A DNA stretch of 64,000 bases from Gammaproteobacteria bacterium (lineage in GTDB: Bacteria > Pseudomonadota > Gammaproteobacteria > Steroidobacterales > Steroidobacteraceae). Under the pieces are notes generated by a model. The model made no database searches and had not been told where the DNA came from. It saw only the letters and a list, made by a program, of their open reading frames with translations. Below, one piece after another: positions 1 to 64,000 of this stretch. How positions within the stretch are numbered: position 1 is the first letter of the stretch; each line of letters begins with the position of its first letter. The stretch lies in assembly GCA_947469285.1 (NCBI GenBank), contig CANIOW010000005.1:62001-126000 (forward strand), given 5' to 3'. The position numbers and the translations under genes were made by a program.

Positions 1-373
1 GTAACCCAAGCTCCTCGGGTCCAATGCCATCCAACGGCGAGAGCCGTCCATTCAATACGAAATAGCGGCCACGAAAGCCTCCCGACTGTTCGACCGCTAC
101 CACATCTGCCGGCGACTCCACGACGCACAGAATCGCCGCATCGCGCCGCGGGTCCGCACACACCGGACACAAGTCACCGTCCGTGAGCATGCGACAACGG
201 CTGCAGTGGCCTACGTCTTCAAGCGCTGCACTCAGCGCCACAGCCAGTTCATGCGCGCCGTCCCGGCGACGTTCCAGCAACTGAAATGCCATGCGCTGCG
301 CGCTCTTCGGTCCGACACCGGGCAATTGGCGCAGGGCATCGATAAGGCGGGCCAGGGCCGGTGAATAGCGCAC
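1..373 (-). CDS. recR: Recombination mediator RecR (3' part beyond the left edge)
   Basis: RecR works with RecF/RecO to load RecA on gapped DNA. The visible N-terminal ~124 residues hold the helix-hairpin-helix ([17 protein letters not shown]), the C4 zinc finger (HCSRC followed by CPVC) and the first Toprim strand (AILCVVES). The rest of the Toprim domain lies off the window. I chose the GTG at 373, which begins 4 bases after the ybaB stop. The first in-frame ATG lies inside the conserved helix-hairpin-helix. ybaB-recR coupling behind dnaX is the standard bacterial arrangement, so all three genes are probably one operon. Confidence 0.93.
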
Positions 374-377
374 GGGG

Positions 378-707
378 TCAGAACGGCAGTTTCATGCCCG
401 GCGGCAATTTCATGCCGGCGGTGACGCCAGCATATTTCGCGCTCACCGCGGCATCGACTTTAGCCACTGCGTCGTTGGCCGCCGCGGCCACGAGATCTTC
501 GAGCAGCTCGCGGTCATCGCCTATCACGCCTGGGTCAATCTGCACCCGCCGCACGGCATGTTTGCCCGTCATGGTCACCTTGACCATGCCACCGCCCGCC
601 TCGCCTGTCACTTCGATCGTGCCAAGTTCCGACTGCGCTTTCTGCATCGCTTCTTGCATTTGCTGCGCTTGACGCATCATGTTGCCAATATTGCCCTTAT
701 TGAACAT
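378..707 (-). CDS. ybaB: YbaB/EbfC family nucleoid-associated protein
   Basis: This is a small DNA-binding dimer of the YbaB/EbfC family, 109 residues, the usual family length. The N-terminus ([18 protein letters not shown]) and the central [16 protein letters not shown] segment are typical. The family binds DNA as a tweezer-like dimer and has been linked to recombination and nucleoid organisation; the role here is inferred from the family. An upstream in-frame ATG would add eight residues, but the ATG at 707 matches family N-termini and has a GGAG ribosome-binding site 7 bases upstream. It lies between dnaX and recR, as in most bacteria. Confidence 0.93.
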
Positions 708-736
708 CGCAGACTCCGTAAGTTCTGGCACCGCGC

Positions 737-2326
737 TCAGCGCGGCTTCACCGAGGAAGGATCCAGCGTTCCACCGAGGCGGTCGCGCAACGCCCGTATC
801 ACGGGTTCGGCCTCCAGCAGCTCGCGCGTTCGGGACAGTCGCTCTGCAGTCTCCCGCTCCACTGCGCGTGCCGGAGTATCTTCAGCGGCGGCCACCACTT
901 CAAACTCCACCTGCATCGACTGCCCATAGAACGCGCTGAGCGCCAAGGCAAGTTTGTCGACCGTGGCCGGCGTCTGCAGCGCTGCGCTGCGTGCCTCCAG
1001 CCGTAACCGCACCACCGCCGCGTTGCGGTCCACCCACTCGCAGTTGGCCGCCAACTGCCGGGCCGCGCCGGTGAGCTCCAAACGAGAGAGCAGCAGTTGC
1101 CAGTCCGCGCCGGTGAAGGCAGTTCCCGGACGGACCACAGGGGGCTCTGTCACCGCCGCAGAGGAGCGCACTGCCGCCGGCGGGCGCACCGCGGCGCTAC
1201 GCGGGGCAGAACGCGGCGAAGGCACCTGGGCGCTGTCCGGCTCGGCAGGCCGGAAAGCCAGCATGCGCAGCAAGGTCATCTCGATGCCAATCCGGGGGTC
1301 CGGTGCCAACGGCAGGTCCCGGCGGCCGTTGAGAGCCATCTGGTAGTACAGCTGCAGGTCTGCAGCCTCAATCTGCCCAGCCAGCTCCTCAATGGTCGCG
1401 GCCTCCCAGAGGTCATCGGCGCCGCTGCCTGGAACGGCCTGTTGCAGGGCCACACGCTGCAGCAGTGCGGCCAGTTCGACCAGCACATCATCGTAGTCCG
1501 GAGCCTGCTCATCGAGCACCGCCACCTGCGCCAGCACACCAGCCGCATCGCCCGTGGCCAGCAACCCGAGGATCCGCACCACATGACCACGATCAATGGT
1601 ACCGAGCATGCTGCGTACGTCCGGTTCCCCGACCCGTCCACCGCCGAACACGAGCACCTGATCGAGCAGACTCAAGCCGTCGCGCATGCTGCCGTCGGCC
1701 GCGCGAGCCAGCAGCGGCAACGCGGCCGGCTCGAACTGGACGCCCTCGGCAGCCAGAATATGCCGCATGCGCTCACCGATGAGCGCCGGGCTTAGTCGCT
1801 TGAGGTGAAACTGCAAGCAGCGCGACAGCACGGTCACCGGCAGCTTCTGCGGGTCCGTGGTGGCCAGCAGGAACTTAACATGCGGGGGCGGCTCTTCGAG
1901 CGTCTTTAGCAGCGCATTGAACGAATGCGCCGAGAGCATGTGCACCTCGTCGATGAGGTAGACCTTGTAGCGCCCGCGAGTTGGCGAATACTGCACATTT
2001 TCGAGTAATTCGCGCGTGTCTTCTACTTTGGTACGCGAGGCGGCATCGACCTCAATCAGATCGACAAAGCGTCCCTCATCAATCTCGCGGCAGGCCGCGC
2101 ATTCGCCACACGGCTTGGACGAAACACCGCGATCGCAGTTGAGGCTTTTCGCCAGAATGCGCGCCACGGTGGTTTTGCCAACGCCACGGGTGCCGGTAAA
2201 CAAGAAAGCATGGTGCACACGGTCGTGGTCGAGTGCGTGGGTCAGCGCGCGCAGCACGTGCTCCTGGCCGACCATTTCGCCGAAATGCTTCGGGCGCCAC
2301 TTGCGCGCGAGGACGAGATAGCTCAT
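737..2326 (-). CDS. dnaX: DNA polymerase III clamp-loader subunit gamma/tau
   Basis: ATPase subunit of the clamp loader that places the beta clamp on primed DNA and ties the polymerase cores together. The N-terminus [21 protein letters not shown] is canonical. The Walker A GTRGVGKT is at residues 45-52, zinc ligands are C64, C73, C76 and C79 (same spacing as E. coli), Walker B is LIDEVHM, and the SRC sensor motif follows. At 529 residues it is shorter than E. coli tau (643), mainly in the C-terminal tau region. I saw no A-rich slippery heptamer, so a frameshifted gamma product is not supported. An AAGGA lies 10 bases before the ATG. ffs lies directly upstream. Confidence 0.96.
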
Positions 2327-2357
2327 GCGCTGGGCGTCCTTCTGAGGCGGGAGGTGT

Positions 2358-2459
<102 letters not shown>

Positions 2460-2480
2460 CCACCATGGACCGCAAGCGAC

Positions 2481-2509
2481 CCCGGGGTGCGCGCTGGGCG
2501 CACCCCGGG
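2481..2509 (-). terminator. 12-bp perfect hairpin between tRNA-Ser and ffs
   Basis: Positions 2481-2492 pair perfectly with 2498-2509 around a 5-base loop. It lies 7 bases past the CCA end of tRNA-Ser in the direction of transcription. There is no clear T tract, so it may be a weak terminator or a processing/stability hairpin between the two RNAs. Confidence 0.55.
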
Positions 2510-2515
2510 AAATAT

Positions 2516-2607
2516 TGGCGGAGAGGGTGGGATTCGAACCCACGTATACCCTTGCGGGCATAACTGGAATTCCAGTCCAGCGCCTTCGACCACTCGGCCA
2601 CCTCTCC
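2516..2607 (-). tRNA. tRNA-Ser (anticodon GGA)
   Basis: The acceptor stem GGAGAGG (2601-2607) pairs with CCTCTCC (2520-2526), with discriminator G and encoded CCA at 2516-2518. The anticodon stem CTGGA/TCCAG encloses the loop CTGGAAT, giving anticodon GGA for UCC/UCU codons. The long variable arm (ATGCCCGCAAGGGTAT) and the T loop GGTTCGAATCC are typical of a class II serine tRNA. Confidence 0.97.
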
Positions 2608-2618
2608 AACGGCCGCGA

Positions 2619-2647
2619 AGGTTACCCGGTCGCGGTCCTGTGGGCAA
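2619..2647 (-). promoter_or_regulatory. Candidate sigma-70 promoter of tRNA-Ser
   Basis: On the minus strand a -35-like TTGCCC (2642-2647) is separated by 17 bases from a -10-like TAACCT (2619-2624). The predicted start falls about 5 bases before the mature tRNA 5' end. Hexamer matches are moderate. Confidence 0.45.
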
Positions 2648-2711
2648 ACGTTCTGCTTACCGAGCGTTCCGCCGAGAGGCCTGTGGAAGATCCCGGAAAC
2701 CACCGCAACCC

Positions 2712-3044
2712 TCAGGATTTTGGCTGTTTTGTCGACTGCTGCCCGGGTCTTGGACGACCCGGATAGTAGGTGGGCGCATGGTCGAGGCACGGCTCAGATG
2801 CGCTGAGCTTGCGCGCCGGAGTGTCCAGCGGGGGCACTTTTAATGCCCCCCGTGCCGATGGCACATCCAGCCCGGCAGGCACCTGCAAGAGCGGCGCTTC
2901 CTGCGCAGTCTCGTAGACCTGCGGCTCGTGGCAGGTCTCCTTGGAAAAGGTAGCCGACAGCAGCTTGCAACCACCGAGCAGCGGCAGCACCCCGAGGGCA
3001 ACCACCAGCAAACGGCGGGTCGAATGGACGGAAGTGGCGGTCAT
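2712..3044 (-). CDS. Short BamC-like outer-membrane lipoprotein
   Basis: 110 residues with a lipoprotein signal: a hydrophobic stretch ending in the lipobox LLGGC. The mature part contains YETAQEAPLLQVPAGLDVP, resembling the N-terminal unstructured segment of BamC, which in E. coli contacts BamD in the outer-membrane assembly complex. The two folded helix-grip domains of full-length BamC (about 340 residues) are absent. Its ATG overlaps the dapA stop by 4 bases (ATGA), the same dapA-bamC order as in E. coli. It is probably a minimal BamC counterpart; the alternative is an unrelated lipoprotein with a similar tail. Confidence 0.7.
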   Translation of the reverse strand: MTATSVHSTRRLLVVALGVLPLLGGCKLLSATFSKETCHEPQVYETAQEAPLLQVPAGLDVPSARGALKVPPLDTPARKLSASEPCLDHAPTYYPGRPRPGQQSTKQPKS

Positions 3045-3916
3045 GCAATACCTGCTGCACGCATCGCTTCACGAACGACCGTGTGGTGTTGGAGGGAAAA
3101 AGGCGTCAACGGCAAACGTAGACCGGGCGGAATGAGGCCGAGTTCCGCCACCGCCCATTTTACGGGGATGGGGTTCGATTCCATGAACAAGGCACGGTGC
3201 AGCGGCTGTAGCCGAGCGTCTAACGCTTCTGCCTCGGCCAGGCGCCCAGCCAGCGCGTGCTCGCAAAGCTCATGCATGGCGGCCGGCGCAACGTTTGCCG
3301 TCACCGAAATCACCCCGCGGGCACCGGCCAGAATGGCGGGCAGTGCGATCGGATCGTCGCCGCTGTAGACCTCAAAACTCTCCGGACAGCGCGCCACCAG
3401 CTCTTCAATGCGGGCCAGACTGCCGGTGGCTTCCTTAATTCCGAGAATACGGGGATGCACCGCCAGCCGCACCACGGTATCGGGCAATAAATCTACCCCG
3501 GTGCGTGAGGGCACATTGTAGGGAATGACTGGGACCGGAGACGCCTCTGCCACCGCCAAGAAATGACGGTACAGGCCTTCCTGCGTGGGTTTGTTGTAGT
3601 ACGGGCTGACCACCAGCACCGCTTTGGCACCGGCCGCCGCCAGCACGCGTGTGCGCTCGATGGTCCCGGCGGTGTCGTTGGTGCCGGTACCGGCGATGAC
3701 CGGCACCTGCTCCCCGAGCAGCAGTGCTGCCCGGCGGACCAGCTCCGTGGCCTCAGCCAGCGTCACAGTGGGAGATTCCCCAGTGGTGCCAACGACCACG
3801 ACCGCATCCGTCCCCTGTTCGGCGTGCCACGCCAATAACCGGTCCCAAGCTGCGAGATCCACTTCACCCGTCGCGGTCATCGGCGTGACCACCGCGACCA
3901 TACTGCCACTGAACAC
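3041..3916 (-). CDS. dapA: 4-hydroxy-tetrahydrodipicolinate synthase
   Basis: Condenses pyruvate with aspartate semialdehyde, the first committed step of the lysine/diaminopimelate pathway. The 291-residue TIM-barrel protein has the expected catalytic set: T44-T45 (GTTGESPT), Y107 (YYNKP), Y133, R138 (PSRTG) and Schiff-base K161 (GIKEATG), all at E. coli numbering. The start is the GTG at 3916, which gives the family N-terminus (V/M)FSGSMVAVVTPM; reading further upstream adds a basic, non-homologous extension. A GGAG lies about 10 bases upstream of this GTG. The gene is divergent from gcvR and coupled to the BamC-like lipoprotein. Confidence 0.95.
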   Translation of the reverse strand: MFSGSMVAVVTPMTATGEVDLAAWDRLLAWHAEQGTDAVVVVGTTGESPTVTLAEATELVRRAALLLGEQVPVIAGTGTNDTAGTIERTRVLAAAGAKAVLVVSPYYNKPTQEGLYRHFLAVAEASPVPVIPYNVPSRTGVDLLPDTVVRLAVHPRILGIKEATGSLARIEELVARCPESFEVYSGDDPIALPAILAGARGVISVTANVAPAAMHELCEHALAGRLAEAEALDARLQPLHRALFMESNPIPVKWAVAELGLIPPGLRLPLTPFSLQHHTVVREAMRAAGIA

Positions 3917-3965
3917 TGTGTCGCTGCTCCAGCAAGGGCCCGGCGGGCCCACGGAGCGCCATGGT

Positions 3966-3986
3966 ACCCCGACCGGCGGTCGGGGT
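3966..3986. repeat. Perfect inverted repeat in the dapA-gcvR intergenic region
   Basis: ACCCCGACC and GGTCGGGGT are exact inverse complements around a 3-base centre. It lies in the 129-base divergent region, about 10 bases upstream of a gcvR-proximal TAAAAT (3996-4001). It could be an operator or simply a GC-rich hairpin; nothing else identifies it. Confidence 0.5.
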
Positions 3987-4045
3987 GGAACCGTGTAAAA
4001 TGCCTGAGGGCAGGTCCGCCCAGGCCAACAGCAGTCCCTACCGCC

Positions 4046-4639
4046 GTGTCTCCGTCTTCCGTCCCTCCTCCGGCTTCTCCCGCCACCCCCAGCGCCGCGC
4101 CAGCAGGCGCTAGGCAACTCCTTGCCTTGTCAGCACTGGGTCCCGATCGCATCGGGATGATTTTCGAGCTGACACGTCTCGTTTCGGATGCCGGCGGCAA
4201 CATCATTGAAAGCCGCATGACCACGCTCGGCAGCGAATTCGCCATGCTGTTACTGGTGGGCGGCAACTGGCACGCGCTCGGCAAGGTAGAGCGTGAACTG
4301 GAGAAACTCCAAGGCACCGCCGATTTCAGCATCCAGCTGCACCGGACAGACCCACGTCCAGTGCGCAGCGATCTCATGCCCTACTCGGTCGACATCGTCT
4401 GTCTCGACCAAACCGGGATCGTCTCGGCGGTCTCAGGCTTTTTCTCAGCACGCAGCATCGACATCGCCGAATGCGACACCCACAGCTACGCGGCGGCTCA
4501 TTCAGGGGCGCCGATGTTCGGCGTGCGCATGGTGGTCAATGTACCGGGCCGCATTCACTTGGGCGTGCTGCGCGAAGAATTCATGGACTTCTGCGACCAT
4601 CTTAATCTGGATGCCATTCTCGAGCCGGTCAAGGGTTAA
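4046..4639 (+). CDS. gcvR: GcvR-like double-ACT-domain regulator
   Basis: 197 residues with two tandem ACT domains: residues ~25-100, starting LLALSALGPDRIGMIFELTRLV, and ~110-195, starting YSVDIVCLDQTGIVSAVSGFF. In E. coli GcvR is an accessory repressor that holds GcvA on the glycine-cleavage promoter when glycine is low. Length and the location between dapA and bcp match E. coli. The start is a GTG at 4046 with no clear ribosome-binding site; the conserved region begins about 24 residues later, so the N-terminal Pro/Ala-rich stretch is the uncertain part. It heads a plus-strand run with bcp, phoH and bepA. Confidence 0.82.
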   Translation: MSPSSVPPPASPATPSAAPAGARQLLALSALGPDRIGMIFELTRLVSDAGGNIIESRMTTLGSEFAMLLLVGGNWHALGKVERELEKLQGTADFSIQLHRTDPRPVRSDLMPYSVDIVCLDQTGIVSAVSGFFSARSIDIAECDTHSYAAAHSGAPMFGVRMVVNVPGRIHLGVLREEFMDFCDHLNLDAILEPVKG

Positions 4640-4686
4640 ACCCCACCGGCACTGGAAGGCTGCTCCGTTGCCACAGGACCGCGATC

Positions 4687-5169
4687 ATGCCAGCCACTGC
4701 TCCACCCACCGTCGGCAAGAAAGTCGCTGATTTTTCGGCCGCTGCCACCGGTGGCGCTCCCTTTCGACTCAAGCTCGCACTACAGACCGGACGTGCCTTG
4801 GTGGTGTACTTCTACCCCAAAGACATGACCAGCGGCTGCACCACTGAAAGCATCGCTTTCAGTGAACTACATGCCGCCTTTCGCAAAGCAGGTGCGGAGG
4901 TGGTGGGCGTTTCGCCCGACTCTCTGGCGAGCCACGAAAAATTCAAGACCAAGCACAGTTTTCCCTTCGAGTTGCTGGCTGACGAAGACAAAACATTGTG
5001 CCAACGATTCGCGGTGTGGAAAGAAAAAAGCATGTACGGCAAGAAGTACATGGGAGTCGAGCGCAGCACCTTCCTGATCGATGCCGATGGAGTGCTGCGA
5101 CAGGAATGGCGGAAGGTCAAAGTCGATGGACATGCCGCGCTGGTGCTCGCGGCCGTCAAGGCGCTCTAG
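4687..5169 (+). CDS. bcp: Thioredoxin-dependent thiol peroxidase (Bcp/PrxQ)
   Basis: 160-residue peroxiredoxin that reduces hydrogen peroxide and organic hydroperoxides. The peroxidatic cysteine is C51 in FYPKDMTSGCTTES. The second cysteine found five residues later in many PrxQ proteins (GCTxExC) is replaced by isoleucine (TTESIAF), so this is a one-Cys-type arrangement. The only other cysteine is C105 (KTLCQRF). The segment KYMGVERSTFLID is characteristic of the family. The gene lies 47 bases after gcvR and 9 bases before the PhoH gene, so it is probably co-transcribed with both. Confidence 0.93.
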   Translation: MPATAPPTVGKKVADFSAAATGGAPFRLKLALQTGRALVVYFYPKDMTSGCTTESIAFSELHAAFRKAGAEVVGVSPDSLASHEKFKTKHSFPFELLADEDKTLCQRFAVWKEKSMYGKKYMGVERSTFLIDADGVLRQEWRKVKVDGHAALVLAAVKAL

Positions 5170-5178
5170 GCCAGCGGC

Positions 5179-6603
5179 ATGACTCCCACGCAAGGACGTC
5201 GGCTATTTGTACTTGACACGAACGTGCTCATGCACGACCCCACTGCGCTGTTTCGCTTTGAGGAACACGACATCTACCTGCCGATGGTCGTGCTCGAAGA
5301 ACTCGACCATGGCAAGAAAGGACTGTCAGAAGCGGCACGTAACGTGCGCCAGGTCAGCCGGTTCCTCGACGAACTGATGCAGGGCACGGCAAACCGCCCT
5401 ATTGAGAGCGGCTTGCCATTGCCAGGGCATGAGTCTGCGGTAGCACTCAGCGGCGGCGTGAAGAAACGACCGGCCAGCGGCCGCCTGTTTTTCCAGACTC
5501 AACATTTCGATGGCGCATTACCGGACACACTACCCGGTGCTGGCACCGACAATGCCATCCTGGGACAGGCGCTCGCCCTGCAGCGCGCCTACCCCGAAAC
5601 CCCAGTCACCCTGGTCTCGAAAGACATTAACCTGCGCATCAAGGCCGCGATCCTTGGGGTACATGCCGAAGATTACTTCAGCGACCGCACCATCGACGAC
5701 GCTGACCTGCTACATACCGGCAGCGAAGTGCTCCCTGCCGATTTCTGGGAACAACATGGCGCAGAACTGCAGTCATGGAAAGAAGGCACCCGCACCTTTT
5801 ACCGGGTCCGCGGCCCGATGGTCGCGGCGTGGTCACCCAATATGTTCGTCTACGACGACCACGCCGGCGGCCTGGAATGCATCGTACGGCAGGTGCAGAC
5901 AGATTCTGCCGTCCTCGAATTGGCACTCGATTTTCGCAACGAACGTCATGGGGTGTGGGGCATCACGGCCCGTAACCGCGAACAGAACTTTGCGTTGAAC
6001 CTACTGCTGGATCCGGAAGTGGATGTTGTCACCGTGCTCGGGCCGGCCGGCACCGGAAAAACTTTACTCACTCTAGCCGCCGGCCTGCAGCAGACGCTCG
6101 ACACCAAGCGTTTTAGCGAAATTATCATGACGCGAGTCACCGTACCTCTCGGCGAGGACATTGGTTTCCTGCCGGGCACCGAAGAAGAAAAAATGGAGCC
6201 GTGGATGGGTGCCCTGATGGACAATCTGGAAGTACTGACGCAAGGCCAAGAATCCGGCAACTGGGCACGCTCAGCCACCAATGACCTGCTGCGCAGTCGC
6301 ATTAAAATTCGTTCACTCAACTTCATGCGCGGACGCACCTTCCTGAGCCGCTACCTGATTCTCGACGAAGCGCAAAATCTCACGCCAAAACAAATGAAAG
6401 CACTGATCACGCGTGCTGGCCCAGGCACCAAGATTGTGTGTCTGGGCAACATCGCACAGATCGATACGCCCTATCTCACCGAGACCACCTGCGGCCTAAC
6501 CTATGTCGTGAACCGATTTCGTGGTTGGGGCCATTCAGGGCACATCACACTGGCGCGCGGCGAACGCTCACGCTTGGCCGATTTTGCGTCCGAGGCCCTG
6601 TGA
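5179..6603 (+). CDS. PIN-domain PhoH-family ATPase (PhoH2 type)
   Basis: 474 residues. The N-terminal PIN nuclease-like domain (residues ~8-150) begins FVLDTNVLMHDP with its first acidic residue in place. A PhoH-type P-loop ATPase follows, with Walker A GPAGTGKT at about residue 290, Walker B LILDEAQN and the GNIAQIDTPYL segment. Proteins with this architecture have been described as RNA-unwinding or RNA-degrading enzymes; whether this one cuts RNA is not visible from the sequence. The start codon is 9 bases after bcp and only 11 bases separate its stop from bepA, so it is very likely inside an operon. Confidence 0.9.
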   Translation: MTPTQGRRLFVLDTNVLMHDPTALFRFEEHDIYLPMVVLEELDHGKKGLSEAARNVRQVSRFLDELMQGTANRPIESGLPLPGHESAVALSGGVKKRPASGRLFFQTQHFDGALPDTLPGAGTDNAILGQALALQRAYPETPVTLVSKDINLRIKAAILGVHAEDYFSDRTIDDADLLHTGSEVLPADFWEQHGAELQSWKEGTRTFYRVRGPMVAAWSPNMFVYDDHAGGLECIVRQVQTDSAVLELALDFRNERHGVWGITARNREQNFALNLLLDPEVDVVTVLGPAGTGKTLLTLAAGLQQTLDTKRFSEIIMTRVTVPLGEDIGFLPGTEEEKMEPWMGALMDNLEVLTQGQESGNWARSATNDLLRSRIKIRSLNFMRGRTFLSRYLILDEAQNLTPKQMKALITRAGPGTKIVCLGNIAQIDTPYLTETTCGLTYVVNRFRGWGHSGHITLARGERSRLADFASEAL

Positions 6604-6614
6604 GGGGAACCCCG

Positions 6615-8198
6615 ATGGTCCGCACGGGTCTCAGTGGTATGCGTCCCCAACGTCTGCTCGTGCTGCTGCTGATTGCCAGCTCAACCGCTGCCGCCTTTCA
6701 GGCGCCAGAGGCCGTGGCGCAGCAGACCACCCGGCCCGACATGACCAAGGGCAACGGCGCCAATCCAGCCAATGACCTACCCGATATCGGGACGCCTGCG
6801 GATCAGGTCTTCACTGCCGGCGAAGAATATGGCATCGGCTCCGGAATCGTCCGGCAGCTGCGGGATGAAGGCCAGATCCTCGACGACCCGGAACTCAACG
6901 ACTACCTCCAGTCCCTTGGCAGCCGACTGGCGGCACAAGCGCATGATGGCACCCTACGCTTCCATTTTTTTATCGTTAAAGACGGCGAACTAAACGCCTT
7001 CGCCCTGCCCGGCGGGTTCATCGGCGTGAACGCGGGACTGGTGCTGGCCACCGCCAGCGAAAGCGAACTGGCGGGTGTGTTGGCGCACGAAATTTCTCAT
7101 GTTACGCAACGGCATCTGGCGCGCAGCTTAGCGGCACAAGCGAAAAACGCCACCCTCTCTACCATCGGCATGCTGGCGGCTATCTTGGTAGGCGTGGCGG
7201 CTGGCGGCGGCGGTGACGCCGTGCAAGGCGCTGTGGCAGTCTCGCAAGGCGTGGCTTTGCAAAAACGCTTGAACTACTCGCGAGCTAACGAGGCCGAAGC
7301 TGATCGGGTGGGCATGGGTGTTCTCGCCTCAGCGGGCTTCGACCCCAACGGCATGGGCGGTTTTTTCGAGACGCTGAGCCGGCGCACCACCCTTGGGGCA
7401 AGCCGCGTCCCGGAATTCCTGCTCACCCATCCGGTCACCTCCAACCGCATCGCTGAAGCCCGCGAACGTGCTGAACAATACCCACCGGCGCGCCCGGTGG
7501 ATACCGTCGGTTACACGCTGGCCCGAGAACGACTGCGCGTTGCGCTGCGGCCAGAGGGACACGATGCGCGGGAACTGTATCCCGATTCCTCAGGGGAAGA
7601 TCTGGAACTGAATGCGGCGCGACGCTACGGCCGTGCACTGGCATACACGGCGGCGGGCGACCCCGGCCCAGCGATCGCCTCGCTGCGGGAATTACGCGAT
7701 GCCCATCCCGACATCATTCCCTACCACACCGCACTGGCAGAAGCACAACTCCAGGCCGGTGACAACGCAGGCGCCCGGCACGCCCTCGACGATGCCATGG
7801 TGCTATTCCCCCGGAATATTTCAGTCACCGTCCTGTACGGCGAAACCCTGCTGCGTACCGGAGAGGCCGCCGAGGCGCATCGCGTCCTGCTGGACCTGTT
7901 CAACAATGTACCCGCCAATCCGACACAGATCCGCCTGCTCGGTCAGGCCGCCAGCGCCCAAGGTGATGCACCGGAGGCCAACTACTATGCCGCTGAGTAT
8001 TTATTGTCGCTCGGCGACCTGCCACGCGCCATCAATCAGTTATCCCGGGCACTGGCCACCCCGAGCGTCACGCCTGTCCAAGAAGCCCGCTTCACGGCGC
8101 GACGGACGGAGCTAAAGGAATTCCTCCCGCCGAAATTGCAAGGTTACGTCGACCGTGGCCAGCCAGTACCGGAATCAGAACCCGGCGAAGAACGCTGA
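6615..8198 (+). CDS. bepA: Periplasmic M48 metalloprotease with TPR repeats, BepA-like
   Basis: 527 residues. An N-terminal hydrophobic signal (LLVLLLIASSTAAAF) precedes an M48 zinc protease domain with HEISH (H158, E159, H162) and third ligand E228 in NEAEADRVG. The C-terminal third (~340-500) is helical and TPR-like. E. coli BepA clears stalled LptD and BamA substrates at the outer membrane. The start is the ATG at 6615, with AGGGG 7 bases upstream; a longer reading frame would overlap phoH heavily. It is preceded by phoH and followed 32 bases later by mlaA, so two envelope-maintenance genes are adjacent. Confidence 0.92.
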   Translation: MVRTGLSGMRPQRLLVLLLIASSTAAAFQAPEAVAQQTTRPDMTKGNGANPANDLPDIGTPADQVFTAGEEYGIGSGIVRQLRDEGQILDDPELNDYLQSLGSRLAAQAHDGTLRFHFFIVKDGELNAFALPGGFIGVNAGLVLATASESELAGVLAHEISHVTQRHLARSLAAQAKNATLSTIGMLAAILVGVAAGGGGDAVQGAVAVSQGVALQKRLNYSRANEAEADRVGMGVLASAGFDPNGMGGFFETLSRRTTLGASRVPEFLLTHPVTSNRIAEARERAEQYPPARPVDTVGYTLARERLRVALRPEGHDARELYPDSSGEDLELNAARRYGRALAYTAAGDPGPAIASLRELRDAHPDIIPYHTALAEAQLQAGDNAGARHALDDAMVLFPRNISVTVLYGETLLRTGEAAEAHRVLLDLFNNVPANPTQIRLLGQAASAQGDAPEANYYAAEYLLSLGDLPRAINQLSRALATPSVTPVQEARFTARRTELKEFLPPKLQGYVDRGQPVPESEPGEER

Positions 8199-8230
8199 CA
8201 GACGGCGCAGAGAGCGTTAAAATTACCCTT

Positions 8231-9043
8231 ATGATTTTATCTATTACCCTCCCTAGACTCCGCCAAGGCGCCGCGACCACCCTGTTATCGATGGTGGCCT
8301 GTGCGGCAATGGCCGCAGAACCAACACCCGCGGCAATGGCCGCCGAACCAACACCCGCGGCAATGGCCGCAGAACCCACGCCAGCCAAAACGACAGTAGC
8401 TGACCCGCTGGAAAAATATAACCGCAAGGTCTACGCGTTCAATGCTGCGCTCGACAAAGCCGTGGTCAAGCCGCTGGCGCAGGGCTATGTAGCCGTCATC
8501 CCCCGGCCCATTCGTATTGGTGTGGGTAACCTCGTTGGGCATTTAGCCTACCCGAACACCATCCTCAACAATTTACTGCAAGGCAAGCTGGCGGAGGGTG
8601 GACGCGACGTATTGCGTTTTACGTTGAACAGCGTGGTGGGGATTGGCGGCCTACTCGACCCGGCGACCCAATTGGGCTTATTGAAGAATGACGAAGACTT
8701 TGGACAAACGCTAGGCAAATGGGGGGTCCCCTCAGGGCCGTACCTCATGCTGCCATTAATGGGCACCTCGACCCTGCGCGATGCCCCGACCTTGTGGGTG
8801 GACTCCCGCACCGACCTACGCGTCTATCTCAACGACGAAGAAACCCGCCGCACCTTGATAGCCCTGCGCATACTGGACACGCGCGTCGGCATCTTCCCGG
8901 CGGATGTGGCACTGGGTCAGGCGTTCGACGGCTATGCCTTCGTGCGTGATGCTTATCTGCAGCGGCGCGAATACAAAGTACGCGACGGTAATGTCCCTGC
9001 CCAAGAAGAAGAGCCGCTCGACGACCCCGCGATCAGCCCTTAG
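8231..9043 (+). CDS. mlaA: MlaA/VacJ family phospholipid transport protein
   Basis: 270 residues. The mature part starts DPLEKYNRKVYAFNAALDK, the family hallmark, followed by the conserved NTILNNLLQGK and GVPSGPYLMLPLMG segments. MlaA sits in the outer membrane and extracts misplaced outer-leaflet phospholipids for MlaC. The signal region is unusual: the only cysteine is in SMVAC, a poor lipobox, and it is followed by three copies of a nine-residue repeat. Lipidation is therefore uncertain and signal peptidase I cleavage is possible. The 3' end overlaps mlaB, on the other strand, by 11 bases, so both halves of the Mla system meet here. Confidence 0.93.
   Translation: MILSITLPRLRQGAATTLLSMVACAAMAAEPTPAAMAAEPTPAAMAAEPTPAKTTVADPLEKYNRKVYAFNAALDKAVVKPLAQGYVAVIPRPIRIGVGNLVGHLAYPNTILNNLLQGKLAEGGRDVLRFTLNSVVGIGGLLDPATQLGLLKNDEDFGQTLGKWGVPSGPYLMLPLMGTSTLRDAPTLWVDSRTDLRVYLNDEETRRTLIALRILDTRVGIFPADVALGQAFDGYAFVRDAYLQRREYKVRDGNVPAQEEEPLDDPAISP
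8303..8383 (+). repeat. Three 27-base tandem repeats in mlaA
   Basis: Three nearly identical in-frame 27-base units encode AAMAAEPTP, at 8303-8329, 8330-8356 and 8357-8383; the last differs at a few third positions. They lengthen the linker between the signal sequence and the MlaA domain. Copy number could vary by slippage. Confidence 0.95.
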
Positions 9044-9407
9044 GCTGACCCCGCACGATCACCACCGTGCGGTTGAAATCTTCACCGGGCTCGAGCAAAC
9101 CTTCCACCTCGGTAATACGGGCAATGGCACGGATGGCTTTCGGCATTGCCTGAAAGCGAATTTCTCGCCCTTCATGGTGCGCCCAGGTAACCCACTCCAA
9201 CAGCACCGCCAACCCGGCACTGTCCGCATAGGTAACGCCGGCGAGGTCCACCACCACCGACGGATGCAACATAAACGCCGCTTCGCTGGCCTCGAGAATG
9301 CGCCGGGCCGTGTCGTAACCGAAAGCACCGGCCAGCAAGAAACGGCCCGGCAGGTCCTCTCGGAAGCTGTACTGCTTCGTGTCGAGGCTGGCCATTGCCG
9401 CACTCAT
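9033..9407 (-). CDS. mlaB: STAS-domain protein MlaB
   Basis: 124-residue single STAS domain, with VVVDLAGVTYADSAGLAVLLEW around the conserved DSAGL loop. MlaB binds the MlaF ATPase in the cytoplasm and is needed for MlaFEDB activity. The ATG overlaps the mlaC stop by 4 bases (ATGA). It is the last gene of the mla operon, and its 3' end runs 11 bases into convergent mlaA, leaving no room for an intergenic terminator. Confidence 0.9.
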   Translation of the reverse strand: MSAAMASLDTKQYSFREDLPGRFLLAGAFGYDTARRILEASEAAFMLHPSVVVDLAGVTYADSAGLAVLLEWVTWAHHEGREIRFQAMPKAIRAIARITEVEGLLEPGEDFNRTVVIVRGQPKG

Positions 9408-10123
9408 TTCGGCGATACCGGCGCGGGGCGATTCCCGGTCCCGTTCTGCGCAGCATCGCGCTCGAGACGTACGATGACCGCATCCAGCCCTTTTTGCTGA
9501 ATTTCCGTACCAATGTCCTTACGATAATTACGAATATAGGAAATACCCTCGATTTCCACATTCCAAACTTTCCAGCCCTCCGGCGTGCGGCGCAATACGT
9601 AGTTCACCGGAATCCGGGTGCCGTCATCACGGCGGATCTCTGAACGAATGGTCGCCGTATCCGGCGTAGCGTCAGGACGGAACGGCAGCAGCTTCATACG
9701 GTCGGCGGAAAAGTCGATAACTGCCCCCCCGTAGGTTTTCAGCAACGACCGGTATAGGCCCTGGGTAAAGCGGCTACGTTGTTCAGGGGTCGCTGTCCGG
9801 TAAGCCGGCCCAAGCACCAGCCGCCCAGCGTATTCCACATCGAAATGGGGCAACAGCAAGCTGTCCACCAGCGCAAACACCTTCGATGGGTCTTTCTTCA
9901 GTGCCGGACGCTGCGCCTGTAGTTCACGCAGCAGGCGGTCCGTCACCTCGTTCATCAATGCCTGCGGAGTTTGGACGGCGTCCGCTGCACCCGCCGGCAC
10001 CGCAGTCACCGCCGGGCTCGACGGCGCTGCGTGCGCCTCCATGACGGGCACGACGAACAAGGCCCCCAGCACCAGAGCGGAGACAGGGTTCAACCAAAGG
10101 AAACTAGGCATGGGTACATTCAT
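9404..10123 (-). CDS. mlaC: Periplasmic phospholipid-binding protein MlaC
   Basis: 239 residues with an N-terminal signal peptide (hydrophobic core ALVLGALFVVPVM, likely cleavage after AHA) and a Tol-tolerance/Ttg2D domain (for example DFSADRMKLLPF and NYVLRRTPEGWKVWNVEIEGISYIRNYR). MlaC shuttles phospholipid between MlaA and the MlaFEDB complex. It overlaps mlaD upstream and mlaB downstream by 4 bases each, indicating translational coupling. The C-terminus has a polar extension after the conserved domain. Confidence 0.92.
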   Translation of the reverse strand: MNVPMPSFLWLNPVSALVLGALFVVPVMEAHAAPSSPAVTAVPAGAADAVQTPQALMNEVTDRLLRELQAQRPALKKDPSKVFALVDSLLLPHFDVEYAGRLVLGPAYRTATPEQRSRFTQGLYRSLLKTYGGAVIDFSADRMKLLPFRPDATPDTATIRSEIRRDDGTRIPVNYVLRRTPEGWKVWNVEIEGISYIRNYRKDIGTEIQQKGLDAVIVRLERDAAQNGTGNRPAPVSPK

Positions 10124-10629
10124 GGGTTACTGGTAGCGGTTTCTGGGGCTGTCGTTTTCTGCTGCGCTTCCTTGTCGGCAAACGAGAACAGGAATTTGCT
10201 GATCAGCTCTTCCAGCACCACGGCAGACTGCGTCATCGCGATATGTCCACCTTCTTTTAGATAGGTGTCTGCGCCGCCAGCTTGCAAGCCAATATATTGC
10301 CCCCCCAACAGACCAGCGGTGAAGATGGCAGCGTCACTGTCCTCCGGAATACGATTGTATTGCGGTTGGATACGCAGCACCACATGGGCCTTGTAGGTCT
10401 GTTGGTCATAGCGCACGGATTCAACCCGCCCGATGCTGACGCCGCTCATTGACACCGGCGCACCCTCTTTGAGGCTGCCCACGTTGTCAAAGTCCGCCTC
10501 AAGGCGAAAGCCGCCATCGCCAAAGGCGAGGTTGCGGTTGGTAATCTGCGTCACCATGAAAAACAGCGCGGCGAAGCCGAGCGCAGCGAAAAAGCCGGTG
10601 GCCAATTCGATGGACCGTGTCTGGCGCAT
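10120..10629 (-). CDS. mlaD: MCE-domain protein MlaD
   Basis: 169 residues: one N-terminal transmembrane helix (GFFAALGFAALFFMVTQI) and a single MCE domain with FDNVGSLKEGAPVSMSGVSIGRV and the conserved GLLGGQYIGL. MlaD forms the hexameric periplasmic ring of the inner-membrane lipid transporter. It is 27 bases downstream of mlaE and overlaps mlaC by 4 bases. Length is typical. Confidence 0.94.
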   Translation of the reverse strand: MRQTRSIELATGFFAALGFAALFFMVTQITNRNLAFGDGGFRLEADFDNVGSLKEGAPVSMSGVSIGRVESVRYDQQTYKAHVVLRIQPQYNRIPEDSDAAIFTAGLLGGQYIGLQAGGADTYLKEGGHIAMTQSAVVLEELISKFLFSFADKEAQQKTTAPETATSNP

Positions 10630-10656
10630 CGTGTCGTTCCTTCAATAACAAGCTAG

Positions 10657-11427
10657 TCAGGACAAGTAAAATGCTGTGAGCACATAATTTAGTAGCAGCA
10701 CGGCAATCGACGAATTGACTACCGTGCGCGTGGTCGCTCGACCCACACCCTCGGCAGTCGGCTGAGCATGAAAGCCCTCGAACACCGCAATTGACGCACA
10801 AGCCAGCGCGAAGAACAGGCTCTTCACCACGCCTTCGGCGACATCGTCTAGTTCCACTGCACTGCGCATCTGCGACCAAAACTGACCGGTGTCAATACCA
10901 AGCAACTGCACACCCACCAACTGCGCGCCATACAGCCCGATGGTTATAAAGATAGCGGTCAGCAGCGGCAGCGCCAACAAGGCGCCGGCGAAACGCGGCA
11001 CGCACACCCGCCGCACCGGATCTACCGCCATCATTTCCATGGCTGATAGCTGATCAGTGGCTGCCATCAATCCGATCTCAGAAGTCAGCGCCGTACCCGC
11101 TCGTCCTGCGAACAACAGCGCCGCCATCACCGGCCCAAGCTGTTTCAACAGACCGAGCGCTGCGGCAGGACCAAGCGCCTCTTCAGCGCCGAACCGCTGC
11201 AGCAAGTCGGCTCCCTGCAACCCCAGCACCATGCCGACGAACAGACCACAGAACATGATGAGCGCAAGCGACAGCGCACCAGCATTGTAGATCTGCGCCA
11301 CCACCAAACCCGGACGCAGCAAGGCCACAGGCGTAGCCAGCAGTAAACGACCGGAGAACAGCAGGTAACCACCAAGCTTTTCCAGTGCACCGCGTAGTCC
11401 GCCAAGCCGGTCAATTCGCAGATTCAT
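10657..11427 (-). CDS. mlaE: ABC transporter permease MlaE
   Basis: 256-residue integral membrane permease of the MlaE family. Signature stretches include the LAGRAGTALTSEIGLMAATDQ segment, which contains the conserved E and the coupling region, and MMAVDPVRRVCVPRFAGALLALPLL. It spans the inner membrane and pairs with MlaF. Its ATG overlaps the mlaF stop by 4 bases. Confidence 0.94.
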   Translation of the reverse strand: MNLRIDRLGGLRGALEKLGGYLLFSGRLLLATPVALLRPGLVVAQIYNAGALSLALIMFCGLFVGMVLGLQGADLLQRFGAEEALGPAAALGLLKQLGPVMAALLFAGRAGTALTSEIGLMAATDQLSAMEMMAVDPVRRVCVPRFAGALLALPLLTAIFITIGLYGAQLVGVQLLGIDTGQFWSQMRSAVELDDVAEGVVKSLFFALACASIAVFEGFHAQPTAEGVGRATTRTVVNSSIAVLLLNYVLTAFYLS

Positions 11428-12338
11428 GGCGTTGACTCCGACCCATCGATCCGCGCACTGGGATCACGGGCCAGTAATTGACTGGCGTAATCGGGCGCTG
11501 GAAAATGGAACGGCACCGGACCATCAGCCATGCCGTTCATAAACTGGCGGACGATTTCATTTTGGCTGCTGCGCAGCTCTTCGGGCCGGCCACTGGCCAC
11601 CACCCGCCCCCCCGACAGCAGGTAAGAGCAATCGGCGATCGCGCTGATCTCTTGGACGTCGTGCGAGACCACAATGCTGGTAATGCCGAGCGCGTCGTTC
11701 ATCTGCCGAATGAGGCGCAGCACGACGCCAAGCGAAATAGGGTCCAAGCCGACAAACGGCTCGTCATAGATAAGGAGCGCCGGGTCCATCACAATGGCGC
11801 GCGCCAACGCCACCCGGCGCGCCATGCCGCCGGAGAGTTCCCCAGGCATGAGCCAAGCGGCACCGCGCAGCCCGACGGCATGCAGTTTGGTCAGCACCAC
11901 GTGTCGAATGAGCCGTTCGGGCAGGTCGGTGTGCTCGCGTAGCGGAAACGCCACGTTCTCGAACACCGACAGGTCGGTCAGCAGCGCCCCATTTTGGAAC
12001 AGCATCCCCATGCGACGTCGCATGGCGTACAAACCCGACCGGGACAACTGGCCGAGGTCCTGACCCTCGACCAAGATCTGCCCTTTATCGGGGCGCACCT
12101 GACCGGTGATCAGCTTGAGCAGCGTGGTCTTCCCCGTCCCACTGGGCCCCATGACCGCCGTGATTTGACCACGCCGAAAGCTGAGATCAAGACCATCAAA
12201 CACGGTCCGGCGGCCCACCCGGTAGGTCAGGCCGGCAATACTGACAATGGCGTCCTGCGGTGCAGCTGCCACGGGCACTCCCGCCCCGCCGGGGTCGGCA
12301 GCAGATGGGGTAGCGGTGGGGGAAGACGGCAGGGACAT
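11424..12338 (-). CDS. mlaF: ABC transporter ATPase MlaF
   Basis: 304 residues. Walker A is GPSGTGKTT, the signature is LSGGMARRVALARA, Walker B is LLIYDEPFVGLDP, and the switch His is in VVSHDV. It powers lipid transport through MlaE. It carries about 25 extra N-terminal residues rich in Pro/Ala/Ser and a longer C-terminal tail than E. coli MlaF (269 residues). It is the first gene of the mla operon and divergent from the suf operon across 262 bases. Confidence 0.94.
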   Translation of the reverse strand: MSLPSSPTATPSAADPGGAGVPVAAAPQDAIVSIAGLTYRVGRRTVFDGLDLSFRRGQITAVMGPSGTGKTTLLKLITGQVRPDKGQILVEGQDLGQLSRSGLYAMRRRMGMLFQNGALLTDLSVFENVAFPLREHTDLPERLIRHVVLTKLHAVGLRGAAWLMPGELSGGMARRVALARAIVMDPALLIYDEPFVGLDPISLGVVLRLIRQMNDALGITSIVVSHDVQEISAIADCSYLLSGGRVVASGRPEELRSSQNEIVRQFMNGMADGPVPFHFPAPDYASQLLARDPSARIDGSESTP

Positions 12339-12384
12339 TCACGGATCTCGAGCGGGAAAGGCGGCCAGGGTGGCGAAGATTGCG

Positions 12385-12411
12385 ATTATAACCGACCATG
12401 ATAACTGACAA
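12385..12411 (-). promoter_or_regulatory. Candidate promoter of mlaFEDCB
   Basis: On the minus strand TTGTCA (12406-12411) and a perfect TATAAT (12385-12390) are separated by 15 bases, about 40-50 bases upstream of the mlaF ATG. The hexamers are strong but the spacer is shorter than the usual 16-18. Confidence 0.5.
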
Positions 12412-12492
12412 GTGCGCTGCAAAAAGGTTCCTCTGTTGCCAAAGCACCACACCGGCAATCCGCGTTCTCTGCAAAACGATCGGCCGCCCCCA

Positions 12493-12521
12493 TTGGCAGG
12501 CAAAACGAATAGGACTAAAAT
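12493..12521 (+). promoter_or_regulatory. Candidate sigma-70 promoter of the suf operon
   Basis: TTGGCA (12493-12498), a 17-base spacer and TAAAAT (12516-12521). The -10 lies inside the perfect palindrome at 12511-12527, which would let a bound regulator block RNA polymerase. The start would fall about 70 bases before the regulator ATG. Confidence 0.7.
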
Positions 12522-12527
12522 AGTCCT
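12511..12527 (+). promoter_or_regulatory. Palindromic operator, probably bound by the Rrf2/IscR-type regulator
   Basis: AGGACTA-AAA-TAGTCCT is a perfect 7-bp inverted repeat around 3 bases, flanked by AAT on the left and GTA on the right. It resembles the type-1 sites used by Fe-S-bound IscR (half-sites containing GACT/AGTC). It covers the -10 box, fitting negative autoregulation by the downstream regulator. Binding itself is inferred. Confidence 0.65.
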
Positions 12528-12600
12528 GTATGACCCGTGACCCCGCCGCAAGGCGCCAGCTCACGACGTTTCCCTACCCCCCCTCTGCTGGACGGCTCCC

Positions 12601-13089
12601 ATGCTGCGCATCTCCAAGCTGACTGACTACGCCACCGTTGTGCTGGGTGTGCTGGCGGAAGACGCCCAGCAGCCTCATTCCGCGGCGCAACTGGCGGAAC
12701 GTTCGCGTATCGCCCTACCCACCGTCAGTAAAGTCCTGAAAGAACTACAGCGCGGCGGACTGGTGGTCTCCACTCGCGGCGCGCGCGGCGGCTACCAGTT
12801 ATCACGCTCAGCAGAAGACATCAGTGCGGTGGATATTATTGACACCATCGAAGGCCCCATCGGTCTCACCGAATGCTCAACTCACCCGGGCAGCTGTGAC
12901 CTTGAGCACACCTGCCGCACCGGCAATGCCTGGCAACGGGTAAATCTGGCGATTCGAGGCGCCCTACAAGAGGTCAGCTTGACGGAGCTCGTGGGTGGAC
13001 CGGCCACCAAACGTGAGGTCGTTGATTTGGCCCAAGCTTTGCGTAGCGGCACCTTGCGGGTGCAGGCCTCCACTGGATACAGCCGATGA
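12601..13089 (+). CDS. Rrf2-family Fe-S regulator of the suf operon (IscR/SufR-like)
   Basis: 162 residues. The N-terminal winged helix carries [17 protein letters not shown] and [30 protein letters not shown] (written here as two pieces of one domain). Three cysteines, C92, C99 and C105, match the Fe-S-binding positions of IscR (C92, C98, C104). By family it senses cluster status and adjusts expression of the assembly genes it leads. It starts 74 bases after the palindromic operator, and its stop overlaps sufB by 4 bases. It resembles the SUF-regulator subgroup of Xanthomonas-type bacteria more than E. coli IscR. Confidence 0.9.
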
Positions 13090-14564
13090 ATGCCGCCCCT
13101 GGAATAACCCCCACGGCCGAGGACGGTCAGAATGCCCTGGACCGCGCGGTCGGTGGCACGTATCGGCATGGATTCGTGACTGACATTGAAAGCGATACGC
13201 TGCCGCCAGGACTGGACGAGGACGTCATCCGCGTCATCTCGCGCAAGAAAGACGAACCGCAGTTCCTGCTCGACTGGCGTCTGCGCGCATTCCGTCACTG
13301 GCAAACAATGCAGGAACCGGCCTGGGCCTACGTGCGCTATCCGCCGATCGACTTCCAGTCCATCAGCTATTACTCCGCACCCAAGCAAAACAAGGACGGC
13401 CCGAAAAGTTTGGCCGACGTCGACCCGAAGCTGTTAGAGACCTACGACAAACTCGGCATCCCGCTACATGAGCGTGCGCGACTGGCCGGCGTAGCGGTCG
13501 ACGCCGTGTTCGACAGCGTGTCCGTCGCCACCACGTTCAAAGATCGCCTGTCAAAGGCCGGCGTCATCTTCTGCCCGTTTTCTGAGGCGGTGAAAACCCA
13601 TCCGGCATTGCTCGAGCAATGGCTGGGCAGTGTTGTGCCCCATACGGACAACTTCTACGCTGCACTGAACAGCGCCGTATTCACCGACGGCTCGTTCGTC
13701 TATATCCCCAAGGGCGTCCGCTGCCCGATGGAACTCTCCACCTATTTTCGCATCAATGCGGCGAACACCGGCCAGTTCGAACGCACCCTGATCATCGCCG
13801 ATGAAGGCAGCCATGTGTCCTACTTGGAAGGCTGTACCGCCCCCAAGCGCGATGAAAACCAGCTGCATGCCGCGGTAGTTGAGCTGGTCGCCTTAGACAA
13901 TGCCGAAATCAAATATTCCACCGTGCAAAACTGGTATCCCGGCGATGAAAACGGCGTTGGCGGCATCTACAATTTCGTGACCAAGCGCGGGGATTGCCGC
14001 GGACATCGCAGCAAGATTTCCTGGACACAGGTAGAGACTGGATCTGCCATCACTTGGAAGTACCCGAGCTGCATCCTCACCGGCGATGACTCGGTAGGCG
14101 AGTTCTACAGCGTGGCCGTGGCCAACCACCACCAACAGGCCGACACCGGTACCAAGATGATCCATGTGGGGCGTAACACGCGCAGCACGATAGTCAGCAA
14201 AGGCATCAGCGCCGGGCTTGCCCAAAACACCTATCGTGGCCTGGTAAAAATACTGCCGTCGGCCGAAGGCGCCCGCAACTATACGCAGTGCGATTCTTTA
14301 CTGATGAGCCCCACCTGCGGCGCACATACGTTCCCGTATGTGGAAGTGCGTAACCCGACCGCCATCGTCGAACATGAAGCCACTACCTCACGCATTGGCG
14401 AAGACCAGCTGTTCTACTGCCTGCAACGCGGCCTGTCGCAGGAAGATGCGGTCAACATGATCGTCAACGGCTTCTGTAAGGCGGTCTTCAAGGAATTGCC
14501 GATGGAGTTTGCCGTGGAAGCCCAAAACCTACTGGCCGTCAGTCTCGAAGGGTCCGTGGGTTAA
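13086..14564 (+). CDS. sufB: Fe-S scaffold protein SufB
   Basis: 492 residues, usual length. SufB is the scaffold on which Fe-S clusters are built, in a SufBC2D complex. Conserved signatures include the segments [20 protein letters not shown], the cysteine motif in YTQCDSLLM, and [20 protein letters not shown] near the C-terminus. The N-terminus matches SufB from proteins that begin with a [13 protein letters not shown] segment. The ATG overlaps the regulator stop (ATGA); 35 bases separate it from sufC. Confidence 0.97.
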
Positions 14565-14599
14565 AGCCACCGACCCTCCCGTATTTTCAGGACATCCGT

Positions 14600-15382
14600 A
14601 TGAACGCTACTACCCTCCCCACCACACCGTTACTGGAAGTGCTCGACCTACACGTCGAAGTCAATGGCAAGCCCATTCTCAAAGGCGTCAACCTCACGGT
14701 CAATGCCGGCGAAGTCCACGCCATCATGGGCCCCAATGGCTCCGGCAAGAGCACGCTGTCGCATGTGGTGGCCGGCAAACCAGGCTACGTCGTCACCGGC
14801 GGCAGCCTGCGCTATAAGGGGCAAGATCTGCTGGCACTGGCACCAGAAGAGCGGGCTCGCGCCGGCATCTTCCTCGCCTTCCAGTATCCGCTGGAAATTC
14901 CCGGCGTGAACAACGTCTACTTGCTAAAAGCCGCGCTGAATGCACGTCACCGACACCTAGGCCTGCCGGAGGTAGACGCCTTCGAATTCCTGCAGCTGGT
15001 TAAATCCAAGATGCAACGCATGCAGATGCCCGAGTCGTTCCTGTCACGCGGGGTGAACGAAGGCTTCTCGGGTGGCGAGAAAAAGCGTAACGAGGTGCTG
15101 CAGATGCAGGTGCTCGAGCCCACGCTCGCACTACTCGATGAAACCGACAGCGGCTTGGATATCGACGCACTCAAAGTGGTCTCGAACGGAGTCAATGACC
15201 TGCGTTCACCCGAGCGTGCCATCGTGATGGTGACTCATTACCAGCGACTGCTGGACTACATCGTGCCTGACCAGGTGCATGTCCTCGTCGATGGCCGTGT
15301 TCTGCTCAGCGGCGGTAAAGAGCTGGCACTGGAACTAGAACAACGTGGCTACGACTGGGTACGTGCCCAGGACGCGGCATGA
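14600..15382 (+). CDS. sufC: Fe-S assembly ATPase SufC
   Basis: 260 residues. Cytoplasmic ABC-type ATPase without membrane partner that drives the SufBCD scaffold. Walker A is GPNGSGKST, the signature is FSGGEKKRNEVLQM, Walker B is LALLDETDSGLDIDAL, and the switch His is in VTHYQRLL. The ALVLLDE(T/P)DSGLD variant is the SufC hallmark. Stop and the sufD start overlap by 4 bases. Confidence 0.97.
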   Translation: MNATTLPTTPLLEVLDLHVEVNGKPILKGVNLTVNAGEVHAIMGPNGSGKSTLSHVVAGKPGYVVTGGSLRYKGQDLLALAPEERARAGIFLAFQYPLEIPGVNNVYLLKAALNARHRHLGLPEVDAFEFLQLVKSKMQRMQMPESFLSRGVNEGFSGGEKKRNEVLQMQVLEPTLALLDETDSGLDIDALKVVSNGVNDLRSPERAIVMVTHYQRLLDYIVPDQVHVLVDGRVLLSGGKELALELEQRGYDWVRAQDAA

Positions 15383-16575
15383 GTGCAGCCAACGACTCGT
15401 CCCGAGTGGACAGCCTGCGTGAACGTGGCCTGCCCACAGCGCGGGACGAAGACTGGAAGTACGCGCCAGTGCGCGTACTGGCCCGGCGTGACTGGTGGGC
15501 ACTACCCACCGACGCCTTGTCTTTCCCGGACACGGCAGCGATCGACGCCGCCACGCTGCCGGTAGATGCACCGCGTTTGGTGTTCGCCGGCGGCCATGCG
15601 GTGCCGTTGTCTGCCGGTGGCTTTGGCGCCTTGCCGGCTGGCGTCACGCTGCGTCCACTGCCGGAAGCGGCGTTGGCTTCCTCGGCGAAAACCACCCTGA
15701 CCGACACACCCGCGGCGCGTATTGAATTGATTGCAGCCGCCACCTCGCCGGGGGGCTGGGAACTCGCGGTCGCTGCCGGAGTAGACGCTGGCAGCCTACA
15801 ACTGTGTCATCTGCCGGCAGCAGGGGCTGGGTCGCTCGTGTTGCGCCTCAAACTCGAGCGTGGTGCGCGCTTGACGCTCATCGAATCGATGGCGGGCTCC
15901 ACGTCGACCAACGCTACGCTCACCCGCTGGATCCAGGCCAAATTGGCCGAAAATAGCGTTCTGACGCAGATCAGCGTGCAATGGCTGCCTACCGACGTGG
16001 CCTTGCTGGAACAAGTGGACGTCACCCTGGCACGGGACGCCACGTATCACGCTTTCGCCTGCACGCTCGGTGGGCAAGCAGCGCACACGGCGGCTCGCGT
16101 CACTCTAGAGGGAGTGGGTGCCAACGCGCACTGGAACCAACTACTGCGCGTGGCAGGCACGCAGCACACCGACAGCCATCTCACCATGACCCATGCCGCG
16201 CCCCAAACGCGCAGTACGCAAACTGTGCGCGCCTTGGCCGATGGCCGTGGCCGCGGGGCGTTTAGCGGCAAAGTTGTCATGGTGGAAGGCGCCAAGGGCG
16301 CAGATTCCGCACAATCCATCCGTAACCTGTTGCTCTGCGCTACCGCGGAACTTGACACTCGCCCGCAACTGGAGATTCATGTCGATGAGGTCAAGGCCAG
16401 CCACGGCACGACCACCGGCTCACTGGATGAACAGGCCTTGTTCTACCTGCGTTCGCGCGGCATTGATGAACCTGAGGCGCGCCGCCTGCTAACACAGGCC
16501 TTCACCGCAGAAGTGATCAGCCGTGTGCCCGTGCCGGCGCTGCGTGACTGGCTCACCCTGCGAGTCCTGCCGTGA
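15379..16575 (+). CDS. sufD: Fe-S scaffold subunit SufD
   Basis: 398 residues. N-terminal helix region with GLPTARDEDWKYAPVRVL and a C-terminal beta-helix region with the conserved AFSGKVVMVEGAKGADSAQS and LDEQALFYLRSRGID segments. It forms a heterodimer with SufB and is needed for iron acquisition by the scaffold. It overlaps sufC and sufS by 4 bases each, so sufCDS are translationally coupled. Confidence 0.95.
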   Translation: MSAANDSSRVDSLRERGLPTARDEDWKYAPVRVLARRDWWALPTDALSFPDTAAIDAATLPVDAPRLVFAGGHAVPLSAGGFGALPAGVTLRPLPEAALASSAKTTLTDTPAARIELIAAATSPGGWELAVAAGVDAGSLQLCHLPAAGAGSLVLRLKLERGARLTLIESMAGSTSTNATLTRWIQAKLAENSVLTQISVQWLPTDVALLEQVDVTLARDATYHAFACTLGGQAAHTAARVTLEGVGANAHWNQLLRVAGTQHTDSHLTMTHAAPQTRSTQTVRALADGRGRGAFSGKVVMVEGAKGADSAQSIRNLLLCATAELDTRPQLEIHVDEVKASHGTTTGSLDEQALFYLRSRGIDEPEARRLLTQAFTAEVISRVPVPALRDWLTLRVLP

Positions 16576-17825
16576 CTTTACTGCCACCAGATGCCACACC
16601 CTTCTCCGCGAGTGAAATCGCGGCAATCCGCGCTGACTTTCCCGTGCTGCACCAGCAGGTGAATGGCAAAGCACTAGCGTACTTGGACAATGCGGCCTCC
16701 GCGCAGCACCCGCGGCAGGTGATTGATGCGGAAGCGGAGTATTACCGCCATGACCACGCCAATATCCACCGTGGTGTCCACACACTGTCGCAACGTGCTA
16801 CGGATGCCTTCGAAGCGGCTCGCCACAAGCTGCAGCACTTCCTCCATGCCCGCAGCCACCGTGAAGTTATCCTGACCCGCGGCACCACCGAATCCATCAA
16901 TCTGGTCGCGCAGGCCTATGCCCGACCCCTGCTGCAGCCCGGTGACGAAATCCTCGTCTCGCGCCTAGAACACCATGCGAACCTGGTACCTTGGCAAATA
17001 GTGGCGGGACAAACTGGCGCGGTGGTTCGCCCGATCCCCATCACGCGGCGCGGCGAAGTCGACTTCGAGGCCTTCCGGACGCTGCTCACGCCGCGTACCA
17101 AAATCCTCGCACTGTCACACGTCTCAAATGCCCTCGGTACCATCAACCCTGTGGCGCAATTTATCGCCGAAGCGCGCGCCCGTGGCATCATCACCTGCAT
17201 TGATGGCGCCCAGGCGGTGCCGCATCTGGCAGTCGACGTGCAGGCACTGGATTGCGATTTCTACGCTTTCTCGGGCCATAAACTCCTCGGACCCACCGGA
17301 ACCGGTGTTCTGTGGGGGCGAGAGTCACTGCTCGAAGCCATGCCGCCATGGATGGGCGGTGGCGACATGATTCTCGAGGTCAGTTTTGAAGGGACGACCT
17401 TCAATACCTTGCCGCACAAATTCGAGGCCGGCACCCCGAATATTGCTGGATTCATTGGCCTTGGAGCCGCCATCGACTATGTGCAAGGACTGGGGTTGGC
17501 ACGTATCGCCGCTACCGAAGAGGAACTATTGCGCTACGCCACCACGCGTCTGGAGGCCATTGAGGGCCTGAGCATCATTGGCACAGCACCCCACAAGGCG
17601 GCGGTTATCTCGTTCATCGTGGAAGGCATTCACCCACACGACTTGGGGACCATCCTCGACCAGGAAGGTGTTGCCATCCGCTCTGGGCATCACTGCGCTA
17701 TGCCGGTGATGGAATTTTTCGATGTCCCAGCCACGGCGCGGGCGTCGTTTGCTTTTTACAATACGCGCGCTGAAATCGACCAACTGGTTGGTGCCTTGCA
17801 CCGCGCCCGCGACTTGTTTACCTGA
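16572..17825 (+). CDS. sufS: Cysteine desulfurase SufS
   Basis: 417-residue PLP enzyme of the group II desulfurase type that takes sulfur from cysteine for Fe-S assembly. PLP-binding lysine K237 lies in FSGHKLLGPTG, and the persulfide cysteine C375 in RSGHHCAMPVME, with the short loop typical of SufS. The conserved YLDNAASAQ and RGTTESINLVA segments are present. Its sulfur acceptor is probably SufU, encoded 7 bases downstream. Confidence 0.96.
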   Translation: MTLLPPDATPFSASEIAAIRADFPVLHQQVNGKALAYLDNAASAQHPRQVIDAEAEYYRHDHANIHRGVHTLSQRATDAFEAARHKLQHFLHARSHREVILTRGTTESINLVAQAYARPLLQPGDEILVSRLEHHANLVPWQIVAGQTGAVVRPIPITRRGEVDFEAFRTLLTPRTKILALSHVSNALGTINPVAQFIAEARARGIITCIDGAQAVPHLAVDVQALDCDFYAFSGHKLLGPTGTGVLWGRESLLEAMPPWMGGGDMILEVSFEGTTFNTLPHKFEAGTPNIAGFIGLGAAIDYVQGLGLARIAATEEELLRYATTRLEAIEGLSIIGTAPHKAAVISFIVEGIHPHDLGTILDQEGVAIRSGHHCAMPVMEFFDVPATARASFAFYNTRAEIDQLVGALHRARDLFT

Positions 17826-17832
17826 GGCGGCC

Positions 17833-18303
17833 ATGGACTTAAAGGAACTGTACCGGGATGTCATCCTGGACCACAACAAACGCCCGCGAAATTTCGGCAC
17901 GCTGGCCGTTCCGCCAGCCCATGAAGCCCGTGGCGCCAATCCGTTGTGCGGCGATACGCTGCGGGTGTGGGTGCAACTGGATGGCGATCGAGTGACTGAC
18001 GTGAAGTTTGAAGGCAAGGGTTGCGCCATCAGTGTGGCTTCGGCCTCCCTCATGACCGAAGCCGCCATCGGACAGACGCGCGCCGATGTCCAGGCTCAAT
18101 TTGAACGTATTCACACCGTGTTTACCCACCACGATGCCCCGCTGGACCCGGCACTCGGAAAGCTGGCCGCCTTGGCTGGAGTGCGCGATTATCCGGCCCG
18201 GGTCAAGTGCGCAAGCCTGGCCTGGCACACGCTGAATGCCGCGCTCGCCGCTGCCGATACCGACTCCCCGCTGTCCAACCCACCTACCATCAAAACCGAA
18301 TGA
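17833..18303 (+). CDS. sufU: Sulfur-transfer protein SufU
   Basis: 156 residues. SufU accepts persulfide sulfur from SufS through a zinc-site ligand swap. The zinc ligands are visible: C39 and D41 (NPLCGDTL), C64 (GKGCAIS) and C126 (RVKCASLAW). The inserted segment between residues ~85 and 118 is what separates SufU from IscU. I start at the ATG at 17833, 7 bases after sufS; an upstream frame would overlap sufS. Use of SufU rather than SufE is normal in Firmicutes and some gammaproteobacteria. Confidence 0.92.
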   Translation: MDLKELYRDVILDHNKRPRNFGTLAVPPAHEARGANPLCGDTLRVWVQLDGDRVTDVKFEGKGCAISVASASLMTEAAIGQTRADVQAQFERIHTVFTHHDAPLDPALGKLAALAGVRDYPARVKCASLAWHTLNAALAAADTDSPLSNPPTIKTE

Positions 18304-18318
18304 GCAGGACACCCTGAC

Positions 18319-18870
18319 ATGCGCCGTAACGAAAACGAACCGATTGTCGTCAACCGTGATGTGAAGGCGGTCATTATCCCGGCCGGCATCGAGGTCAAGC
18401 TGCGTACCGGCAGCGTCGGCTACATTACACAAGCCCTCGGCGGCAGCTTCACGGTTTACGTCGAAGGCAATCTCTTCCGCGTCGCCGGCGCGGACGCCGA
18501 CGCCATTGGCAAGGACCCGGTAAAGGCACCGGAAGTCCCTGCCGATGCCACGGACGAGCAGTTTGAAGAGGTGGTTTGGGGGCAGATTCGAACCGTATTT
18601 GACCCCGAAATCCCCGTCAACATTGCCGACCTTGGCCTCGTTTACAGCTGCAACATCAGCCGTGACGACGCTGGACAGCGTCACATCAAGATAGAAATGA
18701 CGCTGACGGCGCCGGGTTGTGGCATGGGCGAAGTTCTCGTGGCCGACGTCAAAGATAAATTGGAAACGGTCGCCACGGTGAAAACGGTCGATGTCGAACT
18801 GGTTTTCGACCCGCCTTGGTCAGCAGACCGCATGAGTGAGGCGGCCCGTCTACAGACGGGCATGATGTGA
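18319..18870 (+). CDS. sufT: SufT-like Fe-S assembly factor (DUF59/MIP18 domain)
   Basis: 183 residues. The C-terminal half is a DUF59 domain, with VWGQIRTVFDPEIPVNIADLGLVY and an active-site-like cysteine in TLTAPGCGMGEVL. The N-terminal ~80 residues (MRRNENEPIVVNRDVKAVIIPAG) form the SufT-specific extension. The family helps mature Fe-S proteins; the exact step is unsettled. It lies 15 bases after sufU and its stop overlaps the Rieske gene by 4 bases (GTGA). Confidence 0.88.
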   Translation: MRRNENEPIVVNRDVKAVIIPAGIEVKLRTGSVGYITQALGGSFTVYVEGNLFRVAGADADAIGKDPVKAPEVPADATDEQFEEVVWGQIRTVFDPEIPVNIADLGLVYSCNISRDDAGQRHIKIEMTLTAPGCGMGEVLVADVKDKLETVATVKTVDVELVFDPPWSADRMSEAARLQTGMM

Positions 18871-19226
18871 CGTCGATGCTGCGCTGGGTGGATGTCGGGT
18901 CAGCGGACGCGGTACCACATAACGGCCACGCTTCGTTCGAAGTGGATGGCCGTTTTGTTGCGGTGTATGACGTCCAAGGCTTGCATTACGCTATCGAGGA
19001 TGTCTGCACCCATGACGGGGCACCACTGGCGGATGCACCGGTGGAAGCCGCGGGAGCGGCCGATGTCGCCGGTGGTGCCACAGGGCCGGTCGTGATCTGT
19101 CCACGGCATGGCGCGCGGTTTTGTCTAAAAAGCGGCTTGGCGTTGAGCCCCCCCGCCTATGAGCCGGTGACCTGCTTTGCCACCCGTATCGACGCCGGCC
19201 GCTTGTGGATAGAGGTGGGCCCGTGA
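18867..19226 (+). CDS. Rieske-type 2Fe-2S ferredoxin
   Basis: 119 residues. Rieske ligands are CTH (VCTHDGAPL) and CPRH (VICPRHGARF). The stretch between the two ligand pairs is about 27 residues, roughly ten longer than in common Rieske ferredoxins, because of an Ala/Gly-rich insertion (AAGAADVAGGATG). Related proteins are often encoded at the end of suf operons and annotated as non-heme oxygenase ferredoxin subunits. No oxygenase gene is nearby, so a role in electron supply to the Suf system is an inference. The start is a GTG overlapping sufT; an ATG 9 bases later is possible. Confidence 0.85.
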   Translation: MTSMLRWVDVGSADAVPHNGHASFEVDGRFVAVYDVQGLHYAIEDVCTHDGAPLADAPVEAAGAADVAGGATGPVVICPRHGARFCLKSGLALSPPAYEPVTCFATRIDAGRLWIEVGP

Positions 19227-19260
19227 CTACCAACCACAAGACGAGTCGCGGAAGTTCGCG

Positions 19261-19737
19261 GTGACTAGCCCCCCTGACCGGCATTGGCTGACACTCCTGC
19301 GACACGCCCAGGCAATGCCGGCCCGTCCAGGTCAAGACGACTTCGAGCGTGCGCTCGATGCTTACGGCCAGCAGCAGTTACAAGAGCGCGCCGCACCCTT
19401 TGTGCTCACCCAAGGGACCTGCCCCGTGGACAGTTGCTGGCATAGCGCTGCCGTCCGCACCACCGCCACAGCACGCGCCTTCACCCAGGCACTGGGATTG
19501 CCGGCATCGGCCGTACGTGCGGAGCGCAGTCTCTACGAGATCGCACCGGAGGAATTAATGGATCGCCTACGCGCCACCGCCAACACCGTGCGCCACCTGC
19601 TCGTGGTAGGCCACAATCCAACGTTGTCGAGTATCGCCTGGAAACTGGCACCAGAGGCGGCGCCTCATGGCCTGATGCCCTGCGACCATGTCACCATCGA
19701 AGTCGCAGGTCCGTGGGCTAAGCTAGGACTACGCTAA
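19261..19737 (+). CDS. SixA-like histidine phosphatase
   Basis: 158-residue protein of the histidine-phosphatase superfamily. The catalytic RHA motif is at the N-terminus (LTLLRHAQAM), and the second histidine lies in VVGHNPTLSSIAW. E. coli SixA removes phosphate from histidine on the phosphotransferase protein NPr. The substrate here is not evident; no PTS gene is in the window. The start is a GTG 34 bases after the Rieske stop, and no better in-frame start exists upstream. It may be the last gene of the suf transcript. Confidence 0.82.
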   Translation: MTSPPDRHWLTLLRHAQAMPARPGQDDFERALDAYGQQQLQERAAPFVLTQGTCPVDSCWHSAAVRTTATARAFTQALGLPASAVRAERSLYEIAPEELMDRLRATANTVRHLLVVGHNPTLSSIAWKLAPEAAPHGLMPCDHVTIEVAGPWAKLGLR

Positions 19738-19836
19738 CGCCAGCCAGGTGAAGTAGCGACTGAGTAGTGTCCACCGCTTGATTTTGCCGGTTGCCGCACC
19801 CACTGTGCGATTAAACGGTTCAATTGCGGAGTTCTC

Positions 19837-20493
19837 ATGGTCACTGCTGTCACCACCGCTACCTTCCAGAAACTGGTCCTCGAAGCCTCCAGGCAACATC
19901 CCGTGCTGGTGGATTTCTGGGCCGCCTGGTGCGGTCCATGCCGCGCCCTAGCACCCGTACTGGAGCGTGTTGCGCCCGACTATGCGGGACGCGCCAGCAT
20001 CGTCAAACTCAACACCGACGAAGAGCCCAGCATTGCCGCTACCTACGGCATCAAGAGCCTGCCGACCGTGGCCTTGTTCAAGGACGGCCAGCGGGTCGAT
20101 GGATTCATCGGTGCGCAGCCAGAATCGGTCATCCGTCAGACCCTTGACCGACACGTGCGCCGAAGCACAGCCGCCAGCGCTGGCACCGGGGAGGCTAGCG
20201 CCAACGTTTTAGCGGAAGCGGCGCGAGCGCGTCTGCAGCGTTCAGCCCTCAAAACAGGTGGCATGGGCTCACCAGAGGCGTTAGAGGCGGAAGCCGCTCG
20301 ACACTTTCTGAGCGGTCGGCATCAGGACGGCTTGGATGCTTTCCTGCTGCTGCTCCAGCACTACCCTCAGTACCAAAGCTCGGCGGGCCTCGCCAACGGC
20401 CGCGTCTGCTTGGTCGACGCGTTTACGCTGCTGGGCGAGGAACACGACTTGGTCGGCCGCTACCGACGGCGGATGGCGGCCGTTCTCGGCTAG
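19837..20493 (+). CDS. Thioredoxin-TPR protein (CnoX/YbbN-like)
   Basis: 218 residues. The N-terminal thioredoxin domain has an intact redox motif WCGPC (C32, C35) and the cis-Pro segment LPTVALF. The C-terminal ~75 residues (ALEAEAARHFLSGRHQDGLDAF onward) are helical and TPR-like. E. coli CnoX is about 284 residues, has SxxC instead of CxxC and acts as a chaperone-redox holdase; this protein is shorter and could be a true oxidoreductase. The 99 bases upstream contain no clear promoter. It is monocistronic and convergent with the downstream transporter. Confidence 0.82.
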   Translation: MVTAVTTATFQKLVLEASRQHPVLVDFWAAWCGPCRALAPVLERVAPDYAGRASIVKLNTDEEPSIAATYGIKSLPTVALFKDGQRVDGFIGAQPESVIRQTLDRHVRRSTAASAGTGEASANVLAEAARARLQRSALKTGGMGSPEALEAEAARHFLSGRHQDGLDAFLLLLQHYPQYQSSAGLANGRVCLVDAFTLLGEEHDLVGRYRRRMAAVLG

Positions 20494-20514
20494 ACCCGCC
20501 GCCCCTGCGCAGGC

Positions 20515-21288
20515 TCAGGGCTCGTTCGCTGCCTCACGCCGCAGCCGTTCCGCCAGTTCTGAACCCAGATAACGCTCGATCCAGCGCCGCACCAGGTACA
20601 GCAAAGGGATCATCGCTAGAGCGGCCAGAAATTTATAGACGAAATTCGTGGTGCCCACCGCCAGAAACAATTTGATTGGCCAGTGCTGTGGCCCGATGAC
20701 AAAAGCGATATACAGCACAATAAAACTGTCGAAAAACTGCGAAATAATCGTGCTTACCGTGGCTCGCAGCCACACGCCCCGTTCGCCTGTGCGACGGCGG
20801 ATGGAATGAAAGACCGAGACGTCGATCACCTGGCCGATCAAAAAGGCAGTCAGCGACCCACCAATCGTCCACATTCCCTGGCCAAAGATATTGGCGAATG
20901 CCATCTGCATGTCCGGCACGCCTTTAGTCACGTTCACCGTGACCCACCATGGCGCTGGCACCAGTTCAATCATCAGATAGGCCATCACAAAAGCATAGCC
21001 AATGACGCCTGCGGTGACATAGGAGATAAATCGCACCCCACGTACGCCAAAATATTCATTGATGGTGTCAGTCAGCACGAACACCAATGGCCACAACATG
21101 ACGCCTGCGGTGAACGACAAGCTGCCATCCTGACCGAACAAGTGGAAGTTGAATGCCGGCAACCCGAGCGTTGGCTCAAGCGCAAAGATCTTCACCCCAA
21201 TGAACTCCGCCACCAGCGCATTACCCACCAACGTGGCAGTGAGAATCATGAACAGCCGCGTGGCACGGTTTTCGATCATGGCGATCAT
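20515..21288 (-). CDS. Queuosine-precursor transporter (YhhQ/VUT family)
   Basis: 257 residues with about six transmembrane helices, for example FMILTATLVGNALVAEFIGVK and VMLWPLVFVLTDTINEYFG. The DTINEYFG motif is characteristic of the family, whose E. coli member YhhQ imports 7-cyano-7-deazaguanine for tRNA queuosine. Two ATGs three codons apart are possible starts. It faces away from the Hsp15-like gene, which also reads on the minus strand 91 bases upstream. Confidence 0.88.
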   Translation of the reverse strand: MIAMIENRATRLFMILTATLVGNALVAEFIGVKIFALEPTLGLPAFNFHLFGQDGSLSFTAGVMLWPLVFVLTDTINEYFGVRGVRFISYVTAGVIGYAFVMAYLMIELVPAPWWVTVNVTKGVPDMQMAFANIFGQGMWTIGGSLTAFLIGQVIDVSVFHSIRRRTGERGVWLRATVSTIISQFFDSFIVLYIAFVIGPQHWPIKLFLAVGTTNFVYKFLAALAMIPLLYLVRRWIERYLGSELAERLRREAANEP

Positions 21289-21379
21289 GGTGCGAACTTC
21301 CCCTGTGAACCGTCTCTAGAGCAAAAAAGCAGGCAAGCAGCAATTATGCCTGAGTCATCCGCTGCAACGGTGACCCGCT

Positions 21380-21820
21380 TTAATCGCCATCTTGCCACTG
21401 CAAACGCTCCAGTTGTCGGCGCTGGCGTTTGTCGGGCTTGGTATCGGGGTGCGGCATGGCCCCGCCATAAAGTTTACGCAGCGCGGCTTCCTTCTCGCGC
21501 CGCTCGCGGCTAGTGACATCTTCACGGAACGCCTGCCCCATCGTTGCCGCTGGGCCGCGCCGCAGCGGTAAGCCGGTGATAACCCCCTCCACCGTCTCCC
21601 CTTCGCGCTGGACGGCCAAACGATCACCCACTTTCACCGACCGGGCGGGCTTGACGCGCTCCCCGTTCAACTGCACATGGCCAGCGGCTACGGCATCGCT
21701 GGCCATGCCGCGAGACTTATGGAAACGCGAATACCACAGCCATTTGTCCAGCCGCTGTGTCGCGCCAGGGGCAAGGTTGAACCAGCGAGGATCCAAAGCG
21801 TCAGGTAGCACGTCAGACAT
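21380..21820 (-). CDS. hslR: S4-domain RNA-binding protein, Hsp15-like
   Basis: 146 residues. The S4 domain begins RLDKWLWYSRFHKSRGMASDAVAAGHVQLNG, given here as one domain of about 60 residues, and the basic C-terminal tail ends RQRRQLERLQWQDGD. E. coli Hsp15 binds free 50S subunits carrying a nascent chain. The protein is slightly longer than E. coli Hsp15 (133) because of an N-terminal extension with ALDPRWFNLAPGA. It is monocistronic and divergent from the SUI1 gene. Confidence 0.88.
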   Translation of the reverse strand: MSDVLPDALDPRWFNLAPGATQRLDKWLWYSRFHKSRGMASDAVAAGHVQLNGERVKPARSVKVGDRLAVQREGETVEGVITGLPLRRGPAATMGQAFREDVTSRERREKEAALRKLYGGAMPHPDTKPDKRQRRQLERLQWQDGD

Positions 21821-21903
21821 GGCGCCATTCTAGGGAGCTGCCATTGCAGTAGCCAGTGTGGCGGCGTCGACCGGACCGCCCGGCCTCAGCTAAACTGCAC
21901 CCC

Positions 21904-22305
21904 ATGAAGCCGCCAGCCAAACCCGCCCCACGACCCACCGCTGGCCCGGTGCGCGAAGCCGTCACGCTGGTTTACGGCACTGGCATCGGGCGCATCTGCC
22001 CCGGCTGTTGCCGCCCGGCAGACCTGTGCGCCTGCGGTGCCGGCGCCACCCGGAAGCCCCCAGCAGGCACCCCCATCCGCGTCGCTCGTTCCACAGCCGG
22101 TCGGGGCGGCAAGGCGGTCAGCGTCATTACCGGCCTGCCACTCGACCCATCCGCGCTGGAAGCACTGGCTAAACAGCTCAAGCAGGCCTGCGGCACCGGC
22201 GGCACGGTCAAAGATGGCGTGATTGAAATTCAGGGGGAACACCGCGACCGTCTGGTCGCTGAACTGGTCAAGCACGGCTTCCCGGCAAAAAAAGCCGGCG
22301 GCTGA
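21904..22305 (+). CDS. SUI1/YciH-family translation factor
   Basis: 133 residues. The N-terminal zinc-finger-like cysteine cluster (RICPGCCRPADLCAC) is followed by a SUI1 domain (SVITGLPLDPSALEALAKQLK, then VKDGVIEIQGEHRDRLVAEL). The bacterial YciH family is homologous to eIF1 and can affect start-codon fidelity; its normal role is poorly defined. I start at the ATG at 21904; an upstream ATG would add 16 non-conserved residues. The run of lysine codons near the 3' end makes a CCGGC-A7-GCCGG palindrome inside the gene. Confidence 0.88.
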   Translation: MKPPAKPAPRPTAGPVREAVTLVYGTGIGRICPGCCRPADLCACGAGATRKPPAGTPIRVARSTAGRGGKAVSVITGLPLDPSALEALAKQLKQACGTGGTVKDGVIEIQGEHRDRLVAELVKHGFPAKKAGG

Positions 22306-22393
22306 CCCCCGAACCGCCCACACTTTCCTATACTGCACGCCACCCTGCCGCCGCTTTAAATCGCGGCCTTGACACCTCTTCTTCGGAATAGTC

Positions 22394-23590
22394 ATGGACC
22401 CCCAATTTTATTCGCGCCTCGCCGCTCAAGCCGCTGAACTCAAGGAGCAGGGGCTTTTCAAACAAGAACGTGTTCTCGGTTCGCCGCAGCAGCCGCTGGT
22501 GAAGGTGAACGGGCGCGAATATATCAATCTTTGCGCTAACAACTATTTAGGTCTCGCCAATCACCCCTCAGTACGCGAAGCGGCACATCGTGCGCTCGAC
22601 CGCTATGGCTATGGCATGGCTTCCGTGCGTTTCATCTGCGGCACCCAGACCTCCCACCGTGAACTCGAGCAGCGGCTCTCGGCCTATCTTGGGACTGCAG
22701 ACACTATTCTCTACTCCTCTTGCTTCGATGCCAATGGCGGCTTGTTTGAAACCCTGCTGGAGGAAACAGACGCCGTCATCAGCGACGCGCTGAACCACGC
22801 GTCCATCATCGATGGAATCCGTTTGTGCAAGGCCCGCCGGCTGCGTTACGCCAACCGCGACATGGCTGAACTCGAAGCCCGCCTGCAAGAATCACAGGAC
22901 TGCCGCACTCGTCTCATCATCACCGACGGCGTCTTTTCCATGGATGGCACCGTGGCGCCGCTGCCAGCCATCTGCGATCTGGCGGATAAATACCACGCAC
23001 TGGTCGCCGTGGATGACTCCCACGCCACGGGCTTCATGGGGACCAAGGGGCGCGGCACGCATGAGCTACACGGTGTCATGGGCCGTGTGGACCTACTGAC
23101 TGGAACGCTCGGCAAAGCGCTGGGAGGGGCCTCGGGGGGCTATATCAGCGGACGTAGCGAAGCGATCGCGTGGCTGCGCCAACGCAGTCGCCCCTATCTG
23201 TTCTCCAATGCCATTCCACCTGTAGTAGCGAACACCACCCTGCGTGTGCTCGATCTGATCGAGCAAGGCGATGATCTGCGCGAACGCATCCACGCCAATG
23301 CCCGTCAGTTCCGTACCGGTATGGCCGCCGCCGGTTTCCGCCTCATCCCCGGCGAAACCCCCATCGTCCCGGTCATGATCGGTGAGGCACCGCTGGCGCT
23401 ACGCCTGGCAGAGCGCTTGCTGGAGCTCGGCGTTTACGTCATTGCCTTCAGCTTCCCAGTCGTCCCCCATGGTCAGGCACGCATTCGCACCCAACTCACC
23501 GCCGCTCACACCCCAGAACAGCTAGAACGCGTCATTGCCGCGTTCACCACCGCCGGAAAAGAACTGGGTCTCCTTGGAGCTACCACATGA
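22394..23590 (+). CDS. kbl: Glycine C-acetyltransferase (2-amino-3-ketobutyrate CoA ligase)
   Basis: 398-residue PLP enzyme of the alpha-oxoamine synthase family. It cleaves 2-amino-3-ketobutyrate with CoA to glycine and acetyl-CoA, the second step of threonine catabolism. Visible motifs are [20 protein letters not shown] and the PLP lysine in [14 protein letters not shown]. Length equals E. coli Kbl (398). The stop overlaps the tdh ATG by 4 bases, keeping both pathway enzymes coupled. Confidence 0.97.
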
Positions 23591-24615
23591 AAGCACTTGT
23601 CAAAACCGAGGCCGCCCCGGGACTCACCCTGACCGACATTCCGGAGCCAAAGATCGGCCCCAACGATGTACTGATCAAGGTGCGCCGTACCGCTATTTGT
23701 GGCACTGACATGCACATCTGGCACTGGGACGACTGGGCTCAGCGCACTGTTCCTGTGCCGATGCAAGTTGGCCATGAATACGCCGGCGAGATCGTCGACC
23801 TCGGCACTGAAGTACGCGGTCTGAAGATCGGCGACCGGGTCAGTGGCGAGGGCCATATTACCTGCGGGTTCTGCCGTAATTGCCGGGCTGGGCGCCGGCA
23901 CCTGTGCCGCAATACCGAGGGCGTCGGCGTCAACCGCCCGGGTTGCTTCGCAGAATATTTGTCGCTGCCGGCCGCGAACGTTTTCCAGCTCCCGCCCGCC
24001 ATTGACGACGAACTCGCTAGCATTCTTGACCCCCTCGGTAACGCCACACACACCGCGCTGTCGTTCAATGTGGTGGGCGAAGATGTGCTCATCACCGGTG
24101 CCGGGCCCATTGGCATCATGGCCGTGGCCATTGCTCAGCACGTCGGCGCGCGCCATGTGGTGATCACCGATGTCAACGACTACCGTTTAGAGCTGGCCCG
24201 CCAAATGGGCGCCACGCGCGCGGTGAACGTCACACGTGAGAAACTAGATGATGTAGTGAAGGACCTCGGCATGGAAGAAGGCTTCGACGTCGGCATGGAA
24301 ATGTCTGGCAACCCACTGGCCTTCCATGACCTGCTGCGCACCATGAATCATGGTGGCTCCGTGGCGCTGCTCGGTATCATGCCCGACAACACCGGCATTT
24401 CTTGGGACCAAGTGATCTTCAAAGGCTTGAACATGAAAGGCGTCTATGGACGCGAGATGTTCGAAACCTGGTACAAGATGGCCGCCATGCTGCAAAGCGG
24501 TCTCGACATCCGCCCCATCATTACGCACCGCCTGCCCGTGGCCGATTTTCGAGAGGGCTTTGAAACCATGGCCTCTGGCCACAGCGGCAAGATTATCCTC
24601 GACTGGGCGGCGTAA
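23587..24615 (+). CDS. tdh: L-threonine 3-dehydrogenase
   Basis: 342-residue zinc-dependent medium-chain dehydrogenase that oxidises threonine to 2-amino-3-ketobutyrate with NAD+. Catalytic zinc ligands lie in [13 protein letters not shown] and GHEYAGE, structural zinc ligands in [15 protein letters not shown], and the Rossmann motif is GAGPIGIMA. Length matches E. coli Tdh (341). The last 23 bases overlap the 3' end of the convergent ferredoxin gene. Confidence 0.97.
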
Positions 24616-24949
24616 GCGCTCCAGGTTGCCCGGACGGCACGTGAACCACCAAGCCGTCCAGCTCTTCGGTGATGTGAATCTGACAGGACAACCGACTGGT
24701 CGGTCGAATCTCAATAGCATCCGCCATGGCTGCCAACATCAGCGCCTCGTCACCACTAGCACCGCCGACGCGCGCTGACCAGGCGGGATCGATATAACAG
24801 TGGCAGGTCCCGCATTGCATGACGCCGCCGCAAACCGCATCGATACCATCAACCAGATGGCCCACCGCCAGATGCATCACCGTCATGCCTTCAAAATTAA
24901 AGCAGGTTTGCGCCTTCCCGTCGGGCTGGACATAGATCACCTTGGCCAT
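24593..24949 (-). CDS. 2Fe-2S adrenodoxin-type ferredoxin
   Basis: 118 residues. Cluster ligands follow the C-x5-C-x2-C pattern in [13 protein letters not shown], with the fourth cysteine in RLSCQIHI, the layout of adrenodoxin/putidaredoxin-type ferredoxins. The ATG shares a base with the stop of the P450 gene (TGATG), so the two are translationally coupled and this is most likely the P450 electron donor. No ferredoxin reductase is in the window. A longer in-frame reading would run back into the P450 gene and is not homologous. Its 3' end overlaps tdh. Confidence 0.92.
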
Positions 24950-26361
24950 CAGTGCGACACCGGACAACCAGCCGCGCGCGCTAGAGCACCAACATCGGCG
25001 GCCCCTGCCGTACCACGCGCACCACGCTTCTGGTAGCGCACTCGGCAAGGCTGGGCCGGCCACATGGTGGCAACGCCAGAGACCGGACGGACTTCGTCGA
25101 TCAGTTCCATGTCGAAATGCTGCAACAACAAGGCCACGACGATCTTCATCTCCATGCGCGCAAAATTCACCCCCGCACAACGATGCATGCCGCCACCAAA
25201 ACCGATCAGGCTATTGCTCACGGTCTGCGAATCTTCACGCTCCGGATTAAATCGTTCAGGCTGGTAGGCATCGGGGTCTTTCCACAGCCCAGGCATCCGG
25301 TGACTGACGGCTGGGGCCAGCAGAACGAAATCTCCTTTTCGGAACTTAAACCCGTCATGCTCAAAATCGACGCTGGCCTTGCGTGACAGCATAAAAGCCA
25401 CTGGATGCAGACGTTCAGATTCACGCAAAGCGAAATCCATCTGCCGCATGGCTGTGGCCTGTTCCCAGCCAATATCGCGGCCATCGGTAGCGCCAAGAAT
25501 AGCGCTCACTTCTGCACGCAGCACGGCTTGGTAGTCGTGGTTCTGCAAAATATCCGCCAACACCCAACTGACCTGTCCAGCCGTGGTTTCATGCCCAGCC
25601 CACACCAGCAACAAAATTAAATGCCGTAAAATTTCATCCGGGATAGCGCCTCCATCGGGATAGCGCGCTTCCACCATCCCCTGAAAAAAATCCGCGGTCG
25701 CGAGAGGCGCAGCGCGGCGCTTTTCAATCCATGACTGCAGAATAAGATGCAGTTTCTTCTTGGCGCGTTGACTGCGGATCTGCGCCCGGGTGGGCAACCA
25801 CAGTGGCAGGACAAATTCCATGCCGGCAGAAAAATCCCGGAATAGCTCGAAAAATTCAGGACCCATCTTCTCGTGAAATTCACTGCCCATGAAACTGTGC
25901 GCAGCAATATCCATGACCAAAGGACCGAGCGTGGGAATGAGGTCGAATTCACCACACTCTCCCAACCGCTCGATGAGACTTAGCGTCTCACCAGCCATAA
26001 TGCCGACGTATTGCTTCATGGCCGTGGCTTTGAAGCGCGGCATGATCACCGCCCGCTGGCGTAGATATTCGTCCATCTCAGCGAAGCTATAGAAATCGGG
26101 TGAGAACATCTTCAGGAAAAACGGCATCGAGTCGCGGATGGACAGGAGCTTATTGGTTTCTTCAAAGAAAAACCGATGGTGGTCTGGGCCCAGCAGCACC
26201 GTGAGATGCCGACCACCAAGGTTCAGCGTAAAGACGCCCCCGTTTTCCTCGTACCCTCGACGCAGCAAGCGGACGGGATCACGAAAGAACGGCAGCAGGT
26301 GCCCCAGCAAGGGGGCCCCTCCACCGAGCATGGGAGGCAGGGTTGCTGGGCTCGTGGCCAT
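24949..26361 (-). CDS. Cytochrome P450, CYP51-like
   Basis: 470 residues, soluble. The heme loop is FGGGMHRCAGVNFARMEM, the I-helix oxygen-binding motif is AGHETT, the K-helix ExxR is ESER, and the PERF segment is YQPERFNPER. The N-terminal stretch (PLLGHLLPFFRDPVRLLRRGYEENGG) and K-helix region resemble bacterial CYP51 and related sterol/terpenoid P450s more than fatty-acid P450s, but the substrate cannot be read from sequence. It is coupled to the ferredoxin gene. The upstream 53 bases to the sppA stop are too short to show an obvious promoter. Confidence 0.92.
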   Translation of the reverse strand: MATSPATLPPMLGGGAPLLGHLLPFFRDPVRLLRRGYEENGGVFTLNLGGRHLTVLLGPDHHRFFFEETNKLLSIRDSMPFFLKMFSPDFYSFAEMDEYLRQRAVIMPRFKATAMKQYVGIMAGETLSLIERLGECGEFDLIPTLGPLVMDIAAHSFMGSEFHEKMGPEFFELFRDFSAGMEFVLPLWLPTRAQIRSQRAKKKLHLILQSWIEKRRAAPLATADFFQGMVEARYPDGGAIPDEILRHLILLLVWAGHETTAGQVSWVLADILQNHDYQAVLRAEVSAILGATDGRDIGWEQATAMRQMDFALRESERLHPVAFMLSRKASVDFEHDGFKFRKGDFVLLAPAVSHRMPGLWKDPDAYQPERFNPEREDSQTVSNSLIGFGGGMHRCAGVNFARMEMKIVVALLLQHFDMELIDEVRPVSGVATMWPAQPCRVRYQKRGARGTAGAADVGALARAAGCPVSH

Positions 26362-26414
26362 GATGGTCTCCGGTGGAAACGGGTCCGATCAGTTCTTCTA
26401 ATAATGCTTAGCCT

Positions 26415-28340
26415 TCAGCGCAGATCGCAAGCGCACCATGCGTTCAGACCACGCGGGTCGTTTAGGCGTCCATAGCCTTGTAGCGCCAGTTCCATATCGC
26501 CCAGACCCCGACGTAACAGCCGTTCGGCCGGCGTCGGCGTACGCCTCAACCCTAAGGCCACCATGGCCTCCGCGGATTTAGCTTGCGCGCCAATGAACAG
26601 CCGGGCGGTCCAGTCGAGCGGCGGCTCGCGATAGTCGATGCGGTAGCCAGGCGCCAGCTGGGCACGACGGGCCGCAGCAGCAATTGCCACGTCCATCCCC
26701 CCCAAGGTATCGACCAGGCCGACCTCCTTCGCGTCACTACCCGACCAAACCTTGCCTTGAGCAAGCGCATCAATGTCGGCATATTTCTTGCCGCGACCTT
26801 CAGCCACGATGGTGACAAAACGGTGATAGGCATCATCCACACCCAGTTGCACGATGCGCTTGACGTCATCCGGCAAAGTACGTTCCAGGGTCATGCTGCC
26901 CGCCAATGGCGTGGTGCCGATACCATCCACGGTCATCCCCAGCTTGCCGAGCGTACGCTCGAAAGTCGGAATGATGGCAAACACACCAATGGAACCGGTG
27001 ATAGTGGCCGGCTGAGCCACAATCTCGTCGGCTGCCGCCGCTATATAGTAGCCGCCCGATGCAGCCACGCTCGCAAACGAAGCGACCACCGGCTTGCCAG
27101 CGGCCTTGAGGGCTAACACCTCGCGCCGCACCACTTCCGATGCCAGCATGCTGCCACCGGGGCTATCAATGCGCAGCACCACTGCTTTCACGTCTTCATC
27201 AAATCTTAATTCACGCAGCGCCGCAGCGAGCGTGTCACCACCCACGGTACCGCCAGGGGCTTCGCCATTGACGATCTCGCCGCTGGCCACCAGCACGGCA
27301 ACCCGTCGGTCGGAGTCACCTGCCGCGGGGCGCAGCACTTCACTGGAATGCACTACCCGCAGGTAGTCCGCAGCGTCAATGCCATTGAAGGAATGGGAGT
27401 CTTCATCCTCTCCAGCCAACTGTTTGACACGCTCTTCGAATTCGTCGGCCGTGGCAATGCGGTCGATGAGACGCTCTTTAAGTGCCAACTGCGCCATGTC
27501 ACCGTGCAATTCAGTCAGGCGTGAAGCCAGTTGTTCGGCCTGCTCCTGCAGCGCCGTGGGCGCCAGTCGACGCCGTACGGCGACATCTCCCTGGTACACC
27601 TGCCACACATCCCCAAGCCAGGCAGCAGCATCCGCTTTCTCTTCGGGAGACATGGTTTCGCGCGTAAACATATCGCCATAGCTCTTGTGCGAACCGGCAC
27701 GAAACACGTTGATATCCACCGCGAATTTATCGAGCGTGCCCCGATAAAATGTCCGGTAAGCCGAGTAACCATCAATAGCGACCGCGCCAAGCGGGTCCAG
27801 CCATACCTGATCGGCCTGCGCCGCCAAGTGGTACTGCGCCTGATCAAAGTACTGACCATAGGCCAACACCGGTTTGCCGCTGTTGCGGAAGACAGCGATG
27901 GCCCTTGCCACATCTTCTAGCTTGGTCAGACCACCACCGGCAAAGTGGCTGCCATCAATCACGAGTACGCGAATGCGTTTATCAGTGGCCGCCGCTTGAA
28001 TGGCATCGACTACGTCGCGCACCAGCACTTCGCCGCGCGTCTCCCCGCTCGCGCGGGCCAGTGCCCGATCGAAAGCATCGCCGCTCAGCTCTTCAACCAA
28101 CCGACCCTCGGGCGCGAGGATCAATGCCACTTTCTCCGGAACCACTGGCAAGGAAGGATTCCCCGCAGCAGCCACCAGCCCAAACAGCAGCAGCAGCAGC
28201 AGGAAATGCAGCGTCTTCCGGAGGAAATCGAGGGTGTGGAATAACGCGCTAAAGAGGCGCTTGAATCCACGTCCCACTGCCGCTAGTACAGTGTTTGCTG
28301 GGCGGGACGGCGGGATCGGCAGGGGGGGCGGTGTAGTCAT
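26415..28340 (-). CDS. sppA: Signal peptide peptidase SppA, 67-kDa type
   Basis: 641 residues. One N-terminal transmembrane helix (LHFLLLLLLFGLVAAAG) is followed by tandem S49 domains. The lysine of the Ser/Lys dyad is in GSHKSYGDMF of the first half, and the nucleophile serine in ASVAASGGYYIAA of the second. The GSIGVFAIIPTFE segment is also typical. The enzyme digests cleaved signal peptides in the inner membrane. It follows the rplS operon, separated from it by a strong terminator, so it should have its own promoter. Confidence 0.95.
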   Translation of the reverse strand: MTTPPPLPIPPSRPANTVLAAVGRGFKRLFSALFHTLDFLRKTLHFLLLLLLFGLVAAAGNPSLPVVPEKVALILAPEGRLVEELSGDAFDRALARASGETRGEVLVRDVVDAIQAAATDKRIRVLVIDGSHFAGGGLTKLEDVARAIAVFRNSGKPVLAYGQYFDQAQYHLAAQADQVWLDPLGAVAIDGYSAYRTFYRGTLDKFAVDINVFRAGSHKSYGDMFTRETMSPEEKADAAAWLGDVWQVYQGDVAVRRRLAPTALQEQAEQLASRLTELHGDMAQLALKERLIDRIATADEFEERVKQLAGEDEDSHSFNGIDAADYLRVVHSSEVLRPAAGDSDRRVAVLVASGEIVNGEAPGGTVGGDTLAAALRELRFDEDVKAVVLRIDSPGGSMLASEVVRREVLALKAAGKPVVASFASVAASGGYYIAAAADEIVAQPATITGSIGVFAIIPTFERTLGKLGMTVDGIGTTPLAGSMTLERTLPDDVKRIVQLGVDDAYHRFVTIVAEGRGKKYADIDALAQGKVWSGSDAKEVGLVDTLGGMDVAIAAAARRAQLAPGYRIDYREPPLDWTARLFIGAQAKSAEAMVALGLRRTPTPAERLLRRGLGDMELALQGYGRLNDPRGLNAWCACDLR

Positions 28341-28363
28341 GGCGTCAGTTTACCGCAGGACGC

Positions 28364-28403
28364 AAAAAAGCCACGGCCCGCCCAGCAAAGGGTAGTCCGT
28401 GGC
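28364..28403 (-). terminator. Rho-independent terminator after rplS
   Basis: On the minus strand GCCACGG (28397-28403) pairs with CCGTGGC (28370-28376), followed by TTTTTT (28369-28364). It lies about 50 bases after the rplS stop and before the sppA ATG, ending the rpsP-rimM-trmD-rplS transcript. Confidence 0.9.
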
Positions 28404-28452
28404 CGGAATGAAAGAGGCACAACCCGGCCTCGCGGCCGGATCGCGCCAGATT

Positions 28453-28797
28453 TCAGACCTTCTCTTCGATGCGTGCGCTCTTGCCACTGCGCTCGCGCAG
28501 GTAGTAGAGCTTGGCTCGGCGGACGTTACCACGGCGCTTAACGGTGATTTCGCCGATGGACGGGCTATACACCTGAAAAACGCGCTCAACGCCCTCGCCG
28601 TGCGAAATCTTGCGCACCGTGAAGGAGCTGTTCAGGCCGCGGTTGCTTTTGGCAATGACCACGCCTTCGTAAGCCTGCACGCGCTCACGGTCGCCTTCCT
28701 TGACCTTCACTTCCACAACGACGGTGTCGCCGGGACCGAAGGCCGGGACAGTGCGCGTCATTTGCCGCTGTTCGATCGCCTGGATGAACTTATTCAT
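28453..28797 (-). CDS. rplS: 50S ribosomal protein L19
   Basis: 114 residues, the standard length, with the canonical [30 protein letters not shown] run (here 30 residues near the N-terminus) and the C-terminal [23 protein letters not shown]. It sits at the 30S-50S interface. The start is the ATG at 28797, giving [10 protein letters not shown]; reading further upstream adds a non-homologous 39 residues. It is the last gene of the rpsP-rimM-trmD-rplS operon. Confidence 0.98.
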
Positions 28798-28876
28798 GTT
28801 TCCTGACACTCCACAACACGCCGTGCCGCACACCGATGCGCCAGCCCTGAACCGAAACGCTGCACCCGTTCGACGC

Positions 28877-29641
28877 TCAAAGGCGTCGCACCGGCACATC
28901 CAAACCTGCCTCAATGCCGGCCTCCGCCAGGAGACGGCGCTCTTCCGCCGTCAACCCACGCGCGACCAGTAGATCGGGCCGACGCTGCGCGGTCAGCAGC
29001 AAAGCCTGCTGCAACCGCCAACGGCGGATGGTGGCGTGGTGCCCACCCAGGAGCACCTCCGGCACCGCCCGGCCCTCGAACACCTCGGGCCGCGTGTAAT
29101 GCGGCCAATCGAGGAGCCCGTCGCTGAACGATTCCTGCACCGCGCTGTCGGCATCACCCAGTACTCCGGGCAACAACCGCGTCACGGCGTCGAGGACCAC
29201 GAGCGCTGGCAGTTCCCCGCCGGTCAGCACGTAGTCCCCAATGGACACTTCATCGTCGATCTCAGTCTCCAAGAGACGTTGATCCACTCCCTCGTAGCGA
29301 CCAGCCAACAACACCAATCCCGGTGCCGTTGACCACCGCCGCGCGTCCTCCTGCGTGAACCTCCGGCCCTGAGCCGAGAGATACACGCGGGGACTGCCTG
29401 CCGGCGCCCGCCCCGCTGCCGCCCGCAATGCGGTCCGCAACGGCTCCATTTTCAGCACCATTCCGGGGCCACCGCCGTAAGGGCGGTCGTCCACCGTGCG
29501 ATGCACGTCTACCGCATGGTCGCGCGGGTCTGACGTCCCCACCGCGATGAGACCGCGTTCTACCGCGCGTCCCACCATGCCAGTGGCGACGTAGGCCCGG
29601 ATAATGTCCGGAAACAGCGTCACCACCTCAAAATTCATCAC
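28877..29641 (-). CDS. trmD: tRNA (guanine37-N1)-methyltransferase
   Basis: 254 residues. TrmD is a trefoil-knot SAM enzyme that methylates G37 of tRNAs reading CNN and some other codons, preventing +1 slippage. The start [14 protein letters not shown], the [15 protein letters not shown] loop and the knot region [20 protein letters not shown] are all conserved. It overlaps the rimM stop by 4 bases. Confidence 0.97.
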
Positions 29642-30204
29642 GACCCTGGCCAGTCCCAGTCCACGGTCACCCGTCCACTGGTCAGATCCACCGCCCGCAC
29701 GTGCTGACGCACCACCGGCACCCAGGCCTCGACAGCCGCTTCGCCTTCGCCCTTCACTACCACCATGATGGGGTGAATAGGGGTGTCTACCAGATGGCTG
29801 ACGCGCCCGAGCAGCGTTCCGTCCAAGGTGGTCACTTCCATGCCCGGCAGGTCGTCGAGGTAGTACTCGCCCGGACCTGGGGGCGCCAGTGCCGCACGCG
29901 GCACCGCCACCTCACGCAAAGTCCAGGTAGCCGCCACATCACGGTCCTGCACGCCCTCAATCTTCACCAACCAGAAACCACCCTGCGGCCGCCCACCAGC
30001 GAACCGGAACGGCTGCCACCCCCCTTGAGGCGTGGCCGCATACAGCGCGGGGTATTTCAATACCGCGTCTGATGGCGAGGTAAAGGACTGCAGACGCAGC
30101 TCTCCCCGAACACCAAACACTCCCAACAACCGTCCCAGCACCACCATGCGCCCGGAGGGCGGCGATGCAGCAACGTTGGCCGGCACGGCAGGCGCCGCGG
30201 TCAT
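29638..30204 (-). CDS. rimM: 16S rRNA processing protein RimM
   Basis: 188 residues. The N-terminal RimM domain begins LGRLLGVFGVRGELRLQSFT, and a PRC-barrel domain follows in the C-terminal half (YLDDLPGMEVTTLDGTLLG). RimM binds S19 and assists maturation of the 30S head. A roughly 20-residue Ala/Pro-rich N-terminal extension precedes the domain, and a later in-frame ATG (MVVLGR) is a possible start. It is 30 bases after rpsP and overlaps trmD. Confidence 0.94.
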   Translation of the reverse strand: MTAAPAVPANVAASPPSGRMVVLGRLLGVFGVRGELRLQSFTSPSDAVLKYPALYAATPQGGWQPFRFAGGRPQGGFWLVKIEGVQDRDVAATWTLREVAVPRAALAPPGPGEYYLDDLPGMEVTTLDGTLLGRVSHLVDTPIHPIMVVVKGEGEAAVEAWVPVVRQHVRAVDLTSGRVTVDWDWPGS

Positions 30205-30234
30205 GCGCGGGAACCTGCCGCGACCAGCGGACCG

Positions 30235-30486
30235 TCAGGCCGCCTGCTTCTTATACTGAACGACCAGCGCCGAAACGCGGTCCGAGGGACGAGCGCCCTG
30301 GGAAGCCCAGTGCTCGATACGCGCAAGATCCAGGCGGAGCTGCACTTCCTTACCGCGGGCTATCGGATTGAACGTACCCACCTGCTCGAGGACAGTGCCG
30401 CCCTGGCGCTTGCGGCTGTCGGTGACGACGACGTGGTAGAAGGGCTCCTTCTTACCACCGCGACGCGTCAGACGAATGGTCACCAT
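30235..30486 (-). CDS. rpsP: 30S ribosomal protein S16
   Basis: 83 residues, starting [25 protein letters not shown], typical of S16. The ATG at 30486 gives the family N-terminus; an upstream frame adds 20 unrelated residues. An AGGAA (CAGGAATTCAAGC) lies upstream at suitable spacing. It is the first gene of the operon with rimM, trmD and rplS. The 105 bases upstream separate it from ffh. Confidence 0.98.
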
Positions 30487-30591
30487 GTGCTTGAATTCCT
30501 GCAAAACGAAAAAACGAATGGGTGACAGGCCACTAGAGCCAGCCACCAGCTAGCCCGCTATCTTACGCAAAAATCCTTGAGCTTGAAAGCC

Positions 30592-32010
30592 TTACCCACG
30601 CCCACCGGCGCCACCCCCACCCATGCCCCCCCCGGAACCCCCAGGGAACCCGCCGCCAAAGCCGCCAGGCAGGCGGCCCCCGAGACTACGCATCATCCCT
30701 TTCATACCCCCCTTGCCGAAGCTCTTCATGACCTTTTGCATCTGCAAAAACTGCTTCAACAAGCGGTTCACATCCTGCACCTGCGTCCCGGAGCCGGCAG
30801 CAATACGCCGTTTACGCGAGCCGTCAATGAGGTCCGGTCGGCGACGCTCGCGGCGCGTCATGGAGTCGATCATGGCCACCTGCCGCCGCAACTGCTGTTC
30901 GTCGAAATTGCCGGCAGCCGCACCGGCTTGACGGGATAATTGCGCAGGCAGCTTGTCCATCAGGGAGGCGATGCCCCCCATATTTTGCAGCTGCGTGAGC
31001 TGCTCACGCAGATCCGACAGATCGAAACCCTGTCCTTTTTGGAGTTTTTGCGCCAGCGCCGCCGCTTTTTCGTGGTCAACCTGGGCTTGCACCTGTTCGA
31101 CCAGGGCCACCACATCACCCATGCCGAGAATCCGGCCAGCGATACGTTCAGGTTGAAACGGCTGGAGGGCATCGACCTTTTCACCCATACCGACAAACAG
31201 AATCGGTTTGCCGGTGATATGACGCACCGACAGCGCGGCCCCACCACGGGCGTCGCCATCTGCCTTGGTCAGAATAACGCCGGTCAGATCCAGTGCTTCA
31301 TTGAAGGCGCGTGCGGCGTTAATGGCGTCCTGGCCGGCCATGCTGTCCACCACGAACAGGCGCTGGTGAGCACCCACCGCCGCATCAATCGCTTGCACTT
31401 CCGCCATCATCTCGCCATCGACATGCAGCCGTCCGGCCGTGTCGATGATGAGCACGTCATACATCCCCTGCCGAGCTGCCGCGAGCGCCTGCCGCGCGAT
31501 CTCAACCGGGCTGGCGGTTAAGTCTGTAGGGATAAAACCAGCCTCAATTTGCTGCGCCAGCCGTTCCAGCTGGGTCACCGCAGCCGGTCGGTAGATGTCC
31601 GTACTGGCCAATGCCACGCGTTTTTTCTGTGTGTCCTGCAGCCACTTGGCGAGTTTGGCAGCGGTGGTGGTTTTGCCCGCCCCCTGCAGACCTGCCAGCA
31701 GTAGCACCACTGGCGACACCGCACGCAAGTCGAGCCGGCCGCCTTCGGGGCCCATCACCTGCACCAACTCTTCGTGCAGGATTTTCACGAATACCTGGCC
31801 TGGCGTCAGGCTCTTTTGCACTTCCGCACCCAGCGCGCGCGGCTTCACCGCCTCAATGAACGACTTCACCACCGGCAAGGCCACGTCCGCCTCGAGCAGC
31901 GCCATGCGCACCTGGCGCAGGGTGTCAGCGATATTGTCGTCCGTCAGACGCCCGCGACCACGCAGGGCATCCACAGCGCCAGAAAGGCGTTCAGTCAGTT
32001 TGTCGAACAT
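30592..32010 (-). CDS. ffh: Signal recognition particle GTPase Ffh
   Basis: 472 residues. NG domain with G1 GLQGAGKTT, DTAGRLHVD and TKADGDARGG; the methionine-rich M domain follows from about residue 300 (MGGIASLMDKL, KFLQMQKVMKSFGKGGMKGMMRS with intervening residues). The C-terminal ~25 residues are almost pure Gly/Arg/Pro, longer than in E. coli Ffh. It binds signal sequences and the ffs RNA, which lies at 2.4 kb. The start is the ATG at 32010 (MFDKLTERLSGA). It is divergent from ypjD, the conserved gammaproteobacterial arrangement. Confidence 0.97.
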   Translation of the reverse strand: MFDKLTERLSGAVDALRGRGRLTDDNIADTLRQVRMALLEADVALPVVKSFIEAVKPRALGAEVQKSLTPGQVFVKILHEELVQVMGPEGGRLDLRAVSPVVLLLAGLQGAGKTTTAAKLAKWLQDTQKKRVALASTDIYRPAAVTQLERLAQQIEAGFIPTDLTASPVEIARQALAAARQGMYDVLIIDTAGRLHVDGEMMAEVQAIDAAVGAHQRLFVVDSMAGQDAINAARAFNEALDLTGVILTKADGDARGGAALSVRHITGKPILFVGMGEKVDALQPFQPERIAGRILGMGDVVALVEQVQAQVDHEKAAALAQKLQKGQGFDLSDLREQLTQLQNMGGIASLMDKLPAQLSRQAGAAAGNFDEQQLRRQVAMIDSMTRRERRRPDLIDGSRKRRIAAGSGTQVQDVNRLLKQFLQMQKVMKSFGKGGMKGMMRSLGGRLPGGFGGGFPGGSGGGMGGGGAGGRG

Positions 32011-32150
32011 AAGGTAGGCGGTTCCCGAAGGTGGCCACGCGGCCTGAGGAATCCCATTATCGCATTGCCGCTGCCCGCTTGCGGACTCAAAGCAGCCCCA
32101 TCCTGTGCCATCATGGAGGCCCGTCATCACCGACCCGAAGCCCTACCCCT

Positions 32151-32957
32151 GTGCTGACCCCACATCCGCTGCTCGCCTCCCTGCTGTACCTCCTCGGTGC
32201 CGTGTTGACTTGGATTGGCACCGCGCGCCAGCAGCGGGTGCTGGCCACGACCGGCTCGGCGGCAGCCGCGGTTGGCCTGGTGTTACAGTTATTCGCGCTC
32301 ACTCCAGCGCTACTCCAGACTGAACAGGCGATTGTGCTGACCCTGGCCGATGCCGCTGCGATGGTGGGTGCCGTCGTCGCCACGGTGGGGCTGATCAGTG
32401 TCCTACGGGGGCGACTGCAAGGGGCGGCCGCGGCATTGTGGCTGACCGCCGCCGTGCTGGCGGTCGGCAGCGGATCACGTGGCACCCTAAGCGGGGTGGC
32501 ACCGATGGGTTATGCCCTCATGGCCCATATCCTGCTCTCGGCGCTAGCCGCGGGTCTGCTGTCCGTAGCCGCGGTATTGGTGGTGTTGCTGACCGCACAA
32601 AATGCACGCCTGCGTGAGCGCCGCCCCCTCGGCATGCTGGCCGCCCTGCCCCCGCTTGAAGCGCTGGAGAGTGCGGTCTTTAATACCGTACTGGCTGGTT
32701 TCATGCTGCTGTCGCTGTCGCTGTTGTCCGGATTCCTGTTTATTCAGGATCTGTTCGGCCAGCATCTGGTCCACAAGACCTTCCTGTCGATCGTCGCCTG
32801 GTGCATTTTCGGAACGCTACTCGTGGGCCGGCACCGGTTTGGTTGGCGGGGCCGCCAGGCGCTACGCTTCCTGCTAACCGGTTACGTCATTCTGGCGACC
32901 GCCTATTTCGGCAGCCGCTTTGTTCTGGAAGGCCTGCTGGGCCGTCACTGGGGCTGA
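32151..32957 (+). CDS. ypjD: YpjD-like CcsA-family inner-membrane protein
   Basis: 268 residues, with eight or so hydrophobic helices, related to the cytochrome c assembly protein CcsA/CcmC family (for example AHILLSALAAGLLSVAAVLVV and HKTFLSIVAWCIFGTLLVGRH). No WWD heme motif is evident, so a direct role in heme export is not supported. The likely start is the GTG at 32151, just before the first helix; reading upstream adds 40 polar, non-membrane residues. It is divergent from ffh and followed by corB, as in E. coli. Confidence 0.85.
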   Translation: MLTPHPLLASLLYLLGAVLTWIGTARQQRVLATTGSAAAAVGLVLQLFALTPALLQTEQAIVLTLADAAAMVGAVVATVGLISVLRGRLQGAAAALWLTAAVLAVGSGSRGTLSGVAPMGYALMAHILLSALAAGLLSVAAVLVVLLTAQNARLRERRPLGMLAALPPLEALESAVFNTVLAGFMLLSLSLLSGFLFIQDLFGQHLVHKTFLSIVAWCIFGTLLVGRHRFGWRGRQALRFLLTGYVILATAYFGSRFVLEGLLGRHWG

Positions 32958-33000
32958 GTATCAGCGCCATCACTCAGGTCCGGGAACCGCATTGACCGAG

Positions 33001-34290
33001 ATGCCAGTCACCCTGACTTTTAGCCTCATCGGGCTGTGCTTCGTCTTGTCGGCGTTTTTTTCCAGTACCGAAACGGCGCTGATGAGCGTCAACCGCTACC
33101 GACTGCGGACCCGCTCCAGACAAGGACATCGCGGCGCAAAGCTGGCAGAGCAGTTATTGTCGCAACCTGACCGCCTCATCGGCGTCATCTTGCTCGGCAA
33201 CACGCTCGCCAACACCCTCGCGGCCACGCTGGCAGCGCTGCTGACACTCGAGACCTGGGGCGAAGAGTGGTTATCGGTTACCGCAGGAGCGCTGACCTTC
33301 CTCATGCTGGTGCTGTGCGAGGTGGGCCCGAAAACCTACGGCGCATTGCACCCTGAACGGCTGGCCTACCCCGCTGCCTACGTCTACCGGCCTTTACTCG
33401 CCGTGCTCTCGCCCTTGGTATGGGTCGTCAACCTGTTTGCCAACGCGCTACTGCGCCTGCTTGGCCTCAGTGCTCGCCAGGTGGCCTCGCATTCGCTGTC
33501 CGCCGATGAACTGCGCACCGTCGTGGCCGAAGCGGGCGCTGTCATCCCACTGCGCCATCAGCAGATGCTCATGAGTATTCTGGATCTAGAGTCGATGACC
33601 GTTGATGACGTGATGGTGCCCCGTCAGGACGTGGCCGGCATTGATGTAGACGACAGCTGGGATGACCTACTCGCTCAACTGCGCGAAACACGGCATACCC
33701 GCCTGCCAGTCCATACCGGTGGACTTGACCATATTGTCGGCGTACTGCACATGAAGACTGTGGTGCATGCCCTAGCACGCGGCGAACTCACCCGCGAACG
33801 GCTCAGCGAATTGGCCCGCGCACGCGAAGCCTGCTACGTCCCCGAAGGCACCACGCTCAACCAGCAACTGCTGAATTTCCAACGCGATCACCAACGCATG
33901 GCATTTGTGGTGGACGAGTATGGCGATGTTCAGGGCCTGATTACTCTGGAAGACATCCTTGAAGAAATCGTCGGTGAATTCACCACCTCACCCACGCAAC
34001 TGCATCGCGACATTCACCAGGAAAGCCCCGCGGTCTGGGTCGTGGCCGGCAGCGCGTCGCTGCGCGAAATCAACCGTGCGCTCGGTTGGCAGTTCCCCAC
34101 CGACGGACCCAAGACGCTCAATGGCCTGATTCTGGAATACCTCGAAACCATTCCGGCCCCAGGCACTGGACTGCGTTTACATGGTTACCCCATGGAAATA
34201 CTGCAGACCCAAGACAATGCAGTAAAGACGGTGCGCATCCGCGCAGCCAAAGAGACTACTGCTGGTTCCAGCAGCAGTCTCAACGGCTAA
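33001..34290 (+). CDS. corB: CNNM/CorB-type membrane protein with CBS and CorC_HlyC domains
   Basis: 429 residues. The order is an N-terminal DUF21/CNNM membrane domain (about four helices, residues ~1-180, with FFSSTETALMSVNRYRLR), a CBS pair (~200-330, MTVDDVMVPRQDVAGIDVD) and a C-terminal CorC_HlyC domain (~345-425). It aligns well with E. coli YfjD/CorB; CNNM proteins are implicated in Mg2+ transport. The ATG at 33001 is preferred, but a TTG at 32993 with GGGAA upstream is in a workable context. It converges on radA with a single intervening base. Confidence 0.92.
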   Translation: MPVTLTFSLIGLCFVLSAFFSSTETALMSVNRYRLRTRSRQGHRGAKLAEQLLSQPDRLIGVILLGNTLANTLAATLAALLTLETWGEEWLSVTAGALTFLMLVLCEVGPKTYGALHPERLAYPAAYVYRPLLAVLSPLVWVVNLFANALLRLLGLSARQVASHSLSADELRTVVAEAGAVIPLRHQQMLMSILDLESMTVDDVMVPRQDVAGIDVDDSWDDLLAQLRETRHTRLPVHTGGLDHIVGVLHMKTVVHALARGELTRERLSELARAREACYVPEGTTLNQQLLNFQRDHQRMAFVVDEYGDVQGLITLEDILEEIVGEFTTSPTQLHRDIHQESPAVWVVAGSASLREINRALGWQFPTDGPKTLNGLILEYLETIPAPGTGLRLHGYPMEILQTQDNAVKTVRIRAAKETTAGSSSSLNG

Positions 34291-34291
34291 T

Positions 34292-35704
34292 TCAGCGTCG
34301 CGCCGCTGCCAGCGCTTCCTCGAGACGGCTCACCCCAATCACTTCCAGTCCATGCAGTGCTGCATCATCGCGTTTAGGTGCATTCTGCCGCGGCACGATG
34401 GCGCGTTTGAAGCCGTGCTTCGCTGCCTCACGTAAGCGCTCTTCTCCGAAAGGCACTGGCCGAATCTCACCGGCCAGCCCCACTTCTCCGAAGACCACCA
34501 GATCCTGCAGCAATGGGCGATCATCCAGGCTCGACACCGCTGCGAGCAATGCCGGCAGATCCGCCGCGGTTTCATTCACGCGCACACCACCCACCACGTT
34601 CACGAACACATCATGGGCCGACAGCAACACGCCGCCATGGCGGTGCAACACGGCCAGCAGCAAGGCCAGACGGTTTCCCTCCAGCCCCACCGCCACGCGG
34701 CGCGGGTTCGCGGCATGAGACTCATCTACTAGCGCCTGCACCTCGATGAGCATAGGGCGCGTCCCTTCACGGGTCACCATCACCACGCTGCCTGACACTG
34801 GCGTTTCATGACGCGAAAGAAAAATAGCAGAAGGGTTACGCACCTCGCGGAGGCCACCTTCTTCCATGGAAAACACCCCAATCTCATTGGCGGCGCCGAA
34901 ACGATTTTTCACTGCGCGAACGACCCGGAAGCGACTCCCAGAGTCGCTCTCGAAATACAGCACCGTATCCACCATGTGTTCGAGAATACGTGGCCCGGCA
35001 ATAGCGCCTTCCTTGGTGACATGACCGATCATCAACACGGACGTGCCCGAAGATTTGGCAAAATGCACCAGCATTGCCGCGGACTCGCGTAACTGGGTGA
35101 CGGATCCGGGGCTACTGTCGACCCCCTCCGCCACCATCGTCTGGATAGAATCGACCACCAGCACCCGCGCACCCGTGCTCGTAGCCGCCTCGATGACCTG
35201 TTCAACACCAGTTTCTGCCAATAGCTGCAAGCGCTCAGGATGCAATCCCAGCCGGCGCGCACGCAAACCCACCTGCCGTAGCGATTCCTCCCCCGTGGCG
35301 TAGAGGGTCACCACCCCCGCCGAGAGAGCCGCCGCGGCCTGTAACAGCAGGGTGGACTTCCCAATCCCAGGGTCCCCGCCAATCAGGGTGACCGACCCGA
35401 CCACGAGACCACCGCCAAGCACCCGGTCAAATTCCTGCAAACCGGTGGGCAACCGTTCTGCTTCACCGTCGGCGTCGCTGGCCAATACGCTCGGGACACT
35501 GCCGGCAGCGGCCGCACTACGCCCGCCCCCACGGTTTGGCCGCACACCAGCCCGTGGAGCCGCGCCAACGCCGTGCAGAGCGGTCAAGGTATTCCACTCC
35601 TGGCAGACCGGGCATTGACCCTGCCATTTGGGGGATTCCCCGCCACACTGGCCGCAAACGTAGACCGTCCGCCCCCGCCCTGAGGTTGATTTTTCCCTTG
35701 CCAC
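34292..35704 (-). CDS. radA: DNA repair protein RadA
   Basis: 470 residues. The C4 zinc finger (YVCGQCGGESPKWQGQCPVC) is followed by a RecA-like ATPase with Walker A GDPGIGKST, the RadA-specific KNRFGAANE motif, and a C-terminal Lon-like domain (HDVFVNVVGGVRVNE). RadA is a branch-migration helicase acting in recombination intermediates. I chose the GTG at 35704, which puts the zinc finger near the N-terminus and has AGG upstream. Longer in-frame starts (ATG 35758) would overlap a CATAAT that looks like a -10 box. Confidence 0.95.
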   Translation of the reverse strand: MAREKSTSGRGRTVYVCGQCGGESPKWQGQCPVCQEWNTLTALHGVGAAPRAGVRPNRGGGRSAAAAGSVPSVLASDADGEAERLPTGLQEFDRVLGGGLVVGSVTLIGGDPGIGKSTLLLQAAAALSAGVVTLYATGEESLRQVGLRARRLGLHPERLQLLAETGVEQVIEAATSTGARVLVVDSIQTMVAEGVDSSPGSVTQLRESAAMLVHFAKSSGTSVLMIGHVTKEGAIAGPRILEHMVDTVLYFESDSGSRFRVVRAVKNRFGAANEIGVFSMEEGGLREVRNPSAIFLSRHETPVSGSVVMVTREGTRPMLIEVQALVDESHAANPRRVAVGLEGNRLALLLAVLHRHGGVLLSAHDVFVNVVGGVRVNETAADLPALLAAVSSLDDRPLLQDLVVFGEVGLAGEIRPVPFGEERLREAAKHGFKRAIVPRQNAPKRDDAALHGLEVIGVSRLEEALAAARR

Positions 35705-35777
35705 GCTGCACCTGTCCTGGTCGATGGATCCCTGATCGGAGGGTGGATTATGGTGCATCAGTGAGACTTGCGGCACG

Positions 35778-38417
35778 GTGTCAGCGCCACGGGCTCCTTA
35801 TAATTCTCGCGTCATCGGCACCTGTTGGTACAAGACCCTCTTGGATCTCTTACAGCTTTTCTCCCGTAGCACCCCTTTTCGCCGGTTGGTGGCCGCCATC
35901 GGTGCTGCCATGCTGCTTGCCTTGCTGTTTGGCACCATTGGTAACGCCATTCCCGCGGCCTTGGATGGTCTGCTGGCCGATATCACTCAGCGCGCGGATA
36001 ATCGGCAAATTGACACCGTACGCGTAGTCACCTTGCCCGGCGGTGCTAGCGGCACCAGTCTCAGCCGTGCCGAACTCGCGCGTCTGCATGAACACCTCGT
36101 GGCTGCCGGCGCACTGGCGGTAGTGCTGCAAGTCCCGCTAGACACACCGCAAGCGGCTCGCGATCTCGCGCAAGTACAAGGCATGCTCGATGCCGTCGGC
36201 GCCAGTCAGGATCCGGCACTCCAGACTCGACTACGCAACTGGGCGCAGGAACTCGACCACGATGCCCGGCTAGAACTGGCGCTGCGCCGCAGTGGCCATG
36301 CTGTACTGGTCGCGCCTGAGCAGGTGCCAAGCCCTGCCGGAGAGCCCAGCACCCCGTTGACGGCCCTGCCCGCGCTGAACTCCATTGATGCTCCTGCCCT
36401 ACCACCAGTGGCGGGGCCACTCGCACGGTTCAGTCAGGTGGCCGTCTCAGCCACCTTATCGCCGGCCCATATCGATGCCGATGGCATCCGGCGTCATGAG
36501 GCCTTGTATTTCGAGACGCCGGACGGCGCCGTGCCTTCCGTGGCCCTGGCCGCTTGGCTGGTCGCCCATGGCATGAAGCCAGAACAACTCAGTGGTGGCG
36601 AAAGTGCCGTGAACGCCGGCACCCAGCAGTTGCTGTTAGCCGGCGATGCCACTTGGCTACCGCGTTATGGTGCCGCGACGGCGCTCCACCGCTCCTCGGC
36701 CAACCAATGGATATCCCCTACCGCAGCACCCGACGATGTGCGTGGCCGAGTGGTGGTGGTATGCCCACACATGCCGCTGGAGGCAACACCCGCCGGACGA
36801 CGCCTGTCGCAATGCGACGGCACGGCATTACGCATCGCCAGCCTCATGGCCGGCGACTATCTGCTCGAGCCCCTGTGGACACGTCTATTGGTGCTACTGC
36901 TGTGGGCGGCCGTCATCGCTTTCGCAGCGCTGGTCGCTCCCACGCTACCGACGGTGGGCCGCATTGCGGCAGGTAGCGGCTTGGCCGTCGGTATTATCGG
37001 ACTAGAACTCTGGCTGCTCTCTGAGCACAACACCGTGGTGCAATTGATGCCGGTAGTTATTGCGCTCGCGGCATTGCTACCCTGGGTCTGGCGGCTCCGT
37101 ATTCCCGAGCGAACCATTGCCGAAAGCCTTTTAGCCTCAGAAGGCGCCCACTTTCCCACCCGCGTTCGCTCCAAAGCCGACTTAGCCCGAGGGTCAGCTA
37201 ACGGTTATTCCAGCCAAACCACCCCGCTACCCGTGCCGGCACGACCATCCACCTTGACCGCCGCGGAAGCCGCTACGGCCAGTCGGCTGGGTCTTGACGC
37301 ACCGACGAATACCACGGACCCGGTGGCAACTGCTGTCATCCCACGCCCACCCGTGCCGCCCAGTGCCGTCCCAGCCAAAGCGACCACACTGACCGGATCA
37401 CGCAACCTCAAAGCCTTGCCGATCCCAGCGGCCGCAGCCGGCCACACCTCACTGCGCGAACTATCGAATCAACTCAGTTCACGCATGCTGGATCCCTCAA
37501 CCGCCGACGTCGCCGACCTGCTACTAGGCCGCATCAAACGCCCCGAAAAACCCAAACTCGGCCGTTATGAACTTGACCGCGAAGTCGGTCGTGGTGCCAT
37601 GGGCACCGTGTACGTCGGGCGCGATCCGCAAATCAACCGGGTCGTGGCGATCAAGGCCATCCCCTTGTCGGATGAGGCCAACGAATCTGATGCCAGCGAA
37701 TTAAAGGCGCGCTTTTTTCGCGAAGCGGAAATGGCCGGTAGGCTGGCACATCCGCGTATCGTGACTGTATTCGACGCCGGTGAAGACCGCGGAATTGCCT
37801 ACATCGCCATGGAGTTCGTTCAGGGACAAACACTGAGCGACTTCACTAATTCCGATCGCCGCTTACCGGATGCCGAGGTTCTCGAAGTAATCGCTCGCGT
37901 TGCAGAAGGCTTGGATTACGCCCACACGCAGGGAGTGGTGCACCGGGATATCAAGCCCGGAAACATCATTTACAATCCATCTACAGGCGTCACCAAAATC
38001 ACTGACTTTGGCATCGCCAGGGTCACCAATTCTGCGTCTACGCGCACCGGCATTGTGCTCGGCACGCCTTCATTCATGTCGCCAGAACAGCTTGAGGGGA
38101 AAAAACTCAAGGGCACTAGCGATTTGTTTTCGCTGGGAATCACTCTATTTCAGTTATTGACCGGTCAACTGCCCTTCCGCGCCGACTCTATGACGGCATT
38201 GATGGACAAGATCGCCAATTCACCCCACCCGCCGCTAGAAACACTACGTCCGGATCTTCCACCAGCCGCAGCACTCATTATCGACCACGCTCTGGAGAAA
38301 GATCCCGCGCATCGTTTCCAGACTGGAGTAGAGATGGCTTCTGCGCTACGCCACTGCGCTGCAGTACTTGGCGCTGGCCAGACGGCCGCCTTCGAAATTG
38401 GGGTCAACGATGACTGA
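35778..38417 (+). CDS. Transmembrane CHASE2-domain Ser/Thr protein kinase
   Basis: 879 residues from this GTG. The order is an N-terminal membrane helix (~38-60), an extracytoplasmic CHASE2 sensor (~65-365), three close helices (~367-437), a Pro/Thr/Ala-rich linker (~450-590) and a Hanks-type kinase (~594-865). Kinase motifs are the glycine loop GRGAMGTVYVG, VVAIKAIPL with the ATP lysine, catalytic HRDIKPGN (~722), DFGIAR and SPEQLEGKKL. CHASE2 usually senses an extracellular or periplasmic cue of unknown nature. The start is uncertain: a TATAAT at 35799 lies inside the frame, and TTG at 35841 is an alternative. The 3' end overlaps the PP2C gene by 8 bases. Confidence 0.9.
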   Translation: MSAPRAPYNSRVIGTCWYKTLLDLLQLFSRSTPFRRLVAAIGAAMLLALLFGTIGNAIPAALDGLLADITQRADNRQIDTVRVVTLPGGASGTSLSRAELARLHEHLVAAGALAVVLQVPLDTPQAARDLAQVQGMLDAVGASQDPALQTRLRNWAQELDHDARLELALRRSGHAVLVAPEQVPSPAGEPSTPLTALPALNSIDAPALPPVAGPLARFSQVAVSATLSPAHIDADGIRRHEALYFETPDGAVPSVALAAWLVAHGMKPEQLSGGESAVNAGTQQLLLAGDATWLPRYGAATALHRSSANQWISPTAAPDDVRGRVVVVCPHMPLEATPAGRRLSQCDGTALRIASLMAGDYLLEPLWTRLLVLLLWAAVIAFAALVAPTLPTVGRIAAGSGLAVGIIGLELWLLSEHNTVVQLMPVVIALAALLPWVWRLRIPERTIAESLLASEGAHFPTRVRSKADLARGSANGYSSQTTPLPVPARPSTLTAAEAATASRLGLDAPTNTTDPVATAVIPRPPVPPSAVPAKATTLTGSRNLKALPIPAAAAGHTSLRELSNQLSSRMLDPSTADVADLLLGRIKRPEKPKLGRYELDREVGRGAMGTVYVGRDPQINRVVAIKAIPLSDEANESDASELKARFFREAEMAGRLAHPRIVTVFDAGEDRGIAYIAMEFVQGQTLSDFTNSDRRLPDAEVLEVIARVAEGLDYAHTQGVVHRDIKPGNIIYNPSTGVTKITDFGIARVTNSASTRTGIVLGTPSFMSPEQLEGKKLKGTSDLFSLGITLFQLLTGQLPFRADSMTALMDKIANSPHPPLETLRPDLPPAAALIIDHALEKDPAHRFQTGVEMASALRHCAAVLGAGQTAAFEIGVNDD

Positions 38418-39252
38418 AGTCCGTTATCTGTCGCTACGCAACAAGCTTCGCAGCTTCGCGCTGACCGACACCGGTCGGGTGCGTGAGCATAACGAAGATT
38501 CCCTCGGTTCTGACCCGGACCTGGGGTTATTCGTGCTGGCCGATGGGATGGGTGGATACAATGCCGGCGAAATTGCCAGCGGCATAGCGGTCAAGACCAT
38601 CATGAGCCTGGTCCGTGAGGCTTACGCCGTACAATCAATGAAGTATCGGGACACCGTCAGCGGCCTATCACGGCCGTCCATCGTGCTGCGTGATGCTATC
38701 TTGCGCGCCAACAAACTGATCCATCAGACCGCAAAGACGCAAACCCAGTGCGAGGGCATGGGCACCACGATAGTGGCCTGCCTGTTTCATGACAACCATA
38801 TTTGCGTGGCGCACGTCGGCGATTCGCGACTATATCGCCTACGGAATGAGCGTTTCGAGCGCATGACCCAAGATCATAGCCTGCTGCAGGAACTCGTTGA
38901 CCGCGGATTTTACACTCCAGAGGAAGCGGCCCGCTCGACGAACAAAAATTACGTGACCCGCGCCCTCGGCGTAGAGCTCACCGTGGACGTGGAACTTCAT
39001 GAATTCCCAACGCAACCAGGCGATTGTTTCTTGCTCTGCTCTGATGGCTTGTCAGACATGGTGACCGATGAAGACCTGCAACTAACCTTAAGTACTTTTG
39101 GACACGACTTACAGGTAGCGGGCCAACAACTGGTGAAATTAGCCAACGAACAAGGTGGACGTGACAACATCTCCGCCATGCTCGCTAGAGTGATTGATGT
39201 CTACCCTGCGGAAAAGAGCATCATTGAGCGCTTGCGCAGCTGGCTGCACTGA
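38410..39252 (+). CDS. PP2C-family protein phosphatase
   Basis: 280 residues, cytoplasmic. Metal-binding motifs are in order: RVREHNEDSLG, VLADGMGGYNAGE, VAHVGDSRLYRL, LLCSDGLSDMV and GGRDNISAML. The family removes phosphate from Ser/Thr and is the usual partner of Hanks kinases. The ATG at 38410 overlaps the kinase stop by 8 bases, so the two proteins are translationally coupled. It probably reverses autophosphorylation of the kinase and of FHA-bound targets; the pairing is inferred from position. Confidence 0.94.
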   Translation: MTEVRYLSLRNKLRSFALTDTGRVREHNEDSLGSDPDLGLFVLADGMGGYNAGEIASGIAVKTIMSLVREAYAVQSMKYRDTVSGLSRPSIVLRDAILRANKLIHQTAKTQTQCEGMGTTIVACLFHDNHICVAHVGDSRLYRLRNERFERMTQDHSLLQELVDRGFYTPEEAARSTNKNYVTRALGVELTVDVELHEFPTQPGDCFLLCSDGLSDMVTDEDLQLTLSTFGHDLQVAGQQLVKLANEQGGRDNISAMLARVIDVYPAEKSIIERLRSWLH

Positions 39253-39293
39253 AGCCTGCCAGTGCCATGGACAACTACAGGAGGTAACGACAG

Positions 39294-40010
39294 ATGACAC
39301 GCCTCATTCTGACGCTGGACGGACGATCTCTAGCCGAATACAACATGAGTAAAGAGCGCTGCACCATCGGCCGCTTATCCGATAACGACGTACGTATCGA
39401 TAATACGGCGGTCAGCGGTCATCATGCGCTCATTATCAATATCCTCAACGACTCATTTCTTGAAGATTTAAATTCAACTAACGGCACCTACGTTAACGGC
39501 AAGTTAATTAAAAAACATTCCCTACAACACAACGATCTCATCACGATCGGGCATCACCAGCTGCGTTTCATTGATAGTCACGCTGACGCCGGTGATGATG
39601 AGTTTGAAAAAACCTTGGTGATTCAGTCGACGGACGTCACCGATGACCGACTGCGACCTATTAGCCGACAACCACTAGCGAACGCCAGCACAGCCGCTGC
39701 ACCGACACAGACCCACCGTGCCAGCGAAGCTGCACCGCGTCGCCTGTCGCGCCTGCATGTGTTGTCCGGACCCTTCTCTGGTCGCGAACTCGAGCTAACC
39801 AAAGTCCTGACGACACTGGGACGACCCGGACTACAGGTAGCCGCCGTGACTCGCCGTGGCGACCAACACTACCTGATGTATATCGACAGCGGGGAGGCGG
39901 GACATTTCCCGCAGGTTAACGGTGAGCCTATCGGCTTGCAGGCTCGCCGACTCGTCGATAACGACGTAATTACCCTCGCGGGCGTGAAGATGGCGTTCTT
40001 CGAGGTTTAA
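39294..40010 (+). CDS. FHA-domain phosphothreonine-binding protein
   Basis: 238 residues. The N-terminal FHA domain (~1-95) has the phosphopeptide-binding residues in CTIGRLSDNDVRIDN, GHHALI and LNSTNGTYVNGKLI. A Thr/Ala/Pro-rich linker (~105-145, including TLVIQSTDVTDD) leads to a second, diverged FHA-like fold (~146-238) that lacks the clean GR/SxxH signature. No transmembrane segment. A strong AGGAGGT lies 9 bases upstream. The first 300 bases are visibly AT-richer than their neighbours. As the third gene after kinase and phosphatase it is the likely reader of the phosphorylation. The last 41 bases overlap the convergent pseudouridine synthase gene. Confidence 0.9.
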   Translation: MTRLILTLDGRSLAEYNMSKERCTIGRLSDNDVRIDNTAVSGHHALIINILNDSFLEDLNSTNGTYVNGKLIKKHSLQHNDLITIGHHQLRFIDSHADAGDDEFEKTLVIQSTDVTDDRLRPISRQPLANASTAAAPTQTHRASEAAPRRLSRLHVLSGPFSGRELELTKVLTTLGRPGLQVAAVTRRGDQHYLMYIDSGEAGHFPQVNGEPIGLQARRLVDNDVITLAGVKMAFFEV

Positions 40011-41226
40011 GCGTTACCCGTGCAGCAGCGGCAGGCATGCCGCTGCCGAAATGCGCCGGCAACAGGCCAGCGAGTTCTACCGCCGACAGTTCACGCCAGC
40101 GGCCTTGCGGCAACGCTCCCAGCTCGATATTGACAATGCGCACCCGGCGCAGCCGGCGTACGGTGTAGTCGAAGTGTTCACACATGCGCCGAATCTGCCG
40201 ATTCAGGCCCTGAGTTAGCACCATACCGAAAGTATTCTTACCCACCATCCAGGTACGGCAAGGCAAGGTCACGGTATCTAAAATAGGCACTCCCTGCGCG
40301 AGAGCTTCGAGAAAAGCTGGCGTCAGCGGACGGTCGACTTCCACCAGATATTCTTTCTCATGACCATGCTCGGCCCGTAGCAGGTCATTAACGATATTAC
40401 CGTCGTTGGTCAGCAGAATCAGACCTTCTGAATCCTTGTCCAGACGACCAATTGGAAACACGCGCTCATGGTGTCCCACAAAATCGACAATGTTGCCCAG
40501 GACACGACGGTCCGTGGTGCATTCAATACCCACTGGTTTGTGTAAGGCGAGATAGATTTTTCGCCGCACCGCTTGTGCTGGCAGACCATCAACGGAGACG
40601 CTATCACCCTCCTGCACGCGGGTTCCCAGAACGGCAGGCTGACCATTGATCACAATGCGACCATTGGCGATCCAGGCATCCGCCTCACGCCGCGAACAGA
40701 CGCCGGTTTCTGCCAGCCATTTATTCAGCCGCGTACCCGGCAGAGTGGCCGTGACTGGCGCTGGAAAAGGCTGCTGCAAACTGAACGCTGCTGCGGTATC
40801 ACCGTGCTCCGCTCGCTGCGCTAGACGCAGCTCACCTTCCGCAGCCGTTGGCCGGTGGCCGGCAGGCACCCACCACAGCACATAAGTCACGCCAGCAGCT
40901 GGCAGGAACCAGTCGTCACGGTCCTGCATCACCACACGATGTTCCGGGCCATAAGTAAAGGCGGCGAGCGATTCTACGTCGCGCCACAGACTGAGGTTGT
41001 AGATCACCTCATCGCCGAACGGTCGATGGCCCAGATTACCAGGCCCCGTGCCATCCTCTTCACGCCAAAGAAATCCGGGTGCCGCGTCGGCGAGTGCATT
41101 CACCGCCGCAATGCGTTCCACAAACGGCAGCAAACGTGGCGCATCGATGGGTTCGCGCAGGCGCGACACATTCATCTGCGCCAGAATCCAAGGGCCGGCG
41201 ATCGGAGGAATCATGCCTGCCGTCAT
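39970..41226 (-). CDS. DUF3291-like domain fused to RluF-type pseudouridine synthase
   Basis: 418 residues in one uninterrupted frame. Residues ~10-150 resemble DUF3291 (WILAQMNVSRLREPID, RIAAVNALADAAPGFLWR, YVLWWVPAGHRP). From ~163 it is an RluF/RluB-type enzyme: S4 domain (TRLNKWLAETGVCSRREADAWI) and catalytic domain with the active-site Asp in GRLDKDSEGLILLTND and the GLNRQIRRMCEHF segment. RluF modifies U2604 of 23S rRNA; the target here is inferred. The start directly abuts the rhlE stop (TAAATG), so the fusion is probably translated from the rhlE mRNA. The DUF3291-like part has no known function to me; a separate start inside the gene cannot be excluded. Confidence 0.85.
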   Translation of the reverse strand: MTAGMIPPIAGPWILAQMNVSRLREPIDAPRLLPFVERIAAVNALADAAPGFLWREEDGTGPGNLGHRPFGDEVIYNLSLWRDVESLAAFTYGPEHRVVMQDRDDWFLPAAGVTYVLWWVPAGHRPTAAEGELRLAQRAEHGDTAAAFSLQQPFPAPVTATLPGTRLNKWLAETGVCSRREADAWIANGRIVINGQPAVLGTRVQEGDSVSVDGLPAQAVRRKIYLALHKPVGIECTTDRRVLGNIVDFVGHHERVFPIGRLDKDSEGLILLTNDGNIVNDLLRAEHGHEKEYLVEVDRPLTPAFLEALAQGVPILDTVTLPCRTWMVGKNTFGMVLTQGLNRQIRRMCEHFDYTVRRLRRVRIVNIELGALPQGRWRELSAVELAGLLPAHFGSGMPAAAARVTLKPRRTPSSRPRG

Positions 41227-42765
<1,539 letters not shown>

Positions 42766-42788
42766 CTCATTGCTCTTGGAGTTGTCTC

Positions 42789-44147
42789 ATGCGTCATGCC
42801 CACCTCGCCCTTGCCTGCGCACTGGCTCTGGGAGCCAGTGCCGCCACCACGATGGTGCTCGCGGCTGACGCCATGCCAGACCGTCGCCGTCTCGACGCCG
42901 ACATGCCACAACTGCTGAACCTCTACAAAGATTTGCATCTAGCGCCGGAGCTGTCCCGCATGGAAGAAAAAACTTCCGCGCGGCTCGCAGCGGAACTACG
43001 CGGCCTCGGCTTTACCGTCACGGAAGGCATCGGTAAGTATTTCGCCCCTGGCTACAAAGGCTATGGCCTCGTCGGCGTCATGAAAAACGGCGATGGCCCG
43101 ACGGTATTGGTACGAGCCGACATGGACGCCTTGCCAGTAGAGGAAAAAACCGGCCTGCCCTACGCCAGTACCGTAAAGGTACGACTGCCAAACGGGCAGG
43201 AGACGGGCGTGATGCATGCCTGTGGCCACGACATCCACGTCACGTCGCTGGTAGGCACCGCGCGCCAGTTGGCAGCGCTGCAGAATCAGTGGCGCGGTAC
43301 GCTCATCTTGCTCGGGCAACCCGCCGAAGAAACCATCGATGGCGCCATGGCCATGGTGCGCGATGGCCTATACGATAAGGTGCCGCAACCCGACTACGTC
43401 CTCGCTCTGCACGACTGGAGCGGCATGCCGGCGGGTCGTGTCGGTGTCACGCCAGGACCGGCCATGGCGCAGTCCACACAGGTCGACATCCGCGTGCGCG
43501 GCGTCGGTGGCCACGGCTCTGCCCCGCAAACCGCACGCGACCCGGTCGTACTGGCTGCCAGTATCGTCATGCAGTTACAGACGATCGTCAGCCGGAGCAC
43601 TTCCCCTCAGAAACCGGCAGTGCTCACCATCGGCACCATCCACGGCGGCACCAAGCGCAACATTATTCCCGAGGAAGTAAAACTTGAACTGAACATGCGC
43701 AGCTACGACGAGGAGACCCGCCAGATCCTCATCGCGGGCGTGCGCCGCGTCGCGCGGGGTGCCGCCATCGCCATGGATATTCCTGAAGAGCGCCTGCCGG
43801 AAGTCACCGTCCTCGATGCGGAATTCGCCCCGGTGGTCATCAACGACCCCAAGCTCAACGAGCGCGTGGAAGCCTCGCTCCGCAAGGCCCTGGGTGCCGA
43901 GAATATCGACCATCCGCCCGCGGTCATGGGCAGCGAGGACTTCGGTCGCCTTGGGCTGGATGGCAAGTTCCCCAGCGTCATGTTCCGCGTCGGCGCCATC
44001 AACCCGGCGGCGTACGCCAAGGCGACGGCAGAAGGCCGCGTGATGCCCTCGACCCACTCGCCGCTGTTCGCGCCAGACCCAGAGCCTACTCTGCGCACCG
44101 GCATCCTCGGCATGACCCAGGTGGTGCTGGACCTCATGCCACGCTGA
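42789..44147 (+). CDS. Secreted M20-family amidohydrolase
   Basis: 452 residues with a cleavable signal peptide (LALACALALGASAATTMVLAADA). Zinc-site motifs are DMDALPVEEKTGLP, MHACGHDIH and GQPAEETIDGA, with the dimerisation domain at ~200-310. It belongs to the hippurate hydrolase/N-acyl-amino-acid amidohydrolase group; the substrate is not readable. It is periplasmic by inference. It faces the start of rhlE with little room for promoters and converges on alr, both ending in a shared hairpin. Confidence 0.9.
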   Translation: MRHAHLALACALALGASAATTMVLAADAMPDRRRLDADMPQLLNLYKDLHLAPELSRMEEKTSARLAAELRGLGFTVTEGIGKYFAPGYKGYGLVGVMKNGDGPTVLVRADMDALPVEEKTGLPYASTVKVRLPNGQETGVMHACGHDIHVTSLVGTARQLAALQNQWRGTLILLGQPAEETIDGAMAMVRDGLYDKVPQPDYVLALHDWSGMPAGRVGVTPGPAMAQSTQVDIRVRGVGGHGSAPQTARDPVVLAASIVMQLQTIVSRSTSPQKPAVLTIGTIHGGTKRNIIPEEVKLELNMRSYDEETRQILIAGVRRVARGAAIAMDIPEERLPEVTVLDAEFAPVVINDPKLNERVEASLRKALGAENIDHPPAVMGSEDFGRLGLDGKFPSVMFRVGAINPAAYAKATAEGRVMPSTHSPLFAPDPEPTLRTGILGMTQVVLDLMPR

Positions 44148-44168
44148 GGCTTAACAGGCTCAGCGTGG
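44139..44168. terminator. Bidirectional hairpin between the M20 gene and alr
   Basis: CCACGCTGAG (44139-44148) and CTCAGCGTGG (44159-44168) form a perfect 10-bp stem around a 10-base loop. Each arm contains the stop codon of one gene, because both genes end Pro-Arg-stop with the same codons. No T tract on either side; it is positioned like a convergent terminator. Confidence 0.55.
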
Positions 44169-45245
44169 GTCGAGCAGCACGCGTTGACTGACGCCACAGA
44201 GCAGTTCCCAGGAAATAGTGCCCGCAGCCGCCGCTACGCTCTCCACCGGAACTCCCTCGCCCCACAGGACCACCGGATCACCAGGCGCCACCACCGCATG
44301 TTCCGTCACATCCACGGTTAGCATATCCATGGACACGCGGCCAATCAGCCTCGCCTCCCGACCATTCACCAGCACGGGACAACCGGCGGCCGTGTTCCGT
44401 GGATAGCCATCGGCATATCCCGCGGCCACCACAGCGAGTCGTACCTCACGCGGTGCGCGCCAGACGGCACCGTAGCCCACGCGGCCACCGGTCGCGACGG
44501 TCTTCACAGCGATGACCTGCGAGAGCAAGGTCATGGCAGGGCGCAACCCAAACTGTGCGCCGTGCTGCCCGGCGAACGGCGAACCGCCATACAAGGCCAG
44601 CCCGGGCCGCACCCAATCACCCCGCGCGCCTTGTGCTTCAGGCCAGCCAAACAAGGCGGCCGTGTTCGCAATACTCCGCTCTCCCGGCAACCCAGCGACG
44701 AGACCGGCGAACGTGGTCAGCTGGGCAGCGGTCTGGGTATCTTCTAAGGCATCCGCGCTAGCCAGATGGGTCATCAGCACGGGCGGGCCCTCGACCGCCG
44801 CGCACTCACCCAGCGCGCGGTAAGCCGCTGGAAAATCAACCGGTAGAAACCCCAGCCGATGCATGCCAGTGTCGAGCTTGAGCCACACCTTGAAGCGATG
44901 CACACCACGCCAAGCCTGTAATAAGTGGATTTGCAGTGCGGAATGCACTACCAGCTCGAAGTCGTAACGCGCCGCGGCAGACAGCTGGGCTACGTCGAAC
45001 ACACCCTCGAGCAACAAAACACGATGCGCAAGGCCCGCCTCACGCAGCTGAATGCCCTCCTCCAGCCTTGCCACGGCGAATGCATCAGCGTCAGTCAGGG
45101 CTTTGGCCGCGACCACGCTCCCATGGCCATAGGCATTGGCTTTGACCACGGCCATGATCCGCGAATGCGGCGCCTGACGCCGGACGACGGCAAGATTGTG
45201 GCGCAACGCAGCGGTCTCGACCACCGCGCGAATCAGCGCCGTCAT
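44160..45245 (-). CDS. alr: Alanine racemase
   Basis: 361-residue PLP enzyme that makes D-alanine for peptidoglycan. PLP lysine is in MAVVKANAYGHG, and the catalytic tyrosine in GRVGYGAVWRAP. The LKLDTGMHRLGF segment is also typical. The ATG shares a base with the dnaB stop (TGATG), keeping the dnaB-alr coupling common in gammaproteobacteria. Confidence 0.96.
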   Translation of the reverse strand: MTALIRAVVETAALRHNLAVVRRQAPHSRIMAVVKANAYGHGSVVAAKALTDADAFAVARLEEGIQLREAGLAHRVLLLEGVFDVAQLSAAARYDFELVVHSALQIHLLQAWRGVHRFKVWLKLDTGMHRLGFLPVDFPAAYRALGECAAVEGPPVLMTHLASADALEDTQTAAQLTTFAGLVAGLPGERSIANTAALFGWPEAQGARGDWVRPGLALYGGSPFAGQHGAQFGLRPAMTLLSQVIAVKTVATGGRVGYGAVWRAPREVRLAVVAAGYADGYPRNTAAGCPVLVNGREARLIGRVSMDMLTVDVTEHAVVAPGDPVVLWGEGVPVESVAAAAGTISWELLCGVSQRVLLDPR

Positions 45246-46660
45246 CAGTAATCGCCTCCGCCACCACCCCAGTTTTCGGTAGCCAGATTTTCAAACTTGG
45301 TGTATTCACCAAGGAAGGCCAGCTGCACCTCGCCTACGGGGCCGTTACGTTGTTTGGTAATGATGATATCGGCAATGCCTTTGCGCGGTGTGCTCTGGTC
45401 GTACACCTCTTCGCGATAGATCATCATGATGACATCGGCGTCCTGCTCGATGGCGCCACTCTCACGCAAGTCCGACATCACGGGCTTTTTCTCGGCGCGC
45501 TGCTCCACTGAACGGTTCAGCTGTGACAGGGCAATGACCGGGCATTGCATTTCCTTCGCCAGCGCTTTCAGGCCGCGGGAGATCGCGGAAATCTCGGTGG
45601 CGCGGTTCTCGGTGTTACCGCCTACCTGCATCAACTGCAGATAATCGATGACAATCAGTCCCAGCCCTTTTTCGCGCTTCAGGCGTCGTGCACGGGCACG
45701 CACTTCGGTTGGCGTCAGTGAGGGCGTCTCGTCGATATAAATAGGAGCCGCAGACATCTGCGCCACCGCAGCGTTAATGCGCGTCCAGTCCTCATCGTTA
45801 AACATACCGGTCCGTAAGTGGCTCTGGTTCACCCGGCCAAGTGAACTGATCATGCGCATGCTCAGTTGTTCAGCGGACATTTCCATGGAAAAGATCGCTG
45901 CCGGAACGCCCTGACCCACCGCCGCATTTTCCGCAATGTTGATCGCCAAGGTGGTTTTACCCATGGACGGGCGGCCGGCAATAATTACCAGATCACCCGG
46001 CTGCAAGCCCGCGGTCATGCGATCCAATTCGCTGAAGCCCGTGGAGACACCGGTCAGCTTCCCGGGATTTTGGTGGAGCAGATCAAGCCGGTCAATGGTG
46101 CCTGGGAGCACATCTTTCACTGATTGAAAACCCGCTCGGCCCTTGGCGCCCTGCTCGGCAATGGCGAAGACTTTGCGCTCGGCTTCGTCGACCAGCTCTG
46201 AAGCCGTGCGACCACTGGCCTCGAGCGCCGCCGTGGCAATCTCACCGCCCGCGCTGACCAAAGCCCGCAGCACCGCGCGTTCACGCACAATATCGGCATA
46301 GACTCGCACGTTCGCCGCACTGGGCGTGTCACGAGCCAGCGTGGCGATATACCCAAGACCACCGGCTTCCTCGAGCAAACCCTTGCGCTCGAGATATTCA
46401 GCCACGGTAACGGCATCGCACGGGCCGCGGGTTTCCACCACGCCAGCGATGCCAGAGAAGATCAGTTGATGGTCACGGCGGTAGAATTCATCCGACGTCA
46501 CCACGTCGGCCACCGCGTCCCAGGCCTGGGCATCGAGCAGCAAAGCCCCCAGCACCGCCTGTTCGGCTTCGATGGAGTGCGGCGGCAGGCGCATGAACTC
46601 GCCTTCCGGGAGGGTGAACCCCCGGCGTCGGCGACCGCCTTGGCGCGGGCTTTCGTCCAT
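45245..46660 (-). CDS. dnaB: Replicative DNA helicase DnaB
   Basis: 471 residues. The N-terminal collar domain (PPHSIEAEQAVLGALLLD) is followed by a RecA-like motor domain with Walker A GRPSMGKTT, Walker B VIDYLQLM and the conserved RSVEQRAEKKPVMSDLRESG. DnaB unwinds DNA at the fork. The start at ATG 46660 gives ~15 basic residues before the conserved region. No intein. It follows rplI by 54 bases, as in the ribosomal-protein/replication cluster of many proteobacteria. Confidence 0.97.
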   Translation of the reverse strand: MDESPRQGGRRRRGFTLPEGEFMRLPPHSIEAEQAVLGALLLDAQAWDAVADVVTSDEFYRRDHQLIFSGIAGVVETRGPCDAVTVAEYLERKGLLEEAGGLGYIATLARDTPSAANVRVYADIVRERAVLRALVSAGGEIATAALEASGRTASELVDEAERKVFAIAEQGAKGRAGFQSVKDVLPGTIDRLDLLHQNPGKLTGVSTGFSELDRMTAGLQPGDLVIIAGRPSMGKTTLAINIAENAAVGQGVPAAIFSMEMSAEQLSMRMISSLGRVNQSHLRTGMFNDEDWTRINAAVAQMSAAPIYIDETPSLTPTEVRARARRLKREKGLGLIVIDYLQLMQVGGNTENRATEISAISRGLKALAKEMQCPVIALSQLNRSVEQRAEKKPVMSDLRESGAIEQDADVIMMIYREEVYDQSTPRKGIADIIITKQRNGPVGEVQLAFLGEYTKFENLATENWGGGGGDY

Positions 46661-46714
46661 GACCTCCCCCCTAGGCGCAGCCGCAGGCCACGCCGGCTGG
46701 ATCAGTCGACCAGA

Positions 46715-47164
46715 TTAGGCTTCTGGCGTGATGGCGACGGTAATGACCACGTTGACGTCAGCGTGCAGATGCAGCGTGACGGCGTGCTCGCCTACCAGAC
46801 GAATCGGGCCACCGGTCAAACGCACTTCTGCGCGCTCAACCACATGACCAGCAGCGGTGATGGCATCGGCGATATCCGATGTTCCCACCGAACCGAACAG
46901 CTTGCCTTCATTGCCGGCTTTGGCTTTGAGTTCCAAACGGAACTCTTTAAGCGCCTCAGCACGCACCGAAGCCGAGGTCAGTTCTGACGCCGCCTTCTTT
47001 TCAAGGTCGGCACGAATGATTTCGAACTTGGCGATGTTGGAGACCGTGGCCACCGTGGCCTTGCCCGTAGGCATTAGGAAGTTACGGCCGTAGCCCGACT
47101 TCACTTTCACGCGGTCGCCGATGTTGCCCAAATTGGCAACCTTCTGCAGCAGGATGACGTCCAT
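46715..47164 (-). CDS. rplI: 50S ribosomal protein L9
   Basis: 149 residues, full length. The N-terminal domain starts [30 protein letters not shown], spanning the first 30 residues, then a long connecting helix and a C-terminal domain ([16 protein letters not shown]). L9 projects from the L1 side of the ribosome. It is the last ribosomal gene of the rpsF-rpsR-DUF2232-rplI run. Confidence 0.98.
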
Positions 47165-47202
47165 CTTAATACCCTCGAGGGGACAGGAAAAACACTAGAA
47201 AC

Positions 47203-48126
47203 CTACTCACCCACCGCGCTGGGCTTCGCCCAACGCGCGCGGAAATCAAACCAGTTATCCAGCCAGCCTGCCAGCAGCAGGAGTGGCGTAACCACTGCGG
47301 TGAAGGGCGGGAGAAACAACCCAACATACACCATCACCAGCACCCAGACACCGAACCCATTGGCTTCACGCGCCGAGTGCACCAAGGCAAGCCCCTGCAG
47401 CAGGAACACCCCCACCATCACCGACAGCACATCGTCCGCCTCGTGCGCAACCCGCAGTGCCGTCAGGACCAGCGCCAGCACGGCAAACACCGCCAGCACA
47501 CGACCCACCTTCAGGGCCCGAAACCGTGGTCCCAGTTCCTGCGTATCGCGGGAACGACCGAACCAATACAACCCAACAAACACTCCGAGCAGCGCGTAGA
47601 GGGTGATCAACCAGGTGACCACTCCCCACGCCACGCGCCCGTAGGCTTCGGCAATTTCATGCGCCTCGTTACCGGCGCCACCCATCTGCTGGAGCATTTG
47701 CTCCACACCGACAATGACCGGCTGCCAAAACGTCTTCGAATCGTCTACCAGCAAATGCGCACCAATAACGGCGAGCACCGCCGCCACCGTGGCCAACTGC
47801 ACGGTATAGCTGAGCGAATTGCTGCGGCGCAACCACGCGGCGAGCGCGACAGTTGGCAACAGCAGCGCCGCCGCCAGACCAGCGCCGATCACACTGCCCA
47901 CTCCCTGACCCAAACCCCAGGCCAGCGGAATGCCCGCCGCCACCAGTGCGGCCGGCACCCATTGGGTACCCACACGACCGGCTAGCACCAGACACGCTAG
48001 CACTGCGCCCGGCGCCCACGCGGTGAACATGATGCCACTCGGCAGCACCAGCAACCCGGCCAGACCGGCCGCGAGGGCCGCCCGGGCCGGCGAACGCAAC
48101 AACCAGCCAGCGAAGGAGGCGGACAC
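47203..48126 (-). CDS. DUF2232/YybS-like integral membrane protein
   Basis: About 307 residues with eight or so hydrophobic helices (for example VLPSGIMFTAWAPGAVLACL and GLALVHSAREANGFGVWVLV). Membrane proteins of this type are regularly encoded between rpsR and rplI in proteobacteria; function unknown. The start is not clear: no ATG follows the rpsR stop, so a GTG at 48126 or TTG at 48132, both within about 11 bases of that stop, are the candidates, implying translational coupling. Reading further upstream only retraces rpsR in another frame. Confidence 0.75.
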   Translation of the reverse strand: MSASFAGWLLRSPARAALAAGLAGLLVLPSGIMFTAWAPGAVLACLVLAGRVGTQWVPAALVAAGIPLAWGLGQGVGSVIGAGLAAALLLPTVALAAWLRRSNSLSYTVQLATVAAVLAVIGAHLLVDDSKTFWQPVIVGVEQMLQQMGGAGNEAHEIAEAYGRVAWGVVTWLITLYALLGVFVGLYWFGRSRDTQELGPRFRALKVGRVLAVFAVLALVLTALRVAHEADDVLSVMVGVFLLQGLALVHSAREANGFGVWVLVMVYVGLFLPPFTAVVTPLLLLAGWLDNWFDFRARWAKPSAVGE

Positions 48127-48136
48127 CTTCAACCGG

Positions 48137-48361
48137 TCAATGCTGGTCCGTGTACGGCAACAAGGCCAGAAAGCGGGAGCGTTTGACAGCCTCCGACAAC
48201 TGACGCTGGTAGAACGAACGCGTGCCAGTGATACGGCTCGGAACGATCTTGCCGGTCTCGGTGATGTAGTTCTTGAGGGTCGCCAGATCTTTGTAATCGA
48301 TCTGTTCGACTTCATCTGCCGTGAAACGGCAGAACTTTTTACGACGGAAATAACGTGACAT
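48137..48361 (-). CDS. rpsR: 30S ribosomal protein S18
   Basis: 74 residues, starting [18 protein letters not shown], the standard S18. It pairs with S6 on the 30S platform. Only 18 bases separate it from rpsF, so priB, which lies between them in E. coli, is absent. Confidence 0.98.
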
Positions 48362-48379
48362 GGTGTGTGCCCCTGAGGA

Positions 48380-48745
48380 TCAGCCGAAGTCCATGCCGCG
48401 ATCGTCGTCGCGGTTATCCCGCTCTTCCGGCGGGCGGATCATGGGGGAAGGCTCAGTAACGGCCTTATCCATTTTGATGCACAAGTGGCGCAGCACGGCA
48501 TCGGAGAAACGGAATGAACCGCTGAGTTCATCCAGCGTTTTCTGGTCCGTCTCGATGTTTAGGAGCAGGTAATGCGCCTTGTGCACCTTGGCGATCGGGT
48601 AAGCCAGCTGACGCCGACCCCAATCTTCGAACCGGTGAACTGCACCACCACCAGCGGTGATCAGCGCCTGATAGCGCTCCACCATGGCGGGGACCTGCTC
48701 GCTCTGATCCGGATGGACCAGAATAACGATTTCGTAATGCCTCAT
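48380..48745 (-). CDS. rpsF: 30S ribosomal protein S6
   Basis: 121 residues. The start [20 protein letters not shown], the [20 protein letters not shown] core and the acidic C-terminal tail ([13 protein letters not shown]) are typical. I chose the ATG at 48745, which has GGGAGAG immediately upstream; the longer frame adds 40 unrelated residues. First gene of the operon, with an untranslated leader of about 100 bases. Confidence 0.98.
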
Positions 48746-48760
48746 GTCTCTCCCTCTGGG

Positions 48761-48787
48761 TAACAGCCGCCCCGTTAACAGCCGCCC
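48761..48787 (-). repeat. Direct 12-base repeat in the rpsF leader
   Basis: TAACAGCCGCCC (plus strand) occurs at 48761-48772 and again at 48776-48787, a 15-base period, just upstream of the rpsF ribosome-binding site. A short hairpin (CGCCC/GGGCG) overlaps the second copy. S6-S18 operons often carry a leader bound by the S6:S18 complex; whether this is part of one is not established. Confidence 0.5.
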
Positions 48788-48852
48788 GAGGAGGGCGAAC
48801 CGGTGGGTGCGGCAGGGGACGCTATCCGGACGATCCGGGCAGCGAGCCGCGA

Positions 48853-48881
48853 AGTATACGCTCACCGCGAGGGTAACTCAA
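48853..48881 (-). promoter_or_regulatory. Candidate sigma-70 promoter of the rpsF operon
   Basis: On the minus strand TTGAGT (48876-48881), a 17-base spacer and TATACT (48853-48858). The start would fall near 48846, giving a leader of about 100 bases before rpsF. It lies downstream of the rlmB stop, so rpsF can be expressed apart from rnr-rlmB. Confidence 0.65.
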
Positions 48882-48919
48882 ACACCGCGGGGCAGATGGG
48901 CCAGCCCGCGGCCGACAGT

Positions 48920-49663
48920 TCACCGCTGACGCTGGCGAACCGCCTCGTAGAGCACCACGCCGGTAGCCACCGACACGTTGAGGCTCTCCACCCCACCGGC
49001 CATCGGCAGGCGCACCAAGCGGTCACAAGTTTCGCGCGTCAGGCGGCGCATCCCATCCCCTTCCGCCCCCATCACTACCGCGAGGGGGCCGGTCAAATCC
49101 ACGGTATATAGCTCGTCGGCAGCTTCGCCTGCGGTACCCACCACCCAAACCCCTGCCTGTTTCAGCGACTCCAGGGTACGCACCAAGTTCGTGACTTGAG
49201 CAAACGGGATGGTTTCAGCCGCACCCGCCGCCACCTTGCGTACGGTTGGTGTCAGACCTACCGCCCGGTCTCGCGGCGCCACGACGCAATCGACACCGGC
49301 CGCATCGGCCGTCCGCAGGCAAGCACCCAGGTTATGTGGGTCCGTCACGCCATCCAGAATCAGCAAGAAAGCCGGGCGACCCAGACCGTCCACCAAATCC
49401 AGCAAATCGCCCTCATCGAGCATGGGCGCGGGTCGAACCCGGGCCACCACGCCCTGATGCACGCCACCTTCCGCTGCCGCGTCCAATTCGGCGACACCGC
49501 GTGGCTGCACGGTAATGCCATGTGGCCGGGCGAGATCAAGAATCTCCTGCAAACGTTGGTCTTGCCGCCCGCTCTGCACGGTCAGCGACAGCACCGCCTG
49601 GGGCCGCCGCTCCAGCACCGTGCGCACGGCGTGTAAGCCGTAGATGCGTTCTTCCTGCGCCAT
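48920..49663 (-). CDS. rlmB: 23S rRNA (guanosine2251-2'-O)-methyltransferase
   Basis: 247 residues. The N-terminal substrate-binding domain (YGLHAVRTVLERRPQAV) and SpoU-type SPOUT methyltransferase domain show LILDGVTDPHNLGACLRTA, VMGAEGDGMRRLTRETCD and LPMAGGVESLNVSVA. It methylates G2251 in the peptidyl-transferase P loop. Its ATG lies one base after the rnr stop (TGACATG), the conserved rnr-rlmB pair. Confidence 0.96.
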   Translation of the reverse strand: MAQEERIYGLHAVRTVLERRPQAVLSLTVQSGRQDQRLQEILDLARPHGITVQPRGVAELDAAAEGGVHQGVVARVRPAPMLDEGDLLDLVDGLGRPAFLLILDGVTDPHNLGACLRTADAAGVDCVVAPRDRAVGLTPTVRKVAAGAAETIPFAQVTNLVRTLESLKQAGVWVVGTAGEAADELYTVDLTGPLAVVMGAEGDGMRRLTRETCDRLVRLPMAGGVESLNVSVATGVVLYEAVRQRQR

Positions 49664-49664
49664 G

Positions 49665-52115
49665 TCATTTCGACCGACGTGGGCTGGCCTTGCCGCGCCC
49701 GGACGGACCTAAAGTCTTCGCTCCCGGCTTGCCTTTGCCCTTCCCCGCCGGTTTAGCAGCGCCCTTCCCCGGCGCCTTTCCTGTGGCCTTGCCAGCGGTT
49801 TTCCCAGGCGTTTTACCGGCACCACGGAATGGCCCGGCCACATAGCCGCCTTCCGGACGTCGCGGATGGAAGCCACCCAGCTCGGCGCTGAGCAGTTCCA
49901 GATCTACTTTGCGCTCACCGCTGTCGACGCGGACCACACGGACGCGCACGCGGTCGCCGAGGGTATAGCGCACGCCAGTTCGTTCGCCCGTCAGACACTT
50001 GCGATCGGCCTCATAGCTGAAGTAATCCTGCCCGAGCGTCGAGACGTGCACCAGTCCATCCACCTGCAGCGGCTGCAATTGCACAAACAAGCCAAACTCT
50101 GTCACGCCGGTGACCACGCCGTCGAACTCTTCGCCGAGGCGGTGACGCACGTATTCACATTTCAGGAACGCCGTAACCTCACGCGCCGCTTCATCCGCAC
50201 GTCGCTCGCGCAGCGAACATTCCTGACCGAACAACACCATGGCCGCTTCGGCATGCACGAAGTCATCACGCTTCCCGCCTTCCAGCAGGTGACGAATGGC
50301 GCGATGCACCAGCAGGTCTGGGTAGCGTCGAATGGGCGAGGTGAAATGCGCGTATTCCGCTAGCGCCAAGCCGAAATGACCAATATTGTCGGGTTGATAC
50401 ACCGCTTGCGACAGCGAACGGATGATCATACCTTCGAGCATCGCGGCATCCGGGCGACCGTGCACCTGACGCAAAGTGTCCTGCAGCACCAGCGGCGTAA
50501 TCTCTGCCACCTGTGGCAGGAACACGCCCCGGGTCGCCAGAAAGCGCTTCAGTTCGTCAATGCGTTCTTCGTCTGGTGGTGCATGCACCCGGAACAAGGC
50601 TGGCATCTTGTGCTTATGCAGAAAGCGCGCCGCCTCGACATTGGCCGCGACCATGCATTCTTCGATCAGTCGGTGGGCATCGTTGCGCGGATAGGCCCGC
50701 AGGTCCGCTACCCCACCGTCATCATCGACAACCACTCGCACTTCAGCAGATTCGAAATCCAAAGCGCCGCGTTCTTCGCGACGCCGCCGCAGCACGCGAT
50801 ACACCTCGTGCATCGCCTGCAGCGAACCGAGCACCTCCGCCGACAGTCCTTCGGACGCTTCGCGGTCACGCGCCACCAAAATGGCCGCTGTGCGCGAATA
50901 GGTAAGCCTCGCATGTGAACGCATCACGGCACTGGCAAAACGAGCCCGTGCCACCTTGCCTTCCGCGTCGATCCGCATGTCGCACACCAGACACAAGCGC
51001 TCCACCTCTGGCATGAGCGAGCACAGTTGATTGGACAACTGTTCCGGCAACATCGGTAGTACGCGGTGCGGAAAATACACGGATGTGGCCCGCTCGCGAG
51101 CTTCATCGTCCAGTGCCATACCGGGCCGTACGTAATGCGACACGTCGGCGATCGCCACCACGACCCGCCAACCACCTCCCCGCACTGGAGCGGCGTACAC
51201 GGCGTCGTCGAAATCGCGCGAGTCCTCACCGTCAATAGTCACCAAGGGCAGGTCGCGCACATCAAGTCGCGCGCCGGCCGTTCCAAGATCAACTGACTTG
51301 CCGAACTTGCGTGCTTCACGCAGCACCGCTGCGGTGAACTCTGCTGGCAACTGGTGCGAGGCAATCGCCACCTCCACCGCCATGTCTGCCAGATGCTCTT
51401 GATCGATGGTGCGTGAGATATTGCCCACGGGATCTGCATGACGGGACGGTGGTTGCGTTAGCGTAGCGACCACCAATGAACCCGCTTTGGGCCAGGGCGT
51501 TTCACCCTTACCCGGCGGCGGCACCACCACGCGATGCGACAAGCGACGGTTACTGGGGGTGATAAAGCCAACCCCACCTTCAATGGCAAAGCGGCCAGCA
51601 ATCTGCTGGGTCTTGCGCTCCAGCACTTCCACCAGACTGCCTTCCGGGCGGCCGCGCGCATCGACACCACTAAGACGTACCGCCACGCGGTCACCATCCA
51701 TCATCTCGCGCATCTGTCGCGGCGAGAGAAATACGTCTGGCGTGCCATCGTCAGGCACCAGAAAGCCAAAGCCGTCCCGATGGCCAATGACGCGGCCGAC
51801 CACGAGCGAGGTGCGCGAGACGAGCAGGAACTCGCGATTGCGGTTAGCGATGAGCTGCCCGTCGCGCACCATCGCGCCCAGTCGCTTGTCCAGCGCCGAA
51901 CGCAGCGGCTCGACGCCCAACTCGAGGCGCTCTGCGATCGCATCGGCCGTCAAAGGCATTCCCGCTTCGCGCAGCGTTTCGAGCAGGAACTCGCGGCTGG
52001 GGATGGGGGTTTCGTACTTGACCGCCTCAGCGGTCTGGCGGGTGTCCGCTTGCTGCCAATGATGCGGATCGCGGGCGACGGCGGCTTCTTTTCTCTTCCG
52101 ACGGGAGTCGGGCAT
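49665..52115 (-). CDS. rnr: Ribonuclease R
   Basis: 816 residues. The order is an N-terminal winged-helix domain (~30-110), two cold-shock domains, the RNB catalytic domain with the metal-binding segment PLVTIDGEDSRDFDDAVYA, an S1 domain (~640-730, GVVTGVTEFGLFVQLQPLQV) and a Lys/Gly/Pro-rich tail (~750-816). It degrades structured RNA 3' to 5'. The start is the ATG at 52115, with AAGGA 6 bases upstream; the longer frame runs into the tRNA-Leu region. Confidence 0.96.
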   Translation of the reverse strand: MPDSRRKRKEAAVARDPHHWQQADTRQTAEAVKYETPIPSREFLLETLREAGMPLTADAIAERLELGVEPLRSALDKRLGAMVRDGQLIANRNREFLLVSRTSLVVGRVIGHRDGFGFLVPDDGTPDVFLSPRQMREMMDGDRVAVRLSGVDARGRPEGSLVEVLERKTQQIAGRFAIEGGVGFITPSNRRLSHRVVVPPPGKGETPWPKAGSLVVATLTQPPSRHADPVGNISRTIDQEHLADMAVEVAIASHQLPAEFTAAVLREARKFGKSVDLGTAGARLDVRDLPLVTIDGEDSRDFDDAVYAAPVRGGGWRVVVAIADVSHYVRPGMALDDEARERATSVYFPHRVLPMLPEQLSNQLCSLMPEVERLCLVCDMRIDAEGKVARARFASAVMRSHARLTYSRTAAILVARDREASEGLSAEVLGSLQAMHEVYRVLRRRREERGALDFESAEVRVVVDDDGGVADLRAYPRNDAHRLIEECMVAANVEAARFLHKHKMPALFRVHAPPDEERIDELKRFLATRGVFLPQVAEITPLVLQDTLRQVHGRPDAAMLEGMIIRSLSQAVYQPDNIGHFGLALAEYAHFTSPIRRYPDLLVHRAIRHLLEGGKRDDFVHAEAAMVLFGQECSLRERRADEAAREVTAFLKCEYVRHRLGEEFDGVVTGVTEFGLFVQLQPLQVDGLVHVSTLGQDYFSYEADRKCLTGERTGVRYTLGDRVRVRVVRVDSGERKVDLELLSAELGGFHPRRPEGGYVAGPFRGAGKTPGKTAGKATGKAPGKGAAKPAGKGKGKPGAKTLGPSGRGKASPRRSK

Positions 52116-52202
52116 GTCATATCCTTGGAAACTGAACCGGCAGCATACCCTGCCCCGGCGCGCCACGGGCGCTTTCCCCCAGCATTGGGGCGGCGAGGCC
52201 CG

Positions 52203-52231
52203 TTGACAAGTTGGCCGCCGACCAGTACCTT
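52203..52231 (+). promoter_or_regulatory. Candidate sigma-70 promoter of tRNA-Leu
   Basis: A perfect TTGACA (52203-52208), a 17-base spacer and TACCTT (52226-52231), with the tRNA 5' end about 30 bases past the predicted start site. Confidence 0.65.
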
Positions 52232-52268
52232 TCCGCGTCTCGTTGCAGGCTCCCTGCGCGAGCACCTT

Positions 52269-52353
<85 letters not shown>

Positions 52354-52505
52354 TTCCCCCTCGCAGGGGAACGACCTAAATCCAAGGTCAACCCTTAAGC
52401 CTTCGGCAGCCAATGCCCCATGGCGGCTTGCGTCTTGTTCGCATAGCCCGATGCCTCATCTCCCCTGCCTAATGGCTCTCTGAACTCTCAGGAGAGCTTG
52501 TAAAC

Positions 52506-53333
52506 ATGCGCACCATTCTCTTGGCGCTGTCACTTTTGGTGCCGCTAACCGCCGTAAATGCCGTCGCCGAGTCTGCCCCTGCGGCGGACCGCCATCACGA
52601 CCCGGAGCTGAGCGTTGCCCTCCGTGTGGGCATTCCTGGGGGGCGCCTGGGCCTGCGGTTCAACCAATATCCGCATCTCACGCTCATTCCGGGATACCCG
52701 GTGTACTACGCCCCACAGCTAGCCTCCAATTACTTTTTCTACGAGAACCGCTACTGGGTCTTCGAAGAGGACGATTGGTACACCAGCGACTGGTACGACG
52801 GCCCCTGGTACCGCATGGAGCGGGACGAAGTGCCGTTGTTCCTGCTGCGGGTACCCGTGCGTTATTACCGCCGCCCGCCGCCATTTTTTGTGCTGTGGGC
52901 GCTGGATGCGCCACCGCGTTGGGGCAGCCACTGGGGAGCGCAATGGGAGCGCCGTCACCGCCATTGGGATCGTTGGGATCAACGCCGCGTACCACGTCCA
53001 ACCCCGTTACCGCCACCCCGACTGCACCGCCCATCCACACCGCGCCCGGTGGACGTGCCACCACCCAGTCGTCACCCGGACTGGCGAGCACCGCGTGCGC
53101 CACAACCCCCCACGCTGCCACCCCCGCAGGCGCAGCCACCACTAACGCCACCCGGCGTGCATTTGCCGCCGTTACCGGGGGAACGGCCGCCCTTCATGCG
53201 TCAACCGGTGCCACGCTCGTCCCCGCCCCGGCCGCCAGTGGCACCACGGCCCGCGCCGCCGGAAAGCCCCGAGCCACCAGCGGAAGAACGTCACGAACGA
53301 CCCGACCGACGGCCCCAGATGCCGCCGCGGTAA
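52506..53333 (+). CDS. Secreted Tyr/Trp-rich protein with proline-rich tail
   Basis: 275 residues with a signal peptide (LLALSLLVPLTAVNAVAES). The mature N-terminal half is aromatic-rich (YPVYYAPQLASNYFFYENRY, DDWYTSDWYDGPWYRM, VPLFLLRVPVRYYRRPPPFF), a pattern shared by a widespread proteobacterial family of unknown function. The C-terminal ~130 residues are Pro/Arg-rich and low in complexity. Likely periplasmic or surface-exposed. An AGGAGAG lies about 9 bases before the ATG and can pair with an upstream GCTCTC (52475-52498 hairpin). I do not know its role. Confidence 0.8.
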   Translation: MRTILLALSLLVPLTAVNAVAESAPAADRHHDPELSVALRVGIPGGRLGLRFNQYPHLTLIPGYPVYYAPQLASNYFFYENRYWVFEEDDWYTSDWYDGPWYRMERDEVPLFLLRVPVRYYRRPPPFFVLWALDAPPRWGSHWGAQWERRHRHWDRWDQRRVPRPTPLPPPRLHRPSTPRPVDVPPPSRHPDWRAPRAPQPPTLPPPQAQPPLTPPGVHLPPLPGERPPFMRQPVPRSSPPRPPVAPRPAPPESPEPPAEERHERPDRRPQMPPR

Positions 53334-53365
53334 ATTCATCACCTGAACCGCGGACAGGACCCTAA

Positions 53366-53394
53366 GAGTCATAGAAGCGTCACCCCTGTGTCAT
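53366..53394 (+). promoter_or_regulatory. Candidate Pho box, three direct repeats
   Basis: GAGTCAT-AGAA-GCGTCAC-CCCT-GTGTCAT: three 7-base units with an exact 11-base period, matching the PhoB box layout (CTGTCAT repeats with 4-base gaps). It lies 82 bases before the phosphoesterase start. I see no convincing -10 at the expected distance downstream, so the call is tentative. Confidence 0.5.
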
Positions 53395-53475
53395 CGCGCT
53401 GCAGCACCGAACAGCGAAGGTGAACAGCGTTCCACATGGTTGACGTTCTTTTAACTCGCTCAAAGGATCCAGTTC

Positions 53476-54588
53476 GTGAAAACACCCCTCCGCGCGGCAC
53501 TTGCAGCCATCACGCTGACAGCAACTGTGTGCAGCTCGCTGTTAGTCACTCCCACCGCTGTTGCCGATAACAACACTGAAAATAAAACCGTCATCGCCGC
53601 CATCGGTGACTGGCCGTACAGCCAGTTTCTGCTGGACAATGCCCACTTGTTGATCAACTCGATCAACACTGATACCACGGTAAACCTCGTGGTACACGTC
53701 GGCGATCTGCACTCCGGCAGCATGCCTTGTACCAGTGCTGGCATCTTGCCGCCCATCGCCACCTCGAACCCAGGCTGGAATCAAGCGGTTTTCAATCGCT
53801 TCCAGCAATTTGACGCCCCGCTGGTCTATACGCCGGGGGACAACGAATGGGCGGATTGCCATAAATCGAAGCAAAAGAGCAGCGGCGCACCCCTGAGAGA
53901 ACTGGACAGTGTCCGCAGCCTGTTTTTTGCAAAGCCCGGCGTGTCGCTGGGTCGCCAGGAAAAACGCGTCTTCAGTCAAGCGGACTATTTCGACCCCGCC
54001 TTCCCCGCCGACTCGAAGTTCGTCGAAAATGTCATGTGGCAGCAAGGTAAAACGGTCTTCGTCACGCTGAACATTCCAGGCGGCTCGAATGATGACGCTA
54101 CCGCGTGGACTGGCGATTTTGCAGATGCCAACCAGATAGCAGAACGAGCAGACCGTGCGCCGGCCAACCTCCGCTGGCTGAAGGCAGCCTTTGCCTACGC
54201 GCGTCGTAACGGCGCCAAAGCGCTGGTCGTGGCCGAGCAAGCGGACTTGTGGGATGCCGAATTCGCGTCCTCTGGCGGCCTGAGCAACTACACACCGTTC
54301 GTCCAAGAACTGGCGGCACAGGCATTAGCCTTCCGTCGCCCAGTACTGGTCATCAATGGTGATACCCACCTGTTCCTGGCGGACCGCCCACTGGCGGACC
54401 CAGCCAGCATCACCGGCGGCTATCACCATACGCCAGCAGTCCCCAATCTGCAGCGTGTGGTGGTGCAGGGCTCTACCAACGACCCGTCACAGTGGCTGCG
54501 CATCACCATCGACACTAGCACCCGCGAAGTGTTTAGCTGGAGCAACGTCCCTTACTGCTCAAATCCGTCGACGGCAGTCTGTCGGTGA
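53476..54588 (+). CDS. Secreted calcineurin-like metallophosphoesterase
   Basis: 370 residues with a signal peptide (AALAAITLTATVCSSLLVTP). Metallophosphoesterase motifs are present but diverged: GDWPYS near the N-terminus where D-x-H is usual, VVHVGDLHSG, YTPGDNEWADC and VINGDTHLF. The usual mid-domain histidine is not obvious (VVAEQADLWD in that place). The start is a GTG with AAGGAT 7 bases upstream. An exported phosphatase or diesterase is the best guess; the Pho-box-like repeats upstream would fit phosphate scavenging. The substrate is unknown. Confidence 0.78.
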   Translation: MKTPLRAALAAITLTATVCSSLLVTPTAVADNNTENKTVIAAIGDWPYSQFLLDNAHLLINSINTDTTVNLVVHVGDLHSGSMPCTSAGILPPIATSNPGWNQAVFNRFQQFDAPLVYTPGDNEWADCHKSKQKSSGAPLRELDSVRSLFFAKPGVSLGRQEKRVFSQADYFDPAFPADSKFVENVMWQQGKTVFVTLNIPGGSNDDATAWTGDFADANQIAERADRAPANLRWLKAAFAYARRNGAKALVVAEQADLWDAEFASSGGLSNYTPFVQELAAQALAFRRPVLVINGDTHLFLADRPLADPASITGGYHHTPAVPNLQRVVVQGSTNDPSQWLRITIDTSTREVFSWSNVPYCSNPSTAVCR

Positions 54589-54656
54589 GCCCTACGGGAG
54601 CCACAACCGCTCTACCGTCAATAAGCGCTTGACGAGGGCGGCTGTGCCTCACAATC

Positions 54657-54687
54657 TCTCCCCGGGGGCGTCTGCCCTTCGGGGAGA
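54657..54687 (+). promoter_or_regulatory. Hairpin enclosing the ribosome-binding site of the MBL gene
   Basis: TCTCCCCG (54657-54664) pairs with CGGGGAGA (54680-54687), with an inner GGGC/GCCC stem. The 3' arm is the GGGGAGA Shine-Dalgarno, 6 bases before the GTG, and is followed by ATTTTG. It could occlude translation initiation or act as a weak terminator for the phosphoesterase gene. Confidence 0.5.
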
Positions 54688-54692
54688 ATTTT

Positions 54693-55811
54693 GTGTTGCG
54701 TCGACTCATCCGCGCCCTGCTATTGCTGCTGGCAGTCTTAGCCGCCATCACCGCCGCTCTGGCCACCGCCTTGTGGTACTCCCCGGCATTGCAAGAGTTG
54801 CTACTGCGGCGCATGGCTGCGCAGCAGCTGCGCGTCACCCTGCCACGGATGCGTGCCGGTAATGCGCTGCGGATTGTGTTTTGCGGCACGGGAGCACCGT
54901 TCCCCGACCCACAAGCAGCAAAGAGCTGTCTCGCCGTCTTTGCCGGCCAACAGTTCTATCTGGTAGATAGTGGTCCAAAGTCCACGGAAAACCTGGTCGC
55001 CTGGCGTGCGCCGTTGCCAGCACTCAGCGGCGTGCTGCTGACCCACTTCCACTCCGATCACATTGGCGATCTTGGCGAACTGAATATGCAGTCCTGGGTC
55101 CAGGGACGCCAGCAGCCACTCCCGGTGTATGGCCCTCTCGGTGTGGAACGGGTTGTCGCCGGCTTCAATGAAGCCTATGCGCTCGACCAACAAGCCCGAC
55201 ATGCGCATCACGCACGCAACCGCGGCATTCTGCCTCTCGCGGCGGCCACGCTCGTGGCGCATCGTGTCTCTCTGGAGGCGGCCGGCCCCCTGCCTGGACT
55301 ACCCTCAGCGGTACTGCTGGAGCATGACGGACTGCGCATCACGGCCTTCGCCGTCGACCATGGGGTAGTGCGACCCGCGTATGGCTACCGCTTTGATTAC
55401 CGAGGTCGCAGCCTCGTCGTCAGTGGTGACACGCGGCTCTACGCCCCGCTGGCCATTGCGGCTCATGGCGTCGATGTCTTGGTGCATGAGGCGCAAGCCA
55501 AGCACCTGATGTCGATGCTCTCACGAGAATCGACGGCCGCTGGGAACGCTACCCTGGGTTTACTACTGGCCGACACCAACGACTACCACACCACGCCAGT
55601 AGAGGCCGCGCGTCTGGCAAACACCGCCGGAGTACGTGAACTGGTGTTCACCCATTTCTCACCGCCCGCCACCCATCCACTGGTGAAACGTGCCTTCTTC
55701 CGTGGCGTTGATGCCGTGCGCCCTACTGGCTGGCGTGCGGCCCAGGATGGCCTGTTTCTGGACCTGCCAGCGAACAGCAGCGAGATCGATACCGGCATAC
55801 TCACCCGCTAA
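54693..55811 (+). CDS. Membrane-anchored MBL-fold hydrolase (RNase Z-like group)
   Basis: 372 residues. An N-terminal hydrophobic helix (LLLLLAVLAAITAALATALW) anchors or exports it. The metallo-beta-lactamase fold has LTHFHSDHIGDLGEL, the downstream ligand Asp in VVSGDTRL and a late His in VFTHFSPP. The layout resembles arylsulfatase-like/RNase Z-like MBL proteins; being exported, it is unlikely to process tRNA. The start is a GTG with GGGGAGA 6 bases upstream. It converges on the malonyl-CoA synthetase-like gene with only 9 bases between. Confidence 0.85.
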   Translation: MLRRLIRALLLLLAVLAAITAALATALWYSPALQELLLRRMAAQQLRVTLPRMRAGNALRIVFCGTGAPFPDPQAAKSCLAVFAGQQFYLVDSGPKSTENLVAWRAPLPALSGVLLTHFHSDHIGDLGELNMQSWVQGRQQPLPVYGPLGVERVVAGFNEAYALDQQARHAHHARNRGILPLAAATLVAHRVSLEAAGPLPGLPSAVLLEHDGLRITAFAVDHGVVRPAYGYRFDYRGRSLVVSGDTRLYAPLAIAAHGVDVLVHEAQAKHLMSMLSRESTAAGNATLGLLLADTNDYHTTPVEAARLANTAGVRELVFTHFSPPATHPLVKRAFFRGVDAVRPTGWRAAQDGLFLDLPANSSEIDTGILTR

Positions 55812-55820
55812 AACAGCTGC

Positions 55821-57326
55821 TCAGGCGTACTGTTCGCGCAGCCGGTTCTTCTGCACCTTGCCCATGGCGTTGCGGGGCAATTCGGCGACCAAGAAAATCT
55901 GTCGCGGCTGTTTATAACGCGCGAGGGTGGTGGCCAGTGCATGCAGTAGAGTATCCGGCTCGAGTACTACGCCCGCCCGTGGCACCACCACCGCCACCAC
56001 CACTTCTCCTAGGTCGTCATGGGGCAGGCCAATAACCGCGCTCTCCGCGACGCCGGGCAGGGCGTCTAGCGCCGCCTCCACCTCTGCCGGATAAACATTC
56101 AAACCGCCGCTGATGACCAAGTCTTTGGCACGACCCACAATGTGCACGTACCCCGCCGCGTCCAGCCGGCCAAGATCACCGGTGATAAAGAAACCATCGC
56201 TGCGAAATTCCACCGCTGTTTTATCGGGCTGCCGCCAGTAACCGGGAAACACATTCGGCCCACGTACCTCAATGACGCCCACGTCACCAGCCGGCAGGAC
56301 CACACTGCCGTCTTCTGCGCAGATCCTCACCTCCACCTCCGGCAGTGCCGGCCCAACGCTGCCGGGCACGCGGGGGCCAGCATAGGGATTGGAGGTAATC
56401 ATATTGGTCTCCGTCATCCCATAGCGTTCCAGAATAGCCTGTCCGGTCCGCGCGGAAAATTCGCGATGAGTCGTGGCAGTCAGCGGCGCTGAACCTGAGA
56501 TAAAAACCCGCACCGACGCTGCCGTCTCGCGACGAAATTCGGCGCAGGCGAGCAAGCGGGTATAAAAGGTTGGCACCCCCATCATTACCGTGGATTGCGG
56601 CAACAACCGCAGTACCTCAGGCAACTCAAAACGCGGCAGTAGCCAAAGACTGGCACGGGCGAGCAGCGTTACATTGGTGGCTACAAACAAGCCGTGGGTG
56701 TGATACACCGGCAAGGCGTGCAGCAGGCGATCGGCTGCCGTGAAACGCCAGGCAGCACCAAGCGTACGGGCATTGGACAGCAAATTGCCATGCGTCAGCA
56801 TAGCTCCCTTACTGCGACCGGTGGTGCCAGAGGTATAGAGAAGCGCTGCCAGATCATCTGCCTGACGCGCGAGCGGTGCGAACACCGTGCCATAGCTTTG
56901 CGCCTGCTCGAGCAGACTGCCACTACCGGCAGCCGATAACGTCAGCACCTGCGACACACCGGCTGCCACCGCCACTGGAGTCAGCCGCGCTACCAGTGCC
57001 GGATCGCAAACGAACACGGTTGGCGTGGCATCGCCCAAAAAATACGCCACCTCGGTAGTGGTATAAGCGGGGTTCAACGCCAAGAACACCGCGCCGCAGC
57101 GTAGGCTCGCCAAATACAGCAATAAGGCTTCGACGCTTTTTTCTACCTGCGCGGCTACGCGGTCGCCCGGCTGCACCCCCGCGGCCACCAACACCTGTGC
57201 CCACTGCGCGGTCCGCGCATCCACCTCGGCGTAGCTGAGCGTGGTACCGTCCGCCATTGCCGCGAACACCGCTTCGCCGGTATCCACTGTCATCGGGAGC
57301 AGTGCGTCGAAAAGGTAGTTAGACAC
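55821..57326 (-). CDS. Acyl-CoA synthetase, malonyl-CoA synthetase (MatB)-like
   Basis: 501 residues, an AMP-forming ANL-family ligase. The P-loop is [16 protein letters not shown], the adenylation motif is YGMTETNM, and the C-terminal domain carries [20 protein letters not shown] and the catalytic lysine in [12 protein letters not shown]. The N-terminus ([10 protein letters not shown]) and [20 protein letters not shown] closely resemble MatB malonyl-CoA synthetases. Assigning malonate as substrate is an inference from that resemblance and from the divergent dicarboxylate carrier gene 63 bases away. Confidence 0.85.
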
Positions 57327-57389
57327 GGACCCGGCTCCCTCGTTAGGCTGGCCTTTGCTCAGTATACAAACCCGTCAGAGTTTCACCTC

Positions 57390-58670
57390 ATGCATGTTGC
57401 CAACGCTTCACCACTACACCCACCGAAACCGCGCTCTCGGCTGTACCTCCAAGTGCTGGTTGGCATTGCTTTAGGAGTCTTGGTCGGCGCTCTCTGGCCC
57501 GATACCGGCGCGGCCCTAAAACCTCTCGGGGACGCCTTCATCAAGCTGGTGCGCATGCTCATCGGACCGGTAGTGTTTCTGTCATTGGTCACTGGCATTG
57601 CCAGTGCCCGCGACAGCGGCCTGGTTGGCCGGGTAGCCATGAAAGCGCTGGCTTATTTCATGGCCGTTTCGACCTTGGCGTTGGTCATCGGCCTTCTGGT
57701 GGCCAACAGCGTGCGCCCGGGCGCGGGTCTGCATATCAACCCGGCGACGCTGGAAGCCACCACCGTCAGCGCGTATGCGCAGCAGGCAGCAGCCACTGGC
57801 ATCGTGCCATTTTTACTGAATATCATCCCAGACACGCTCCTAGGTGCCTTAACGCAAAGCGCTCTACTGCCAGTACTGTTAGTTGCCCTGCTGTGCGGCC
57901 TTGGGCTGGTTCGCATTGGCGAGCGCGGCGAACCCTTGTTTTCCTTCCTCGAAAGCGCCAGACAACTGGTGTTTCAACTGGTAGCCATGCTGATGCGGCT
58001 AGCCCCTATCGGCGCCTTCGGCGCCATGGCCTTCACGGTGGGGCAGTACGGGCTGGGTACGCTACTGGGCCTGGCCAAGCTGGTGGCGACGTTTTATGTC
58101 ACTTCGCTGCTGTTCGTTGTGCTTGTGCTAGGGGGCATTGCCCGCAGCAACGGCTTCTCCGTATTCAAGCTGAGCCGCTATCTAAAGCAGGAACTGCTGC
58201 TGGTATTTGGCACCTCATCCTCCGAAGCCGCGTTGCCAAGCCTCATGGAAAAGATGGAAGCCGCGGGTTGCCGCAAGTCGGTGGTAGGACTGGTCGTTCC
58301 TACCGGTTATTCGTTTAACCTCGACGGCACCAATCTCTACATGACCCTCGCCGCGTTGTTCATCGCACAGGCGTTGGATATTCCGCTGACACTGCAGCAG
58401 CAGCTGTTGCTGCTGCTCGTCGCCATGGTCAGCTCGAAAGGAGCTGCAGGCGTGACCGGCGCGGGATTCATCACCCTAGCGGCGACCCTAACGATCATCC
58501 CGACCATTCCGGTGGCAGGACTGGCGCTCATCCTGGGTATCGACCGTTTCATGAGCGAATGCCGATCACTGACCAACTTCATGGGCAACGCGGTAGCCAC
58601 CATCGTCATCTCGGCATGGGAAGGCGCACTGGACCGGCAACAGCTGCAGTCCGCGCTGGACGCTCGCTAG
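57390..58670 (+). CDS. DctA-like dicarboxylate/amino-acid:cation symporter
   Basis: 426 residues with about eight membrane helices plus two re-entrant loops. The serine-rich hairpin is [16 protein letters not shown], the transport-core motif is [13 protein letters not shown], and the second hairpin is [13 protein letters not shown]. The family carries C4-dicarboxylates or glutamate with H+ or Na+. Pairing with a MatB-like synthetase suggests malonate or another dicarboxylate. The 3' end overlaps the stop of the convergent lipoprotein gene by 4 bases. Confidence 0.9.
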
Positions 58671-59248
58671 TAGGCGTCTTGGTCGCCGGACAACTCTTTT
58701 TCTTTCTCATCAGCGATGATAGCTGTCTGCAAGTAGGCGGCCTTGAGGCTTTCGCCGGCCAAATCTGCCGGCACCTGCATGCAATACACCAGCGCCGAGC
58801 GTTCCCCCAGCTCCCGTAATTGCCACCCGCCGAGTTTTTTGCGCGAGTTTTCCACCAGCAAGGTGCGTGGCAGTTCCGCCGGCGGCTGGTTGGCGTTATA
58901 GACCATCGCAATGGCCCACACTTCCCGCAGCCGCAGGTTCGCCAGTGACTCGGTGCTGGAGTTAATAAACACCACCTGCGAGCGTTTGTCATCGAAGCCC
59001 AGCTCGAGCTTGAAATCGCCCTCTGGGTCGATGGTGTAGTCCTGCCCAAGCCCTTCAAGCGCGCGCAGAACGGCACGGTCCGCCTCCGGCGTCACCGGCG
59101 CGGGGGTCGTTGGCGTCTCGGTCGGGGCTGCGAGTGGCGCACCGGTAGGCGGCGCCATTGAAGCCGGTTCAGACGGAGCGGCGCCGTGCACCAACGGCGC
59201 CACACCACAAGCGCATCCAGCGAGCAGCAAGGCAACGAACGGGCGCAT
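58667..59248 (-). CDS. Predicted lipoprotein of unknown function
   Basis: 193 residues. Lipobox LLAGC at residues 8-12, then a Pro/Thr/Ala-rich linker (~25-55) and a compact C-terminal domain ([40 protein letters not shown]) ending in an acidic tail ([10 protein letters not shown]). The domain faintly resembles YbjN/type III chaperone-like folds, but I would not assign a function. The start is the ATG at 59248; the longer frame adds 44 unlike residues. It follows purA by 19 bases and may be the last gene of the hflX-hflK-hflC-purA run. Confidence 0.75.
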
Positions 59249-59267
59249 CAGAGGCCTCCTGGTGGGA

Positions 59268-61455
<2,188 letters not shown>

Positions 61456-61456
<1 letters not shown>

Positions 61457-62721
61457 TAGCGGTTCCCCCGAGTACGCAGGTCGGTCTCTTCAGGTGTAGG
61501 TGGCACGGTAGTCACCGTGACCTCGCCGTTGCGGGGAATGGAGGTCGCTCCCGGCCCCTGGGTTGACGTGGCTCCAGCCTGCCCGCGAGAGCGGTCAACC
61601 AGCTTATCCAGCGGCAGATACAGCATGTTATTCCCGGCTTTGCCGTCGACAATGACCTTGGAGCTCTGCGAGTACACTTGTTCCATGGTCTCGAAGTACA
61701 GGCGCTGCCGGGTTACCCCTGGCGCCTTGGCATACGCCGCTGCCAACGAAATGAAACGCGCACTTTCACCATCTGCATCCGCCATGACCCGTGAGCGATA
61801 GGCGGCCGCATCTTCCATCGCCTGCTGCCCCGTGCCGCGGGCGTTTGGGAGAATATTGTTGGCGTAGGCCTGTGCCTCCAGCGAGAAGCGCTCTTTGTCC
61901 TCTCGGGCCTTGATGGCATCCTTCTGCGAGGGCGCTACTTGCTCAGGCACACGGACGTCCTGCAGGTTCACGGAAATCACTTCAAGACCCGTCCGATACT
62001 GGTCTAGCGTGCGCTGCACCAGATCTTTGGTCCGTACGGCCACTTCCTGACGACCTTTCTCGAGCACGGCGTCCAGAGTGCTCTGGCCGACGATCTCGCG
62101 GATGGCGCTTTCCGAGACTTCGCCCAAGGTACGTTCCGGGTCCGCCACACTGAACAGATACTGCACCGGGTCTTTGCGACGGTATTGCACCGCGAGGTTA
62201 ATCTCCACCAGCGCTTCGTCTTGGGTGAGCATGCGCGTGCTGTCAGCAAACGAAACAAATTCAGAAGTATTGACCACCACCCGCTTTTCTATCGGCCAGG
62301 GAATGTGCCAATTGATGCCCGGGTCTGCAATGGAGCTAAACGCACCCAAGCGAGTGACCACCGCGCGTTCAGCCGCGCCCACCACATACATACCGGTAAA
62401 GCCCCACAGCACCGCCAGAGAAATGGCAATGGCCGTCCAGTTGAAGCTTGCTGCCGGCTCTTCGTCGTCAGCACCTCCACGCGGTTTGCCGCCGCCAAAC
62501 AGCCCACCCAGCTTGCGCTGGAGGTTGCGCACGATATCGTCGAGATCCGGCGGGCCGTCTTCGGGACGGGAGCGGTTCTTCCAAGGGTCTTTACCACCAC
62601 CCGATTCGTTCCAGGCCGCAGCGCGCCAAGGGAGGAGCACGACCGCGACGCCGGCGGCGAGCAGGGCGTTCAACCCGCGGCGGGCGCGGCGGGCATAAGC
62701 GACAGAGGAAGCGGCTGGCAT
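61456..62721 (-). CDS. hflK: FtsH modulator HflK
   Basis: 421 residues from this ATG. It has a Gly/Pro-rich N-terminal stretch with the family signature GPPDLDDIVRNLQRKLGGLFGGG, one transmembrane helix (WTAIAISLAVLWGFTGMYVV) and an SPFH domain. Family members usually begin just before the AWNESGGG segment. Here about 35 residues precede it, including a hydrophobic run (NALLAAGVAVVLLPW), so either the start is later (GTG within that run) or there is an extra N-terminal helix. It follows hflX by 14 bases. Confidence 0.93.
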
Positions 62722-62735
62722 GGGAATTCCGGGGG

Positions 62736-64000
62736 TTACGCGGGTACAGCGGCAACTGTACCGTGGGATTGTAGAAAGGGCGACTGCGCGACACAAGGCT
62801 CACCCGCCATCGGGGAAGCTACGGACGGAGACAGTTCTGGCGGCAGGGGTAGCTGTTCCCGCAGGCAAAGCGCTTCGAGATCAGTAGCCGCCATTTCCAG
62901 CGACAGGTGAAAGGTACCATCTTCAGCGACCGATTCCTGCTGGACTGCACCGCGCTGGTACAGCTCTGCGCGCGCGCGGCCGGCCACCGGCGGCAGACGC
63001 ATCGTCAGCCGCACCACCCGCCGCCCAAACCGTTCAGCGAGCGCCTGCCGTAGGAGGTCCAGCCCTTCCCCGGTCCTGGCAGAGAGGAACACGCGGCTCA
63101 CCTGGCCCTGCTCGTCGCGTTCAATCCGCGCGGGCTCCTCGAGCAGGTCGATCTTGTTGAACACCTGAATAGTGGGAATACGGTCCGCGCCGATGCTGGC
63201 CAGCACCTCATCCACCTGGCGAATACGTTCGGCACGTTCGGTGTCGGCGGCATCAACCACATGCAGATGCAGGTCCGCCTCGCGTGCCTCGAGCAAGGTG
63301 GAGCGAAAAGCGGCCACCAGTTCATGGGGCAGGTCACGGATAAATCCCACCGTATCCGCTAGCACAATGTCAGGACAATGCGGTAGGCGCAGCCGGCGCA
63401 CGGTGGGATCGAGCGTGGCGAACAACTGATTGGCCGCGTAAGCAGCGGCGCCCGTCACGGCATTGAACAAGGTGCTTTTGCCGGCGTTGGTGTAGCCCAC
63501 GATAGCGACGCCTGGCACCGGCACTTCCTTACGCACCTGACGGCCCGTGTCACGCTGCTGGGCGAGCTTTTCCAGGCGTTGCCGTAGCGTACGGATACGC
63601 ACACCGATCAGACGGCGGTCAGTCTCCAGCTGGCTTTCGCCAGGGCCACGCATGCCAATGCCGCCCTTCTGGCGCTCGAGATGCGTCCAACCACGTACCA
63701 AGCGGGTAGACATGTGCTTCAACTGCGCCAGTTCCACTTGCAGCTTGCCCTCGTGGCTGCGCGCGCGCTGCGCGAAGATATCGAGGATCAGCCCATTGCG
63801 ATCGAGTACCCGTCGACCGGTGAGCTTTTCCAGGTTGCGCTCTTGGCTGGGGCTGAGTGGGTGGTCAAACAGCACCACCTCGGCGTCGAGCTCTTCGGCG
63901 GTCTGACGAATTTCGTCCGCCTTCCCGGTGCCCACGAAATATTTTGGATCCGGCCGAGGACGCTGACCCGTGACCGAACCCAGCACAATGGCACCGGCAG
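62736..64000 (-). CDS. hflX: Ribosome-associated GTPase HflX (5' end beyond the right edge)
   Basis: About 420 residues are visible. The frame stays open to the edge, and the family N-terminus (roughly 10-40 residues) lies outside. HflX N-domain (PNPKYFVG-type motif seen as PDPKYFVGTGKADEI), glycine-rich linker GGIGMRGPGESQLETDRR, G1 GYTNAGKSTLFNAVTG, G3 DTVGFIRDLP and G4 FNKIDL are present. HflX splits stalled or hibernating 70S ribosomes. The C-terminal ~25 residues are a Pro/Ser-rich tail. hfq is expected just upstream. Confidence 0.95.
   Translation of the reverse strand, partial: AGAIVLGSVTGQRPRPDPKYFVGTGKADEIRQTAEELDAEVVLFDHPLSPSQERNLEKLTGRRVLDRNGLILDIFAQRARSHEGKLQVELAQLKHMSTRLVRGWTHLERQKGGIGMRGPGESQLETDRRLIGVRIRTLRQRLEKLAQQRDTGRQVRKEVPVPGVAIVGYTNAGKSTLFNAVTGAAAYAANQLFATLDPTVRRLRLPHCPDIVLADTVGFIRDLPHELVAAFRSTLLEAREADLHLHVVDAADTERAERIRQVDEVLASIGADRIPTIQVFNKIDLLEEPARIERDEQGQVSRVFLSARTGEGLDLLRQALAERFGRRVVRLTMRLPPVAGRARAELYQRGAVQQESVAEDGTFHLSLEMAATDLEALCLREQLPLPPELSPSVASPMAGEPCVAQSPFLQSHGTVAAVPA

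Follow-up and report, generated by a model that had tools for sequence, protein, structure and literature searches.

What does it mean that a DUF3291 domain is joined, in one reading frame, to an RluF-type pseudouridine synthase whose gene lies beside that of an rhlE-type helicase? The 64,000-nucleotide stretch of Steroidobacteraceae DNA analyzed here (the window) holds such a gene, and its preliminary description had proposed that the added domain may serve rRNA modification and that the fusion could reveal a function for DUF3291. The reading that we favor, and regard as reasonably probable, is a fusion confined to a single lineage, in which a divergent DUF3291 domain was joined to a working RluF, probably as a passenger or mild modifier.

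The architecture described at first sight holds up. The gene (Table 1) is one open frame without internal stops, from the ATG at 41226 to a stop whose last base is 39970, and the domain search of the full protein that had been proposed recovers DUF3291, S4 and an RluF-type catalytic domain, all three above their Pfam cut-offs. Specifically, DUF3291 (PF11695) is a whole-profile match above the gathering score (150.9 bits, E 2.3e-44, cut-off 23.5, profile positions 1–138 of 139), followed after a gap of ~13 residues by S4 (40.1 bits; cut-off 22.8) and then by PseudoU_synth_2 (64.7 bits; cut-off 26.8). The best NCBIfam model for the protein is RluF (NF007784; 280 bits over aa 164–390, with the curated cut-off of 318 not reached), the RluB model reaches only 87.1 bits, and the pseudouridine synthase subfamily TIGR00093 is matched above its cut-off (143.7 vs 109.3 bits). 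The fusion also directly abuts rhlE, as first described, and the sequence reads TAAATG where the helicase gene stops and the fusion starts; this helicase has RhlE as its best NCBIfam model (446.8 bits, under the cut-off of 743).

Table 1. Features of the fusion locus (window positions) and of the corresponding slot in three sister genomes (locus positions).
Feature	Position	Strand	Basis or remark
DUF3291–RluF fusion gene, 418 aa	39970..41226	-	Open frame, Pfam, NCBIfam
First five codons, MTAGM	41212..41226	-	Align with HD-domain gene start of sister species
DUF3291 domain, aa 15–152, predicted dimeric alpha+beta barrel (ABM-like)	40771..41184	-	Pfam, predicted model
Junction/linker, aa 153–163	40738..40770	-	In place of stand-alone rluF spacer, start codon and N-terminal lead
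S4 RNA-binding domain, aa 166–210	40597..40731	-	Pfam
Pseudouridine synthase catalytic domain, aa 225–351	40174..40554	-	Pfam; GRLDKDSEG and HEKEY motifs
Asp263 codon, aligned with catalytic Asp	40438-40440	-	Alignment
rhlE-type DEAD-box RNA helicase, directly upstream of fusion	41227..42765	-	Pfam, NCBIfam
FHA-domain gene, tail-to-tail with fusion, 41-base overlap	39294..40010	+	Pfam; overlap common to sister species
Sister HD-domain genes, ~230 aa, between rhlE and rluF	L005:2390-3085, L006:2390-3082, L007:2375-3070	-	

A frame of this kind might be an artefact of assembly or sequencing, with two separate genes run together through a missing stop or a frameshift; the fusion is known from one genome's assembly alone, and the end of DUF3291 and the start of S4 are close together. 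The sister genomes argue against such an origin. All three same-genus genomes share the order rhlE, HD-domain gene, rluF, FHA and PP2C, with a stand-alone rluF of 270 aa and HD-domain genes called at 231, 230, and 231 aa (the Pfam search behind this assignment covered two of the three HD proteins). The window keeps the same order, but with DUF3291 in the slot of the HD gene and without a stop before rluF, so both flanks are syntenic. In the alignment, identity to the sisters extends past the end of rhlE and takes in the first five codons of the gene that follows (by eye, 14, 12, and 13 of 15 bases agree with the HD gene in L005, L006, and L007), is lost across the DUF3291 stretch and is regained at the N-terminus of rluF, while the sisters' spacer and rluF ATG are missing, so that the rluF lead stands without a start of its own. 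No DUF3291 match was found in any of the three same-genus genomes with RluF (one of them, G003, 75% complete), and codon-position composition, G+C included, shows no step at the DUF3291/RluF junction. A misjoin would need two hits within ~470 bases and appears unlikely because flank order is the same in all three sisters, the contig carrying the fusion measures 139 kb, and the genome is estimated to be 100% complete with 0.01 contamination. We therefore consider an artefact of either kind very improbable.

The exchange in this slot may have run either way, with the HD gene replaced by DUF3291 or the reverse, as no outgroup with an rhlE-X-rluF order was seen among the loci compared. The window's genome yielded no match to the HD gene and no second copy of DUF3291. 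The HD-domain protein is itself patchily distributed, with matches, some of them weak, in 9 of 59 genomes of relatives; in G011 and G027, 1.5 kb flanks of its relatives show neither rhlE nor rluF beside them. In two other genera, rluF and rhlE are near neighbors on one strand (L010:1546-3723 and L016:1504-3565), with rluF first, i.e., in the order opposite to the window's; this arrangement hints at a recurrent rluF–rhlE pairing in the family. On the other side, a CHASE2 Ser/Thr kinase, a PP2C phosphatase and an FHA protein stand in a row (35778-39252 and 39294-40010, plus strand), converging on the fusion, and the PP2C and FHA genes hold the same place in the three sister genomes.

Even a genuine join could be mostly incidental if the two domains were also made separately, from a start at TTG150 or downstream. 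The frame has no in-frame ATG from residue 100 to residue 327. What speaks for separate synthesis is TTG150, which lies at the domain boundary and has no other start-like codon beside it there; GTG113, GTG116, GTG120, and GTG192 all fall inside the DUF3291 or S4 domains. However, TTG is a weak start codon, and no clear Shine-Dalgarno sequence was seen by eye in the 20 bases ahead of TTG150. Separate production of the two domains is a reading to which we give very little weight.

The RluF part is 81% identical to the RluF of the sisters and 60–71% identical to that of 12 other family members, and the comparison with L007 points to purifying selection because dN is 0.13 against a dS of about 2.3 (NG86; dS near saturation); dN is 0.14 against L005 and L006, for which dS was not computable. 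The S4 domain, catalytic Asp and Tyr, and motif III expected of an RluF are all present, with Asp263 in GRLDKDSEG, Tyr293 in HEKEY, and QGLNRQIRRM at 339, and the match to E. coli RluF (3dh3) reaches 253.6 bits over aa 164–409. The fusion is also the only RluF-type match found in its genome, two other loci being matched best as RluB and RluE, both below cut-off. Judged by its sequence, the fusion most likely yields a functional pseudouridine synthase of the RluF type. Its low RluF score is not due to the fusion, because the stand-alone proteins of two sisters (283.6 and 287.2) and of L016 (288.8) also fall under 318; that of L008 scores 323.2.

Which uridine this enzyme modifies is a finer question. 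A study of RluB proposes that a loop at residues 131–138 (128–135 in RluF) separates the two specificities, with an Asp conserved in RluF (PMC3919597). In the fusion this bulge-binding loop is RAEHGHEK (aa 284–291), with Gly288 aligned to the E. coli Asp (residue 132 of 3dh3), so that the conserved Asp associated with 2604 rather than 2605 is absent. None of 16 genome rows has Asp at this position (Gly in 7, the window included; Glu in 3, Arg in 2, Ala in 2, Val in 1, and His in 1), and the lack of this Asp is hence a feature of the clade and not of the fusion. Set beside what we take to be the letters of the RluB loop, the fusion's loop is not RluB-like either. The hairpin GAACGTCGTGAGACAGTTCGG, presumably the pattern of the 23S rRNA target, occurs once, with 0 mismatches, in a count over the whole genome. 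The target of the fusion is probably, though not certainly, U2604 of 23S rRNA; the exact position is uncertain because the bulge-loop Asp is absent and the RluF cut-off was missed (280 vs 318).

The DUF3291 part is divergent. It retains every one of the 17 columns invariant across a 64-row alignment (its own row among the 64) but, in a second alignment, only 28 of 35 columns with at least 90% conservation in 28 other rows drawn from family- and order-level relatives; most other rows keep 30–31 of 31–33, the lowest being L023 (28 of 35) and L024 and L026 (28 of 31). Such losses allow that the original DUF3291 activity has gone. Identity to any aligned relative is at most about 52%, and in a tree of 121 domains, built on 143 columns with many forks unresolved, the window is joined with L023 (97/81; genome G035, 49% identical), both on long branches. 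A mobile or viral donor was sought without success: no DUF3291 relative was found in the viral contigs scanned, and the best of 13 plasmid records with DUF3291 reaches 47% identity. Measured against six window genes, codon usage is 0.188 bits per codon in the DUF3291 part and 0.161 in the RluF part, and the DUF3291 part bears no apparent sign of recent foreign origin because its codon usage fits as well as that of the RluF part.

Modeling suggests what the domain may look like. The DUF3291 domain, modeled as a monomer (pLDDT 86.8), drew 27 Foldseek matches at E ≤ 0.001 (best E 8.6e-5) and aligned in VIA-align with chains of the ABM/Dabb fold at Z up to 9.8 over 97–99 residues, from which a dimeric alpha+beta barrel with an ABM-like (ferredoxin-like) fold is predicted; in 48 of the 50 rows listed, the match does not reach the C-terminal helix and tail, which start at about aa 127. 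A model of the full-length fusion, built with DUF3291 rows only, has a mean pLDDT of 62.4, and its RluF part is for that reason unreliable. In a search of solved structures, the DUF3291 alignment met no more than two weak matches, both designed TIM barrels and taken as chance. An ABM-like fold usually means a homodimer with a small-molecule pocket. Going by the predicted fold, the DUF3291 barrel probably forms a homodimer and may have room for a small ligand.

These properties invite a regulatory reading, in which the barrel binds a small molecule or enforces a dimer and pseudouridylation follows a metabolic signal. The retention of all 17 invariant columns is consistent with it, as is the general association of the fold with ligand pockets and homodimers. 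However, 7 of the 35 strongly conserved columns have changed, the fusion was found once in the samples, and the sisters do without DUF3291; we consider regulation by the barrel unlikely. The bolder version, that a ligand-binding and dimerising barrel grafted onto the bacterium's only RluF has produced a ligand-responsive or dimeric, regulated rRNA pseudouridine synthase, strikes us as less likely still.

How far the fusion extends beyond this genome was assessed in genome samples of the family, order, class, and phylum, which overlap one another. DUF3291 has a patchy distribution: of four genomes in the genus only the window's own has it, and the samples give 33 of 217 genomes for the family, 82 of 396 for the order, 22 of 369 for the class, and 44 of 398 for the phylum. 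No second DUF3291–RluF fusion was found in the four samples or in 80 named loci, and no other locus among 153 compared has both DUF3291 and RluF. In the sample match lists, both domains would fit into frames of about 363 aa or more (a fusion interrupted by a frameshift or the end of a contig escapes this count), and besides the window's there are five of that length. On reading, four of these, in G1173 (481 aa), G1153 (441), G1119 (441), and G1125 (411), proved to have no RluF, nor did the fifth, G490 (978 aa), where a marginal DUF3291 match sits within a kinase/repeat frame, the shorter frames in G869 (351), G376 (342), G059 (337), and G146 (284), or the longest named frames (L144 and L111). 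In six of eight of the frames read, long and shorter ones, an ATG lies no more than 7 residues from the start of the domain match, the remainder being run-on of a G+C-rich frame. The 153 loci contain 120 DUF3291 matches, two from the window itself and some others counting one gene twice; that DUF3291 proteins normally stand alone, as the preliminary description had it, is borne out by 117 of the 118 others, with fewer than 40 residues after the match, the remaining one having 122 unrelated residues. This last is a Bryobacteraceae protein (L136:3983-4789) whose 122 residues past the domain are unlike RluF. No DUF3291–RluF fusion was found among the papers that literature searches listed, as judged from titles and abstract openings. 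Of the genome count that the preliminary description had called for, the fusion itself stands and its recurrence does not: within the samples searched, it is unique to the window's genome.

The remaining proposal, that DUF3291 in general acts in rRNA modification or ribosome assembly and that the fusion reveals this function, draws on the fusion itself, on its adjacency to rhlE, and on RhlE-like helicase matches in the flanks, covered to at most 4 kb, at 4 of the 80 named DUF3291 loci, two of them from one genus. In those four loci, however, the helicase lies ~2–3.5 kb off rather than adjacent (in L120, from its match alone), and as the sisters are rhlE–HD–rluF, the rhlE neighborhood belongs to rluF rather than to DUF3291. 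DUF3291 and RluF occur together at the window's locus only. A crude ORF picker returned 94 ORFs beside DUF3291 in the named loci, 78 of which were taken to a family search: the commonest family among these 78 neighbors (HTH_20) appears in 4, no rRNA-modification family is among the 25 of 81 families listed, and the sole RNA-linked name among those 25 is PIN, in 2. The one paper found to mention DUF3291, moreover, tabulates it under electron transport chain, glutathione metabolism, and Fe-S-cluster biogenesis (PMC12828279). With a single occurrence, and with RluF lacking DUF3291 in 3 of 3 sisters, the proposal is not borne out, and we give it scarcely any credence; because the fusion is a one-off in the samples searched, it says little on what DUF3291 does.

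On the simplest account, the single-lineage fusion that we favor would have arisen as follows. Illegitimate recombination between rhlE and rluF would have placed a DUF3291 frame in the slot that the sisters fill with the HD gene, entering in frame with rluF at the cost of the rluF start. The fusion would be translated from the start that touches the rhlE stop, its translation now tied to that stop. RluF activity would persist, since an S4 domain at the N-terminus on a flexible linker would tolerate the addition; such an N-terminal extension is sterically plausible because the N-terminal S4 module is described as flexibly tethered in RluB and its relatives (PMC3919597). S4 would then grip the loop end of the 23S rRNA hairpin around U2604, with Asp263 and Tyr293 catalyzing. 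The barrel, probably a passenger or mild modifier of RluF, might affect oligomer state, stability, or expression coupling and would not be needed for pseudouridylation.

Should the barrel modulate RluF after all, the fusion would open a natural way into the manner and timing of rRNA pseudouridylation and would place DUF3291 in a biochemical context for the first time. For now, the locus chiefly shows that the rhlE–rluF neighborhood contains a variable slot in which refilling and fusion are possible, and it is a caution against giving DUF3291 a function from a single fusion.

Set beside known systems, the fusion resembles E. coli RluF (PDB 3dh3, 2gml) in its S4 and catalytic domains and in the motifs GRLDKDS, HEKEY, and QGLNRQIRRM; unlike E. 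coli RluF, it has a 150-residue N-terminal DUF3291, no start of its own for the RluF part, Gly for the bulge-loop Asp, and a sub-cut-off NCBIfam score. The predicted DUF3291 fold is like that of LsrG, YgiN, and SnoaB (ABM/Dabb barrels; Z 8.8–9.8 over 95–97 residues), but at 10–14% identity, a likeness in predicted fold. With other DUF3291 proteins (PF11695) it shares a full-length domain (150.9 bits) and the invariant columns, whereas the window's domain alone, among those searched, is fused to RluF, with its limited identity to them and its long branch beside L023.
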